In this document: piece after piece, positions 1-64,000 of the stretch
How positions within the stretch are numbered: the stretch's first letter is position 1
Layout: every line of letters starts with the position of its first letter
NCBI GenBank assembly: GCA_003165075.1
Contig: PLSM01000167.1
Location: forward strand, 95,179-159,178
DNA length: 64,000 nucleotides
Direction: 5' to 3'
Source of the DNA: Acidobacteriaceae bacterium
GTDB taxonomy: Bacteria; Acidobacteriota; Terriglobia; Terriglobales; Acidobacteriaceae
Translations under genes and position numbers: made by a program
Notes under the pieces: generated by a model
What the model was told of the DNA's origin: nothing
What the model saw: the letters and a program-made list of their open reading frames with translations, nothing else
Databases searched by the model: none

Positions 1-2434
<2,434 letters not shown>

Positions 2435-2750
2435 GGAGTAATGCCTCCGTATGTAGAAGTTCGCAACGGCTATTCGCAGAGATGGATGGCAGTACGTGGG
2501 ACCGGCCCGGCTGAGGGAAAGAACGGTCAACGGACCAAGCCAGTGCAGCCATCCACACAGTTCGACTGCGCCTTGCGGCGGTACATCTTTCGTACTAACT
2601 AATATCGCCGCAAGTATACGCTTGCCTGTGCCCCTCGTCACAGGCCCTCGGATTGGCAGCGGGTTCTGGCCGTATTTCTGGGTGGGAAGATTCGCAAATT
2701 GAGATCCGGGCCTGCGCCAAAGTTGCAGCGCTGATACGCTGGCAGCGACT

Positions 2751-3110
2751 TCAAGCCGCGGGCCTTTCAAAACATGGGCCGGACTGTGAATCTTGAGCCG
2801 CATCACGAGACAGGAGAATGCGGTCAAGACCCACTAATGCAAGGATCTCGGCCACCCTGTGCGAGACATTGAAAACGGTGAGATTGTGGCCTGCACTTTG
2901 GGCGGCGCTGTAGAGCGAGATCAGGGCCGCGATGCCTGCGGCGTCAATACGTTCCACGCAGCCCAAATCGAGCGAGACGCTCTGGCGGTGCACCACGGGC
3001 ACCATCCGCTCAAGGAACGTCTGCTCCTGCCCGCGCACCAGTTCGTGCAGATCGCCGGGAAGCGTCATTGGTGTTTCGGTGGCTGTTGCAAATATGCCAG
3101 TCATAATCAA
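2751..3110 (-). CDS. STAS-domain protein (anti-sigma factor antagonist-like)
   Basis: SVSLDLGCVERIDAAGIAALISLYSAAQSAGHNLTVFNVSHRVAEILALVGLDRIL is a typical STAS pattern. Confidence 0.8.
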   Translation of the reverse strand: MIMTGIFATATETPMTLPGDLHELVRGQEQTFLERMVPVVHRQSVSLDLGCVERIDAAGIAALISLYSAAQSAGHNLTVFNVSHRVAEILALVGLDRILLSRDAAQDSQSGPCFERPAA

Positions 3111-3355
3111 ACCTCCCTGGTACTCTTCATTGCGGCGTGTGCAGGCTTGGAGCTGCCCACTTAGGGCTTCAACTCACTGCCCTTTGAACCTGCACCTGGG
3201 CTGCCAAAGCAGATTCGGGGAAAAATGCTGAAACCACTACGGATACGAGCAATCCCAGCAAACTGATCGGCGGTTCCTTGTGTCCGGAATTGATCCCGGC
3301 GTCCGCAATCGAACAGGTTACAGTTAATTACGCAAAAGGGAGGCGTCCCGGTTCC

Positions 3356-4498
3356 ATGACTATTGGCGAGGCAAATCCGGCGTCCAACCTGACGGCGGAA
3401 ACGGCGCGCGCCCTGGCGAGGGAGGCGGGCTTTGCCGAGGCAGGGGTGGCGGCGCTACCTCATGCGGAGGAGGAACGAGACTCGTGGAGGTTTGCGGGGT
3501 GGGTGCAGGCAGGCCGCGCGGGGACAATGAAGTATTTGCAGCGGAGAGACGAGGCGGGACGGCTGGTGCGGTCGCGGGTAGGGGTTCCGTTTCCGTGGGC
3601 GCGTTCGGTGCTGGTGTGCTTTGCCGGTTACAACGTGTCGCAGCCGCTCTCAACCGATGCGGCCAGGGAGGACGCAGGCTGGATTGCGCGCTATGCGTGG
3701 TCGAGCAAGGTGGATGACGGCGGTGTGCGGCGGGCGAACGACTATCACAAGGTGCTGCTGAAACGGCTCAAAAACCTGGAGTCCCAGATACACGCACAAT
3801 GCGGCGATTTTGAAGCGCGCGCGTACGTGGACACCGGTCCAGTGGTGGAGCGGGCGCTGGCGACGGCCGCGGGGTCGGGCTGGACGGGCAAAAACACCTG
3901 CCTGATTCACCCGAAACTTGGTTCGTTCGGTTTTCTCGCGGTGCTTCTGACCTCGCTGGAAGTGCGGGAACAGACAGTGCCCACGTTGGTCCCCGACCGC
4001 TGCGGAAGCTGCCGGCGCTGCATCGAAGCCTGCCCCACCGGCGCATTGATCGCGCCCTACCAGATGGATGCGACGCGCTGCATCTCCTACCTGACCATCG
4101 AGCATCGGGGGCCGATTGCAGAGGATCTGATGGAGGGCATGGGGCGGCAGGTTTTTGGCTGCGACATCTGCCAGGATGTGTGCCCATGGAATTCGCCGCG
4201 GCGCACGCCGATCAGCATGGACCCCGAACTGGACGCGCGCGCAGAGCTGGTGAACCCCGCGCTGGAGTGGCTGGCGGAGATGGACGAAGGGGAGTTTGAG
4301 CGGACTTTCAATGGCTCGCCGGTGCGGCGGGCAGGGTTTCTGGGATTGCAAAGGAACGTGGCAGTGGCCATGGGCTCAAGCGGGCTGGTGAGGTTCATGC
4401 CGCAGCTACGCGCGTGGGCCACCGCCGCGGACGATGGATTGCGCACGGCGGCCTGCTGGGCACTGAACAAGTTGGCGAAGTTGAAAACTCCGGAATAA
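3356..4498 (+). CDS. queG: Epoxyqueuosine reductase
   Basis: YVDTGPVVERALATAAGSGWTGKNTCLI, CGSCRRCIEACPTGAL and CDICQDVCPWN ferredoxin motifs; start chosen at MTIGEANPAS. Confidence 0.93.
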   Translation: MTIGEANPASNLTAETARALAREAGFAEAGVAALPHAEEERDSWRFAGWVQAGRAGTMKYLQRRDEAGRLVRSRVGVPFPWARSVLVCFAGYNVSQPLSTDAAREDAGWIARYAWSSKVDDGGVRRANDYHKVLLKRLKNLESQIHAQCGDFEARAYVDTGPVVERALATAAGSGWTGKNTCLIHPKLGSFGFLAVLLTSLEVREQTVPTLVPDRCGSCRRCIEACPTGALIAPYQMDATRCISYLTIEHRGPIAEDLMEGMGRQVFGCDICQDVCPWNSPRRTPISMDPELDARAELVNPALEWLAEMDEGEFERTFNGSPVRRAGFLGLQRNVAVAMGSSGLVRFMPQLRAWATAADDGLRTAACWALNKLAKLKTPE

Positions 4499-4561
4499 AG
4501 GCACTTACTAAGTGCACAGGAAACAATAGCCAACGATGCGGAAGACAGCACTGGAACCGAG

Positions 4562-4777
4562 TTATACGACCCGCATTACATTGGCCGCATTCAGTCCCTT
4601 GGGACCTTGCTGGCACTCAAACTCGACAGCTTCGCCTTCGTTGAGAGTTTTATAGCCGCTTTCCTGTTGTATAGCTGAGAAGTGTACAAATACATCTTCT
4701 CCGCTTGACCGCTGGATGAAACCGTATCCCTTGGCTCCGTTGAACCACTTCACCACGCCTTGTTCCTTCATGGGCAC
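4562..4777 (-). CDS. Cold-shock domain protein
   Basis: [33 protein letters not shown] motifs. Confidence 0.95.
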
Positions 4778-5368
4778 TCTCCTTGTTTTCTGGTTGGCAC
4801 AACGCCAGAGTTCTTTGCGCCGATCCTATCCTGCGATAACTACCGGGAAAGGATGGGGCAAATAACCTCAATCGAACCCAGAGACGCCGCGAGCCATCGA
4901 AGCGCCCGCGAAAGGAACGCCCAGATGGCCCAATGACCTATCTAAGTTGGAGTTGTGCTTCCTAAAAGCTAAGACATCCAATGCGAATGGCCTTCCACTA
5001 ACTCGAAGCGTCCGCTTCCGACGCGCCGTGCTCAAGTTATGGCAGGAAATGAATCAGGATGCAAGGAGAAAATGAGGCGGACCAGACGGATGCGGCGGTG
5101 GCACTCGGGCGCGTGCACGAGGATAAATATCGCATGCCAGCTTGAGGCGATGATGCCACGCGCGGCGACGGAGCACCAGTGAACGAAGGCCGAGGGCGCC
5201 TCAATTTGCGCAATAAAACCCAATGAGTGCGCCCCTCTGCTGAGTATTTACGTCACAGCGCGGAAAGGTCGGGAAGGACTATTCTAAAAGAAAGACCAAT
5301 TTATCGGGCGCGATACGTGTGTCTGTGCGGGGTAATATTCCGCACTCTTAAAATGAGGGAGTTCTAAC

Positions 5369-6277
5369 TTGTCTGACGTCTCAGATCACGGTACCAATGA
5401 GGGAACAGAGGTCCACGTCACTGGAGTCGTCGATGCGGAGGAGCCTGCATCCAGGTCCAAGTGGTACCACTGGCGCAAAAACGGCACCGCGCTGGTGCGC
5501 TATCTGCTGGACAGCGAGGTGCATACCTACGCTTTCAGTGTGGCCGCCAACGCAATCATCTCGTTCATTCCATTTATTGTGCTGCTCTACACGCTGTCCC
5601 GGTCGGTTTTTCACTCCGACATGATGGTGAATGTGGTGGGCAAGATGGTGCATTACTTTCTGCCCTCGAACCAAGACTGGGTCGCGGCCAGCCTGGCAGC
5701 AGCAGCGGCGCGACAAGGGGTGCAGTGGCTTTCACTGGTCATGATTCTCATCTCCTGCACGGGGATCTTTCTGCCCCTGGAGGTAGCGTTGAACCAGGCA
5801 TGGGGGGTGACCAAGAGCCGCAATTACCTGATGAACCAGCTGGTGGCGTTCGGGCTGGCGATCCTGATGGTGGGGCTCGCGATGGTGAGCATCCTGCTGA
5901 GCGCGTGGCAGCGGCAACTGCTGGGTTTCATCTTCTTTCACCACACCGACAACTTTGTGTTTGAGGGAATCAGTTACTTGTGGCTGGCGGCTTCAACCGG
6001 CGTGGCCTCGATTTTGTTTTTCTTTTCGATTTACTGGCTGCTGCCCAACCGCAGGATTCCGCCGCGCAATGTGCTGCGCTCTTCAATCGTGACTGGAGTG
6101 ATCTGGCTGTTGGCGAAGAATATCTACGTGGCGGTGCTGCCACATCTCGATCTGAAGGCGCTGTATGGGCCGTTTTATGTTTCTGTAGGCTTGCTTTTCT
6201 GGGCCTATGTTTCGGGGCTGATTCTGTTTGCAGGGGCGCAGTTCAGCGTGGCGCGATTTGGGAACGGGAAGAGTTAG
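5369..6277 (+). CDS. YihY/virulence factor BrkB family membrane protein
   Basis: Multi-TM protein with YAFSVAANAIISFIPFIVLLY...ALYGPFYVSVGLLFWAYVSGLILFAGAQFSVAR; TTG start in the track. Confidence 0.82.
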   Translation: MSDVSDHGTNEGTEVHVTGVVDAEEPASRSKWYHWRKNGTALVRYLLDSEVHTYAFSVAANAIISFIPFIVLLYTLSRSVFHSDMMVNVVGKMVHYFLPSNQDWVAASLAAAAARQGVQWLSLVMILISCTGIFLPLEVALNQAWGVTKSRNYLMNQLVAFGLAILMVGLAMVSILLSAWQRQLLGFIFFHHTDNFVFEGISYLWLAASTGVASILFFFSIYWLLPNRRIPPRNVLRSSIVTGVIWLLAKNIYVAVLPHLDLKALYGPFYVSVGLLFWAYVSGLILFAGAQFSVARFGNGKS

Positions 6278-6480
6278 GGCGTTTTCGGCTTGACTGTTTA
6301 CAGTCGAAATGGACCTCGGTGGCTACCTGTCCTTTCCGCAATAGATCACCCCACGGACGAAGACCTGTCCGCGGGGCCCCGAGAAAGCGCGGAAAGGACG
6401 GGACACCCATTTCTGCGCGGAGTTGAGATGGGGCAAGGCTGAGGGTGGTGCGATCCCATGTCTCAGAAGCGAGCATGGGC
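6276..6480. repeat. Hairpin-bearing intergenic repeat, copy H1 (nested stems plus a 3' CCCATG hairpin)
   Basis: 5' module AGGGCGTTTTCGGCTTGACTGTTTACAGTC; outer stem GTCCTTTCCGC (6329-6339)/GCGGAAAGGAC (6389-6399); inner stem CCCCACGGAC (6349-6358)/GTCCGCGGGG (6367-6376); then GGGACACCCATTTCTGCGC and CCCATG...CATGGG. Confidence 0.8.
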
Positions 6481-6502
6481 CACCCGGCACAGGCTTTGCG
6501 CC

Positions 6503-6628
6503 GATACCCCCACTCCCCCCTATTCTGTAGTTAAATTCTTGATCTTAATGGACTTAGCGAATAGATGGTGCGCTAAATTCTTGAAAGCATTGGAGTTCTC
6601 CGCAGAATCTTCTCAGGAAAGGACTTAC
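6503..6628. repeat. Three-unit intergenic element, copy A
   Basis: CTCCCCCCTATTCTGTA leader followed by TTAAATTCTTGATCTTAATGGACTTA / CTAAATTCTTGAAAGCATTGGAGTT / CAGAATCTTCTCAGGAAAGGACTTA; aligns with 45478-45602. Confidence 0.85.
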
Positions 6629-6812
6629 TGTGTTTCCGTGGAGGAACCGTCTGCACCACCTTCATTTTCTCCAATTCAATTGTGCATGAAGACGAGGAAA
6701 TACTCTGCAAAGTTTTCTTCGAGTCGTGCGATTCATTGGGTGGGGCTGCCCAGTTCCGATGAGGGCGCGCTATGCAGGGGCGCCAGGGCTCTGACCGTTT
6801 GATTTCGTGCTT

Positions 6813-6862
6813 GCCCACCCTTGCGGCAAAAACAAATACGCCGCAAGGATGGGCCACCCATA
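6813..6862. repeat. Hairpin intergenic repeat, copy H2
   Basis: GCCCACCCTTGCGGC-AAAAACAAATAC-GCCGCAAGGATGGGC then CACCCATAT; near-identical to 36763-36812. Confidence 0.88.
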
Positions 6863-6895
6863 TAGTTCAACATCGTGAGGTCAGAGACTAGAGAT

Positions 6896-8104
6896 TTACT
6901 GCAGCTTGAATGATTTGACGGCGATGGCGTTGGGGGCGCGGCCGGCAGGGAGCATGGTGAAGAGCGGCAGCGTGAAGATCGAACGCGAGGCGGTGCGATA
7001 GACGGCCAGGTCGCCGGAACGTGTATCTACGATGAAGAGCAGGTGGCCGGCGGTTGAAAACGCCAGCGCCGAGGGGCCGTCTCCTACATGGATGGAACCG
7101 ACGCGCTTGCCATCGTCGATGGAGTAGACCGTTACCTCCTGCGAATGCTGATTGCCCACGTAGAGCGTTGAATTGTCGCTGGAGACAATGCCGCGTGCCG
7201 GGTTGTTGCCGATCATGAAGGTATCGCCGACTTCATTTGTCGTGGTGTAAACCTCTGAAACTGAGTCGGAGAGTGCGTTCGATACAAACACCTCGCCGCC
7301 ATCGGGCTTGAGAGCTAACTGCACCGGCGCGTGGCCCACATCGAGCAGCGATTCAAGGCGGTCGGGCTGGGAGGGGACAGTTTGTGGAGGCGCGGCCTGC
7401 GGCTGGCTCAACGCAATGACCATGACCTGGTGGCCGCCGGAGCAGGCGGCAAAGGCCTTGGACGAGTCAGGCAAGATCACGACATCGCCGGCGCCGGGAC
7501 ACCCTGCAAAGACCGCCCGCACCTGGCCGGTAGCCGGATCGATCAGGCTGACGGAGTTGCCACCTTGATTGGCGACTGCGAGGGTTTTGCCGTCCGGAGA
7601 GAGGCGAAGCGCGACCGGTCCCTCGCCGGTGCCGATGACGGCAATCTCGCGACGGGTCTTGAGGTCGAGGACGGAGATGCTGTTGGAACCGGAATTGGCC
7701 ACGTAGGCTCGTGCGCCTGTGGCGTCGAGGGCCAGGGCGACCGGCTGCCTGCGGACGGGAATGGTGGTTACCACCCGGTTGTTTTCAGTATCGATGACGG
7801 AGACCGAGCCCTGCGGGCCCGGCTGTCCAACGGGAACGCCGGAGTTGACCACATACACTTCATTGCGCGTGGGGCTGGCGGCGACGGCAACGGGATTCTG
7901 GCCCACAGGCAGCTCGCGATCAAGACGGACATTGACTACGTCGTAGATGGAGACGGTAGCACTGCCGCCGTTGGTCACGTAGGCGTATTCGCGGTAGTTG
8001 GGCGGATATTGAGGGAAGTCGTGGGGGCGGCAACCGGCGAGCGGAAGAGCCAGAAGGACGATGGCCGCAAGACGAGCGACACGACAGTCTTGCTCGCCGC
8101 GCAT
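6896..8104 (-). CDS. YVTN/NHL-type beta-propeller lipoprotein
   Basis: Lipobox MRGEQDCRVARLAAIVLLALPLAGC; repeated YVTNGGSATVSIYDV / AYVANSGSNSISVLDL / LYVGNQHSQEVTVY blades. Confidence 0.88.
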   Translation of the reverse strand: MRGEQDCRVARLAAIVLLALPLAGCRPHDFPQYPPNYREYAYVTNGGSATVSIYDVVNVRLDRELPVGQNPVAVAASPTRNEVYVVNSGVPVGQPGPQGSVSVIDTENNRVVTTIPVRRQPVALALDATGARAYVANSGSNSISVLDLKTRREIAVIGTGEGPVALRLSPDGKTLAVANQGGNSVSLIDPATGQVRAVFAGCPGAGDVVILPDSSKAFAACSGGHQVMVIALSQPQAAPPQTVPSQPDRLESLLDVGHAPVQLALKPDGGEVFVSNALSDSVSEVYTTTNEVGDTFMIGNNPARGIVSSDNSTLYVGNQHSQEVTVYSIDDGKRVGSIHVGDGPSALAFSTAGHLLFIVDTRSGDLAVYRTASRSIFTLPLFTMLPAGRAPNAIAVKSFKLQ

Positions 8105-8108
8105 CTGG

Positions 8109-9188
<1,080 letters not shown>

Positions 9189-9280
9189 CACTGGCCTCTC
9201 AATCCTCAAGTTTACGGCAATTGCAGGAACCCTGAGAGCGTAGGTTTCACGGCAGGGGGTTGGGGTTCAGCTTTGCAGGC

Positions 9281-9430
9281 CTACCGCGCATGATGCGTTC
9301 TGCGCGCTGCGGCGCGTTTTTCCGCGCGCCATTTGAGGCCCAGCCAGGCCAGGTAACCCAGTTGCAGCGTCCAGGTGACGATGTAGGCGGCGGTAACGAA
9401 TTGGTGATCGAGAATAGCTGCTGGATCCAT
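9281..9430 (-). CDS. CcmD-like small single-TM protein (49 aa), absent from the ORF track
   Basis: Minus-strand translation MDPAAILDHQFVTAAYIVTWTLQLGYLAWLGLKWRAEKRAAARRTHHAR; one TM helix plus basic tail, directly downstream of ccmC. Confidence 0.72.
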   Translation of the reverse strand: MDPAAILDHQFVTAAYIVTWTLQLGYLAWLGLKWRAEKRAAARRTHHAR

Positions 9431-9466
9431 TTTTTCCTCGTTTTGGACTAGCCCAGTGGGGCGAGA

Positions 9467-10171
9467 TCAGGCGCTTTCCAGCGCTTCCTGTGCTTCCGCG
9501 GCGGCGTTCTGCTGGTGTTGGCGCTCGACATGGAAACGGATGGCGAGAATGAGCAAGCCCCAGGCCGCCCAGGCAAGCATGTTCCATAAAAAAGGATGCA
9601 CCATGACCTTGGCCATGCCGGAGCCCTCGCTGCCACCGAAGACGGGGGCGGGGTGCTGGGTGCGCCACCAGCGATTGGACATATAGACGATGGGCACGTC
9701 GAGGGCGCCGAAGATGCCCAGCGCGGCAGCCAGCGTCTGCACCTGGGGGCCGGCGGCATAACGGCGCAGGAGCAGGTAGCTGACGTAAATGAGCCACAGG
9801 ACCAGGGTGGTGGTGAGGCGTGCGTCCCATGTCCACCAGATGCCCCATGCGCGACGGCCCCAGATGGGACCGGTGATCAGCACCACGGTACAGAAGACGA
9901 CGCCGACTTCAGCACCGGCGAGGGCCCAGGCGTCGGAGATTTGCGCCCACTCCTCGCGGCTGCGCCGGAAGGACAGAAACCCGATGGAGCCGGCGAGCGA
10001 AATGGCGAAGAAGAGGAAGGCCACCGTGGCCGAGGGGACGTGGTAGAAGATGATGCGGTAGATCTCTCCCTGCATAGCGTCTTCAGGAGCGACGTAGATG
10101 GCCTGGTAAAAGCCCCAGACCATGAGAGCGAGGGTGACGGCGACGTAAAGGCCAATGGCGAACTTTTTCAT
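9467..10171 (-). CDS. ccmC: Cytochrome c biogenesis haem-handling protein CcmC
   Basis: MKKFAIGLYVAVTLALMVWG...; WGRRAWGIWWTWDARLTTTLVLWLIYVSYLLLR tryptophan-rich motif; the track ORF is over-extended to 10681. Confidence 0.92.
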   Translation of the reverse strand: MKKFAIGLYVAVTLALMVWGFYQAIYVAPEDAMQGEIYRIIFYHVPSATVAFLFFAISLAGSIGFLSFRRSREEWAQISDAWALAGAEVGVVFCTVVLITGPIWGRRAWGIWWTWDARLTTTLVLWLIYVSYLLLRRYAAGPQVQTLAAALGIFGALDVPIVYMSNRWWRTQHPAPVFGGSEGSGMAKVMVHPFLWNMLAWAAWGLLILAIRFHVERQHQQNAAAEAQEALESA

Positions 10172-10317
10172 GGCAGAACCTATATCGAGCTTTTCCAGTG
10201 TACGACGGCAGCGGAGAGGCGGTCTCCATCGGGCTGAGGATGGGTCGGCAGGCAGGAACAACAAGGCCCTCCGGCCTGAACCGAAAGGGCCCTGGAAGCG
10301 ATAGGCGGAGACTCGGG

Positions 10318-11631
10318 TTACGCCGTCGCGGTACGCGTCGGCTTGTGGCCCCACTGGCCGTAATAGGCCACGAAGAGATAGCAAATGATAGGCAAAATAA
10401 AGGCGCGCTGATAGCCAAACTGGACGGCGAGCAGGCCGAAGAGCGGGGGAATCACGGCTCCGCCGACGTTGCCGATGGTGATGACGCCGGAGCCCTTGCT
10501 GGTCATCGGCCCAAGCTCGGCGATGCCCAAGGCGAAGATGGTGGGATACATGATGGAGTTGGCCAGGCCGCATAGCACCAGGCACCAGATGGCGACTGTG
10601 CCGGTGGTGCTCATGGCGACCAGCAGCAGCACTACGCCGAAGACGCCCAGGCCAACCAGCAGCTTGTCTGCCTTGACCCACTTCATCACGACGGTGCCCG
10701 CGAAACGGCCCACCATAATGGCGAACATATAGAACGAGGCGAGGAGGGCTGCGATGGCTGTGTTGCTGAGCGGCCCGTGTATGCTGTTGATCAAATTTGC
10801 GAGGACTCCCAGGGACGAGCTGCTCACTCCCTGAGAGAAGAAGAACTGGATGGCGTTGGCGGCCAGGGCAATTTCAACCCCTACATAGAAGAAGATGCCT
10901 ACCATGCCCAGGACCGTGTGCTTGTAGCTCCAGATGCTGCGGCCCAGCAGCGCATCGCCGTCCTTGGCGGGACGGAATGAGCGGGTGGATGCGATGGCGG
11001 GCAGATTCATGAACATGACCGCAAAGCCGAGGATAAACAAGGCTGCGGCGATGGCGATATACGGCCCCTGCACGGTGTGCGCTCGAGCCGCCTTGTCAGT
11101 GACTTTGCTGAGATCGGTGAGGATGAAGAGGCCGACGACGATGGGCGCCATTGCGGAGCCGAGGGAGTTGAAGGCCTGGGCCAGGGTGAGCCGCGCCGGG
11201 GCACTGTGCTCCGGTCCGAGAATGGAGACGTAGGGGTTGGCGGAGGTCTGCAAGGCGCAGACACCGGTAGCCAGCACGAAGCTGGCAGTCAAAAAGACCG
11301 GGAAACTGACCATCCCCGCGGCGGGAACAAACAGGAGCGCACCGGCCACCATGATGAAGAGGGAGATGATCATGGTGCGCTTGTAGCCAACCTTCTCAAT
11401 CAATTTGGCCGAAGGCACTGAGAATACGAGGTAAGCGAAGAACCACGCCGATGTGACCAGATTGGACCATGCGTGATTCAGTTGGAAGATGTCTTCCAAC
11501 TCCTTGGCCAGGTTGCTGTTGAGGTTGGTGAGAAAACCGAAGATGCCGAACAGGGCGGTGACGATGATGAACGGGACAAGATAGCTGGGCGTGCTTGCCG
11601 TAGCCGCCGGTGGTGTGGATCGCGTTGCCAT
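10318..11631 (-). CDS. Sugar MFS transporter, FucP family
   Basis: LVPFIIVTALFGIFGFLTNLNSNLAKELEDIFQLNHAWSNLVTSAWFFAYLVFSVPSAKLIEKVGYKRTM...LQTSANPYVSILGP. Confidence 0.9.
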   Translation of the reverse strand: MATRSTPPAATASTPSYLVPFIIVTALFGIFGFLTNLNSNLAKELEDIFQLNHAWSNLVTSAWFFAYLVFSVPSAKLIEKVGYKRTMIISLFIMVAGALLFVPAAGMVSFPVFLTASFVLATGVCALQTSANPYVSILGPEHSAPARLTLAQAFNSLGSAMAPIVVGLFILTDLSKVTDKAARAHTVQGPYIAIAAALFILGFAVMFMNLPAIASTRSFRPAKDGDALLGRSIWSYKHTVLGMVGIFFYVGVEIALAANAIQFFFSQGVSSSSLGVLANLINSIHGPLSNTAIAALLASFYMFAIMVGRFAGTVVMKWVKADKLLVGLGVFGVVLLLVAMSTTGTVAIWCLVLCGLANSIMYPTIFALGIAELGPMTSKGSGVITIGNVGGAVIPPLFGLLAVQFGYQRAFILPIICYLFVAYYGQWGHKPTRTATA

Positions 11632-11884
11632 GAGAGATTTTCCCCACTTCCTTGAAGAAATCGCCTGGGTTGGGCAGTCTTGCCAAGGCGCGCTGGTCGG
11701 CGGCCCTGAAGCATGCGCGTCGCCGGCTCAAAAAAGCAGCAGAGCCAAGAGACCGCCCCCAATAAAAGCACCGAAACAACTCTACGCATGGAGATAACGG
11801 TACGTCCAGCGGCGGGTGAAAATGTTTTCATCCCTAGCTGGTCAAATCCCTGCCGCAATGCGGGGCAGTTTACACTGGAGTTGC

Positions 11885-12934
11885 ATGATTCCTACCCTTG
11901 CCTGGACCCCGGAAGGCGTCCGCTTTATTGACCAGACCAAGCTCCCCCTTGAGGAGAGCTATGTGCTTGCCACAACGTACGAACAGGTGGCAGACGTGAT
12001 TGTGACCATGGTGGTGCGCGGGGCGCCGGCGATTGGTGTTTCGGCGGCCTACGGCGTCGTTCTGGGGGCAATGCGGACGAAGGCTGGGACGGCGGAGGAG
12101 TTCGCGCCGGAATTTGAGAAGATTTGCGCACGCCTAGCCGGAACGCGGCCCACCGCCGTCAATCTCTTCTGGGCCATCGACCGCATGAAGGGGCTATTTG
12201 GAAAACTGCTGGTGCCCGGCGCAACCATGGCAGAAGTCCGGACAAGATTTCTGGCCGATGCGAACGCCATGTATGAGGAAGACATTGCGGCGTGCAAGGC
12301 GATGGGCGCCTTTGGCGGGGCGCTGCTGCCCGTGGAAGGTGGCGTGTTGACCCATTGCAACGCCGGGGCCCTGGCAACCTGTGGCTACGGAACGGCGCTG
12401 GGAGTGATCCGCTCCGCGGTGGAGCAGGGCAAGCGCATTCATGTGTTTGCCGATGAGACGCGGCCGTTCCTGCAAGGCGCGCGGTTGACCGCGTGGGAAC
12501 TGATGGCGGACGGCATTCCCACAACTGTCATCTGCGACAACATGGCGGCCAGCCTGATGCATGCCGGTCGCATCCAGGCGGTAGTCGTGGGCGCCGACCG
12601 TATCGCCGCGAACGGCGACTTCGCCAATAAGATCGGAACCTACAACGTGGCTATCCTGGCCAAAGAGCACGGCATTCCGTTTTACGTTGCCGCGCCGTGG
12701 TCCACCATCGACACCGCGACACCAAGCGGCGATGCAATTCCCATTGAGGAGCGTCCGGCGGTGGAGGTGACTCACCACGGCGGCAAGCAACTGACGCCGC
12801 ACGGGGTCGGCATCTGCAATCCTGCCTTCGACGTGACCCCAGCTAAATATGTGACCGCGATCATCACCGAGCGCGGCGTGCTGCGCGCGCCTTATCCCGA
12901 GTCGCTCAAAGAGATGGAATTCGTGGCTGGGTAA
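11885..12934 (+). CDS. mtnA: S-methyl-5-thioribose-1-phosphate isomerase
   Basis: [79 protein letters not shown]. Confidence 0.95.
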
Positions 12935-13025
12935 GGCGACCATCTGCACGGAGAAAATCTCCCAGGTTGCGATGACTGCAGGAGTAGGCACGATGTACTG
13001 TTGAGTGCTACTGCATTTTGTGGTG

Positions 13026-13982
13026 ATGGCTATGAGAAGAATTGCTCGGGAGATTCTTGAGTGGCTATATCGACTTCCTTCGAGTGAAGTAGCAAATACC
13101 TTGGCTGTGTTGGGCATCTGTATCAACATCGTCTTAGTGGCTGCGACGACAGTACTCGCCATCTATTCTTATCGGCAGTGGAGAGCAGTCGAAGATACTT
13201 TACAAGAGATCAAGAAACAGACACCAGCTGTAATACAGAGCGGAAGCGCCGCTCAATCAACAGCTCAAACAGCTGCAGCTGAGGCGGCAGCGTCGGATGC
13301 AAACACACAGAGAGTGCTCGGTGAGATGGAAAAGCAGTCTCAGGCCGCGCAAACCTTGGCAAACTCCACACAGGCCGCAACTGCGACGGCAACGAAGCAA
13401 CTAGATTTGTCTGAACGGCCATCGCTCGTCATTACCGAAACGAAGCTCCCTGCTGTGGGTGTGAATAGCTTCGGAAACGTCAGCTATGATGTGGATGTTC
13501 TGGTTGACAACACTGGTCGGACTCCCGCAACGAATGTCGCTCTGATCCCTGAGTTGAGCATCACTCCCGGATTTACGGGTTCGGTCACTGAACAATTGAT
13601 GAAAACCTGCCACAGGCTGGATAAATTCGGACCCCTTTACGGGGAGATGGTACCCCAAGGAGAGAAGGGCTACCACATCAGCCGAATGCCAAATTTTGCC
13701 GAGGGAGGGCCGTTGAGTAGCGTGCTGAAGAACACCTATATTGACCCGCAATCGGGTAGTCGTATGGTTCAGGCGGCCTTGGTCGTGTGCGTGCTGTACC
13801 GAAGCACCATATCGCCCAAAGTTCACCACACTGCTCTGATGTATGACGCGACTATCGCCTTTTCTGCTGACGAGACCGCCAAAATTGAGAACGGTTCGGT
13901 ACCGCGAGACCAGCCTATCGTAGTCTGGTCGGAACGCATACCCCTTCACAAGCAGGGGATACTCAATGGCTTTGCGGACTAA
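13026..13982 (+). CDS. Hypothetical single-TM protein
   Basis: ORF with N-terminal TM (NTLAVLGICINIVLVAATTVLAIYSYRQW) followed by an Ala/Gln/Thr-rich probable coiled coil; by eye less GC-rich than neighbours. Confidence 0.7.
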   Translation: MAMRRIAREILEWLYRLPSSEVANTLAVLGICINIVLVAATTVLAIYSYRQWRAVEDTLQEIKKQTPAVIQSGSAAQSTAQTAAAEAAASDANTQRVLGEMEKQSQAAQTLANSTQAATATATKQLDLSERPSLVITETKLPAVGVNSFGNVSYDVDVLVDNTGRTPATNVALIPELSITPGFTGSVTEQLMKTCHRLDKFGPLYGEMVPQGEKGYHISRMPNFAEGGPLSSVLKNTYIDPQSGSRMVQAALVVCVLYRSTISPKVHHTALMYDATIAFSADETAKIENGSVPRDQPIVVWSERIPLHKQGILNGFAD

Positions 13983-14178
13983 ACTCGGCTCTTCCATCGA
14001 TTCTGCAAATGTTTGGTCCTAATAGGGTTACGCTTGTCGCGCGAAGTGACCTCAGTCGAGGAAGGAATTACCCCAGATGGTCCACCAAGACACCTTCTTC
14101 TATGGTTTTATCCACTGGCAGTTTGCAGATTAAAAGGGTTACGGGAGTTCCAAAACCAGATTGTGAGAGAACGTAGGT

Positions 14179-14475
14179 GTGGTGTATCCCCGCCTCTCGA
14201 TCATTCATTTGCGGCAAAAGTCGCTGGCGCGCGGCGTGGCGCTGTCACTGAGCGCTTTCGCAGCCAGCCTGCGCCTGGCAGGCTTTCCCCACATCGAGGA
14301 TTTGCACGGTTCGCACTGGCAGATTGTTGTCCTGTTGGCTGCCGGGTGGGGGATGGGCGAAACGGCCCGCTGCCTGAGCCGGAAATGGAGTCTCTACCAC
14401 GCCGGAGTCCTGTTGTTGCTCTACGCCGACCTGATGATCCTGGCCATGATTGTTTTTTTGGTTGCCTATCCCTGA
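14179..14475 (+). CDS. Small hypothetical membrane protein
   Basis: 98 aa ORF with about three hydrophobic segments; GTG start. Confidence 0.5.
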   Translation: MVYPRLSIIHLRQKSLARGVALSLSAFAASLRLAGFPHIEDLHGSHWQIVVLLAAGWGMGETARCLSRKWSLYHAGVLLLLYADLMILAMIVFLVAYP

Positions 14476-14739
14476 GGCCGCGTGCGGGCTGGATCGCGCC
14501 GGGGCCGAGGAAAAACCAGCGTAGCGATTGCGGAAACTCGAGCAAACCTGATCGCAACACCTCATCAAAATGTGCGCGGGAAAGCCGGCCAAAGTGTACC
14601 GCAATTTCATGGATGCCATGCCGCACATCTTCCGTGTAGCATGAGCAGAGCGCGCGTCATGCCGACGCCTTCGTGGTTGGAAATCCTCAATGGTCCAGTC
14701 CGTGAGGCTGGTGCAGCACGGGTCGCGCGGGAGGAAGAG

Positions 14740-15144
14740 ATGCTCAAGGGTTTTCGTGATTTTATTCTGCGTGGAAACGTCGTCGATCTGGCAGTAGCGG
14801 TCATTCTGGGCGCTGCCTTCAACGCCATCGTTACGTCGCTGGTAAGCGATGTGCTGAACCCGCTGATTGCGGCCACCATCGGTAAGCCCGATTTCAGCAG
14901 CGTGATTCTGCACGTGGGCGGCGGCCAGATCAAGGTGGGCAACTTCCTCAACGCGGCTGTGTCGTTCTTGATTGTTGCCGCCGTCGTCTACTTTGCCATC
15001 GTGTTGCCGCTGAATCACCTGATGGCGCGGTTGAAGAAGCCAGCGCCGGAAGCTCCCTCCTCAATGAAGACCTGCCCGGAATGCCTGAGCGAGATTCCGC
15101 AGGCGGCCAAACGCTGTGCCCACTGTGCCCAGCCGGTGGCATGA
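14740..15144 (+). CDS. mscL: Large-conductance mechanosensitive channel with C-terminal zinc ribbon
   Basis: MLKGFRDFILRGNVVDLAVAVILGAAFNAIVTSLVSDVLNPLI...; C-terminal CPECLSEIPQAAKRCAHC. Confidence 0.94.
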   Translation: MLKGFRDFILRGNVVDLAVAVILGAAFNAIVTSLVSDVLNPLIAATIGKPDFSSVILHVGGGQIKVGNFLNAAVSFLIVAAVVYFAIVLPLNHLMARLKKPAPEAPSSMKTCPECLSEIPQAAKRCAHCAQPVA

Positions 15145-15217
15145 GAAAGAGTCAAGCGCCTAGTTGACCGCGGATCGTTGTGACCGAGTGGACACCGGCC
15201 GGTGCGTTGGCACGTCC

Positions 15218-17749
15218 TCATTGGTCACCGCGAAACAGTCCAATCTGAACCGCACCGAGTTTCTTCGGTGAGGAGGCAGGATTCCCACTGACCGGTGCGA
15301 AGGGCGCGTTGGCGATAGGTTGATCGTGGTTCTCGACGAGATAGGTGGCGCCGGCGGCGGCATCGAATTCAATCTGTGATCCAGAAGTGCGCGCCACGAC
15401 TTTCGCGACTGTCTTTCCTGAGAACACATCGACCGGCTGGCCCGGCCACGGATTACGCATCTTGATGGTCTGCGCCGTTCCGGCCTCGATGACGACAACG
15501 GTTACTGCGCCGTTCCTGGTTTGGACGTCGACCTTTGTTTTGCCCCGTACATAGACGCTGCCGTCGAAATCCCATCCCGGCGGAATGGCGGGAGCAATCC
15601 GGATGACTCCGTCGTAGTCCTGGACCAGCGCTTCCTGCAGCGCATCCGCTACCACACCGGTCTGTTCGACGTAGGGTTCTTGAGCGCCCGCTTCCCACTT
15701 GGCCATGCCGTTCACAAATCCCTGAAATTTCTGCGTCGTCTGGACCAGAGTCGAACCCACTTCGCTGCCTAGTTGAAGGCGCGCAGCCTGGATGGGATCG
15801 AAACCCCAGTCGACGGCCACCGGGTTTGGACGATGGACATAGGTCCGCCGCGCAAGGGCGAATAGCGGAGACGTATCGCCGATCAGGTCATAAGGCCACA
15901 CCGGTTCAAGGCCGATGTTTTCGATATTGTGCTGTTCCGCTCCCGGCAGCCAGGAGGCCGCGATCACATCGTCTTCCGCGGCGTCGGCAGAGGCTGTCAA
16001 CAGCGTGTGCGGACCGGCTGCCGCAGTGCGCGGCAAGGGCGGGACTTTCGGCAAGGCGGCCTGCAACTGCCGAACCAGATCGGGATCTTTGCCCAGCAGA
16101 TTGGCGGCCTGGATGGTGGCGGGATAGAGAGCCATGATGGCAGCAATATCAGTAGTTGGATCGGTTACATCCCATTGCGTCTCGTGCGCGTTGGAGGGAC
16201 TGGTGTGGAGCAGGCCGTCCGATCCCAATTTCTGGTGGGCGAGAAGGAAGCGTGCGGAGGATGCCATCAGCGGATAGTTCTGAGCGAGAAACCCGCGATC
16301 ATTGGTGGCGAGATATTGCTGCCACACCCAGAGCGACACCTCGGCGCCTGTGGAGAGCGTACGCGCGTTGTAGTAGGGCTTGAAGTTCGCGTCGCAGTTC
16401 AGGCCCATAGCGATTGGGGTCCAACTGGATTCATACTCAATCCCACGCCCGTTGAAGCGCATTGTCTCGGGCACACACACGCCCGGAAGACCGCTCATGT
16501 GCGCCTTGGTCCAATTCTCAATATTTGTCAGGTTCTCCCGGTAGAGATTGAAGTAGGGCTCATTCAGTTCCGTCAGTCCCGCGCCTATGTTGGCGGCGAC
16601 CTGCATACGCAGATTCCAATGCCAGAACGCGGACGGGTCCCACTTATGCGTGTCCTGGGCTGCAGAGATCATGTCTGCAACGCCGGCCTGGGAGCCCGGA
16701 TACTCGACACCTTTCTCGACGGCGGCGACATACAGATAGATGTTGCGGAGATTCTCCATATACTCTCCGGCGCCATCTTTGGAAGTGATTTTGATAACTG
16801 CGGCGCGATTCCAGAAATCGTGCCACCAGGATGTGTGCAGAGAGTCTGGCGGCTCCAGCAATGCCCGCGCAGCGATCGACTGCGCGTCTCCCTTGCCGTC
16901 GTAATGAGGGGACGCGGCGATGATTCGGAAATGTCCGTTTGCAAAAGGCCTGAAGGAAACGGTGACGGTCAGCGCGTCGGTGATAGAGACGGAAACGTCA
17001 CGTCCATCGGCGGTAATCGCGGAAAGCGAACCGAAGGCGCGGTCGGATGACTCCGGATTCCTGTTGTCAAGCCAAGCCTGGGCAAGCAGCCCTACCCGGC
17101 CTTTGGCCGTTGCGGAGGGAGTGCGCGGCGCCCAGAGTTTCAGAAGCGCCGTTTGCGGTGCGTTGGGATCGGCGCCGGTTACGTCCACGATCAACACATC
17201 TGAGTTCGGCTCGACAAAGGCCGTTACGGTCATTCCTCCGCCCTGCTCGCGAAACTCGCCGTGGTAGAGATCGAGGCGTCCCGCATAATCCTTTGCGAGG
17301 GTGAGGGGGGCGAGGCCGGGAATCACGAGCTGTCCCGGCGACAAGCGATCAGGTAAGGTGTCATTGCGATTGAGTTGCGCAGTGAGCCCATCGGCAGACC
17401 ACAATGCAACGCCAAGCCTGCCATTCCCGAGGGGCATCGGCTCTGAAGCTTGCAGATTTGGGCGGCTCAAAACGATGTCGGAGCGACCGATGACTGCGGG
17501 GACATCGACATGGAAGCCGCCATCATGCCAAGCGGAGGAAGCCGCCGGCGCAGACTGTTGGCCCACGGAAGGTCCTGCAACCGCCGCAAAAAAAAGAAAA
17601 AGACAAATGGTTCTGATACACAGGCTCTTCACAGGAAGACTCTCGCTTTCTCTTTGTTGATTTGGCGGAAGTGTACCAGCCGGTGGCTTAGTCGAGCTCT
17701 CTGAGCGGCCGCGAAAAGGCAAAAAAGCCCAGAAACATGAGCATCGCAA
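15218..17749 (-). CDS. Secreted glycoside hydrolase, GH95-like (alpha-fucosidase superfamily fold)
   Basis: Signal peptide region; MPLGNGRLGVALWSADGLTAQLNRNDT; (alpha/alpha)6-type segment HKWDPSAFWHWNLRMQVAANIGAGLTEL...; C-terminal IRIAPAIPPGWDFDGSVYVRGKTKVDVQTRNG. Confidence 0.68.
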   Translation of the reverse strand: MRCSCFWAFLPFRGRSESSTKPPAGTLPPNQQRESESLPVKSLCIRTICLFLFFAAVAGPSVGQQSAPAASSAWHDGGFHVDVPAVIGRSDIVLSRPNLQASEPMPLGNGRLGVALWSADGLTAQLNRNDTLPDRLSPGQLVIPGLAPLTLAKDYAGRLDLYHGEFREQGGGMTVTAFVEPNSDVLIVDVTGADPNAPQTALLKLWAPRTPSATAKGRVGLLAQAWLDNRNPESSDRAFGSLSAITADGRDVSVSITDALTVTVSFRPFANGHFRIIAASPHYDGKGDAQSIAARALLEPPDSLHTSWWHDFWNRAAVIKITSKDGAGEYMENLRNIYLYVAAVEKGVEYPGSQAGVADMISAAQDTHKWDPSAFWHWNLRMQVAANIGAGLTELNEPYFNLYRENLTNIENWTKAHMSGLPGVCVPETMRFNGRGIEYESSWTPIAMGLNCDANFKPYYNARTLSTGAEVSLWVWQQYLATNDRGFLAQNYPLMASSARFLLAHQKLGSDGLLHTSPSNAHETQWDVTDPTTDIAAIMALYPATIQAANLLGKDPDLVRQLQAALPKVPPLPRTAAAGPHTLLTASADAAEDDVIAASWLPGAEQHNIENIGLEPVWPYDLIGDTSPLFALARRTYVHRPNPVAVDWGFDPIQAARLQLGSEVGSTLVQTTQKFQGFVNGMAKWEAGAQEPYVEQTGVVADALQEALVQDYDGVIRIAPAIPPGWDFDGSVYVRGKTKVDVQTRNGAVTVVVIEAGTAQTIKMRNPWPGQPVDVFSGKTVAKVVARTSGSQIEFDAAAGATYLVENHDQPIANAPFAPVSGNPASSPKKLGAVQIGLFRGDQ

Positions 17750-19076
17750 GGCCCGACATCATGGCGAGGGCGTGGGGCGTAGGAATGTGGCGCGACAGTT
17801 CTCCGGCCAGCAGCGCACCCAGAGGCGGGAGGCCGAGGAAGCATGTGCCATAGATACTCATGACCCGGCCGCGCATCTCGTCGGAGGAGAGATGCTGCAT
17901 AGCGACATTGACCGAGGAGATGGTGAGAATCATTCCGAACCCTTCAAGAAACATGAGGAACTGGGAAAGGGCAAAGCTATGGGAGTAACAGAAGACAATG
18001 ACGACGGCCATGACGCCCGCGCCACAGAGGGCGATCACCGTGCCGCGATGGCGAATCTGGCCTTGCCAGGCCACGGTGACCGCACCCAGCACCGCACCCG
18101 CACCGGAACAGGCAAGAAGCCAGCCAAGCCCGCTTTCGCCGGTATGTAGCTGGTCGCGTGCAAAGTAGGGGATAAAGGTGAGAAAGGGCATGGTCAGCAG
18201 GCTGGAAACGCCGATCATCCAGATGAGCACGTACATCTGCGGGCGGCCGCGCACGTATTTAAAGCCGCCGTGGAGGCTGGTGAGCATGCTCTCGCGGCGG
18301 TGCTCCTGCTCCACCGGGTAGCGGATGCGCAGGAGCGCCCAGAGTACGGCCAGAAAACTGAGGCCGTTGAGGAAAAAGTTGCCGGCGACGCCGAACGCGG
18401 CCATGGCATATCCGCCCAGCGAGGGTCCAAGGATGCGCGACATGTTGAATTGCGCGGAGTTGAGCGCGATGGCGTTGGTGAGGTCTTCGCGGCGCACCAG
18501 GCGCGGCACCAAAGCCTGGTAGCTGGGCTGGTTCATGGCCATGGCTGTGCCATTGAGGAAGGCGATCACGGCCACCTCCCACACCGTGATGACCTTGAAC
18601 CAGGCGAGGCCAGCCAGCAGGAAGGCGAGGATCATCATTGTTGATTGCGTGGCCAGCAGCAGACGGCGCTTGTCCACGCGGTCGGCAATCACGCCACCGA
18701 AGAGGGTGAAGATGAGAAATGGAATAGAGCCTGCAAAGCCCACCACGCCCAGCCAGAAGGCAGAGTTGGTGATCACCAGAACCAGCCAGCCCTGGGCCAC
18801 ATTCTGCATCCAGGTGCCGATGTTGGAGAGGAAGTTGCCACTCCAGAAGAGGCGGAAGTTAGGATTGCGCAGGGCCCGCACCACCATGGGCAGGCGACTG
18901 GCATCCTCGCGGGCCAGCTCCGCTGCCGCTTCCAGACCGACCCCGAGCGGCTCCTCGTCCGACTGCCGTGCGGCGCTCAGAAAAGGTGTCCTCCAGACCT
19001 TTAGTGTAAGCTGTGGCTTCATCCGGTTGCGGCAGCAAACCGCCGGTATACCGACTCCATCAGCCTGATTGAACAC
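17688..19076 (-). CDS. MFS transporter (EntS/tetracycline-type exporter)
   Basis: ALRNPNFRLFWSGNFLSNIGTWMQNVAQGWLVLVITNSAFWLGVVGFAGSIPFLIFTLFGGVIADRVDKRRLL. Confidence 0.9.
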   Translation of the reverse strand: MFNQADGVGIPAVCCRNRMKPQLTLKVWRTPFLSAARQSDEEPLGVGLEAAAELAREDASRLPMVVRALRNPNFRLFWSGNFLSNIGTWMQNVAQGWLVLVITNSAFWLGVVGFAGSIPFLIFTLFGGVIADRVDKRRLLLATQSTMMILAFLLAGLAWFKVITVWEVAVIAFLNGTAMAMNQPSYQALVPRLVRREDLTNAIALNSAQFNMSRILGPSLGGYAMAAFGVAGNFFLNGLSFLAVLWALLRIRYPVEQEHRRESMLTSLHGGFKYVRGRPQMYVLIWMIGVSSLLTMPFLTFIPYFARDQLHTGESGLGWLLACSGAGAVLGAVTVAWQGQIRHRGTVIALCGAGVMAVVIVFCYSHSFALSQFLMFLEGFGMILTISSVNVAMQHLSSDEMRGRVMSIYGTCFLGLPPLGALLAGELSRHIPTPHALAMMSGLAMLMFLGFFAFSRPLRELD

Positions 19077-19084
19077 ACGATCCT

Positions 19085-21223
19085 TTGGCCCTTCTCATGC
19101 TCATCCGCAAATTTCACGCCCTTGTAGCACTCATGGCTGTGGTCCCGGGCCATTTGCTGGCGCAAACCACCGCCGCGCAATCCATTCTGGGTTATTCCGA
19201 CTTCAGCAAGCAGGCCGCAATCGAGGCGAAGTTCCTGTCTGTGCCCAGTGCAAAACTGGCCGGCGAAGAGTTGAAGACGCTGACCGCCGTGCCCCACCTG
19301 GCCGCGACGCCCGAGGATCGGAATACAGCCGACTATGTGGCGCAGAAATTCCGTGCGGCCGGCCTGGATACGGAGATCGTTCCCTACCGCGTGCTGCTGA
19401 ATCAGCCCAAAGTGGTGCGCGTGGAGGCATGGGATGCTACCGGGCGGCTGCTGATGAGCGGACCCACACGCGAGCACGTGGACGGCGATCGATACGCGGA
19501 CGACCCCAGGGTTGTGATGCCGTTCAACGGCTCCTCCGGTTCCGGCGACGTCTCCGGCGATGTGGTGTATGCGAATTACGGCCGGCAGGAGGATTTTGAC
19601 CAGCTTGCCTCTCGGCATATCGACCTGCGCGGCAAGATCGTCATCATCCGCTACGGTGCGATTTTTCGCGGAGTGAAGGTGTACCTGGCAGAGCAACGCG
19701 GCGCGGCAGGCGTGCTGCTCTACTCAGACCCGCAGGACGATGGGTATTCCAAGGGAGATGCCTGGCCGATCGGTCCCTGGCGGCCGGAGAGCGGGGTGCA
19801 GCGCGGCTCGGTACAGTATCTCTTCAAGTATCCCGGAGACCCGGAGACTCCTGGTGTGGCCTCCACGCCGGAGTTGCCCGACTCTGCGCGCATTCCCGGA
19901 GACCAGTCGGGCAACCAGCCCCACATCATCTCCATCCCGCTGAGCTATCACGATGCTGCACCCATTCTGGAGGCGCTGAAAGGTCCCGGAGCCACGCAGG
20001 ACTGGCAGGGAGCGCTGCCCTTCCACTACCACCTCGGGCCAGGCGGCGTTCGGGTTCACCTGGTGTCGCAGCAGGACTACCAGCGGCGCACGATTTGGGA
20101 CGTGATTGGGAGAGTGAAAGGCTCAGAGCACCCCGACGAGTGGGTCATCGTGGGCAACCATCGCGACGCCTGGGTGTTTGGCGCAGTCGACCCTTCCAGC
20201 GGAACGGCGGTCATGCTGGAGGCGGTGCACGGCATCGGCGCACTGCTGCGCGAGGGCTGGCGGCCCAAGCGGTCGCTCGTGATCTGCAGTTGGGACGCAG
20301 AGGAAGAGGGCCTGATCGGCTCGACCGAGTGGGTGGAGCAGCAGGGCACGGCTCTGGACCACGCCGTGGCTTACTTCAATACGGACGTGGGCGTCTCCGG
20401 ACCGGACTTCTCCGCCGCTGCCGTTCCCTCGCTGAAGCAGTTTGTCAGGGAGATTGCGCAGTCGGTCGCCAGTCCACTGGGCAGTACGGTGTACGAGCAG
20501 TGGAAGCTCAACCGCTACAAAGGCGATGAGCACCGGGCATCCAATGCGCCGCCCGTGAACGGCGAAGATGTGCACGTGAACGAACTCGGCTCGGGATCGG
20601 ACTTCACACCCTTTCTGCAACATGCCGGCGTTCCCTCGACCGACATCGGCTCGGGAGGCCCCTACGGCGTTTACCACTCGGCTTTTGACAATTTTGCCTG
20701 GTTCACGGCGAACGCCGACCCCCACTTTGTCTATCTGCAGGAGATGGCACGCGTCTTTGGGCTGGAAGCGCTGCGCATGGCCGATGCCGACGTGCTGCCC
20801 TACGACTACGCGACGTACGCGCGGGAGATTACAGCCTATCTGGCCGCGGCAAAGCGTAAGGCCAGCGATGTGAACCTGGGCTCGCTCGACTTTAACTCCG
20901 CCGAGGCGGCCGCCGCCCGTTTTGGCCAAGCGGCGGAACGGGCACGCCGCCTGCAAAGCGCTCCTGCAGGCGATTCGGCGCAACTCGATATGGCCCTGCG
21001 CCGGACGGAATCCGCACTGCTTTCCCCAGCGGGGTTGCCCAACCGGCCCTGGTACCGGCACACGATCTATGCTCCCGGAGAGGTGACGGGCTACTCGGCG
21101 GTGGTGCTTCCGGGAGTCAACGAGGCCATCAGCACCAAGGACGCCGCCCGCGCAGGGCAGCAGCTGGCGGCGCTGGCGCAGGCTCTGGATCGCGCAGCGC
21201 AAACCCTTGATTCTGCACATTAA
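19085..21223 (+). CDS. M28 family peptidase, glutamate carboxypeptidase II-like
   Basis: PA domain (GKIVIIRYGAIFRGVKVYLAEQRGAAGVLLYSDPQDDGY), VGNHRDAWVFGAVDPSSGTAVMLE, SWDAEEEGLIGSTEWVE, YHSAFDNFAWF. Confidence 0.93.
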   Translation: MALLMLIRKFHALVALMAVVPGHLLAQTTAAQSILGYSDFSKQAAIEAKFLSVPSAKLAGEELKTLTAVPHLAATPEDRNTADYVAQKFRAAGLDTEIVPYRVLLNQPKVVRVEAWDATGRLLMSGPTREHVDGDRYADDPRVVMPFNGSSGSGDVSGDVVYANYGRQEDFDQLASRHIDLRGKIVIIRYGAIFRGVKVYLAEQRGAAGVLLYSDPQDDGYSKGDAWPIGPWRPESGVQRGSVQYLFKYPGDPETPGVASTPELPDSARIPGDQSGNQPHIISIPLSYHDAAPILEALKGPGATQDWQGALPFHYHLGPGGVRVHLVSQQDYQRRTIWDVIGRVKGSEHPDEWVIVGNHRDAWVFGAVDPSSGTAVMLEAVHGIGALLREGWRPKRSLVICSWDAEEEGLIGSTEWVEQQGTALDHAVAYFNTDVGVSGPDFSAAAVPSLKQFVREIAQSVASPLGSTVYEQWKLNRYKGDEHRASNAPPVNGEDVHVNELGSGSDFTPFLQHAGVPSTDIGSGGPYGVYHSAFDNFAWFTANADPHFVYLQEMARVFGLEALRMADADVLPYDYATYAREITAYLAAAKRKASDVNLGSLDFNSAEAAAARFGQAAERARRLQSAPAGDSAQLDMALRRTESALLSPAGLPNRPWYRHTIYAPGEVTGYSAVVLPGVNEAISTKDAARAGQQLAALAQALDRAAQTLDSAH

Positions 21224-21270
21224 AGCTTCGGGCAAGAGGGTTTTGGAGGGTTAGACAAGGACTCTCAAAA

Positions 21271-21286
21271 TGTGATTTGGATCACG
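21271..21286. promoter_or_regulatory. CRP/FNR-family-like palindrome upstream of ccmE
   Basis: TGTGATTTGGATCACG = TGTGA-N6-TCACG, about 53 bp upstream of ccmE. Confidence 0.5.
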
Positions 21287-21338
21287 CATCATTCGCTGGG
21301 TGGTTGACCCCACCCCTTTCCACCCGTATCGTTAAAAA

Positions 21339-21875
21339 TTGGATATGAAAATCTCACCGAATTCCCTGCGGATTGGGATCGCCGTCGCAATTATCGTCGG
21401 CACTATTGGCTGGCTCGCTATCTCCGGCGCGCAGTCAAGCAAGAGCTACTATGTCACCATCGCCGAGTTGGGAGGGATGGGCGACAAGGCTTACAAGAGC
21501 AATCTGCGCGTGGAAGGATTTGTGCAGCCGGGCTCGATCGAACAGAGCGGCCCCCACGTAACGTTTGTGATGAACGAGTTTGAGAGCCACTCCGCGAAGG
21601 CCGCAACCGGCCGTCGGCTCACAATTATCTACAAGGGTTCAGAGCCGCCGCCGGACACATTCAAGGACGACTCGCAGGCATTGGCGGAAGGCACGTTTGG
21701 CCGCGACGGCGTCTTCCACGCGACTGTGCTGCAGGCCAAGTGCGCCAGCAAGTATGCACCTGCGCAGCCGGGTGCGGCACCCGCGCAGCCCAGTGCAGCG
21801 CCCGCCAATCCCCGCGCTGCCACGGAGCCCGCGCCTGGTGCGGGCAATCTAGCCGCTCGAACCGCAACGAACTGA
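21339..21875 (+). CDS. ccmE: Cytochrome c maturation protein CcmE, CxxxY variant
   Basis: N-terminal TM anchor; SNLRVEGFVQPGSIEQSGPHVTFVMNE; GTFGRDGVFHATVLQAKCASKYAP at the haem-attachment position. Confidence 0.85.
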   Translation: MDMKISPNSLRIGIAVAIIVGTIGWLAISGAQSSKSYYVTIAELGGMGDKAYKSNLRVEGFVQPGSIEQSGPHVTFVMNEFESHSAKAATGRRLTIIYKGSEPPPDTFKDDSQALAEGTFGRDGVFHATVLQAKCASKYAPAQPGAAPAQPSAAPANPRAATEPAPGAGNLAARTATN

Positions 21876-21879
21876 TCGC

Positions 21880-22563
21880 ATGACCGCGCAAGCCCCTGAG
21901 GCCGCCAGTTCCACGCTCTGCGCCCGCCTCGATACTGTCTCAAAACTTTTCGGCTCGTTCGCAGCGCTTCGCCAGGTGTCAGTGGACCTGGAGCTGGGGC
22001 GCTGCTACGTGCTTATCGGCGAGAACGGCGCGGGCAAATCGACACTGCTGCGGATTCTGGCGGGACTGCTGCGCCCCAGCCACGGCACGGTGAAGGTGTT
22101 CGGCGGGCAGGATCCGCACGAGGCGCGCGCACGCATTGGATACATGAGCCACGCGCCTATGCTCTACGACGAGCTGACAGCACAGGAAAACCTGCGCTAT
22201 TTTGCCAGCCTCTACCCCGGACGCGCGTGCCTGTCGCCCGCTGAGGCCCTTCGCCAGGTGGGCCTGGACCCGGAACTGGACCGCACGCTGGGGCAATACT
22301 CCCAAGGGATGCGACAGCGCACCTCGCTGGCGCGCGTGCTGCTGCCGGCGCCGGAGCTGCTGCTGCTGGATGAGCCTTTCTCGAACATGGATGTCGAGTC
22401 CGTCCGCCAGATGGTGGAGCTGCTGGCCGGCTTTCGGCAAGGCAACCGCACTATCGTCATCACGACGCACCAGCGCGACTCGGCCGCACCCATTGCCGAC
22501 TGGGTATTGGCCCTGCATGCGGGGCGGGTGAAGTCGTTTGAGCCGGGGAGTCCAACGCTATGA
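21880..22563 (+). CDS. ccmA: ABC transporter ATP-binding protein, CcmA-type
   Basis: Walker A GENGAGKSTLLRIL; signature YSQGMRQRTSLARVLL; Walker B LLLLDEPF; directly follows ccmE. Confidence 0.88.
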   Translation: MTAQAPEAASSTLCARLDTVSKLFGSFAALRQVSVDLELGRCYVLIGENGAGKSTLLRILAGLLRPSHGTVKVFGGQDPHEARARIGYMSHAPMLYDELTAQENLRYFASLYPGRACLSPAEALRQVGLDPELDRTLGQYSQGMRQRTSLARVLLPAPELLLLDEPFSNMDVESVRQMVELLAGFRQGNRTIVITTHQRDSAAPIADWVLALHAGRVKSFEPGSPTL

Positions 22564-23081
22564 AGACCAACGGTGCACGATTCCTGGAGAGCCTCGGCAT
22601 CCCCTTCGAGCTTCGCGAGTACGAGGTTGATCCCGAAGATCTATCGGCCATCACCGTGGCCAAGAAGATTGGCATGCCGCCGGAGCAGGTTTTCAAGACG
22701 CTGCTCGTCACCGGCGGCCCCAACGTGTACAGGTTTGCCGTGATTCCCGGGGACGCGGAGCTGGACTTCAAGAAGCTGGCCCGCGCCGCGGGGCTGCGCA
22801 AAGCGGAGATGGCTCCCCTGAAAGATGTGCAACCGCTGACCGGCTACATTCGCGGCGGCGTGACCCTATTCGGCGCGAGAAAGCCCTATCCCGTCTACAT
22901 CGACGAAACCGTGGTTCTGTTCGACCAGATCAGCGTTTCGGCGGGAGCGCGGGGCACGCAACTGATTCTGAGCCCCGAAGACTACCTGCGCGCGGCGCAG
23001 GCACTCGACGTGGAAGTGCAAACCGCCGACCTGACCAAGGACATCTCGAGGCCCATAATCACGGAAGGCCGCGCAAAATGA
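22560..23081 (+). CDS. ybaK: YbaK/EbsC-family aminoacyl-tRNA deacylase
   Basis: LGIPFELREYEVDPEDLSAITVAKKIGMPPEQVFKTLLV...VIPGDAELDFKKLARAAGLRKAEMA. Confidence 0.92.
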   Translation: MKTNGARFLESLGIPFELREYEVDPEDLSAITVAKKIGMPPEQVFKTLLVTGGPNVYRFAVIPGDAELDFKKLARAAGLRKAEMAPLKDVQPLTGYIRGGVTLFGARKPYPVYIDETVVLFDQISVSAGARGTQLILSPEDYLRAAQALDVEVQTADLTKDISRPIITEGRAK

Positions 23082-23746
23082 CGAGCGCCCTGTGGACACA
23101 CCTGGTTAAGGATTTGCGCATCGAGTGGCGCTCAAAAGAGGCCATCAACTCGATGCTCTTTTTCGCGCTGCTGGTGGTGGTGCTGTTCTCGCTGGCATTC
23201 GACCCCAAGGGCGCATTCGCAAGGGAAATCGCGGGCGGCGTACTCTCGGTGGCTACGATGTTCGCCTCAGTGAGCGCGCTCAACCAGGCATGGGCGCGTG
23301 AAATTCGCCACCAGGTTATGGACGCGCAGCGCATGGCTCCCACGCCCGGCGCGGAACTCTTCCTGGCCAAGGTGCTGGCAAATTTTCTATTTGTCTCGGT
23401 AGTGCAGATCCTGCTGGCGCCGGTGTTTCTGGTGATGTACAACCTGCACATCGAGGGCCAGGCATGGCTGCTGGCAGTGGTGCTGCCGCTGGGCACATGG
23501 GCATTGGTGGTGAACGGAACCTTCTTCGCCGCGCTCTCGATCCGCAGCCGCAACCGCGAACTGCTATTGCCGCTGATTCTGTTTCCCATTTTCATTCCTG
23601 CCCTTCTGGCCATGGTGCAGGCGACCACGGCGATCCTTACCGGGGAGAGCGACCCTTCCCTATGGATCAAGATGCTGGTGGGCTACGACATCATCTTCAC
23701 CACTGTCAGCCTGTTGCTATTCGACGTGGTGCTGCACGCCGAATAG
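23078..23746 (+). CDS. ccmB: Haem exporter permease CcmB
   Basis: HLVKDLRIEWRSKEAINSMLFFALLVVVLFSLAFDP...GGVLSVATMFASVSALNQAWAREIRHQVMDAQRMAPTPGAELFLAKVLANFLF. Confidence 0.9.
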   Translation: MTSALWTHLVKDLRIEWRSKEAINSMLFFALLVVVLFSLAFDPKGAFAREIAGGVLSVATMFASVSALNQAWAREIRHQVMDAQRMAPTPGAELFLAKVLANFLFVSVVQILLAPVFLVMYNLHIEGQAWLLAVVLPLGTWALVVNGTFFAALSIRSRNRELLLPLILFPIFIPALLAMVQATTAILTGESDPSLWIKMLVGYDIIFTTVSLLLFDVVLHAE

Positions 23747-23883
23747 CGGGCGGTGTGCAAGAGCCCGCGAGGCACAGCATTTAAAGTGGAGACGGGTCAT
23801 GCAGTTCGGGCTGGCCTTTTTGCATGGCTGCATAGAGTGTTCTCAAGGCCTTCAATGTCCCCCTTACTCATTTCAAGGAGCCA

Positions 23884-25701
23884 TTGGTGTTGAACCTGAC
23901 CCTGGTCGATTGGCTGATCCTGCTCATCTATTGCTTTGTTGCTGTGGGCATTGGCTTTGCCCTGAAGCCGCATTTGAAGACGAGCAGCGACTTCCTGCTG
24001 GCGGGACGCGCGCTGCCAGCGTGGATCTGCGGGCTGGCCTTCATCGGCGTGAATGTAGGAGCGCCAGAGGTCATTGGGATGGGTGCTTCGGGGGCAAAGT
24101 ATGGCCTTGAAGCTGCGCACGTCTACGGCATCGGCGCCATTCCCGCCATGATTTTTCTGGGGCTTTTCATGATGCCCTACTACTACGGATCGAAGGCGCG
24201 GTCGGTGCCCGAGTTTGTGGGCCTTCGCTTCGACGAGAAGACTCGCGGGCTCAACGCATGCCTGTTTGCGGCGATGACGGTTTTCAGCGCGGGTATCTCG
24301 CTGTACGCGGTGGCGCGGCTCATCCAGGGACTGCACATCTTTGATGCGCTGTTTTATGCGTGGGGCTGGCCATTGGAGTGGATCTTTGGTTTTTCCGTTC
24401 TGTTCATGGCGGCCATCGTGATGGTTTACATCCTGCTGGGCGGGCTGGCGGGCGCAATGTACAACCAGGTGGTGCAGTTTTTCCTGCTCGTCGCGGGCCT
24501 TTTGCCCCTGGTGCTGCTGGGCTTGAAAGGCGGTGGCGGCTGGAACGGGCTGAGGACGTCAGTGGCCGCAGTCGATCCGAGTCTGATGCATGAGTGGAAA
24601 GGTGTGATGCACGCGGGCACCAACCCCATGGGCATCGACATCATCGGCATAGGCATGGGCCTGGGATTCGTGCTCGGCGCCGGCTACTGGTGTACCGACT
24701 TCAGGGTGATGCAAAGCGCCATGGCCGCGAAGGATATGGAGTCGGCGCGACGGGCTCCGCTGATTGCGGCTATTCCCAGAATGTTCTTTCCCTTTCTTCT
24801 GATCTTGCCGGGACTGCTGGCCATCGCGTTACCCACACCACACACCACCACCGTTGTGCGCGAACAGAACGGCATCATCTATCACGAAACGAACGTAGCT
24901 TCAAAAGAAGCGGAAGCAGGCAAGGGGCTGGTTCCCGCCAAGCTGGATGCGATGACCGGCCATGTGATGCTCGACGCCGAAGGCCACCCACTGCTCGACT
25001 ACGACCTGGCCACGCCGAAGTTGCTGCTGCACTACTTTCCTACCGGCCTGCTGGGGCTGGGGATCACTGCGCTGCTGGCCAGCTTTATGGGCGGCATGGC
25101 AGGTAATGTGACCGCGTTCAACACAGTGTTTACCTGCGATCTTTACCAGGCTCATATTCACAAAGACGCGAGCGACGGGCACTACCTGGCCGTGGGGCGG
25201 TGGGCCACGGTGGGCTGCATTCTGCTGTCAGTGGCGACAGCCTTTGCGGCCGTCCAATTCAAAAGCATCCTGGATACTCTGCAACTGGCCTTCGCGCTGG
25301 TGAATGCGCCGCTGCTGGCCACCGTTCTGCTGGGCATGTTCTGGAAGCGCGCCACCGGCCACGGCGCCTTTGCGGGGCTGATTGCGGGGATTATGGGGGC
25401 TCTGCTGCATCACGGGCTGACGCTGCCGACAGCGGCGCATCCGGGCATCCACGGCGGGTGGATCGCGATCCTGCACACCTACCCCAGCGACATGACGCAG
25501 AACTTCTTCACGGCCATCTGCGCCTTCAGCGCCAACTTCATTGTTACGGTCGTGGTGAGTCTCTGCACCAAAGCGAGGGCGGAGGCGGAGATGCTGGGGC
25601 TGGTTCGAGTGCGCGCGCACCTTGTTTGGTGGAAGCGGCCTGAGGCGCTGGCCGTGGCCATTCTGGTGGCGGCCGTCGCGCTGAACATTTTCTTCTACTG
25701 A
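23884..25701 (+). CDS. Sodium:solute symporter family protein
   Basis: DWLILLIYCFVAVGIGFALKPHLKTSSDFLLAGRALPAWICGLAFIGVNVGAPEVIGMGASGAKYGL. Confidence 0.92.
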   Translation: MVLNLTLVDWLILLIYCFVAVGIGFALKPHLKTSSDFLLAGRALPAWICGLAFIGVNVGAPEVIGMGASGAKYGLEAAHVYGIGAIPAMIFLGLFMMPYYYGSKARSVPEFVGLRFDEKTRGLNACLFAAMTVFSAGISLYAVARLIQGLHIFDALFYAWGWPLEWIFGFSVLFMAAIVMVYILLGGLAGAMYNQVVQFFLLVAGLLPLVLLGLKGGGGWNGLRTSVAAVDPSLMHEWKGVMHAGTNPMGIDIIGIGMGLGFVLGAGYWCTDFRVMQSAMAAKDMESARRAPLIAAIPRMFFPFLLILPGLLAIALPTPHTTTVVREQNGIIYHETNVASKEAEAGKGLVPAKLDAMTGHVMLDAEGHPLLDYDLATPKLLLHYFPTGLLGLGITALLASFMGGMAGNVTAFNTVFTCDLYQAHIHKDASDGHYLAVGRWATVGCILLSVATAFAAVQFKSILDTLQLAFALVNAPLLATVLLGMFWKRATGHGAFAGLIAGIMGALLHHGLTLPTAAHPGIHGGWIAILHTYPSDMTQNFFTAICAFSANFIVTVVVSLCTKARAEAEMLGLVRVRAHLVWWKRPEALAVAILVAAVALNIFFY

Positions 25702-25716
25702 GGAGAGGTTGCCACG

Positions 25717-25947
25717 ATGAAACTCGATCCGCGCATTCCCCTGGGATGGATGTTTACGCTCTGTGGCCTGCTGCTCACGTTTCTTGGCTATTCCACCAGC
25801 GGGAACACGGAGTTGTATGGCCGGAGCTTGGGCATCAACGTGAATCTCTGGTGGGGCCTGGTGCTGGCGATCTTCGGGCTTAGCATGCTTGTGGCGGGGT
25901 ATCGCGCGCAGAAGAGTCTGGAGAAAGAGTCCGGCGGGCCACGCTAA
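25717..25947 (+). CDS. Small two-TM hypothetical protein downstream of the symporter
   Basis: 76 aa, IPLGWMFTLCGLLLTFLGYSTSGNTELYGRSLGINVNLWWGLVLAIFGLSMLVAGYRAQ. Confidence 0.7.
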   Translation: MKLDPRIPLGWMFTLCGLLLTFLGYSTSGNTELYGRSLGINVNLWWGLVLAIFGLSMLVAGYRAQKSLEKESGGPR

Positions 25948-26030
25948 GCCGTTCAAATCACTACGCTCACTTCTGCATTCGATGAACCTTAGACGGGCCT
26001 TACGACTGCGCCGGTACACTTGAGGCAGGG

Positions 26031-28511
26031 ATGAAGCGAAAAATGATCGCGCATTACGAGGTTCAGCGACGCCTGGGCGCAGGGGGCAGCGGGGTGGTCT
26101 TTCTGGCCAACGACACGCTGTTGCAGCGCCCGGTGGTGTTGAAAATCCTGCGCGCCGGACTGCTCTCAGCGCAGCAGATGCGGAGCACCGTGCTGCGCGA
26201 GGCGCGGCTGGCTTCTGCCATCGAGCATCCCAATGTGTGCGCGATCTATGAAGTGGGCGAGGATGGAGACGAGGGCTACATCGTGATGCAATATGTGCCC
26301 GGCCAATCTCTCGATCATCTGATTGCGCGCGGACCGTCGAGCCCGCAACTTGTGCTTTCGGTGGGCATCCAGATTGCCGACGGCCTACAGGCTGCGCATA
26401 TGCTGGGCATCTTCCACCGCGACCTGAAGCCGCAAAACGCGATGCTGACCGACGGCGGACTTGTGAAGATCCTGGACTTTGGGCTGGCGCGCCGCCTGAA
26501 CCCGGATGACGCAGGCTTCGACCCCGCCAAGCCGGGCCTAGCCAAGGATGCATCTCTTGCGGCCACCTACACGGCCCGCGGCGGCACCATCCGCTACATG
26601 GCGCCGGAACAGTTTGTGACCGGCCAATCCAGCGTGCAATCCGACGTGTGGGCGCTGGGCGTGATTCTGTATGAGCTAGTGAGCGGCCGCCATCCTTTTG
26701 CTCGTCCCGATGCCGAAGACTTTCAAGCTATCCGCGCTATCCAGTTCTCCGACCCGCCGGACCTGAGCGAGGTTGTTGCGGAGATATCCCCTGAGTTGAG
26801 GAGTGTGATTGCGGCGTGCCTCGAAAAAAATCCCGCCGCCCGATACACTTCGGCTGCCGAAGTGCGCGAGGCGCTGAAAACAATCATGAAGGCGTTGCAG
26901 TTCGAGACCGGCGTGATACCAGGCGATGCGGCGGCCAATCTGCCTACGACGAAAGCGGAAGCGGAGAAACGGTCCACCGGCATTCTCTCAATGCTGGCGG
27001 AACGCTTTCGCGAGTCGGCGGGCGACAAAGAACCGCAAAACTCACTGGTGGTGCTGCCGTTTGCGAATCTAGGAGCGACTGAGGTAGCACCGCTGTATGG
27101 GTACGCGCTGGCGGACGCAATCGCTGCGCGGCTGGCTCGGATTCCGGCCCTCGTTGTGCGGCCGTCAAGCACGCTGATGTCGCTGCCCATCGCACAGATG
27201 GATCCGCTCTCTGTCGGCCAGCGTCTGCTAGTGTCGTTTGTGCTGGCGGGGAGTTTTCTGCGCGCTGAAAACGGATTCGATCTGAACTGGCAACTGCTGG
27301 ATGTGGGCGCGCAGAGCGTGCGTTCGGGCGGCGCTATCCAGGTGGCTTCGCTGGACCTGATCGCGGTGCAGACTGAAATTTCGAATGAAGTTTTTGCCGC
27401 GCTGCACGGACTCTCTGCGGCAGACAGAATCGAAGCTGCCCAGGCGGATGCGTCGCGGCCGTCGCCACGCGATGCATCGCTGCCCGGGCCGGTGAGCGAG
27501 GAGTATCTGCAGGCTCGCGCACTGCTGAGCTCGTTCATGGTGCGCACCGGCTCGCGTGGCGACCTGGACCGAGCGCACGCGCTGTTTACGGGGGTCACCG
27601 GCAAGGACCGGGAGTTTGCAGCCGGGTGGACTGGACTGGGCATTGCCGAGCTGCAGTATGTGCGTCACGGATTTGGCGGACAGATTCACGTAATACACGC
27701 ACGGCGCGCCTTTGACGAAGCGCTGAAGCTGGACCCAGCCTCGACCGAGGCCAATCTCTATCGCATTTACATGCTGCTGTCGCGAGGCGAGAAGGAGTCG
27801 GCGCGGCACGGCATTGCCAACCTGCTGGCGAGTGCGGCCAACGATTGGAATGTGCACATGGTGGCCGGGCTGGCGCTGCGCGGCGATGGCATGTACGAGG
27901 AGGCGCTGGTGCAGTTCAGCCGGGCGCTGAAGCTGAACCCGGCAAACGCGGCGATTCTCTACAATCACCGTGCCCGCGTGTATCACTACCAGAACCAGAT
28001 CGAGCTGGCCGGTGACGAGTTGGAAAAAGGCCTGGCCCTGGAGCCGCGCCATCCGCTGCTGCGCACCTCGGCCGGCTACCAGCAAATGCGCATGGGTAAT
28101 CTGACGGCGGCCATCGAGATTCTGGAAGGCGTGATCCGCGACGACGAGTTGATGCGCATCGCGGTGCCTACGCTGGCGATGTGCTATGTGCAACAGGGCG
28201 AACGCGCCCACGCCGCCGCGCTGCTGAAAGACGATACCCTGGCCGCGGCCGAGGCGGACAGCGAGATGGCCTACCGGCTGGCGACTTACTTTGCCGTCGA
28301 GGGCGACTCCAGCGAAGCACTGCACTGGCTGCGCCGCGCTATCTACCTGGGCAACGAGAACTATCCGTGGTTCCAGAAAAACCCGGGGTGGAACAACCTG
28401 CGCACCAACGCGGACTTCGAGCGCATCCTGGAAGATTTGAAGAAGAGCTTCCGCAAGAACCAGAAGACGTGGAAGCGGCTGCTGGAACAGGTGCCGCCGG
28501 AGGGGGAGTAG
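26031..28511 (+). CDS. Serine/threonine protein kinase with TPR repeats
   Basis: LGAGGSGVVFLA, VVLKIL, FHRDLKPQNAML, ILDFGLARR, GGTIRYMAPEQ; C-terminal TPR-like repeats. Confidence 0.94.
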   Translation: MKRKMIAHYEVQRRLGAGGSGVVFLANDTLLQRPVVLKILRAGLLSAQQMRSTVLREARLASAIEHPNVCAIYEVGEDGDEGYIVMQYVPGQSLDHLIARGPSSPQLVLSVGIQIADGLQAAHMLGIFHRDLKPQNAMLTDGGLVKILDFGLARRLNPDDAGFDPAKPGLAKDASLAATYTARGGTIRYMAPEQFVTGQSSVQSDVWALGVILYELVSGRHPFARPDAEDFQAIRAIQFSDPPDLSEVVAEISPELRSVIAACLEKNPAARYTSAAEVREALKTIMKALQFETGVIPGDAAANLPTTKAEAEKRSTGILSMLAERFRESAGDKEPQNSLVVLPFANLGATEVAPLYGYALADAIAARLARIPALVVRPSSTLMSLPIAQMDPLSVGQRLLVSFVLAGSFLRAENGFDLNWQLLDVGAQSVRSGGAIQVASLDLIAVQTEISNEVFAALHGLSAADRIEAAQADASRPSPRDASLPGPVSEEYLQARALLSSFMVRTGSRGDLDRAHALFTGVTGKDREFAAGWTGLGIAELQYVRHGFGGQIHVIHARRAFDEALKLDPASTEANLYRIYMLLSRGEKESARHGIANLLASAANDWNVHMVAGLALRGDGMYEEALVQFSRALKLNPANAAILYNHRARVYHYQNQIELAGDELEKGLALEPRHPLLRTSAGYQQMRMGNLTAAIEILEGVIRDDELMRIAVPTLAMCYVQQGERAHAAALLKDDTLAAAEADSEMAYRLATYFAVEGDSSEALHWLRRAIYLGNENYPWFQKNPGWNNLRTNADFERILEDLKKSFRKNQKTWKRLLEQVPPEGE

Positions 28512-28607
28512 GATTTCTTCGCGAGCGGAATGTGCCAGCGATCGCCCGGATTCTTAAAGCGGGCTGGCTGACGGCGCAAGAGTCGAGAGAATGGAAGGCG
28601 GCCGAGG

Positions 28608-29066
28608 GTGTTAGTGCCTGCGTTCATACATGCCGCGCTGAAAGTGGCGGGTCTGTTAATTTTTGACCCGCTGTTTACGTTCAGGTGGCCGAGTTATGTT
28701 CTATTCGGATTGATCTATACCGCCCTTGTCTTCCGCGGGGAGTTTTCCAGGAAGAGCGCTCTGATATTTTCCAAGCAGAACGTCCAGCCCATGTCTGCTG
28801 TTCTCGTGACTCACGCGGTATTTCTGTCGATTGTCTTCGGATTTATTAATCTCCTGTCACATTTGGAGCCTCATCTCCCGGATTGGATGTCGAATAACAT
28901 CGGGAAAGGCTCGACACTTTATGATTTCCTGGTTCTTGTGGCGTTGGTTATTTTGGACCGCATTGAATTTCGATGGATTTATCTGGAGTCCGGAGCGGAC
29001 ACCTCCAAGACCAAGACTAAGACCAAGGCCAACTCGTCCGATTCGTCAGTAATTAAGACAGAATGA
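28608..29066 (+). CDS. Hypothetical membrane protein
   Basis: 152 aa with several hydrophobic segments and KTKTKTKA tail. Confidence 0.6.
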   Translation: MLVPAFIHAALKVAGLLIFDPLFTFRWPSYVLFGLIYTALVFRGEFSRKSALIFSKQNVQPMSAVLVTHAVFLSIVFGFINLLSHLEPHLPDWMSNNIGKGSTLYDFLVLVALVILDRIEFRWIYLESGADTSKTKTKTKANSSDSSVIKTE

Positions 29067-29097
29067 TTTCCCGGCTACCCAAGGTCGGTGCTTTTGG

Positions 29098-30810
29098 TCA
29101 ACGTACCCTTTCATACGGGTGATAGACCGGTTCCCACACATAGTCGCGGAGTTGGGCGCTTAGTGTCGTTTCGCCCGGCAATTCAGCCACTGCTTCTGCA
29201 ATCGCTTGTTGGCCGACGGCTTCGGCGACTACGAGACTGACCTTGCGGGAGTCGGCGATGGGCGGCAGAAGCGCGGCGCACTTGTCTTGGCGTGCGGGAG
29301 ACAGCGCAGCGAGCGCCTTGGCGGCGGCCATAATCATCCCGTCGGTCACGCGGCGGGCGCGGCTCACGAGAATTCCGAGAGCGAGGCCGGGAAAGATGTA
29401 AGAGTTGTTGACCTGGGCGATGTGCACCATCCGGCCATCGAACTCGACCGGTGCGTAGGGGCTGCCGGTGCCGATGAGCGCCCGGCCCTCAGTCCATTGC
29501 AGCAGGTCGGCGGGCACGGCTTCAGACTTCGAGGTGGGATTGGAGAGAGGAAAGATGATGGGGCGCGGCGAGTGGGAGGCCATCGCGCGCACGATCTCCT
29601 GCGTGAATGCGCCGGCCTGGGCTGAGACGCCGACCAGCGCCGTCACCCTGGCGTTGCGGACCACATCGAGTAGCGAGATGTCGTCTGCCCCGGCCAGTTT
29701 CCAGCCGGCCACGTCCGTTCTCTTGCGCGCCAGAGGCAGCTGGTCAGGGCGCATTCCCTTGCATCCCTCGACGAGCAGGCCATAGCGATTGAAGGCATAG
29801 ATGCGGCAGCGGGCCTGTTCATCGCTGAGGCCTTCTTCTTTCATAGCAGCGATAAGAAGATTGACGATGCCGATGCCTGCCGCGCCGGAACCGAACATGG
29901 CGATGGTCTGCTCCTGGAGCGGAATGCCGGTGGCGTGGATTGCGGCGAGCAGCGTCGCGGTGGTTACGGCAGCGGTTCCCTGAATGTCGTCGTTGAAAGA
30001 GCAGAGCCGGTGGCGATAGCGGTCGAGCAGGCGCGATGCATTGGAGCCCGCGAAGTCCTCCCACTGTAAAAGAATGTGCGGCCAACGGCGCTCGACGGCA
30101 GAGACGAAGGCTTCGACGAAGTCGTCGTACTGCTGCCCGCGGATGCGATGGTGCTGCCAGCCGATATAGATGGGGTCGTTGAACAGGGCCTGGTTATCGG
30201 TGCCCACGTCGAGCAGGATGGGCAGGCAGTGCTCCGGGGGAATGCCGCCGAGAGCGGTATAGAGAGCCATTTTGCCGATAGGAATGCCAATGCCGCCGGC
30301 GCCCTGATCGCCGAGGCCGAGGATGCGCTCGCCGTCGCTGACCACGATGCAGCGCACATCGTCATAGCGCGGGTCGGCGAGCATCTGCTGCATGCGATGC
30401 TGGTTGGGATAGCTGATAAAGAGGCCACGGGGCCGGCGCCAGATTTCGCTGAAGCGCTGGCAGCCTTCGCCCACCGCGGGGGTGTAGACGATGGGCAACA
30501 ATTCCTCAACATTGTGCGCAATGAGGGAGTAGAAGAGGGTCTCGTTGTTGTCCTGCAGATCGCGCATGTTGCTGTACTTGCCGAACGCGGTGGGGCGGCT
30601 GTCAAGGACCCGCTTGCGGCGTTCGCGCTGGTCTTCGAGAGTCCCGACGTGGGGCGGGAGCAGGCCATGGAGTGCGAAGGCATCGCGCTCTTCTTCAGTG
30701 AAGGCGGTACCCTTGTTGAGGCGGGGATTCAGCAGCAGTTCGTAGCCGGAAAGGCGGGTACGAACTGCTGCAGGATGGATCGGCTGGGACGCCGAAGGTT
30801 CTGCACTCAC
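29098..30810 (-). CDS. maeA: NAD-dependent malic enzyme
   Basis: GTAFTEEERDAFALHGLLPP, IVYTPAVGEGCQRFSEIWRRPRGLFISY, VVSDGERILGLGDQGAGGIGIPIGKMALYTALGGI. Confidence 0.96.
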   Translation of the reverse strand: MSAEPSASQPIHPAAVRTRLSGYELLLNPRLNKGTAFTEEERDAFALHGLLPPHVGTLEDQRERRKRVLDSRPTAFGKYSNMRDLQDNNETLFYSLIAHNVEELLPIVYTPAVGEGCQRFSEIWRRPRGLFISYPNQHRMQQMLADPRYDDVRCIVVSDGERILGLGDQGAGGIGIPIGKMALYTALGGIPPEHCLPILLDVGTDNQALFNDPIYIGWQHHRIRGQQYDDFVEAFVSAVERRWPHILLQWEDFAGSNASRLLDRYRHRLCSFNDDIQGTAAVTTATLLAAIHATGIPLQEQTIAMFGSGAAGIGIVNLLIAAMKEEGLSDEQARCRIYAFNRYGLLVEGCKGMRPDQLPLARKRTDVAGWKLAGADDISLLDVVRNARVTALVGVSAQAGAFTQEIVRAMASHSPRPIIFPLSNPTSKSEAVPADLLQWTEGRALIGTGSPYAPVEFDGRMVHIAQVNNSYIFPGLALGILVSRARRVTDGMIMAAAKALAALSPARQDKCAALLPPIADSRKVSLVVAEAVGQQAIAEAVAELPGETTLSAQLRDYVWEPVYHPYERVR

Positions 30811-30867
30811 TCGAAAATTCTCCTGTAGTCCGACCCTGCCGCGACTACGCCGGGAAAGAACTTGATT

Positions 30868-33027
30868 CTATTCCTCGATGATAGCCAAGTCCCATGGCGC
30901 CAGGGTTAATTGCTGCGTGTGCGCGACAGGCTTGCCATCGAGCAGGTTGGTACCCGCGCCGTAGGAGTATGCCGCCACGACTGGCGCGCCAGAGTAGTTG
31001 AAGTAGTAGTGAATGCGCTTACCCAAGCGGTTGACGCCGTGCTGCACGTGGACCGCAGCAGGCAGTTGCTGGTCGGGGCCAGTGAGACCGGCCTTCTGCA
31101 ACGCGCTTTTGAGTACCGCTGTTTGCAGCGCATCGCTGAGATAAGTGCCCTCGTAGAGCAGCGTGCCCGCGCCAAAGTCATTTTCAGTGATGGCAGGCCA
31201 TTTTCCAAAGAAAGGGTGATCGTAGTAGGCGATCGCTTTCGCGTGCTCGGGCATGAGGAATTCAGCCCAATGGTCGACCTTGTTTTCGTCGCCGGCGTGG
31301 AAGGGATCGCCCTTGAGCGCCAGGGGATGCTCGAGGTTGGAGAACTCCTGATAGCTGAAACCGGCGGCCTCGCGCAGCGGGCCAGGCGCGCGGACCCAGC
31401 GCACCGCGGAGTTCTCGTTGGCGAATCCACTCTTGAAGGTCATGACCACGTGGCCGCCGTTCTTTACGTAATCGGAGATGCGCTGGAGCAACGCGTCGTC
31501 GGAGATGTAGAGCGCAGGCACGATGAGCAGTTTGTAAGCAGAGAAGTCCTGCGTCGTGGGGAAAACGAAGTCGGAGCCAATGTTGAGGTCGTACAGCGAG
31601 CGGTGCATCTGCTTGACCAGAGAGTTGTAGTCGGCGGTAGAGCGGCCCGGAAGCCAAGGCATGGATGCGTTGGAGGTGAAGGGCATGAAGCTGATGGCGT
31701 TGTACGAGTCGCGGCTCCACAAGATGGCGACCTGGTTGTGAATCTTGAGGCCGACGAGATGGGGGCCGACTTTCTGGAGTTCGTGGGCGGTGCGGCCCAC
31801 CTCGGCATAAGCGCGGTTGGGCTCGAGATCGTGGGAGAGCACACCCTTCCAATAGGTTTCCTGGTTGGCGGCGATGGAAGCCCAGTGCCAGTACTCGACC
31901 ATGTTGGCGCCATTAGAGAGATGGGTGTAAACGTCCTCGCGCATCTGGCCGTCGTAGGGCGGGAACTGGAAGGCCGAGCTCCAGTCGGTGGTTTGGGCGT
32001 TGGTTTCGGTGATCAGGAAATTGGAGTGCTTAAGGGAACGCGTAAAGTCGCCCTGGATGGACTGCGTTGCCCCATCGTAATGATCCTGAGTTCCGTGGTA
32101 GATGTTGTCGGCGGGAATGTCGAGAGACTCGGCGATGGCCTCCTCGTTGACGTCGGGGCGCATCGTGCTGCCATAGTCGGTAGTGACGAACTGGCGCGGG
32201 CCGGCACATTCACGCACCAGCGCGGCCTGCCAGTGGAGAAAGTCAGTGACGCGCATCTGACTCCAGCGGGTCCATTCAAGTTTGTAGCCGGTGGAGATGG
32301 TGCCGTCGCGAGTGGGCAGGTCTTCCCATGTATGCAGGTTTTCGCCCCAGTAGTTAAGGAACCACGCCTTGCTGAGCGCCTCGGGGGTGACGAACTTCTT
32401 TTCAAGGTAATGCTGGAAACCGATGAAGACGTCGGGATTGGCGGCGCCGTAGCTGCTGGTCTCGTTGTCGAGCTGCCAGCCGATGACGGTGGGGTTGTCC
32501 TTGTAGTGGGCCACGATGTGGCGGATTAGGCGCTCGGCATAGAAGCGGTAGGCGGGCGAATCGGTGTCCATGTTCTGGCGCATGCCGTAGGAGTTTTCGC
32601 GGCCGTCAGGATAGCGGGCCAAGATCTCAGGGTGCTGGTGGGCCATCCAGGCGGGCAGCGAATAAGTGGGAGTGCCGAGGATGACCTTAATGCCAGCCTT
32701 GCCCATAGCGCCGACCACGCGATCCATCCAGGCGTAGTCGAATTGTCCGTCTTCGGGCTCCCACAGGCTCCACGTGGACTCGCCCATGCGGACCACGCTG
32801 AGACCGGCCGCCTTCATCAACGAGACGTCCTTGTCGAGGCGGGCAACCTGATCTCCGGGCATGTACTCGTTGTAGTAGGCGGCACCGTAGAGCACGGTGG
32901 GGAAGTCGAGCGCTTGAGCGACCTCGGGCGACGGGATACCTGGGCTGGACTGCTGCGCGGCGGCTGCGGCGGCTATCAGAACCGTTGTTGCCAGTAGTGA
33001 AAGAAAGCGTTTGCTCCAAACTGACAT
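30868..33027 (-). CDS. Beta-galactosidase, GH42 family, secreted
   Basis: YGAAYYNEYMPGDQVARLDKDVSLMKAAGLSVVRMGESTWSLWEPEDGQFDYAWMD; GWQLDNETSSYGAANPDVFIGFQHYLEKKF. Confidence 0.9.
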   Translation of the reverse strand: MSVWSKRFLSLLATTVLIAAAAAAQQSSPGIPSPEVAQALDFPTVLYGAAYYNEYMPGDQVARLDKDVSLMKAAGLSVVRMGESTWSLWEPEDGQFDYAWMDRVVGAMGKAGIKVILGTPTYSLPAWMAHQHPEILARYPDGRENSYGMRQNMDTDSPAYRFYAERLIRHIVAHYKDNPTVIGWQLDNETSSYGAANPDVFIGFQHYLEKKFVTPEALSKAWFLNYWGENLHTWEDLPTRDGTISTGYKLEWTRWSQMRVTDFLHWQAALVRECAGPRQFVTTDYGSTMRPDVNEEAIAESLDIPADNIYHGTQDHYDGATQSIQGDFTRSLKHSNFLITETNAQTTDWSSAFQFPPYDGQMREDVYTHLSNGANMVEYWHWASIAANQETYWKGVLSHDLEPNRAYAEVGRTAHELQKVGPHLVGLKIHNQVAILWSRDSYNAISFMPFTSNASMPWLPGRSTADYNSLVKQMHRSLYDLNIGSDFVFPTTQDFSAYKLLIVPALYISDDALLQRISDYVKNGGHVVMTFKSGFANENSAVRWVRAPGPLREAAGFSYQEFSNLEHPLALKGDPFHAGDENKVDHWAEFLMPEHAKAIAYYDHPFFGKWPAITENDFGAGTLLYEGTYLSDALQTAVLKSALQKAGLTGPDQQLPAAVHVQHGVNRLGKRIHYYFNYSGAPVVAAYSYGAGTNLLDGKPVAHTQQLTLAPWDLAIIEE

Positions 33028-33087
33028 AATTCGTCCTCTTCCTTCATAAGAAATGCCCTGTAGAGCGGAACATTCATCAGAACACTT

Positions 33088-34206
33088 CTACTCGAAAGTG
33101 AGCAAGACGATCTCGGAATGAGTGCCTACGCGCATGGGCGGACCCCAGCTTCCGGCCCCGCTGGATGTGTAGACCTGCATGCCGCCAAAATGCTGCAGGC
33201 CGTAAGTGAACTTGCCAAACGCGCGGCGCGTGATCCAACTGAAGGGGAAGACCTGGCCGCCGTGGGTGTGGCCGGAGAGTTGCAGACTCACTCCTGCTTG
33301 TTCGGCGATGGGCAGGCGGTGCGGGACATGGTTGAGCAGGATGCCGGCCGTGCCGTTCAGGTGCAGGCTCTGAAGAAAGTTTCGCAGGCGGATGGGGTCA
33401 TTGGAATGACCATAGGGCACACCCACAATCTGCAGGCCATCAACCACGGCGCGCTCGTTTTCAAGTATGTGGAAGCCGGCGCGACGGAGGGCCTCGGTGT
33501 AGTGGGAAGAGCCGCCGAACAGCTCATGGTTGCCAGGAACAAAGTAAATGCCCAGTGGTGGAGAAAGTTCGAAGAGGGGAGCGGCAATGACGTCGGGATT
33601 GGCATGCGTGCCGTCAAAGACGTCACCGGGCAGGAAAATAATGTCAGGATTGAGGCGGCTGACCATATCCGCGATGCGCCGGGCAAAGCGCACCCCGTTT
33701 ATATTGCCCAGATGCAGGTCGCTGGCAAGGAGAGCCGTTCGACCACGCCAGGACGGGGGCAGGTTCGCAAGCCGGATTGCCACGCGACGAACGCGCACCC
33801 AGCGGGCGTTCAAGATGCCGTAGATACTGGTCAGCACCGCCAAGCAGAGGAGAATCTCGGCAAGGTAGGGGCGGGCCTGCATGTGTGCCGTACCGGGAAG
33901 CAGGACGAGGAGCACAAAATCGGCCAGCCAGCCAAGGCAGGCAGCGTAGAAAAGAAAATTAAGCAGGCCCAGCCAGACACCGGCGATTTGATAGATGAGT
34001 GCGACCAGCCAATTTGAATAGCGAAAGCCGAGCAGCGCGGCCACCATAAAGCTGACCGACAGCAGGGCGAGCACGATGCGCAGATGGAGATCGGCGGCTG
34101 GACCGAGCGGCCACCAGAACTCGATCCAGGTGTAATAGAGGAGCCAGTGGGCAAGACATAGTAAGGACTGGACAACCAAGATGCCCAGGATAGGCCACGC
34201 TTTCAA
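33088..34206 (-). CDS. Membrane-anchored metallophosphoesterase
   Basis: LASDLHLGNINGVRFARRIADMVSRLNPDIIFLPGDVFDG, YFVPGNHE, LLNHVPH, LQLSGHTHGGQVFP. Confidence 0.93.
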   Translation of the reverse strand: MKAWPILGILVVQSLLCLAHWLLYYTWIEFWWPLGPAADLHLRIVLALLSVSFMVAALLGFRYSNWLVALIYQIAGVWLGLLNFLFYAACLGWLADFVLLVLLPGTAHMQARPYLAEILLCLAVLTSIYGILNARWVRVRRVAIRLANLPPSWRGRTALLASDLHLGNINGVRFARRIADMVSRLNPDIIFLPGDVFDGTHANPDVIAAPLFELSPPLGIYFVPGNHELFGGSSHYTEALRRAGFHILENERAVVDGLQIVGVPYGHSNDPIRLRNFLQSLHLNGTAGILLNHVPHRLPIAEQAGVSLQLSGHTHGGQVFPFSWITRRAFGKFTYGLQHFGGMQVYTSSGAGSWGPPMRVGTHSEIVLLTFE

Positions 34207-34293
34207 GGCAGAACTCCTTATCTAATTTTGGCATGAGCCGGGCCGGGTGGAGGCGGACAGGGCGGACCCGGAGCACGTGAAAGAATCACTTTT

Positions 34294-35526
34294 ATGGCAG
34301 GTTCGCAGGACGACAGGCTCGGCCTCTACATCTCGATTCCGTTTTGCCGCTCCAAGTGCACCTATTGCAACTTTGCGTCGGGAGTCTATCCGGCGAGCGA
34401 CCACGAGCGCTATGTGGACCGGGTCATCGAGGACATGGCAGCGGCAGGGGCGTGGGCTGCGGGAATGGGGGTGGGTCTGCCGCGGCGGGTGGATACAGTC
34501 TACCTGGGCGGCGGAACGCCCAGCCTGCTGGCGCCGGGACTGATTACGCGTTTGTTTGCAGCGCTGCGGGCGGAGTTTGTGTGGGAGCCGGACGCCGAGG
34601 TTACGGTGGAGTGCGCGCCGGGCCAACTGGGGGATGGCTCGTTGGAAGCGCTGGCGGCGCAGGGCGTTAACCGCGTGAGCCTGGGTGTGCAGTCGTTCAT
34701 CGACCGCGAGGCGCGGGTGAGCGGGCGGCTGCACACGCGGGCAGTGGTCATGGACGACCTGCGCCGGCTGCGCGCGGCCGGCATTACCAACCTGAACCTG
34801 GACCTGATTGCCGGGTTGGCAGGCCAGACCAGTGCTTCGTGGGAGGAATCGCTGGCGGTGCTGATCGACACGGGGGCGCCCCATGCCAGTGTCTACATGT
34901 TGGAGGTGGATGAGGATTCCCGGCTGGGGCGTGAGATGCTGGCCGGCGGCGCACGCTACCACGCCGGGCTGGTTCCCAGCGACGATGCGATTGCGGGGAT
35001 GTACGAGAGGGCAGTCGACCGGCTGGTCAGCGCCGGACTGCAGCAGTACGAAATCTCCAATTTTGGGCGTCGCGGCTTTCACTCCCGCCACAATCTGCGC
35101 TACTGGCAAAGGCGACCCTACCTGGGGCTGGGGCTGGATGCTTCGTCGATGCTGCGGGAAGCTGACGGGCCGGGGCCTGGCTACGTGTTGCGGGCGACGA
35201 CGACCGACGACCTGAAGGTGTATCTTGCGGGGCCGGAAACGGCGGAGACAGCGTGGCTTTCGCCCCAGCGGCAGCATGAAGAGGCGTGGTTCCTAGGACT
35301 AAGGCTGAATGCGGGGGTGCAGCCGGCGGGGCTGCGGCAGGAGTTTGGTCCGGAGCCGGTGGCGCGGGCAATGGAGACGGTTGGGCGGCTGGCGGAGAGC
35401 GGCCTGCTGACTTCAGACGGCGAAACTGTGCGGTTGACTGCGCGAGGGAGACTGCTCTCGAACGACGTGTTCCAGGAGTTTCTGGAGACCGCCGCAGAAG
35501 AGAGCGAAGTGGGGCCTGGGGCTTAG
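34294..35526 (+). CDS. hemW: Radical SAM haem chaperone HemW
   Basis: LGLYISIPFCRSKCTYCNFASGVYP; VDTVYLGGGTPSLL; VNRVSLGVQSF. Confidence 0.92.
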   Translation: MAGSQDDRLGLYISIPFCRSKCTYCNFASGVYPASDHERYVDRVIEDMAAAGAWAAGMGVGLPRRVDTVYLGGGTPSLLAPGLITRLFAALRAEFVWEPDAEVTVECAPGQLGDGSLEALAAQGVNRVSLGVQSFIDREARVSGRLHTRAVVMDDLRRLRAAGITNLNLDLIAGLAGQTSASWEESLAVLIDTGAPHASVYMLEVDEDSRLGREMLAGGARYHAGLVPSDDAIAGMYERAVDRLVSAGLQQYEISNFGRRGFHSRHNLRYWQRRPYLGLGLDASSMLREADGPGPGYVLRATTTDDLKVYLAGPETAETAWLSPQRQHEEAWFLGLRLNAGVQPAGLRQEFGPEPVARAMETVGRLAESGLLTSDGETVRLTARGRLLSNDVFQEFLETAAEESEVGPGA

Positions 35527-35595
35527 GGTTCGTGGACACCCTCTCTTGCGGCAGTAAGAAGTCGTGAGGATTGGGCTCTCAGGATCGAACACCAG

Positions 35596-36609
35596 CTACC
35601 AGGCCAGTAATTCGTCGCCCGAACCGGCAGACAGGAAGGCGACCGGGGCGGCCTGGGTTTGGGGGTCGTCGCCGAAGCACTGGATGGAGTCCGGGCCGGT
35701 GTCTTTTGCCGCTTGCAAGGCCTGTTCGGCTTCGCGGAGAACCACCACCGGGGAGCGGCCTTCGCTGGACGCGATGCCGAAACAGGCCGAGAGGCGAATG
35801 GCGGCGCCTTCCAAGTGGAACGGCAGGGCAAAAACATCCACGCGCAACCGTTCGGCCAACATCATGGCGTTCATGGCTGCGCAACCGGGCAGAATCAATA
35901 GGAACTCGTCCTTGCCGGTTCGGCCGAACAGGTCGTAGCTGCGCAGCAGGCGGGCGGTGCGTTCCACCACCTGGCAGAGCAGGTCGTCGCAGGCATCCGT
36001 GCCCAGGCGCGAGTTCCAGTGTCCGAAGTCGTCGATGTCGAAGAGGATCAGACACAGGGAGGTCTTCATTCGCTGTACCCGGTCGGTTTCGCGGAAGAGC
36101 ATGGCGAGCAGTGTGGCGCGGTTGTAGACCGCGGTGAGCGGGTCCATCTGCGCATTCAGCGCGGCGGCCTCGCGCAGTTGATCGAGTTCCCGCATGCGGT
36201 GGTGGGTGCGCAAAACCATGTCGAGGCGCAGCCGCCAGCAGGGCGAGTCGATGGCGCGGGGGATCAGGTCGTCAATCACGCCTTCGGCGAGCCGGTCTCT
36301 CCATTCGGGAGTCACGGTATCCGAAATCAGGACAATGGGGAAGCGGTGGCCGCCTGCCGAGGCGCGCACTGCCGCCAGAAGCTGCTCCACACTCATGCCG
36401 GGCTGGGCGGCTGCCAGGTTCACATCGAGCAGGACCAGGCTGGGCGGATGGGGAGCGGTGATGGCCGTGAGCGCGGTTTCGGGGGAGAGGACGATCTCCA
36501 CATGCGCCCCGGAGGCGGTGAGCACCGGCTCCACAGCTTCAAGAAGAGCAGGTTCTTGCGAAGCGAGCAGGAAGGTAGGTTGGGTGGCGAGCAACTTCGA
36601 GGTCTCCAT
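35596..36609 (-). CDS. Response-regulator-like protein with GGDEF-family domain (GKDEF variant)
   Basis: N-terminal receiver-like region; DPLTAVYNRATLLAML, LFDIDDFGHWNSRLG, LFGRTGKDEFLLILPG. Confidence 0.86.
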   Translation of the reverse strand: METSKLLATQPTFLLASQEPALLEAVEPVLTASGAHVEIVLSPETALTAITAPHPPSLVLLDVNLAAAQPGMSVEQLLAAVRASAGGHRFPIVLISDTVTPEWRDRLAEGVIDDLIPRAIDSPCWRLRLDMVLRTHHRMRELDQLREAAALNAQMDPLTAVYNRATLLAMLFRETDRVQRMKTSLCLILFDIDDFGHWNSRLGTDACDDLLCQVVERTARLLRSYDLFGRTGKDEFLLILPGCAAMNAMMLAERLRVDVFALPFHLEGAAIRLSACFGIASSEGRSPVVVLREAEQALQAAKDTGPDSIQCFGDDPQTQAAPVAFLSAGSGDELLAW

Positions 36610-36711
36610 AGAAGATGCATCGGCGATGATTAGAAAATATTCAGACAGGGCGAAGAGAATCTTGTGCCGCTGGAATGACCTTTGATGCGCAGTTTGCGCA
36701 CCAATGTCATT

Positions 36712-36812
36712 AGAGCGTTCTTTGGCTTGACTGGCTACAGCCTAGATAGGCATCTGTGGTCTCCCATCCTTGCGGCAAAGACAAATACGCCGCAAGGATG
36801 GGGCTCCCATAT
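36712..36812. repeat. Hairpin intergenic repeat, copy H3 (14-bp perfect stem)
   Basis: AGAGCGTTCTTTGGCTTGACTGGCTACAGCC module, then CCCATCCTTGCGGC (36763-36776)-AAAGACAAATAC-GCCGCAAGGATGGG (36789-36802) and GCTCCCATAT. Confidence 0.88.
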
Positions 36813-36850
36813 CGGTACTAGATCATGGGGTCACGGATGTAAATGGGCGA

Positions 36851-37723
36851 TCAGTCGACGAAGTCCACTTGCGGAGCGATGGGGATGATGCCGCGCTCGT
36901 GGCCCAGTTGCAAGAGTTTGAGGATGGCCTGGCGGCCGTCCTCACCGTAGTCCAGGGTGCGGTTGTTCACGTACATGCTGACAAACCGGCTGGCCAGCGA
37001 GGTGTCCAGATCGCGGGCAAACTGCATGGCGTACTCCAGTGCCTGCTCTCGGTGATCGAGGGCGTATTGGATGCTGTCGCGCAGGGCTTTGGAGATGATC
37101 TTGTGAGATTCAGCGCCGAGGGAGCGGCGGATGGCGTTGCCGCCGAGGGGCAGCACCAGGCCGGTGGTTTCGCGCCACCAGATGCCCAGGTCCAGCACCC
37201 GATAGAGCCCGCTGGTGGAGTAAGTGAGCTGGCCTTCGTGGATGATGAGGCCGGCGTCGTACTTGCCAGCCAGAACGGCCGGGATGATCTGGTCGAAGGG
37301 CACGGTCTCGGTCTCGATCTCCGGATTGAAGATCTTGAGGGTCAGATACGCGGTGGTCAGGGTGCCCGGTACGGCGACGCGGATGCGGCTCAGATCCTGA
37401 TGGGTGAGGGGACGGAGGGATACAACCATCGGCCCGTAGCCCTCGCCCACGCTGCCGCCGCAACCCATCAGCGTGTAGTTGTTCTGCAGATACGGATAGG
37501 CATGGAAACTGATGGCAGTGACGTCGAAAAAGGCCTCGTCCTGGGCGCGGCGGTTCAGGGTTTCGATGTCGGAAAGCGTGTGGGAGAACCGGTAACCGGG
37601 GACGCGTACCTTGTTGGTGGCCAGACCGTAAAACATGAAGGCATCGTCGGAGTCGGGACTGTGCGCTATGGAAATGTCGGTGATTGCCTGTGTGCTGGCC
37701 ACTTCAGATTCGATATTGGTCAC
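36851..37723 (-). CDS. mqnD: MqnA/MqnD-family protein, probably 1,4-dihydroxy-6-naphthoate synthase
   Basis: DISIAHSPDSDDAFMFYGLATNKV; DVTAISFHAYPYLQNNYTLMGCGGSVGEGYGPMVVS; DAGLIIHEGQLTYSTSGL. Confidence 0.85.
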   Translation of the reverse strand: MTNIESEVASTQAITDISIAHSPDSDDAFMFYGLATNKVRVPGYRFSHTLSDIETLNRRAQDEAFFDVTAISFHAYPYLQNNYTLMGCGGSVGEGYGPMVVSLRPLTHQDLSRIRVAVPGTLTTAYLTLKIFNPEIETETVPFDQIIPAVLAGKYDAGLIIHEGQLTYSTSGLYRVLDLGIWWRETTGLVLPLGGNAIRRSLGAESHKIISKALRDSIQYALDHREQALEYAMQFARDLDTSLASRFVSMYVNNRTLDYGEDGRQAILKLLQLGHERGIIPIAPQVDFVD

Positions 37724-37774
37724 TGGTACAAACGTCCTTTCGACAAAGAGACTGCAATTCCATTTTTGATGCGG

Positions 37775-38368
37775 TTACGGGGTACGGCGACGCAGGCGAT
37801 CCCAGGTGGCGGCGAGTGCAGCAGCACCGGCAACCTTGAGCGCGTCGCCGGGCAGGAAGGGGAGCACGGCGAGCGTGCACACGGTTCGCAGCTGGGCATG
37901 AGTGAGTGCGGCCAGCCAAAGAGCGCCGGCGAGGAGAATGGCAAGATTGCCCAGCGCGGCGCTGGCCAGGGCCCAGCTGAATCCGCGGCTACTGCGCCGC
38001 CAGAGGAACGAGATGAGAGCCGCGGCGGCGGGGTAGGCCATCAGGTAGCCGCCGGTGGGGCCCAGCAGATGGGCCAGGCCTGCGGTAGTGGTGAGGCCGG
38101 GCGCAAAGACGGGCAGGCCCAGTGCGCCTTCGGCCAGGTAGGCGCCGAGCGTGGCCGCGGCCAGGCGCGGGGAGAGCAAGAGTCCCAGGAGCAGCACCGC
38201 AAAGGGCTGCAGGGTCAGAGGCACGGGGGTGAACCAAAGCGGCAGAGCCATACGGGCGCAGATGGCCACCAACGCGGAGCCCGCAAGCACAACTCCAGCG
38301 GGGCGCAGCCAAGAGACTGCGCGGAGAGCGGCCCATGGGGCCAAGGATGAAGATATCTCCTGGTTCAC
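37775..38368 (-). CDS. bioY: Biotin transporter BioY
   Basis: MALPLWFTPVPLTLQPFAVLLLGLLLSPRLAAATLGAYLAEGALGLPVFAPG...LGPTGGYLMAYP; start assigned at VNQEISSS (GTG). Confidence 0.9.
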   Translation of the reverse strand: MNQEISSSLAPWAALRAVSWLRPAGVVLAGSALVAICARMALPLWFTPVPLTLQPFAVLLLGLLLSPRLAAATLGAYLAEGALGLPVFAPGLTTTAGLAHLLGPTGGYLMAYPAAAALISFLWRRSSRGFSWALASAALGNLAILLAGALWLAALTHAQLRTVCTLAVLPFLPGDALKVAGAAALAATWDRLRRRTP

Positions 38369-38625
38369 GTTGCGTTCCCCGACGTGCTGGTTACAGGTCA
38401 ATTTCCTTGCTTCTTTCGAGGACTGGACCGGCCTCGGCTGGCGGTTGCCGGCGGCGCCTGGCGCGATGGAGCCAGATATGGCGTGCCACTCCCGCTGCCG
38501 CGAGAAGCAGCCCCCCAAGCGAGACGAGAAGGGCAATGAGTAGCCAGCGCATCACAGCAAACTAGGTAAGAATATCAGACGGGCTCGGACCTGGCCCTGG
38601 ATGCAGAAAGAAGTCCGGCTCCCGT

Positions 38626-38958
38626 CTAGGGTGTGCGAAGGCTCGAATGCAGCCATTGCAGGTAGGCGGCGTTTGCCGACTCCACGGATAGCACCAGGAA
38701 CTCCGGGGTTTGGTAGTGGTGGAGGTCGAGGAGCCGGATTTCAAGAGCCGCAATCTGCTCGGAGCCGGTTTTCAGCAGCAGCAGGGCCTCTGGAGTGGAC
38801 TCCATCTTGTCTTGCCAGTGGTAGATGCTCTGGACCGAGGGGAACACGGTGGCGCAGGCGACCAGTCTCTCTTCAACGAGGATGTTTCCGATGCGGCTGG
38901 CTTCCTCGATATTGTTGATGGTGGTAAGGACAATGCGGGCCGCGGGGTATTTCTCGGG
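38626..38958 (-). CDS. cutA: Divalent cation tolerance protein CutA
   Basis: IVLTTINNIEEASRIGNILVEERLVACATVFPSVQSIYHWQDKMESTPEALLLLKT. Confidence 0.94.
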   Translation of the reverse strand, partial: PEKYPAARIVLTTINNIEEASRIGNILVEERLVACATVFPSVQSIYHWQDKMESTPEALLLLKTGSEQIAALEIRLLDLHHYQTPEFLVLSVESANAAYLQWLHSSLRTP

Positions 38959-39101
38959 CATACGGCTCCTCCTTTGCCAGTGTACGAGGGCCTGTGAAAG
39001 GCGCAGCATGATTTTTTGCATTCCGAACCATGCTTGCCGAGTTGGGCCCGGTGAGTCAGTATGTACCTTGCGGCCGGGTACGCCGGTGCGGGAGGTGAAC
39101 G

Positions 39102-40508
39102 ATGAGCGCAGTGATCAAATTTGGCACTTCGGGATGGAGAGCCATTCTGGCCGACGAGTTTACTTTGGCCAATATCCGGCTGGCGGTGGCGGGTGTTGCT
39201 GCCTATGTGAAGACGCAACCGGAGCCGCATCGCGTGCTGGTAGGCCGCGATCCACGCTTTCTGGGGGAGAGTTTTGTTGCTGAAGCAGCGCGTGTACTGG
39301 CCGGCGCCGGAGTCACTCCCATCGTGATTCCCGAAGCAGCACCTACGCCAGCCATTGCCTATGCTGTTCATACGTTGAAAACTTCAGGGGCTATCAATTT
39401 CACCGCGTCGCACAATCCGCCAGAGTACAACGGGATCAAGTTTTCTACCCACGACGGCGCACCTGCGCTGCCGGAGGTGACCAAACAGATTGAAGCTGCA
39501 ATTGGAGGACTTGGAGACGGCGGCAGCATTCCCCAGGCAAACGCACCGGCGGGCGGGTTTGAGACCACGGACGTGAAGCCGGCGTTTCTGAAGCGCCTGG
39601 CCGAGTTGGTGGACCTGAAGGCGATCGCCAAGTCGGGAATCAAAGTGGTCTACGATCCGTTCTGGGGCGCGGGCCGCGGGTATAGTACCGATCTGCTGCG
39701 GGAAGCCGGGGTCAGTGTCGAATCGGTGCATGACTACCGCGACGTCCTGTTCGGCGGCCATGCGCCGGAGCCGGACGACCATCTGCTGGGCGACGCCAAG
39801 GCGAAGATGAAGGAGATTGGCGCGCAGATCGGCATTGCCACAGACGGCGACGCCGACCGTTTCGGCATAGTGGACGAGGACGGGACGTTTATCCAACCGA
39901 ATTACATTATTGCCCTGCTCTTCGACTACCTGGTGGAGACGCGTGGCTGGAAGAATGGGGTGGCCAAGAGTGTGGCGACGACCAACCTGGTCAATGCATT
40001 GGCGGAACATCACAAAGTACCTCTTTACGAGACGCCGGTGGGCTTCAAGTACATTGGCGAGCTGATTATCGCCGACAAGATTGCCATCGGCGGCGAGGAG
40101 TCGGCAGGGCTGACGATTCGAGGCCACGTTCCTGAGAAGGATGGGGTGATTGCCGGGCTGCTGGTAGCGGAGATGGTGGCTACGCGCGGCAAGAGCCTGG
40201 GTGTGCAATTACGGGAGTTGTTTGCCAAGGTTGGTTCCTTCTATCCTGTTCGCGAGAACTTCCGCTTGACCCAGGAGCGCAAGACCGCATTCACTGAGAA
40301 ATTGAAGACCGATCCCACCGAACTGAGCGGCCGCAAGGTGACGGGTGTGGTGCGCACCGACGGGCTCAAGCTGATTCTGGAAGATGGCTCGTGGGTTTGC
40401 TACCGCCTCTCGGGGACCGAGCCGGTGGTGCGGGCGTATACGGAAGCACGCAACGAGCAGGACATGGAAGCACTGAGCGCGGCGGCTAAAAAGTTTGTTC
40501 TGTCGTAA
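39102..40508 (+). CDS. Phosphoglucomutase/phosphomannomutase family protein
   Basis: KFGTSGWRAILADEFT, GAINFTASHNPPEYNGIKF, GIATDGDADRFGIVDEDG, GGEESAGLTIRGHVPEKDG. Confidence 0.95.
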   Translation: MSAVIKFGTSGWRAILADEFTLANIRLAVAGVAAYVKTQPEPHRVLVGRDPRFLGESFVAEAARVLAGAGVTPIVIPEAAPTPAIAYAVHTLKTSGAINFTASHNPPEYNGIKFSTHDGAPALPEVTKQIEAAIGGLGDGGSIPQANAPAGGFETTDVKPAFLKRLAELVDLKAIAKSGIKVVYDPFWGAGRGYSTDLLREAGVSVESVHDYRDVLFGGHAPEPDDHLLGDAKAKMKEIGAQIGIATDGDADRFGIVDEDGTFIQPNYIIALLFDYLVETRGWKNGVAKSVATTNLVNALAEHHKVPLYETPVGFKYIGELIIADKIAIGGEESAGLTIRGHVPEKDGVIAGLLVAEMVATRGKSLGVQLRELFAKVGSFYPVRENFRLTQERKTAFTEKLKTDPTELSGRKVTGVVRTDGLKLILEDGSWVCYRLSGTEPVVRAYTEARNEQDMEALSAAAKKFVLS

Positions 40509-40524
40509 CGCCGATCGAGGTTAA

Positions 40525-40929
40525 ATGCAGGACGAGAAGGATCAAACCGGGATGGGTGTTGCACAGGCGCAGCCAGTCGCACTGCGCAAGCGGATGCTGG
40601 AGTGGGCGCAACGCGCGTGGCGACCCGCGGGCACTCTGGTGGCTGTGTCCCTGGCGCTGCTTTTCGGATGGAGCGTGGTCAACGGCAAGCACGGGCTTTC
40701 GGCCTGGCACCAACAACACACCCAGGACCAGCAGCTACGCCAGGAAATCGAGGAACTGCAGCAAGAAAACGCCCACTTGCGCGATCACATCGAGCGGCTC
40801 AAGTCAGACCCCGACGCCATTGAGCATGAGGCGCGCGAGAAGCTGCACTATGCCCGGCCCGGTGAGGTAATCTACACGCTGCCCGAACCCCCGCCGCAGG
40901 CTGCGCAACCGGCCAACGGCGGCAAATAA
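40525..40929 (+). CDS. FtsB/DivIC-like septum formation initiator
   Basis: TM segment followed by coiled coil QQLRQEIEELQQENAHLRDHIERLKSDPDAIEHEAREKLHYARPGEVIYTLPE. Confidence 0.85.
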   Translation: MQDEKDQTGMGVAQAQPVALRKRMLEWAQRAWRPAGTLVAVSLALLFGWSVVNGKHGLSAWHQQHTQDQQLRQEIEELQQENAHLRDHIERLKSDPDAIEHEAREKLHYARPGEVIYTLPEPPPQAAQPANGGK

Positions 40930-40990
40930 GCCGGCAATCTCTCCCTGTTCAAGACCAAGGCGCACCCTGCGTGCAGACGAGCGTTCTGGT

Positions 40991-41890
40991 TCAGACCGCG
41001 TTGCCGGTATCGCTAAACCACGCCACTCCGCCGCCGGCGAGCGGGGCTTTATCGTCGAGTTCCGCGATGCGCAACTGGATGTGCAACCCCTTCAACTCGT
41101 GTTCGGCCTGAGGCAGGAACAGGTGCGCGGAGCGCGAGATGCCGCCACCCAGCACCACCACATCGGGGGCGAAGGTGGTAAACAGGTCGCGGAGGGCCAC
41201 GCCGAGAACGCGCCCGAAGTCCGCAAAGACCTCTTTGGCCGCGTCGTCGCCGGCTGCACCCGCCGCGATCGTCGCCACATCACGCTCGTGGCCGGTGCGT
41301 TCCAGGTAGTCCTTCTGAATGGCCCTAGTGGAAATCAAATCCTCGACGATTCCGCCCTGGTAGGGCACGTTCCATATCTCTCCGCCGGGCGGAACGCCGG
41401 GACCTGCTGTGACCACATGGCCGTACACGGCAAAGCCTGAACCGACGCCGGTTCCCAGAGTGATGGCGACAACGCGCGGAATGCCACGGGCCGCTCCGGC
41501 CCCGACCTCGCCCAACAGGTAAGCGGCGGCATCGTTGAGGAATCGTACCTGATCCGGTTGCCAACCGAAGCGCCCGGCCAGCGCCGCGCGCAGGTCCACG
41601 CCATACAAATAGGGCATCTTGTGCTTCATCCAACTGACCCCGGCGGAGTAGTCGAAGGGACCGGGCATGGCCAATTCGGCACCGAGCACACCGGCCACGC
41701 CAGAGGCGGCCTGGGTTCCGGCAGAGTGGAGAACATCGACGAAGGCATCGCTGGACTCGCGCTCCGGGTGGCGCGCAGTGATCACTGGGCCAAGCCGGTA
41801 ATCGCCGGAGTAGCAAACAGCCGCGGATACATGGCTGCCGCCGACGTCATAGACAAGAACACACTTTTGCGGGTCGGATGTCACACACAC
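40991..41890 (-). CDS. ROK-family sugar kinase
   Basis: LVYDVGGSHVSAAVCYSGDY; FLNDAAAYLLGEVGAGAARG; VAITLGTGVGSGFAVYG; VVLGGGISRSAHLFLP. Confidence 0.86.
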   Translation of the reverse strand: MCVTSDPQKCVLVYDVGGSHVSAAVCYSGDYRLGPVITARHPERESSDAFVDVLHSAGTQAASGVAGVLGAELAMPGPFDYSAGVSWMKHKMPYLYGVDLRAALAGRFGWQPDQVRFLNDAAAYLLGEVGAGAARGIPRVVAITLGTGVGSGFAVYGHVVTAGPGVPPGGEIWNVPYQGGIVEDLISTRAIQKDYLERTGHERDVATIAAGAAGDDAAKEVFADFGRVLGVALRDLFTTFAPDVVVLGGGISRSAHLFLPQAEHELKGLHIQLRIAELDDKAPLAGGGVAWFSDTGNAV

Positions 41891-41990
41891 CTCACTTGGA
41901 TTGACCCGTCCATTCTAATCAAAGCGCCTGCGTGTTGTTCTGAGGGGCCGGGGTCGATCGCTGAAAGCCAACCAGTGTTTGGAAAGTGGC

Positions 41991-43541
41991 TCAGAAATCC
42001 ACATGTGCGCGAACGGAGCCAACCCATGCCGGGCCGCGGTCGCGGTTGTAGCCGGGGTTATCGATATGTTGCACGTCGAGCGCATAGAACAAGCCGCGCC
42101 ATGCGTGCCAGTTGTAGTAGCTCTCCACAATGTTTTCGCGGCCGTAGTTCAGGTTGCCGTCCCCCAACAGGAAGCCTAGGCCGCCGAGGCGCAGGTAATT
42201 CTGATGGTCGCGTTTGATGGCGTTGGATACAAAGGCCAGACCTATCTTATCCACCGGGCGATGCCAACGAGTTCCGGCGTAGTCGGCACCGGACAGGACT
42301 GTTTGTTCCACCTCGGTGTAAGCGAACGATTCGTGCTGGCCCTCGTTCCAACCGAAGCGGGCAAAGACACGGAGGTTAGGAGACAATTCCTGTTCAGTGT
42401 TGTAGCCAACACCGTACTTGAGGGAGCTGAAGTGCTCGTGAAGGGTGATGGTGGGCACAGTGACGCCATATTTGGAAGTGTCGGATCCGTTTAGAAAGTC
42501 TTCGACCGCCTCGCGATAGGTGCCCATGTGGGCGCGGTTGGCATAAAACAGCACTCGGGTTACACCCTTGCGATCGCGGATAAAACTGTGGCGGAGTTCA
42601 AACTCAGCGTTTTGGCCATGAGCGCGGCTGAAGGCCCAGTCCAAGTCGATGCCGTTGGCCACGATGGGCATGGCGAAGAGGCCGTAGCGGATGCTCCAGA
42701 GGCGGTCGTCGTACTCAGCCATGCCACCCACGGTGTAGCCGCGGGTGTCTGCTGCATAGTCCCATGCGCCGTTGTTGTCCACTGTCCAATTCATGAATTG
42801 CAGGTGCGTGTCGGAACCAATGGAGTTGACGTCGAAGAAGTCCGGAAGAGTCATTTTGCCGACTCGGAACTCGATACGCCGCAGCGGTACGCTGGGCGCC
42901 AGTGCAAAGGGACCCGGCTCCTGGCTGGTGGTCTTTTGCGTGAGCCCAATGACCTGGTGTATCTGGTAGCGCGCGAGATAGGGGGTCGAGCCCAGATTGG
43001 GATTGCGCACCACATCCAGGTCTGTGATGCCGCCCAGTCCCAGTGCTTCGCTCAGGCCGCGCCCACCGGCGCTTTCCACGTCGAGGATCAGGTCGTTACT
43101 GTAACGGATGGAGTGAATGAGCCGGGCAGCAGTAAAGACCGTGCCCAACAGGGAAGTCTTGTACTCCGCCGAATTGCGAAAGCTGTTTGTGCCACCGTAG
43201 AGGGCATGAAAGGGCAGGCGCCCCTGGAAGATGATATTGGCCTGTCCGGAGAGCCAGTAGCGGCTGTTTTCAGGGTGGGGAGCCATGGCGACGATGGGGG
43301 CGTCCTGGGGTTCGCGGCCCACAGGGCTGGTGTCGCCGGGCTTGATTCCGATACCGTCCTGTTGCAGCGGAAGCAAGGGGATTCCTGGGGCAGGCAGGAC
43401 AAACTGCGGCGTGGATGAGAGTTGAGGTTCGGGAGCGGAGGGAAGCGGAGGGGACACCTGCGCGGCTGCGGCCGCCGAGACGCAGGCCAGGATGGCGAGG
43501 GCAGGTACGAAGCGCAGCGGATTGGGGAGGCGGTCGGGCAT
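41991..43541 (-). CDS. OprB-family carbohydrate-selective porin-like outer membrane protein
   Basis: WLSGQANIIFQGRLPFHALYGGTNSF..., RRIEFRVGKMTLPDFFDVNSIGSDTHLQFMNWTVDNNGAWDYAADTRGYTVGGMAEY, C-terminal VRAHVDF. Confidence 0.78.
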   Translation of the reverse strand: MPDRLPNPLRFVPALAILACVSAAAAAQVSPPLPSAPEPQLSSTPQFVLPAPGIPLLPLQQDGIGIKPGDTSPVGREPQDAPIVAMAPHPENSRYWLSGQANIIFQGRLPFHALYGGTNSFRNSAEYKTSLLGTVFTAARLIHSIRYSNDLILDVESAGGRGLSEALGLGGITDLDVVRNPNLGSTPYLARYQIHQVIGLTQKTTSQEPGPFALAPSVPLRRIEFRVGKMTLPDFFDVNSIGSDTHLQFMNWTVDNNGAWDYAADTRGYTVGGMAEYDDRLWSIRYGLFAMPIVANGIDLDWAFSRAHGQNAEFELRHSFIRDRKGVTRVLFYANRAHMGTYREAVEDFLNGSDTSKYGVTVPTITLHEHFSSLKYGVGYNTEQELSPNLRVFARFGWNEGQHESFAYTEVEQTVLSGADYAGTRWHRPVDKIGLAFVSNAIKRDHQNYLRLGGLGFLLGDGNLNYGRENIVESYYNWHAWRGLFYALDVQHIDNPGYNRDRGPAWVGSVRAHVDF

Positions 43542-43562
43542 AGAATACAGGGAGTGGCATTT

Positions 43563-43602
43563 ATACCCCCACTGGGTATATACTATACCGAGGATGGGTA
43601 TT
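43563..43602. promoter_or_regulatory. Two tandem CsoR/RcnR-type candidate operators
   Basis: TATACCC-CCACT-GGGTATA (43563-43581) and ATACC-GAGGATG-GGTAT (43586-43602) between divergent porin and regulator. Confidence 0.65.
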
Positions 43603-43623
43603 GTCAAGCAGAGGAGGCCCGTG

Positions 43624-43896
43624 ATGTCGCATCAGGATCGGGAAAAGGTCAAATTGCTGCAACGATTGAGGAAGTTGCGCGGCCAGTTGGACGCGGTGGA
43701 GCGCTCGCTGGCGGCCGATGAGGAATGCGGCGGGCAATTGATGCTGCTGGCCGCGGTGCGCGGGGGCGTCAACAGCCTGATGGGCGAGGTGCTCGAAACT
43801 CATATCCGATTCCACCTCGTGGACGGCGTGAAAGAACAGATTGCCCCAGAGCTGGCCGAGGACTTGATCGACCTGGTGCGCGCCTATCTGAAGTGA
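43624..43896 (+). CDS. CsoR/FrmR/RcnR (DUF156) family metal-sensing repressor with RcnR-like ligand set
   Basis: MSHQDREKVKLLQRLRKLRGQLDAVERSLAADEECGGQLMLLAAVRGGVNSLMGEVLETHIRFHL; H3, C35, H60, H64 counted from MSH. Confidence 0.92.
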   Translation: MSHQDREKVKLLQRLRKLRGQLDAVERSLAADEECGGQLMLLAAVRGGVNSLMGEVLETHIRFHLVDGVKEQIAPELAEDLIDLVRAYLK

Positions 43897-44067
43897 AGAC
43901 CTGCGGAATAAGCAAAGATTGTACCCGAAACCGCGCACCTGCCAGGAGAAACACTCTGGATCTATCGTAGAGGGTGGCCGGGGCGAGGATTGTTAAGGTT
44001 CGGTTGATTTGGGGCGAGTTGCGAGCCGGCAGGTCCGCGAGTCATTGAAAAGGGAGGATCCAGGACG

Positions 44068-44616
44068 GTGAAAGAGATTCCACTGGCGAAGGTTTTCCAC
44101 CTGATCGAGCCCGGACCGGTGGTGCTGCTGACGACCGCGCGCAAGGGGCACGCCAACATGATGACGATGAGTTGGCACATGATGATGGAGTTCGTGCCGC
44201 CGCTGATTGCGTGCGTAGTGAGCCCCGCGAACTACAGCTATAAGGCGCTGCGCACGACCAAGGAATGCGTGATTGCCATTCCGGGGATCGACCTGGCCTC
44301 GAAGGTCGTGGATATCGGCAACTGCTCAGGCCCGGATGTGAACAAGTTCGAAGTCTTCGGCTTGACGGCTGTGCGCGCGAAGAAGGTCGCTGCTCCCTTG
44401 GTCGCCGAGTGCATCGCCAATCTTGAATGCAAGGTGGTTGACACGCGAATGGCGAACAAGTACGCGTTGTTCGTTCTGGAAGTTGTGAAAGCGTGGACCG
44501 ATCCGAAGCGCAAGGAACGCAGGACCTTTCACGCCAATGGGGACGGCACCTTTGTGGTGGACGGCAGGACTCTTGACCTGAAGAAGAAGATGGTGAAGTG
44601 GGCGGAGTTTTTATAA
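44068..44616 (+). CDS. Flavin reductase family protein (FMN-binding split barrel)
   Basis: GPVVLLTTARKGHANMMTMSWHMMMEFVPPLIACVVSPANYSYKALRTTKECVIAIPG. Confidence 0.88.
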   Translation: MKEIPLAKVFHLIEPGPVVLLTTARKGHANMMTMSWHMMMEFVPPLIACVVSPANYSYKALRTTKECVIAIPGIDLASKVVDIGNCSGPDVNKFEVFGLTAVRAKKVAAPLVAECIANLECKVVDTRMANKYALFVLEVVKAWTDPKRKERRTFHANGDGTFVVDGRTLDLKKKMVKWAEFL

Positions 44617-44735
44617 CTTAGAGATAGGTTCGAGTTATCCGATTATGGATGCTTCATTCTTTGAAATCACACGAAGGATGGGGTATGTACGGAACGTTTG
44701 GCTGCTCAACGGAAAAAACAATGCTGTGGTCTAGA

Positions 44736-45311
44736 TCACGCGCGGCCGGCGAATTCGCGGGTTTCGGTCGAGACTTTGACCTTCTCGCCTTCCTTAATGA
44801 AGAAGGGGACCTTGATTTCGAGGCCTGTTTCCAGCTTGGCGGGCTTGGTGACGTCGCCACGGGCGGTGTCGCCGCGGACGCCGGGCTCGGTATAAGTCAC
44901 GGCTAACTCGACCTGCAGAGGCAACTGGAGTCCGATGGGGTTGCCGTTGAATTTATCGATCTTGATGATTGCGCCTTCGAGGAGGAAGTCGAGAGCGTCG
45001 CCGAGTTTTTCGCTGGTCAGGGCGATGGTGTCGAAGCTCTCCTGGTCCATGAAGTAGGAGCCTTCGGCATCGGTGTAGAGGTAGGAGGCTTCGACGGTCT
45101 CGAGGTCGGGTTCCTTGAACTTGTCGCTGGCCTTGAAGGTTTTGTCGAAGACGGCGCGAGTAAGCAGGTTGCGCATTTTGAGGCGGACCAGGGTTTGTCC
45201 GCCGCGGGCAGTGGGAGTGGAGACTTCCACGTCGAGACAGTAGTAGGGAGCGTTCTCAAACTCGAAGTACATTTTGCGCTTGATGTCGATGGCATCGATC
45301 AGTGCGGGCAT
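44736..45311 (-). CDS. Elongation factor P family protein of EfpL/YeiP type
   Basis: EF-P fold with loop VSTPTARGGQTLVRLKM, matching the E. coli YeiP loop SPTARGAATLYKM (from memory) rather than KPGKG; C-terminal TETREFAGRA. Confidence 0.85.
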   Translation of the reverse strand: MPALIDAIDIKRKMYFEFENAPYYCLDVEVSTPTARGGQTLVRLKMRNLLTRAVFDKTFKASDKFKEPDLETVEASYLYTDAEGSYFMDQESFDTIALTSEKLGDALDFLLEGAIIKIDKFNGNPIGLQLPLQVELAVTYTEPGVRGDTARGDVTKPAKLETGLEIKVPFFIKEGEKVKVSTETREFAGRA

Positions 45312-45346
45312 GAAGTTTCCTTGACGGAGCTTCTCCCATTCTAAAC

Positions 45347-45423
45347 GTCAGTGGTCAGTGGTCAGGGGTCAGGGGACAGTGGTCAGTGGTCAGTGGTCAG
45401 TGGTCAGTGGTCAGTGGTCAGGG
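45347..45423. repeat. Tandem heptamer array, 11 x 7 bp (GTCAGTG)
   Basis: GTCAGTG x2, GTCAGGG x2, GACAGTG, GTCAGTG x5, GTCAGGG counted directly. Confidence 0.97.
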
Positions 45424-45477
45424 AATAGGGTGAACAGTCTTTTCGGTTTGGGATGTGAGCGGTATCACCCTGTCGAG

Positions 45478-45602
45478 GTACCCGACTCCCCCTATTCTGT
45501 AAATAAAATCTCTATTTTCATGGGTTTACGGTAGGTCTTGCGCTGCAAAATCTTCATTTCATTGGATTTATCCGCAGAATCTTCTCAGGAAAGGAGTTAT
45601 GG
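45478..45602. repeat. Three-unit intergenic element, copy B
   Basis: GGTACCCGACTCCCCCTATTCTGTA then ATAAAATCTCTATTTTCATGGGTTTA / GCAAAATCTTCATTTCATTGGATTTA / GCAGAATCTTCTCAGGAAAGGAGTTA; aligns with 6503-6628. Confidence 0.85.
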
Positions 45603-46202
45603 GATAGTTGGCTAGCAAAACCGCACCTAAAGGCCACAGAAACGGGCAAAGTGAAGAGAAAAGAATACGGCCTTGGGCGGGCGAGGCGTTGACTTCTACA
45701 ACGGCGTGGGTTGAGTTGTTCCCCGTGTTTGCCTGCCTGATTTCAATTATGCGCGCGGGGAGAGAAATACTACGCAAGAGGGGGAATGACGCTGTTCGCA
45801 TTGGGATGATGGGATAAGGGCAGATGCGAGGCGGAACGGAGCTTGACAGATCGGTTGGGGTATCGCGAGCGGTGAGCGCATATGAGCTCTTCCATTGCGG
45901 ACCTTGAACGAGCGCTTCGGCGATTATGCGCGAACTGAAAAGCGTTCCCTCCGACATGGGCGTTTCAGGGGAGTAATCGTGACATTTGTGCTGACCAGTT
46001 CAACCATTAGATCCGAGTAAAACAATCCTGTGGCCAAGGAGGATCGCCGGGGCGCCAGACGCCGGCCTTTTCAGGGCGTAAATAACGAATACTTGCAACT
46101 ACTTGCACGACGTCGGGGGCAGCCGAAATAGGCGTAAGACGGGCCAATCACGGGTGAGGATAACTAGCCTCGAAGCCAAGCTGGGAAATCTGTGAAGTAT
46201 GA

Positions 46203-49200
46203 ATGAAAAGCTTAAGATTAGAACAAACACACCTTGTCTCTATCGGAATGAAGGGAAGTTACGTGAAAGGCGAATCACTGCGCGGGTGGGAACAGATCGA
46301 ATCCATGATGAACAGCCGGAATATCTGGCGCCTGTTGCTGGTGTTCCTGCTCTACACATCAGCACCAGGCGCGCAGACCAGAACCTCATTCGTCTGGCAG
46401 GGAATGGTCCGCACCCCTGGAGGAGCTCCCATCTCCAAAGCCAAGGTCCGCCTTACTGGTGTCGGAGGCAATGCCGAGGCAGCGACGCGCGCCGATGGAA
46501 TGTTCACACTGCCGGTTCTGCCCGCTGGAAAATATCGCCTCTCGGTGGAAGCAGGCGACCACCACGTCGTCTTCGCGCAGCCCATTGAATTGTTCTCGGC
46601 GACTCCTGCCGTGGCGCTCACGCTTTCCAGCCGCGGAGAATTGTCCGTGGGGGAACTTAAGCGCCTGGTCTCCACCGGAGGAGAGGAGTTGTCCAGCAAG
46701 GCGGTCAGCGAGCTACCCCTCAACAAGCGCGACTTCAGTTCGCTACTTCTGTTGGCCGCAGGAACCATGACGGACGCCAACGGGGCCTCCAACTTTACCG
46801 CCCAGTTCGCTATCAACGGACAGCGCGGCGTCGAAGCCGTCTTCGCCATGGATGGCGCAGACATTAGCGACCCGGAAATGGGAGGAGCCACCTTTTCCAA
46901 TTTCAACGTCGACGCGGTAGAGAGCATCGACTCTAGTTCCGGCTGGATGCCTGCCGAAATCGGTCACGGAGCGGCGGGGTTTACCAACATTCACACCCGT
47001 TCGGGAGCCAGCGGATTCCACGGCTCTTTCTTCGAGTTTGTGCGCAACTCGGCATTTGATGCGCGCAACTACTTCGACCATCCAACCGTGGCTTATCCCG
47101 GCCGTATTCCGCCATTCCGCCGCAACGAATTTGGCTTTACCAATGGCGGACCGCTTTATCTTCCCCACATTTATGACGGTCGTAAGCGAACCTATTACTT
47201 CACGCAGTATCAGGGCTTTCGCCAGGTGCTCGGCACTACTCAGGTAATGCCAGTGCCTAGCGCGGTGGAGCGTTCCGGTATTGACACTCTCACCTTCCCC
47301 GATGGCTCCACTGACACTCTCACGGTGCCGGTGCCTGCTGAGATTGCGGCCATCCTTGCTCGCTACCCGATGCCGAACTACGAAGCCGGTTCCTACCACT
47401 CTCACACCTACGCCACCGCTTCAAAAGTGGTCACCGATGCCGATCAATTCTCTCTGCGCTTGGATCACAAGATTTCAAGCAAGGACCAGTTCTTTGCCCG
47501 CTTCAATTTGGACAATCTCACCGGTCCGACCACCAATCCTGACCAGACCGCCATCGATCGTTCCTTCGCCGTGGAGTTCTTCGATCGCCAGCGCAACGTT
47601 GTCGGCACCTGGACTCGCACCGTCTCACCGCGGCTCATGCTTGAGTCGTCCATCAGCATCATCCGCACCACGCCGGGCTTCCCCTCACCCAACCACACTG
47701 ACCACGCGGTCAAGTTTGTCGACGGTCTTTTTGAAGCCTTCAATGGCGCGGGCGGAACAGTGTTGCAGTCTTTTGGCAATCTCTTTCAGGGCCGCGAGAA
47801 TCTCTCCTTCACAACGCGGGGTCATACCTTCAAGGCCGGTGCGGAGACTCGCTTCAATCGCGACTCCACATACTTCGGCATGAGCCCAAACGGCGAATAC
47901 GATTTCGGCGGCGGCACCGCCTATGCGACGGAGGCTATCGCCTCTCAGAGTGGGAAGCACGACATTCAGCCCGGCGATCCGCTGCCGGACACACTCACCA
48001 GCTTTCTTTCGGGCAGCCCTTTTGCCTACACCGTTTCTGTTGCTCCACCGTCCATCTCCAGCGGGGAACACATGGGGCCTGCGGCCACAAGCCGCAACAA
48101 CTACAACTTCTACGCGCAGGACACATGGAAGATCACAAGCCGCTTCACACTCGATTACGGTCTGCGCTGGGAGCTTTACCAGCCCATCACAGAGCGCGCC
48201 CATCGCACCTCCAGCGTCGTCACCACCAATGGAGTTCAGCAGTACATCGTCAACCCACAACCCGGTTATCCTACTCGGAAAAATGCATGGGGACCGCGTA
48301 TCAAGGCGGCGTGGCAGGTTGACAACAAGTTGTCTGCTCATGTCGGCGGCGCCATTACCGTGATCCCTCCTAATATCTGGGAGGACAATTTCCTTACTGG
48401 CGGCGCCCCGTTTTCGGTCACCCCGCGTCGGGATTCAACGCCGAGTGCGCCTATCCCTTACGGCTATCAGATCACTCCATCTGAACTTCCTAAGCCCTAC
48501 ACGCCGGCCGGCGTCGATATTCTCGCCGGGCCCACTCACTCCATCGCTCCCAACACAGTAATGGACGTAGACCGGTTTGAAAAGGATTTGGCCACACTTA
48601 CCTCAAGCAACATCGTCACTCCGCTCATTCTTGGCGGCATTGCGCGCAATTTTGGCAATGCGACACTCTACACCTGGACCGCAGGTGTTGAGCAGAAAAT
48701 CGGCAATCTGACCGCCGACGCAAATTATGTGGGCACCGGCACACAAAAACTGGCGCGCATGAGCTTTCCCAACGGCTATCCCGGCGCTGATCCTGCCTTT
48801 GCGTCTTTCACCACCTTCGACTCAACCGGCACCGTTACTGGCGGCTTCGGCGTGGAGAACGTCATCACAGCAACCGCGCACTCCAGCTATCACGCCTTGC
48901 AGACTTCGCTCTCTGGCACATTCGGGCACGGCGGCCCCGGAATCCAGGCCAGCTACACCTGGGGCAAGTCGAATGACGACACTAGCACTGTCCAAGGCGG
49001 CACCGGTTCGACCGGTGCGGTCAGTCTGGGATATCCCGAGAATCCCTTCGACACACATCCCGAAAAGGGCCCTTCTGCCTTCGACGCGACTCACGGATTT
49101 GGTCTCAGCGTCGCTCAGGACTTGCACCTTCAGAGCGCAGGTTTCTTGCACCCCCTCAGCAAACTGGTCACAGATGGCTGGGAGCTGCTCAGCATTTCAA

Positions 49201-49682
49201 GTATCAGCTCGGGGACTCCGTTTACCGTCTTTAGCGGAATCCAGCAGACAGGTGTCGGCTCCAATGGAGTGGATCGGCCGGACCAGATCGCCATACCAAA
49301 GCTCTCTACGGCACGCAAGGACCGCCAAGACTACTTCGGCAAGGATACTGACAACGCAGGCGCCTTTTTCTTTATCCCCATTCATCTTGCGGGGGGCACT
49401 GGGCCCAACCAGGGACGCTTCGGAAATATCGGGCGCAACACATTCCGCGGGCCCGCCTTTTACAACTTCGACTTCGCGCTCATCAAGGACACGCCCTTCG
49501 GCATTCGCAAAAGTGGAGCCGAGGTTATGGATCTGCAGTTCCGCTCCGAGTTCTTTAACCTCTTCAATATCGTCACCATGGGACTACCGGCCAACATTCT
49601 CACAGGTTCAGGCTTTGGAGAAATCAGCAAAACCGCCGGAAATTCGCGCCAGATTCAGTTCTCACTCAAGCTGATCTATTAG
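46203..49682 (+). CDS. TonB-dependent-receptor/Oar-like outer membrane protein with N-terminal carboxypeptidase-regulatory-like domain
   Basis: Signal region MNSRNIWRLLLVFLLYTSAPGAQ; GMVRTPGGAPISKAKVRLTGVGGNAEAATRADGMFTLPVLPAGKYRLSVEAG; plug-like and beta-barrel segments. True start may be one of the internal ATGs. Confidence 0.88.
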   Translation: MKSLRLEQTHLVSIGMKGSYVKGESLRGWEQIESMMNSRNIWRLLLVFLLYTSAPGAQTRTSFVWQGMVRTPGGAPISKAKVRLTGVGGNAEAATRADGMFTLPVLPAGKYRLSVEAGDHHVVFAQPIELFSATPAVALTLSSRGELSVGELKRLVSTGGEELSSKAVSELPLNKRDFSSLLLLAAGTMTDANGASNFTAQFAINGQRGVEAVFAMDGADISDPEMGGATFSNFNVDAVESIDSSSGWMPAEIGHGAAGFTNIHTRSGASGFHGSFFEFVRNSAFDARNYFDHPTVAYPGRIPPFRRNEFGFTNGGPLYLPHIYDGRKRTYYFTQYQGFRQVLGTTQVMPVPSAVERSGIDTLTFPDGSTDTLTVPVPAEIAAILARYPMPNYEAGSYHSHTYATASKVVTDADQFSLRLDHKISSKDQFFARFNLDNLTGPTTNPDQTAIDRSFAVEFFDRQRNVVGTWTRTVSPRLMLESSISIIRTTPGFPSPNHTDHAVKFVDGLFEAFNGAGGTVLQSFGNLFQGRENLSFTTRGHTFKAGAETRFNRDSTYFGMSPNGEYDFGGGTAYATEAIASQSGKHDIQPGDPLPDTLTSFLSGSPFAYTVSVAPPSISSGEHMGPAATSRNNYNFYAQDTWKITSRFTLDYGLRWELYQPITERAHRTSSVVTTNGVQQYIVNPQPGYPTRKNAWGPRIKAAWQVDNKLSAHVGGAITVIPPNIWEDNFLTGGAPFSVTPRRDSTPSAPIPYGYQITPSELPKPYTPAGVDILAGPTHSIAPNTVMDVDRFEKDLATLTSSNIVTPLILGGIARNFGNATLYTWTAGVEQKIGNLTADANYVGTGTQKLARMSFPNGYPGADPAFASFTTFDSTGTVTGGFGVENVITATAHSSYHALQTSLSGTFGHGGPGIQASYTWGKSNDDTSTVQGGTGSTGAVSLGYPENPFDTHPEKGPSAFDATHGFGLSVAQDLHLQSAGFLHPLSKLVTDGWELLSISSISSGTPFTVFSGIQQTGVGSNGVDRPDQIAIPKLSTARKDRQDYFGKDTDNAGAFFFIPIHLAGGTGPNQGRFGNIGRNTFRGPAFYNFDFALIKDTPFGIRKSGAEVMDLQFRSEFFNLFNIVTMGLPANILTGSGFGEISKTAGNSRQIQFSLKLIY

Positions 49683-49756
49683 CGTTCTCAGGTGAATTCA
49701 TAAACCATCTGCCCATCCGAAAGTCGTCGCGATCTGACGAATCTGCAATCGCGTTT

Positions 49757-49780
49757 GTCCCGCTTCCCCGAGCGGGACAT
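49757..49780 (+). terminator. Candidate transcription terminator hairpin
   Basis: TGTCCCGCT-TCCCCG-AGCGGGACA followed by TCTATTTGT, 76 bp after the receptor stop. Confidence 0.55.
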
Positions 49781-50058
49781 CTATTTGTCGGTCGCACAGT
49801 TTTGATAGGACTCAATCGCGGCAGGCGCTCTATTCAGCCCTCGGATGAATTGCGCTGCCGAAACAGCGGAACAAGGTCTTTGCCCGGCGGACAGGATTAC
49901 TACTGGGAAGTCGGCCAGTGTTCAGGAAATGAACGGAATGGCGTCTCAACTTTTGTTAATAGGCCGAAGCGCGTTCACAGAAACCCAGTGTCTGGGAGCG
50001 CGCTTTGGCGCTTATGCATCAGTTGAGAATGCACGCGGCAGATCGCCGGAGGGTGGCA

Positions 50059-52713
50059 TTACTCCGCGCGCAACGCCTGCATGGGGTCGACCTTGGAAGC
50101 GCGCGCGGCAGGCAGCCACACGGCGACGAGCGCAATCGCAGTGAGAATGAGTGGCGCGGATACGAAGACCGCAGGATCCCAAGGCTTGACGCCGAAGAGG
50201 AAGGCGGACAAGAGGCGAGTAAGGCCGAAGGACGCAACGATGCCTGCAACTACGCCGACTAAGGCGAGCCGCATGCCGTGCCAGACAACGAGCTTGCGTA
50301 TCGCGTCGCGGTCCGCGCCGAGCGCCATGCGGATGCCCATCTCCTGGGTGCGTTGCGCGACGGAATAGGCCATGAGCCCATAGATGCCGATGGCGGCGAG
50401 CAGCAACGCCACCGCGCCGAAAATGGTAAGCAGCAGCATATTGAAGCTCTGCCGAGCCGTGGAGCGCCCCATCACCTCGTCCATGGTGCGGATGTGGCCC
50501 ACCGGGAATCCCGCGCTGGCGATGCGCAACTGCTCGGTGACGGCGGGAACGAGACGGTGTGGGTCGCCGTGGGTTCGCACCAACCAGAAGAGCGGCTGGA
50601 TATTGGCATAGGCTGCGTTATAGCCATCAATGACCTGGGGAATGGGAACGATGATCATGGGGTCGGCAGGCTTGCCGAGACCGCTGTCGTGGAAGTCGGC
50701 GACGATGCCGACGATCGATTCAATCCCCCCTTCATCCCCGTCCTTGATCTGCTGCCCTATGGGGTCTTGGTTGGGCCAGTATTCCCTGGCGAGGGCCTCA
50801 TTGATGAGAGCCACATGGGGCGCGTCAGAGGTGTCGTTTTCAGTAAAGTCGCGTCCGCGCAGAACGGTGATCCTGAACAGGCTCAGGTAACCCGGCGTGA
50901 TGCTCATCCACTGGCTTCCGCAGCAGTCTTTATCGACCGGACGCCCGATGATCTTGAAGGCCGCGCCATCTTCGACATCGATGGGCCGCCAAAAGCCGGC
51001 GGCCGCAAGTTCCACTCCAGGGAGGGCATTGAGCCGGTTGCGGCCATCCCGCAAGAGCTGAGCCACGCCGGCTGTGTTCTGGTAGCGCTGGCCGTTGAGC
51101 GACATCTCCATGGTGAGAATATTGTGAGAATCGAAGCCGGGACCCACCTCGTGGAGGGCGATGAAGGTGCGAATGAGAAGCGCCGCGCAGATGAGCAGGA
51201 CCAGGGCCAGCGAGACTTCGCTGACGACCAGCAGCGAGCGGGCCTTCCCCTCGCGGAATCCAGTGCCAGAGCGGTTGCTGCTCTCTTTCAGCGTCGAGTT
51301 CAGATCGGTGTGCGACGCGGTGAACGCCGGGAACAGGCCGAAGAGAATGCCGGTGAGCAGCGAGACGGCGAGGGTGAAGCCGAGCACGCGCCAATCCAAG
51401 CCGATGGCAGAGCCGTCCTCGCCGATGCGGGGCAGGCCTGCGGGACTGACGGCGAGCAGTGCTCGCACGCCTACAAAGCCGAGAGCCATGCCGAGAATGC
51501 CGCCGGCCAGGGAGAGCAACACACTTTCAGTGAGCAACTGGCGCACGATGCGCGCGCGGCCGGCTCCCAGTGCGGAGCGTATGGCGAACTCACGTTTGCG
51601 GCTGGTGGCGCGCACCAGCAGCAGATTGGCGACATTGGCGCAGGAGATCAGCAGCACCAGTGCTACCGCGCCCAGCATCATCAGCAGCGAATTGCGCGCG
51701 TCGCCGATGATGCTGTCGCGCAATGGTCCAACCGTAAAATACGGTCGCCAATCCGTGTTCGGGAACTCACGGTGGTACTCCGGGCTTGCCGCGAGCAATT
51801 CTGCGTTGGCCTGCGCGACGGTGACGCCAGGCTGGAGCAGTCCGGTGGCCTCAAAGAAGATGTTCCCGTCGTTGCTGGCCGGGTCAAACTGAAACGGCAG
51901 CCAGAGGTCAGCCTGCGGGTCGGCGACGAAATTCGCTCCGATCACGCCGACGATGGTGTACGGCTCATTGCCCAGAGAGATTGATTTTCCCACAACGGAC
52001 GGGTCGCCGCCGAACCTGCGCTGCCACAGGCCGTAGCTCAGGACGACGACCTTGCCGCCGTGGGGCGAGTCCTCCTGCGGCGTGAAGGTCCGTCCCAGCA
52101 CCACGGGCGCACCATACACGTGGAAGTAGCTCCCCGTAACGTGAATCCCATGGACTTGCTCCGGACGGCCGCCGGTAAGGTTAAAGCCGGGGCCGGCGTT
52201 GTCGTACGCTACGACCTCTTTAAAGATGTTCGATTGCCGCTGGAAGAAGTGAAACTCCGGGATGCTGTGAAGGTTATTGGCAAGGCCGGACGTGTGCGCC
52301 AGAAAATCGACCATGCGATCGGCGTTGGGGTAGGTGAGCGGCTTGAGCAGAACCGTATCCACTACAGAGAAGATGGCGGTGTTGGCTCCGATGCCGAGGG
52401 CAAGCGCGGCTATGGCGGAAACGGTGAAGCCGGGATTTTGCCACAACTGGCGCAGGGCAAAGCGTACATCCTGCCAAAACAACTCCAATCGGGCGCCGGC
52501 GCGATGATCCCGCACGGCTTGCTTTACTTGCTCCACGCCTCCGGACTCCACCAGAGCGGTGCGGCGAGCCTCGGTGGCGGGCATGCCCGCAGCGATTCGT
52601 TCATCGGTAACCAGATCGACGTAGGCGCGCACTTCATCGTCGAGTTGCTTTTCAACCTGCTGCTTGAAGAAAAGATTGTGCAGGACACTCCTGATTCGAG
52701 ACCAGGCCTTCAT
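50059..52713 (-). CDS. ABC transporter permease, MacB/FtsX-duplicated type (ADOP family)
   Basis: 884 aa; DVRFALRQLWQNPGFTVSAIAALALGIGANTAIFSVVDTVLLKPL; two FtsX-like blocks; C-terminal WLPAARASKVDPMQALRAE. Confidence 0.94.
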   Translation of the reverse strand: MKAWSRIRSVLHNLFFKQQVEKQLDDEVRAYVDLVTDERIAAGMPATEARRTALVESGGVEQVKQAVRDHRAGARLELFWQDVRFALRQLWQNPGFTVSAIAALALGIGANTAIFSVVDTVLLKPLTYPNADRMVDFLAHTSGLANNLHSIPEFHFFQRQSNIFKEVVAYDNAGPGFNLTGGRPEQVHGIHVTGSYFHVYGAPVVLGRTFTPQEDSPHGGKVVVLSYGLWQRRFGGDPSVVGKSISLGNEPYTIVGVIGANFVADPQADLWLPFQFDPASNDGNIFFEATGLLQPGVTVAQANAELLAASPEYHREFPNTDWRPYFTVGPLRDSIIGDARNSLLMMLGAVALVLLISCANVANLLLVRATSRKREFAIRSALGAGRARIVRQLLTESVLLSLAGGILGMALGFVGVRALLAVSPAGLPRIGEDGSAIGLDWRVLGFTLAVSLLTGILFGLFPAFTASHTDLNSTLKESSNRSGTGFREGKARSLLVVSEVSLALVLLICAALLIRTFIALHEVGPGFDSHNILTMEMSLNGQRYQNTAGVAQLLRDGRNRLNALPGVELAAAGFWRPIDVEDGAAFKIIGRPVDKDCCGSQWMSITPGYLSLFRITVLRGRDFTENDTSDAPHVALINEALAREYWPNQDPIGQQIKDGDEGGIESIVGIVADFHDSGLGKPADPMIIVPIPQVIDGYNAAYANIQPLFWLVRTHGDPHRLVPAVTEQLRIASAGFPVGHIRTMDEVMGRSTARQSFNMLLLTIFGAVALLLAAIGIYGLMAYSVAQRTQEMGIRMALGADRDAIRKLVVWHGMRLALVGVVAGIVASFGLTRLLSAFLFGVKPWDPAVFVSAPLILTAIALVAVWLPAARASKVDPMQALRAE

Positions 52714-52723
52714 TGCTTACACC

Positions 52724-53080
52724 TTACGTAGCCTTCAATGCATTGGTCATCGCGAGGGCTACCCTCGCCCATTGCTTCGTTTCCTCTTCAAGCCGGCCTT
52801 TTCCGGTTCTCGTGAGCCGGTAGAACTTTGCGCGACGGTTATTTTCAGACTCGCCCCAGTACGAACTCAGCCAGCCGGCTTCTTCCATGCGATGAAGAGC
52901 TGGAAACAGGGAGCCAGGCTTGACGAGAAATGTCCCTTTGGTGATTTGCTCAATGCGGCGCGAAATGCCCAAACCGTGCAGTTCTCCGGGGCCAAGAGCT
53001 TTCAGAACCAAGAGATCGAGTGTGCCCTGTAGAAGATTGGTTTGTTTGGAGCGCATTTGCTCTGTCCTATCGAATGGCAA
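52724..53080 (-). CDS. PadR-family transcriptional regulator
   Basis: LLQGTLDLLVLKALGPGELHGLGISRRIEQITKGTFLVKPGSLFPALHRMEEAGWLSSYWGESENNRRAKFYRLT. Confidence 0.96.
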   Translation of the reverse strand: MPFDRTEQMRSKQTNLLQGTLDLLVLKALGPGELHGLGISRRIEQITKGTFLVKPGSLFPALHRMEEAGWLSSYWGESENNRRAKFYRLTRTGKGRLEEETKQWARVALAMTNALKAT

Positions 53081-53317
53081 TATGAGTATTGACCTTCTTC
53101 ATGCAGAATGTCAATAGGAGAGGTGCCGACAAATGGCACACCCTTGGCCATGCCATGTACGGCGAGGTCAGATGTCTTCAAAGCCGATTCCTATTGTTCA
53201 CCTCTGATCATCTATTTAAGTTGCCGCCAACGGGCCAACGCGCTCATCCAGATCGCCGAGCTTTTTTTTAAGTTTTGGGTGGCGGGGACTGCGGGCATCG
53301 CACCGGCGGGATTAAGG

Positions 53318-53452
53318 CCGCGCTTTCCCACCCTTCTCGCAAAAGACGCGAGAAGTATGGGGCACCCATTTCTGTGCTGAACTCAGTGAGAACGAAAGGA
53401 ACATCGGGGTTGTTGCGCTCCCATGTCTGAGAATCCAGACAGGGGGCGCCCA
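53318..53452. repeat. Hairpin intergenic repeat, copy H4
   Basis: CTTCTCGC (53332-53339)/GCGAGAAG (53347-53354), then GGGGCACCCATTTCTGTGCTGAACT and CCCATGTCTG-AGAATC-CAGACAGGGGGCGCCC. Confidence 0.8.
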
Positions 53453-53464
53453 CTTGAGCGGGGG

Positions 53465-56074
53465 CTATGCGCCGGCGGGGGCGCGCATGGCGTCGAGGGC
53501 GGCAGTGAGGTGGGTGGCCAGGGCTTGCTGGGTCTCAGGGGTGAGCTTGGCTCCCAGGCTGGTGAGATAGAAGACGTCGATGGCGGTTTCGCCTTCGGTG
53601 TCGATGAGAGCCACCTCGATGTTGCACTGGTGGGCGCTGAGAGTGAGGGCGATCTGGCGGAGCAGACCGGGCACATCCTGAGCCACCACCTGCAAGAGCG
53701 TGGAATGGGTGGATGAGTCGGAGTCAAACTGCAGGCGGGTAGCTACCTCGACCTTGGCGTTGGTGGGGTGATTCATGTGGCGGCGGGCTTCAAGAAGCTG
53801 CTCGACAGAGACCTTTTGTGCAACTACGTCGTAAAGGCTGGCGAGGAAGCGGTCCTTCTCACTGGGGTTGAGCTCGATGGTGCGAAAGACGTCGGTGAAT
53901 TTGAAGCTGTCGACGACCACGCCGGCGTCGTTGGAGAAGGCACCGGCGGTGACGATATTCATGCCCCAGGCGGCCAGGGTGCCGGCCACGTCGGCAAAGA
54001 GGCGCTTGCGATCGCGGACGATGACGGTGAGGTCGAATAGCTGGCGATGGGGGCGCAGATCGAGCTGAACAGGGTTCTGGTCGAGGGCGACGGCGAGCTG
54101 GAAGTGGTTGCGGATCTGCTCGGGGAGGCGAGTTTGAAGGTAGCGCTGCGGCAGGCCCTCAAGAAAGCGTCTGAGCTCGTCGTACTGGCTGGACGGAACC
54201 ATGGAGCGGATGCGATTGAGCAGGGTGGGGTCGATGGCGGAGTGGTAGCGCACCTCGTCCACACTGCGGTCCATGAAATTGGCCGTGGCCATGTAGAACT
54301 GCCAGAGTTTCTCAGCCTTCCACGGGGTCAGAGCGTCGGGATTCACCGCCTTGATGTCCGCGTAGGTCATCACGGTGAGCATCTTCAGGACGGTCGGATT
54401 GCCTATTTTCTCAGCGAAGTCGCGCACGTTCTCAATGTCGAAGATGTCGCGGCGCATGGCGTTCGACATTTCGAGATGGAGGCGGATGAGCTTGAGGATG
54501 GACTCGCGCTCTTCGACATCGAAGTCGAGGCGGGCCAGGAAGCTGTCGGCCAGCTCGACGCTCTGGCCGGTGTGCTCGCCGTTGCGGCGTCCCTTGCCGG
54601 TGTCGTGGAGCAGGAGTGCGAGCAGGAAGAGATCGAGGCGGTCAATCTCGGGTAGAAGCTGCGCCAGGCGCTGTTCGTAGTCGTGCGTGGGCTGGCGCAG
54701 GCCATGTACGTTGTCGATGGTGAGAAAGGTGTGCTCGTCCACCGTGTAGCGGTGATAGCTGTCGCGAATGACCAGGGCGTCGATGCCGTGGAACTCGGGA
54801 ATGAGCATCTCAAGCACACCCAGGGCGTGCATGGTGCGCAGAGCGTGGGCGGCGTGGGGGCCGAGCAACACTTCGCGCAGCGCGTTCCACAGATAAGGTC
54901 CCTCGGGGATGTGGATGGCGAGCGCGGGCAGGGCGTCGGTGATGCGATCTTCAGCGGCCTGCGAGAGCCCGTAGCCATGGGTGGCCATGAGCGAAAAGAT
55001 GCGCAGGATGGCGGCCGTATCACTGAACTGCGCGCCGGGAAGGATGTCGATGCGGCCCTGGTCGAGGATGAAATCGGTGCCCGCGATAGGGGTGCGGCGG
55101 CGCCGGAACTGGCGATAGAAGCTGACCGGGGCAGGCAGGTGTTCCATGAGCAGCGCGGCACGGCGGTAGACGACCCTGGCATGGCGATAGTAGGTCCGCA
55201 TCCAGTACGCGGGGTCGGCGGTGCCCGCTGTCTCCAGGCCAATGGAGTTGGCCGCTGCCTCGTCCTGCGACTGCCAGTCGAGGGTGTTGTCGTCGCGGCC
55301 GTGGCGGAAGTGGAGAAAACAGCGTGCGGCGGCGAGAAAGTCGAAGGCGGCCTCAGCGTCTCCGCGGGCGCTCTGGAAGACACCGCCGCGCTGGCGGGGC
55401 CATTCCTTGGTCTCTTTCAGGTGGAAGAGGAGGGCGAACCAGACGGCGAGGTGGTAGTCGCGGAGGCCGCCGGGACAATCCTTGAGGTTGGGCTCGAGGT
55501 GAAAGATGGTGTTACCGAACTTGGCGTGGCGGGCGCGGGCGATTTCACCCAGCTTTTGGGTGATGGTATTCCACTCGCTGAGGACCAGACCGGGGAAGAC
55601 GGTCTGGTGGAGCTGCTGGTAGAGAGGGAACTGGCCGGCGAGAAAGCGACGGTCGAGAGTGGCTAGCGTGAACTCAAGATTGTCGGGGTCGAAGCGGCCA
55701 GCCTCCTTGAGGGTGCGCGAACTGGGGCTGGCGCGCAGGCCGACGTCCCACATGCTCTGAATGATGGCCCGTACCCCTTCCCTGGTTTGCTCCTCGGTTT
55801 TCTCGTCGGCGAAGGCGAAGAGAACATCGATGTCCGAGTAGGGGAAGAGGTCCTTGCGCCCGTAGCCGCCCAGTGCGAGCAGGGAGACATTCTGGGAAGC
55901 CTGACCGGAAAACGCCCGGCGCCACATTTCAATGAGGATACGATCCACGACGGCAGAGCGGCGGCGAATGGCGGCTGTGCCGTCGCCGGTGCGCTCATAG
56001 GTCTGGCGGACAAGCGCCATCTCGCGAAGATACTGGTCCCGTAGATCGTCAACCGCTAAAGCGACTGGAGTCAT
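53465..56074 (-). CDS. glnD: Bifunctional uridylyltransferase/uridylyl-removing protein GlnD
   Basis: [25 protein letters not shown] region [24 protein letters not shown]-terminal ACT repeats ([35 protein letters not shown]). Confidence 0.95.
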
Positions 56075-56778
56075 GAGTGTTTGGGTGTGGTTCTGCGACG
56101 CAAGAATAAACGTTGTTACAGAATACTAAAGATTCAAGAGGGGGGAGGACGATTATTGCCCGGCAGGGCGGAAAGTGCGGCGCGTGTGGCTGCTGCAACG
56201 AGTGTGCGTGAGTGCATGGTGAGCGCGTCGCGATCGGCTCAAAGTGGCGGATTCAAGGGCCGCAAGAGAGAGGACGTGTTGGAACGTAGAATCTGGCGGA
56301 TTACGATCCAGTCAAAAAATAACTTGCAAATTTTCGAGATTCAACACAATATGGCGTTGACTCATCACTAGGTGGGGTATTTGTCCCAGCTATGGGGATG
56401 CAGTCACGAGGCCTGTTCCCCAATACTCAGGCCGCGAGGTCGGTCTTTCACAACTTGAGCGGGTCCACGGCATACGGCTTCCTGCGCGTGCGAGGTTTTT
56501 CTTTTGCCTTGGCAGCGAAGAGAGGTTCGGATGCGCCGCAGGTGTGCGACTGGAAGCGCGCTGCTTGAGGGAGCAGTGTCATCAAGTCCTTTTTCGATCA
56601 GGTTCGGAGCCGCCGCCCGCTGATGCTCGCGTCGACGTGAGGCGCTCTCCACGGGGTACGTAAGTCCCGGAATCGGAATAGCTGCCAATCTTCTCGCCAG
56701 GTCTAGGTTTTCCGCAGGTCGATGTGGAGGACTGTCCACCTTTAAGAGAGTCGTTGGGCGGCTTGGGGGAAGGCGACC

Positions 56779-57735
56779 ATGTATTCGGTCCGTATCCGTC
56801 TTGTCCGCCTGGTTGCGGTCCGGTTGGCTCTTCTGGGAGCGGCTTGTGCGCTGCCGTGTGCATTGGCCGCAGACGCACGGCAGCCGGGCGATGCGATCCG
56901 CTTCAGCCTGATTGACGATTACCTGATCGTCGTGCCGGTGATGGTGAACGGCGAGGGACCCTTCAAGTTCCTGCTTGATACGGGGACTACATCGAGCATG
57001 ATCGATCCGGAGTTGGAGCGGAAGTTGAACGCCACGGAGATAGGAGGCTCCCATCTTGCCACGATGTCCGGTGAGAGGCGTGACCGGCGCGTGCGGCTGG
57101 ACGAGGTACGCGTGGGACAGGCGGCGGTTTCCGGCCTGGTAGCGCTGGTGGACAGGCTGGATGCCGCAAGAGCATTGGTCCCCGGCGCTCGCGGCATTCT
57201 GGGCGAGGACTTTCTAAGACAGTTCGACATTTTCATCGATTACGAGAAGCACCGGCTGAGTTTTGACGAGCTTGCGCCTGCCGGGGACAGATGCCGGTTT
57301 GTCGACATGGGCGAGCACCGCGGCCAACCGACCATGAACCGGGTGCTGATCAAAGTGAAATTTCTAGGAGCGAGCGGCGGAGATCTGGTGCTGCAGTTGG
57401 ACACCGCCGCCAAGATGCCTGAGTTATTCCCTGCCAGCCACGTGTCTCTGCCGCATCCGTGGGACGGCTATGAAGCAGGCATTGGCACCGGTCCAAACCG
57501 AACCCTGGAACACATGCACATTACGATGAAGATTGGCGCGACAGAGATCCAGGGCTGGAATCTGGTGCTGGCCCGCGATGAGGTCGTCTCCGACGCGGCA
57601 GGCCTGCTGCCGGCATCGATTTTTCGCAGAATTTATATCAGCCATTCGGGCGGATTCGTGGTTCTGAATCCCCGCAACGAGAGACTTGAACCACGCCGCG
57701 ATGAAGTGGAGATGGCTGCCATGGGGGCTCAGTAA
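56779..57735 (+). CDS. Exported retropepsin-like aspartyl protease
   Basis: Signal peptide; VNGEGPFKFLLDTGTTSSMIDPELERKL; GILGEDFLRQFDIFIDYEKHRLSF. Confidence 0.82.
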   Translation: MYSVRIRLVRLVAVRLALLGAACALPCALAADARQPGDAIRFSLIDDYLIVVPVMVNGEGPFKFLLDTGTTSSMIDPELERKLNATEIGGSHLATMSGERRDRRVRLDEVRVGQAAVSGLVALVDRLDAARALVPGARGILGEDFLRQFDIFIDYEKHRLSFDELAPAGDRCRFVDMGEHRGQPTMNRVLIKVKFLGASGGDLVLQLDTAAKMPELFPASHVSLPHPWDGYEAGIGTGPNRTLEHMHITMKIGATEIQGWNLVLARDEVVSDAAGLLPASIFRRIYISHSGGFVVLNPRNERLEPRRDEVEMAAMGAQ

Positions 57736-57863
57736 TGATTTGCCGACTGGCATGATTTAGCGCCAGCGCGGTGATTGAGAGTGAGGGCAAAAACCCCGAC
57801 CTCGAAGCCGCGACCCCATGGAGACGCACGATGACGGATTGATTCGCGCCGGACCCGAGTCTT

Positions 57864-59731
<1,868 letters not shown>

Positions 59732-59858
59732 TTTTCTTCTGCTCCAAGAAAATGTGTCCGCAAACGAAAACGGAGCCCCGAAATACCCGCCGGACTGCGA
59801 GCACCTGGTTCGATTTGCAGCGCTTACCGCGTGCTCAGGACCACTTACCGGCGCAAAG

Positions 59859-59875
59859 CCTGACCGCCGGTCAGG
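59859..59875. promoter_or_regulatory. 17-bp palindrome upstream of amtB
   Basis: CCTGACC-GCC-GGTCAGG, perfect 7-bp arms, about 128 bp upstream of the amtB start. Confidence 0.35.
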
Positions 59876-60004
59876 AGGCGCCGATACCATTGGGCATGAT
59901 TGTGTGAACATTGAAGAATAGCGCATGCACCGCCCTTTTTCGCGGCCCAATCCGGAACTGGAGCACAAAAAAAGAGTTACGCCACACCTGGTGGATCCGC
60001 AGAC

Positions 60005-60039
60005 TGGTCGAGCCGACAGCCGGATTTGAACCGGCAGAG
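60005..60039 (-). other. tRNA T-arm-like fragment (not a complete tRNA)
   Basis: Minus strand GCTCTGCCGGTTCAAATCCGGCTGTCGGCTCGACCA: 5-bp stem GCCGG/CCGGC with loop TTCAAAT and CCA downstream; no matching 5' half. Confidence 0.45.
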
Positions 60040-60057
60040 CCGAGGTATAGTAGAGGG

Positions 60058-60633
60058 ATGGCACCAACGCAGGAGCGCGACCACTACTTATTCGGGGCAC
60101 TGGAGAGCAGCGCTACGAACCGCGCCAAATTGGCGGAAGTGAGCTACGGCTACGAACAGCCGGAAGGCGTGCTGCTGACTTCGCTGGATTTCGCCGTCAA
60201 CTGGGTGCGCAAGAGTTCGGTCTGGCCGGTGACCTTCGGCCTGGCCTGCTGTGCCATTGAAATGATGTCGATGGGTGCTTCGCGCTTCGATATCGCCCGA
60301 TTTGGCGCCGAGGTTTTCAGGCCGTCTCCGCGGCAGGCCGACCTGATGATCGTGGCCGGACGCGTTTCGCAGAAGATGGCGCCGGTGGTGCGTCGGCTCT
60401 ATGACCAGATGCCGGAGCCGAAGTGGGTAATTTCAATGGGTGCCTGCGCCACTTCGGGGGGTGTGTTCAACAACTATGCGATTGTGCAGGGTGTGAACCA
60501 GGTGATTCCCGTGGACGTTTATGTTCCCGGATGCCCGCCCAGGCCGGAGCAACTTCTCTATGCCATTACGCTTTTGCAGGAGAAGATTAAGCGCGAACCG
60601 CGCAGTTTGCTGAAAACCCTCAACGCTGGGTGA
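60058..60633 (+). CDS. nuoB: NADH-quinone oxidoreductase subunit B
   Basis: [83 protein letters not shown]...[12 protein letters not shown]. Confidence 0.96.
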
Positions 60634-60798
60634 GTTGAGTCCTCCCCTGCCAGCAATCCTGGTTATCGAATACCAGGGGCGTGAAACCTACGTTCAAATG
60701 CGGCCGGGAGTCAGCAATTAACCCCCTGTGCAGAAATGCACATTCCTCATTCCAAAGGGTGAGTATAATTATTGGTTTGATTGCGGAGGATGCAAGGA

Positions 60799-61932
60799 AT
60801 GAGTCTGCGTAACATGAAGTCTGTCTGCCTGGTTCTGGCTTCGGCCAGCATCGCCTTAATACCAATGGGGTGCAAGAAGGCTCCCCCGATCACATTGGCG
60901 TGCGCTGCTACGCCCCCAGCCCTCTTTGCCGGCGATCCGGTCACGGTGACCGCGACCCCCGGCGCAGTGAGCACCAAGAAGAAGAACAGCGTGGTTTACA
61001 GCTGGACCGGAACAGGAGTGACGGGCAACGGAGCCACGGCCACTGTGCCCACAGCTTCTCTGGATCCCGGAAGCTACACGGTGAAGGGAACGGTGAAGGA
61101 AGGCAAGCCGAGGAAGGAAGGCCTGAAGCCGGGCCAGTCCGCCGAGTGCTCTGCCAGCTTTACGGTGAAGGAATTTGAGCCGCCGACGGTAAGCTGCTCG
61201 ACCAATCCCAGCACGATCAAGCCGGGAGACACGAGCACCGTGACTGCCATGGGCACGAGCCCGCAGAACCGCCCGCTGACTTACAGTTATGCGGCGGCTG
61301 CCGGAACCATCAGTGGCAGTGGGACCACAGCGACATTCTCATCTACCGGCGCACCTGCCGGCTCGGTGGGGATTACCTGCACCGTGGCCGACGACAAGCA
61401 TCACACGGCAAACGCCGAGACCGGTGTAACGATTGTGGCGCCGCCACCGCCGCCGATTCCGCACACCCAGGCGCTTTGCTCAATGAGCTTCGACAAAGAC
61501 AAGCACCGCTCGACTCGCGTGGACAACGAAGCCAAGGCCTGCCTGGACGAAATCGCTCTTGATCTGCAGAGGCAGTCCGACGCCAAGGCCGTGATAGCTG
61601 GCGATTCAAATGCCAAGGAGAAGGCGAAGACCGCGAAGGAAGAGAAGTTTGCGGCCAAGCACAAGCATGCCAAGGTTGAGGATTCCGCCGCACAGCGCGC
61701 CGTCAACGCCAAGGATTACCTGGTGAAGGAAAAGGGCATTGACCCCTCTCGCATCACCGTGGTGACTGGTGCTGAGGATGGCCAAAAGGTGGAAGACTAC
61801 CTGGTGCCCGCAGGCGCCACCTTCTCGACCGATGTTTCCGGAACCACCGCGGTAGACGAGTCGGCAGTGAAGGTCCAGGCACGGAAACCTCTGGGCGCGC
61901 GGCATCACAAACACGCGGCCAAGGAAAACTAA
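60799..61932 (+). CDS. Lipoprotein with two Ig-like repeats and diverged OmpA-like C-terminus
   Basis: Lipobox SIALIPMGCKKAP; DPVTVTATPG..., repeated Ig-like modules; C-terminal AQRAVNAKDYLVKEKGIDPSRITVVTG. Confidence 0.75.
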   Translation: MSLRNMKSVCLVLASASIALIPMGCKKAPPITLACAATPPALFAGDPVTVTATPGAVSTKKKNSVVYSWTGTGVTGNGATATVPTASLDPGSYTVKGTVKEGKPRKEGLKPGQSAECSASFTVKEFEPPTVSCSTNPSTIKPGDTSTVTAMGTSPQNRPLTYSYAAAAGTISGSGTTATFSSTGAPAGSVGITCTVADDKHHTANAETGVTIVAPPPPPIPHTQALCSMSFDKDKHRSTRVDNEAKACLDEIALDLQRQSDAKAVIAGDSNAKEKAKTAKEEKFAAKHKHAKVEDSAAQRAVNAKDYLVKEKGIDPSRITVVTGAEDGQKVEDYLVPAGATFSTDVSGTTAVDESAVKVQARKPLGARHHKHAAKEN

Positions 61933-61947
61933 ACTGGTGAATCAGGA

Positions 61948-61975
61948 CGCCCGTTCCCCCATTGGGGAGCGGGCG
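61948..61975. terminator. Strong hairpin after the lipoprotein gene
   Basis: CGCCCGTTCCCC-CATT-GGGGAGCGGGCG, 12-bp stem with one G-U; no long U tract. Confidence 0.5.
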
Positions 61976-62460
61976 CCTTAAACGAACGTAAAGAAGGCCA
62001 AGCTGCCAGGCTCCTGTGTCGCTGAAGACTGGGAGCCTGAGCGGCTCGGGAGAAAAGTGGCGAGCCACCGATTCGTCCGGATCGGGTTTCCGGTGAGCCT
62101 CTTTCTGCTAGTTATCCATATTTCGTATATGCTCCGGGGATTCAAAAACAGGTACGTATAGCATCTGAACGCGAACTCCACAGCCAGCTATGAACCTAGC
62201 GGGCTGAGTGAATTGGGATTGAAATCCGGCTCTGCCTATTACAAAAGTAACAGGTTACTGAGTACGGGTTTTGGGGGTGTTGCGGAAGGCAACCTGTTGG
62301 AAAATTGTGCTGTCGCGATCACTCATATGTTACTTTTAGATTGTTGTTTCGAGTTTTTTTGAAGTGCCGCCTGCACGCCGCTCGCACGGTACCAGCGGGG
62401 GCGGCTCACAAAGGCACCTCATCCCAAGATGAGTTTCAGTTTTTTGCGGAGGAAAATCGC

Positions 62461-64000
62461 ATGTATTCGCGGATTTTAAAGTCTGTTTGCCGGGTTCTGG
62501 CCTTGGCGTGTGTTGTTCTCATGCCGGTTGCGCTGGTAGCCCAGGGTTCTTCGAGGCCGGCAGTCAAGGCCGATTCGGGGGATACCGCTTCAAGGTGGGA
62601 TATCTTCGCCGGCTACAGCTATCTGGCGCCGAAAGGGACCGTGAATGTGCCACAGCCGTCCGGCGCCACAGTGCCTTTCAGCTACGACTCCGTCAACGTG
62701 GGCGGGCTGGGCAGCGTGGCCTACTTCTTCAACCGGTATGTCGGCGCTCAAGCAGAAATCGGCATACATGAGTGGGGCAAGGGTTCCGACACCAGCAACA
62801 TCGGCGAGCATGGGAACGATGATGGTTTCTTTACCGTCGGCGGCGGCATTATCGCACGCTATCCTACTTCTGACATCACGCCGTTTATGCACGCACTAGT
62901 GGGTACGGCGCGGATCGACGGCCCCGACCACAACCCATTTACATGGGGACCGGCTCTGACACTCGGCGGCGGAATGGACTATAACACGCCGCTGTTCAAT
63001 CACCGTCTCTCGATCCGCATCTTTCAGGCGGACTACGAGTGGATGCACGCCGACTTTGGTACGGGCGCCTTCGGCGGCCGCGCGAACATCAATGCAGCGC
63101 GCCTGAGCGCAGGCATTGTCATTCACGCCGGCAGCATCGCGCCGCCTCCGCCGGTGACCCTGGTATGCTCGGCCAGCCCCGACTCGGTCTTCCCTGGCGA
63201 TCCGGTCACGGTGACGGCGACGGCCGGGATGCTGAATCCCAAACTAAACGCGGTTTACAGCTGGTCAGGAGACGGAGTGACGGGCAATGGAACCACAGCG
63301 ACCGTGAACACCGGCTCATTGGCTCCGGGCACCTACACCGTAAAGTGCGGAGTGAAGGAAGGAAAGCCCGGCAAGGAAGGTCTGAAGCCGTGGGAGAACG
63401 CCGACAGTACGGCGACCTTCACGGTGAAGAAGTTCGAGCCGCCGACTATCAGCTGCTCGGCTAACCCCAGCAGCATCAACGCGGGCGACAGCAGCACGAT
63501 TACGGCCACGGGCATGAGTCCCCAGAACCGTCCGCTCACTTACAGCTACGCGGCAGCGGCTGGCACGATCAGCGGCAGCGGAACCACGGCGACGTTCTCT
63601 TCGGCAGGCGCTCCGGCAGGCCCCATAGAGATCACCTGCAACGTGTCTGACGACAAGGGGAACACAGGCAGCGCGACCACTACGCTGACCATCGTGGCGC
63701 CGCCTCCGCCGGTGGTACAGCACACGCAGGCGCTTTGCTCGATCACCTTCGACAAGGACAAGCATCGTCCACTGCGCGTGGACAACGAAGCCAAGGCCTG
63801 TCTGGACGAGGTAGCTCTCGACCTGCAGAAGCAGTCAGATGCGAAGGCCGTGGTGGTTGGCGATGCGAATGCCAAGGAGAAGGCGAAGACTGCCAAGCAA
63901 GGGGCGTATGCGGCCAAGCACAAGCATGCCAAGGTGGAAGACTCCGCCGCGCAGCGCGCCGTCAACACCAAGGACTACCTGGTGACCGAGAAGGGCATTG
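62461..64000 (+). CDS. Outer-membrane beta-barrel protein fused to Ig-like repeats and OmpA-like C-terminus, truncated by the window end
   Basis: MYSRILKSVCRVLALACVVLMPVALVAQ signal; WDIFAGYSYLAPKG...FFNRYVGAQAEIGI barrel; then modules matching the 60799-61932 product. Not in the ORF track because it runs off the edge. Confidence 0.85.
   Translation, partial: MYSRILKSVCRVLALACVVLMPVALVAQGSSRPAVKADSGDTASRWDIFAGYSYLAPKGTVNVPQPSGATVPFSYDSVNVGGLGSVAYFFNRYVGAQAEIGIHEWGKGSDTSNIGEHGNDDGFFTVGGGIIARYPTSDITPFMHALVGTARIDGPDHNPFTWGPALTLGGGMDYNTPLFNHRLSIRIFQADYEWMHADFGTGAFGGRANINAARLSAGIVIHAGSIAPPPPVTLVCSASPDSVFPGDPVTVTATAGMLNPKLNAVYSWSGDGVTGNGTTATVNTGSLAPGTYTVKCGVKEGKPGKEGLKPWENADSTATFTVKKFEPPTISCSANPSSINAGDSSTITATGMSPQNRPLTYSYAAAAGTISGSGTTATFSSAGAPAGPIEITCNVSDDKGNTGSATTTLTIVAPPPPVVQHTQALCSITFDKDKHRPLRVDNEAKACLDEVALDLQKQSDAKAVVVGDANAKEKAKTAKQGAYAAKHKHAKVEDSAAQRAVNTKDYLVTEKGI

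Follow-up and report, generated by a model that had tools for sequence, protein, structure and literature searches.

A constrained three-site DNA element of gene ends dispersed in genomes of one family of Acidobacteriota

Introduction

Dispersed intergenic repeats of bacteria mostly pass for selfish or fossil DNA, since it is difficult to demonstrate selection on an individual copy. The hallmark of REP/BIME repeats is a palindrome of 20–40 bp able to form a stem-loop, and the sites of Noc, SlmA and MatP and the KOPS motifs are chromosome-wide protein sites, dispersed in dozens for a host protein. The BIME/REP elements of enterobacteria and pseudomonads, including RIB/RIP arrays with IHF sites, are dispersed, intergenic, frequent at gene ends and built as composite arrays of protein sites (PMC1525189; PMC2817692). 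REP elements are also targets of the insertion sequences IS3, IS110, IS4, IS256 and IS5, a list that does not contain IS1595 (PMC1525189).

The element described here came to light as two copies, A and B, in the window, i.e., the whole 64,000-nucleotide stretch of Acidobacteriaceae DNA that was analysed. The open-access literature searched contained nothing on such elements in acidobacteria and, within these limits, the element is previously undescribed. It shares with the BIME/REP elements a dispersed, extragenic distribution in many copies, a location at gene ends and use as an insertion-sequence target. Unlike them, it lacks stem-loop palindromes, has exactly three sites in one fixed register, is oriented asymmetrically relative to the upstream gene, is under selection in individual copies and is targeted by IS1595. 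Dozens of dispersed copies, for a putative host protein, also recall the sites of Noc, SlmA, MatP and KOPS, but here the copies are arrays of three sites with a leader and a second box. A likeness to MITEs is limited to one subfamily (subfamily B), which has terminal inverted repeats and TNA target duplications; most family members, both in other genomes and in the window, have no terminal repeats, and the conserved part is an internal module rather than the ends. What the results below establish is a three-site element at the ends of genes that is under constraint at the level of DNA.

Architecture of the Element and Its Copies in the Window

The original prediction placed a three-unit element at 6503–6628 and 45478–45602, with a common end to the leader and a nearly identical third unit. 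Both copies were found there; their ungapped alignment extends over 112 nt with 74% identity (family D3: 6516–6627 vs 45488–45599), they share the leader end CCCCCTATTCTGTA, and their third units are as alike as described. Copy A, on the plus strand, begins with a C-rich leader (6506–6529) that was delimited from the sequence, ends in CCCCCCTATTCTGTA and corresponds to columns 1–17 of R2, the genus-wide core model. Unit 1 (6532–6556, alignments A2 and A3) is separated from unit 2 (6573–6597) by a linker (6557–6572) of fixed length and free sequence, which in other copies is the insertion point of IS1595; unit 3 occupies 6600–6627. The right box of this copy, ATTGTGCATGAAGACGAGGAAATACTCTGCAAA, lies at 6679–6711 (score 18/21; R3 model, E = 2e-6). 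In copy B, also on the plus strand, the C-rich leader (45478–45501, again delimited from the sequence) is followed by units 1, 2 and 3 at 45504–45528, 45546–45570 and 45572–45599 and by the right box ATTATGCGCGCGGGGAGAGAAATACTACGCAAG at 45746–45778 (score 18/21; R3 model, E = 9.5e-4).

The general order is a C-rich leader, three units, a spacer of 27–360 bp and the right box, a second conserved block that is absent from the original prediction and extends the element past the third unit. The regular three-unit plan seen in the two copies holds for the family: a search with the unit profile within 200 bp of 80 copies found no fourth unit (0.2 expected), the number of units is always three, and their ends are 42 and then 29 bp apart. 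The core, of about 103 columns, is free of indels in 72 of the 93 genus copies and contains one single-base indel in the other 21, and the information content in these copies is 0.46 bits per column for the linker that joins units 1 and 2, against 0.94–1.15 bits in the units. Each unit (about 25 bp) reads as an imperfect dyad with a half-site of roughly AAnTCyTTTG / CAAAGGAgTT. In 27 of 93 copies, the reverse strand of the core is also recognised by the core model, each time at about columns 8–97, so that unit 1 approximates an inverted copy of the segment that runs from unit 2 to where unit 3 begins; in the G316 lineage, the three units are plain direct repeats.

The right box has the form ATTRTGCGCC-N9-AAATWNNNTGCAAA, and its free segment measures precisely nine bases in almost every copy. 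It scores at least 17 in 66 of 80 copies, compared to a maximum of 15 in shuffled sequences and upstream flanks.

Distribution among Genomes

The likeness of copies A and B is far from a chance one, as matches to the core occur genome-wide. The leader word has 22 exact matches in the source genome of the window (5.68 Mb, 194 contigs), and a search of this genome with R1, a sequence-only core model made from 25 copies, yielded 60 matches at E ≤ 0.01, including 54 at E < 1e-14, the E-values of such home-made models being rough. Copy A belongs to a small subfamily there (L006, L007, L011 and L016–L018), and copy B represents an intermediate type; most copies in the genome are of a third, larger type. 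The core recurs in relatives as well: the R2 search located it in 39 of the 81 genomes of the genus, with from 1 to at least 64 copies per positive genome, the counts from multi-genome searches being lower bounds.

The core is also present in many other genera of the family. In a sample of the class, 47 of 299 genomes were positive, nearly all of them from the family of the window genome, and in a phylum-wide sample all 17 positive genomes out of 297 belonged to this family. No genome of the phylum-wide sample beyond the family gave a match at E ≤ 1e-4, and this confinement doubles as a specificity control. The plasmid collection searched contained no core match. About half of the genus genomes (42/81), including complete ones such as G061, gave no match, which means that the element is dispensable, whatever its role.

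Folding of the Core and RNA-Based Explanations

The consensus fold of the core is weak (−1.38 kcal/mol, with no compensatory pairs), and the mean folding z-score on both strands is near 0 in most genomes; on these results, an RNA fold of the core was rejected for both strands. The Rfam 15 covariance models gave no match to the window at gathering scores. The original prediction had proposed a multi-site protein-binding or a structured element; the first part agrees with the further copies, the three units, their register, the intergenic location, the orientation and the presence in relatives, while the second is not supported, as the core has no RNA fold. The length of the core is kept where its sequence drifts and, together with the lack of a fold, this is as expected of protein sites on DNA.

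Some lineages do offer features reminiscent of RNA genes. In genome G007, nearly all copies (L090–L109) have a leader that is A-rich with GGG instead of C-rich and that on the minus strand reads as a hairpin followed by a T-tract (GGGAATTTCTTTACAGAAATACCC-T-tract); in the genus g19, the right box starts, on the minus strand, with a TATAAT-like word. A small RNA gene read leftwards, with the right box as its promoter and the leader as its terminator, or an RNA motif of 3′ UTRs, would account for these features and for the terminator with a compensatory change found in the g19 spacer (see below). Such a gene or motif is nevertheless quite improbable, given that the core does not fold on either strand, the leader hairpin is peculiar to G007 (leader z-scores are near 0 in most other genomes), the TATAAT-like word has no −35 sequence at the usual distance, and a linker of fixed length but free sequence is atypical of RNA.

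The folding results bear equally on the suggestion that the element is a REP/BIME family kept by a REP-associated tyrosine transposase (RAYT). The habitat is the same, with many intergenic copies at gene ends that serve as insertion-sequence targets (PMC1525189), but the element has no hairpin-forming palindrome, as the consensus energy and the z-scores indicate, and its three-site array is fixed, in contrast to the variable pairs of REPs. Y1_Tnp (PF01797) transposases are encoded in 80 of the 81 genus genomes irrespective of the presence of the element; with such near-universality their distribution gives no co-occurrence signal for RAYTs. This origin appears very improbable. Group II introns, integron attC sites, dif/XerCD sites and Tn7 ends had been raised from sequence resemblance only, with no test in support of any of them.

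Position Relative to Genes

The non-coding location noted for the two window copies is general: none of the 73 copies with flanks, from 16 genomes, overlaps a predicted gene, these loci being the top-scoring matches rather than a random sample, and the genes being called by a home-made codon-score gene finder trained for this analysis. In 51 of 72 cases, the gene that precedes the leader is directed at the element, and the surroundings are convergent in 29 cases versus 9 divergent ones; among the gaps of the window, the divergent ones hold more intergenic sequence than the convergent ones. Copy A obeys this gene-end rule, with the gene at 5369–6277 pointing in and a convergent gene at 6896–8179. 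Copy B, situated in a divergent gap, is an exception.

In the genus g19, the distance from the stop codon to the beginning of the leader is often no more than a few tens of bases. Most spacers there contain an intrinsic terminator, in which one change is clearly compensatory (CTCCAC/GTGGAG vs CTCCGC/GCGGAG).

With dnaA taken as the origin, 129 of 208 copies (62%) in eight genomes lie on the leading strand. A bias this weak led us to reject replichore polarity, and it is expected if the copies follow their upstream genes; it is far from the polarity of KOPS, whose strong switching of strands at the origin was not seen in these genomes.

Selection on Resident Copies

Four genomes of the genus g19, which is different from the genus of the window, have copies at orthologous places, with coding flanks that are approximately 88–95% identical. 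Core columns were sorted into conserved and free ones on the basis of all the other loci, and the differences between orthologues were counted at the left-out locus. Conserved columns differ in 14 of 457 comparisons (3%) and free columns in 131 of 299 (44%), and the intermediate column classes fall between these values. Gene conversion among the copies would affect free columns too, and a resident copy is not a target of selection for mobility; since neither process fits the pattern, the resident copies are maintained in place. The g19 orthologues thus demonstrate that individual copies are under selection where they sit.

In the same genus, the left flank is conserved in every orthologue set examined, and the right flank past the element is unalignable in several sets and contains different genes (L246, L260 and L247; L237 and L243; L262 and L268). 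This asymmetry may indicate that insertions are tolerated behind the element.

Association with Mobile DNA

In the source genome of the window (G000), the core of subfamily B (L001–L061) is carried in a 505-bp repeat with terminal inverted repeats, the ends being AGAGCCTGTC/GACAGGCTCT and AGAGCCTGTCAAA.../...GACAGGYTCT. Identical 3-bp TNA flanks surround 8 of the 11 intact copies, and the subfamily thus has both terminal inverted repeats and target-site duplications, the features of a MITE; these ends recur in the relative G032. Some of the copies in the source genome are therefore due to transposition of this MITE-like carrier. At the window copies (L007 and L008), no terminal-repeat match above background and no target duplication were found.

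Mobile DNA also enters the element from outside. Four cores of G000 (in contigs C122, C108, which has two, and C74) are interrupted at an identical position, where unit 1 ends, near the centre of symmetry of the core. Three of the interruptions are flanked by 8-bp target duplications (TTTACGAC, CTGGCGAG and TTTAGGGT), and the fourth extends beyond the end of its contig. Apart from this last case, the interruptions adjoin IS1595-family transposases, and the inserts whose genes can be read code for at least two kinds of these enzymes, in both orientations. A fifth interrupted core, in another genus, is broken at the same column and adjoins an IS1595-family transposase. Several independent IS1595-family inserts at this point of the core are represented by L031, L223 and L224 (G000 contigs C122 and C108) and L270 (contig C2 of G188). 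Copy L014 was considered as an autonomous parent, in which the core would have formed the left terminus of an IS1595 element, and was rejected, because units 2–3 and the right box resume after the insertion sequence; the resumed core and the 8-bp duplication identify an insertion.

The element could, alternatively, be a non-autonomous transposon spread in trans, or the end of one, the units and the right box being binding sites of a transposase. The patchy and highly variable copy number among relatives, the 505-bp unit of subfamily B with its terminal inverted repeats and identical flanks, and the conservation of the ends while the spacers differ between copies would all suit such an origin. 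We regard it as rather unlikely in view of the selection on immobile orthologous copies, which selection for mobility leaves unexplained. Moreover, outside the MITE-like subfamily of G000 and G032, neither inverted terminal repeats nor target duplications were observed, no core was found to be separated from its right box by a transposase gene belonging to the element, and the insertion sequences inside cores are insertions with duplications of their own.

Proposed Function

The reading that we prefer is a three-site protein-binding insulator at gene ends, BIME/RIB-like in its working but not one of these elements, to which we assign a probability of roughly 0.55. The element would be a cis-acting DNA module of three dyad sites of about 25 bp in a 42 + 29 bp register, with the C-rich tract ahead and the box downstream. 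The dyads, the fixed register and the selection suggest that a protein binds to it, and a putative dimeric DNA-binding protein, similar to nucleoid proteins or repressors, may occupy the three sites cooperatively. The occupied sites would then form a nucleoprotein knot just past the gene ends. The position, the orientation and the terminator in one genus point to insulation as the likeliest job, in which transcription and supercoiling leaving a gene would be stopped or buffered, above all between convergent genes; in g19, the spacer additionally holds the intrinsic terminator.

Several observations do not sit easily with this proposal. Copy B lies in a divergent gap, a setting in which insulation of gene ends would have little purpose, and the 29-bp step corresponds to 2.8 helical turns, which is not a whole number. 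The lack of a match in about half of the genus genomes makes its function dispensable, and the mobile repeat of subfamily B makes its abundance partly a matter of transposition.

A broader version, in which a dedicated putative protein marks the 3′ ends of some 50–60 genes throughout the family by means of a selected three-site nucleoprotein insulator that is also a landing site of IS1595, is possible but doubtful. If true, it would represent a new class of bacterial cis-element, in acidobacteria, and would mean that a poorly understood group of bacteria dominant in soil has a counterpart of the BIME/IHF type of gene-end organisation. Selection on single repeat copies is directly visible in the orthologues here, which makes the use of repeats to their host a testable question, and the simple, constant architecture of the element renders it usable as bait for its putative protein.

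Other Repeats in the Window

A tandem tract of the heptamer GTCAGTG (45347–45430, D4) lies directly 5′ of copy B. A second dispersed palindromic repeat, CCTTGCGGCAAAAACAAATACGCCGCAAGGATGGGCCACCC, is present at 6807–6863 and 36756–36812, with 88% identity between the two sites (D6), and the related-looking sequence TCTCAGAAGCGAGCATGGGCCACCC directly precedes copy A. The region 60881–63987 contains a direct duplication with a period of 2.26 kb and 71–83% identity (D1, D2 and D5).
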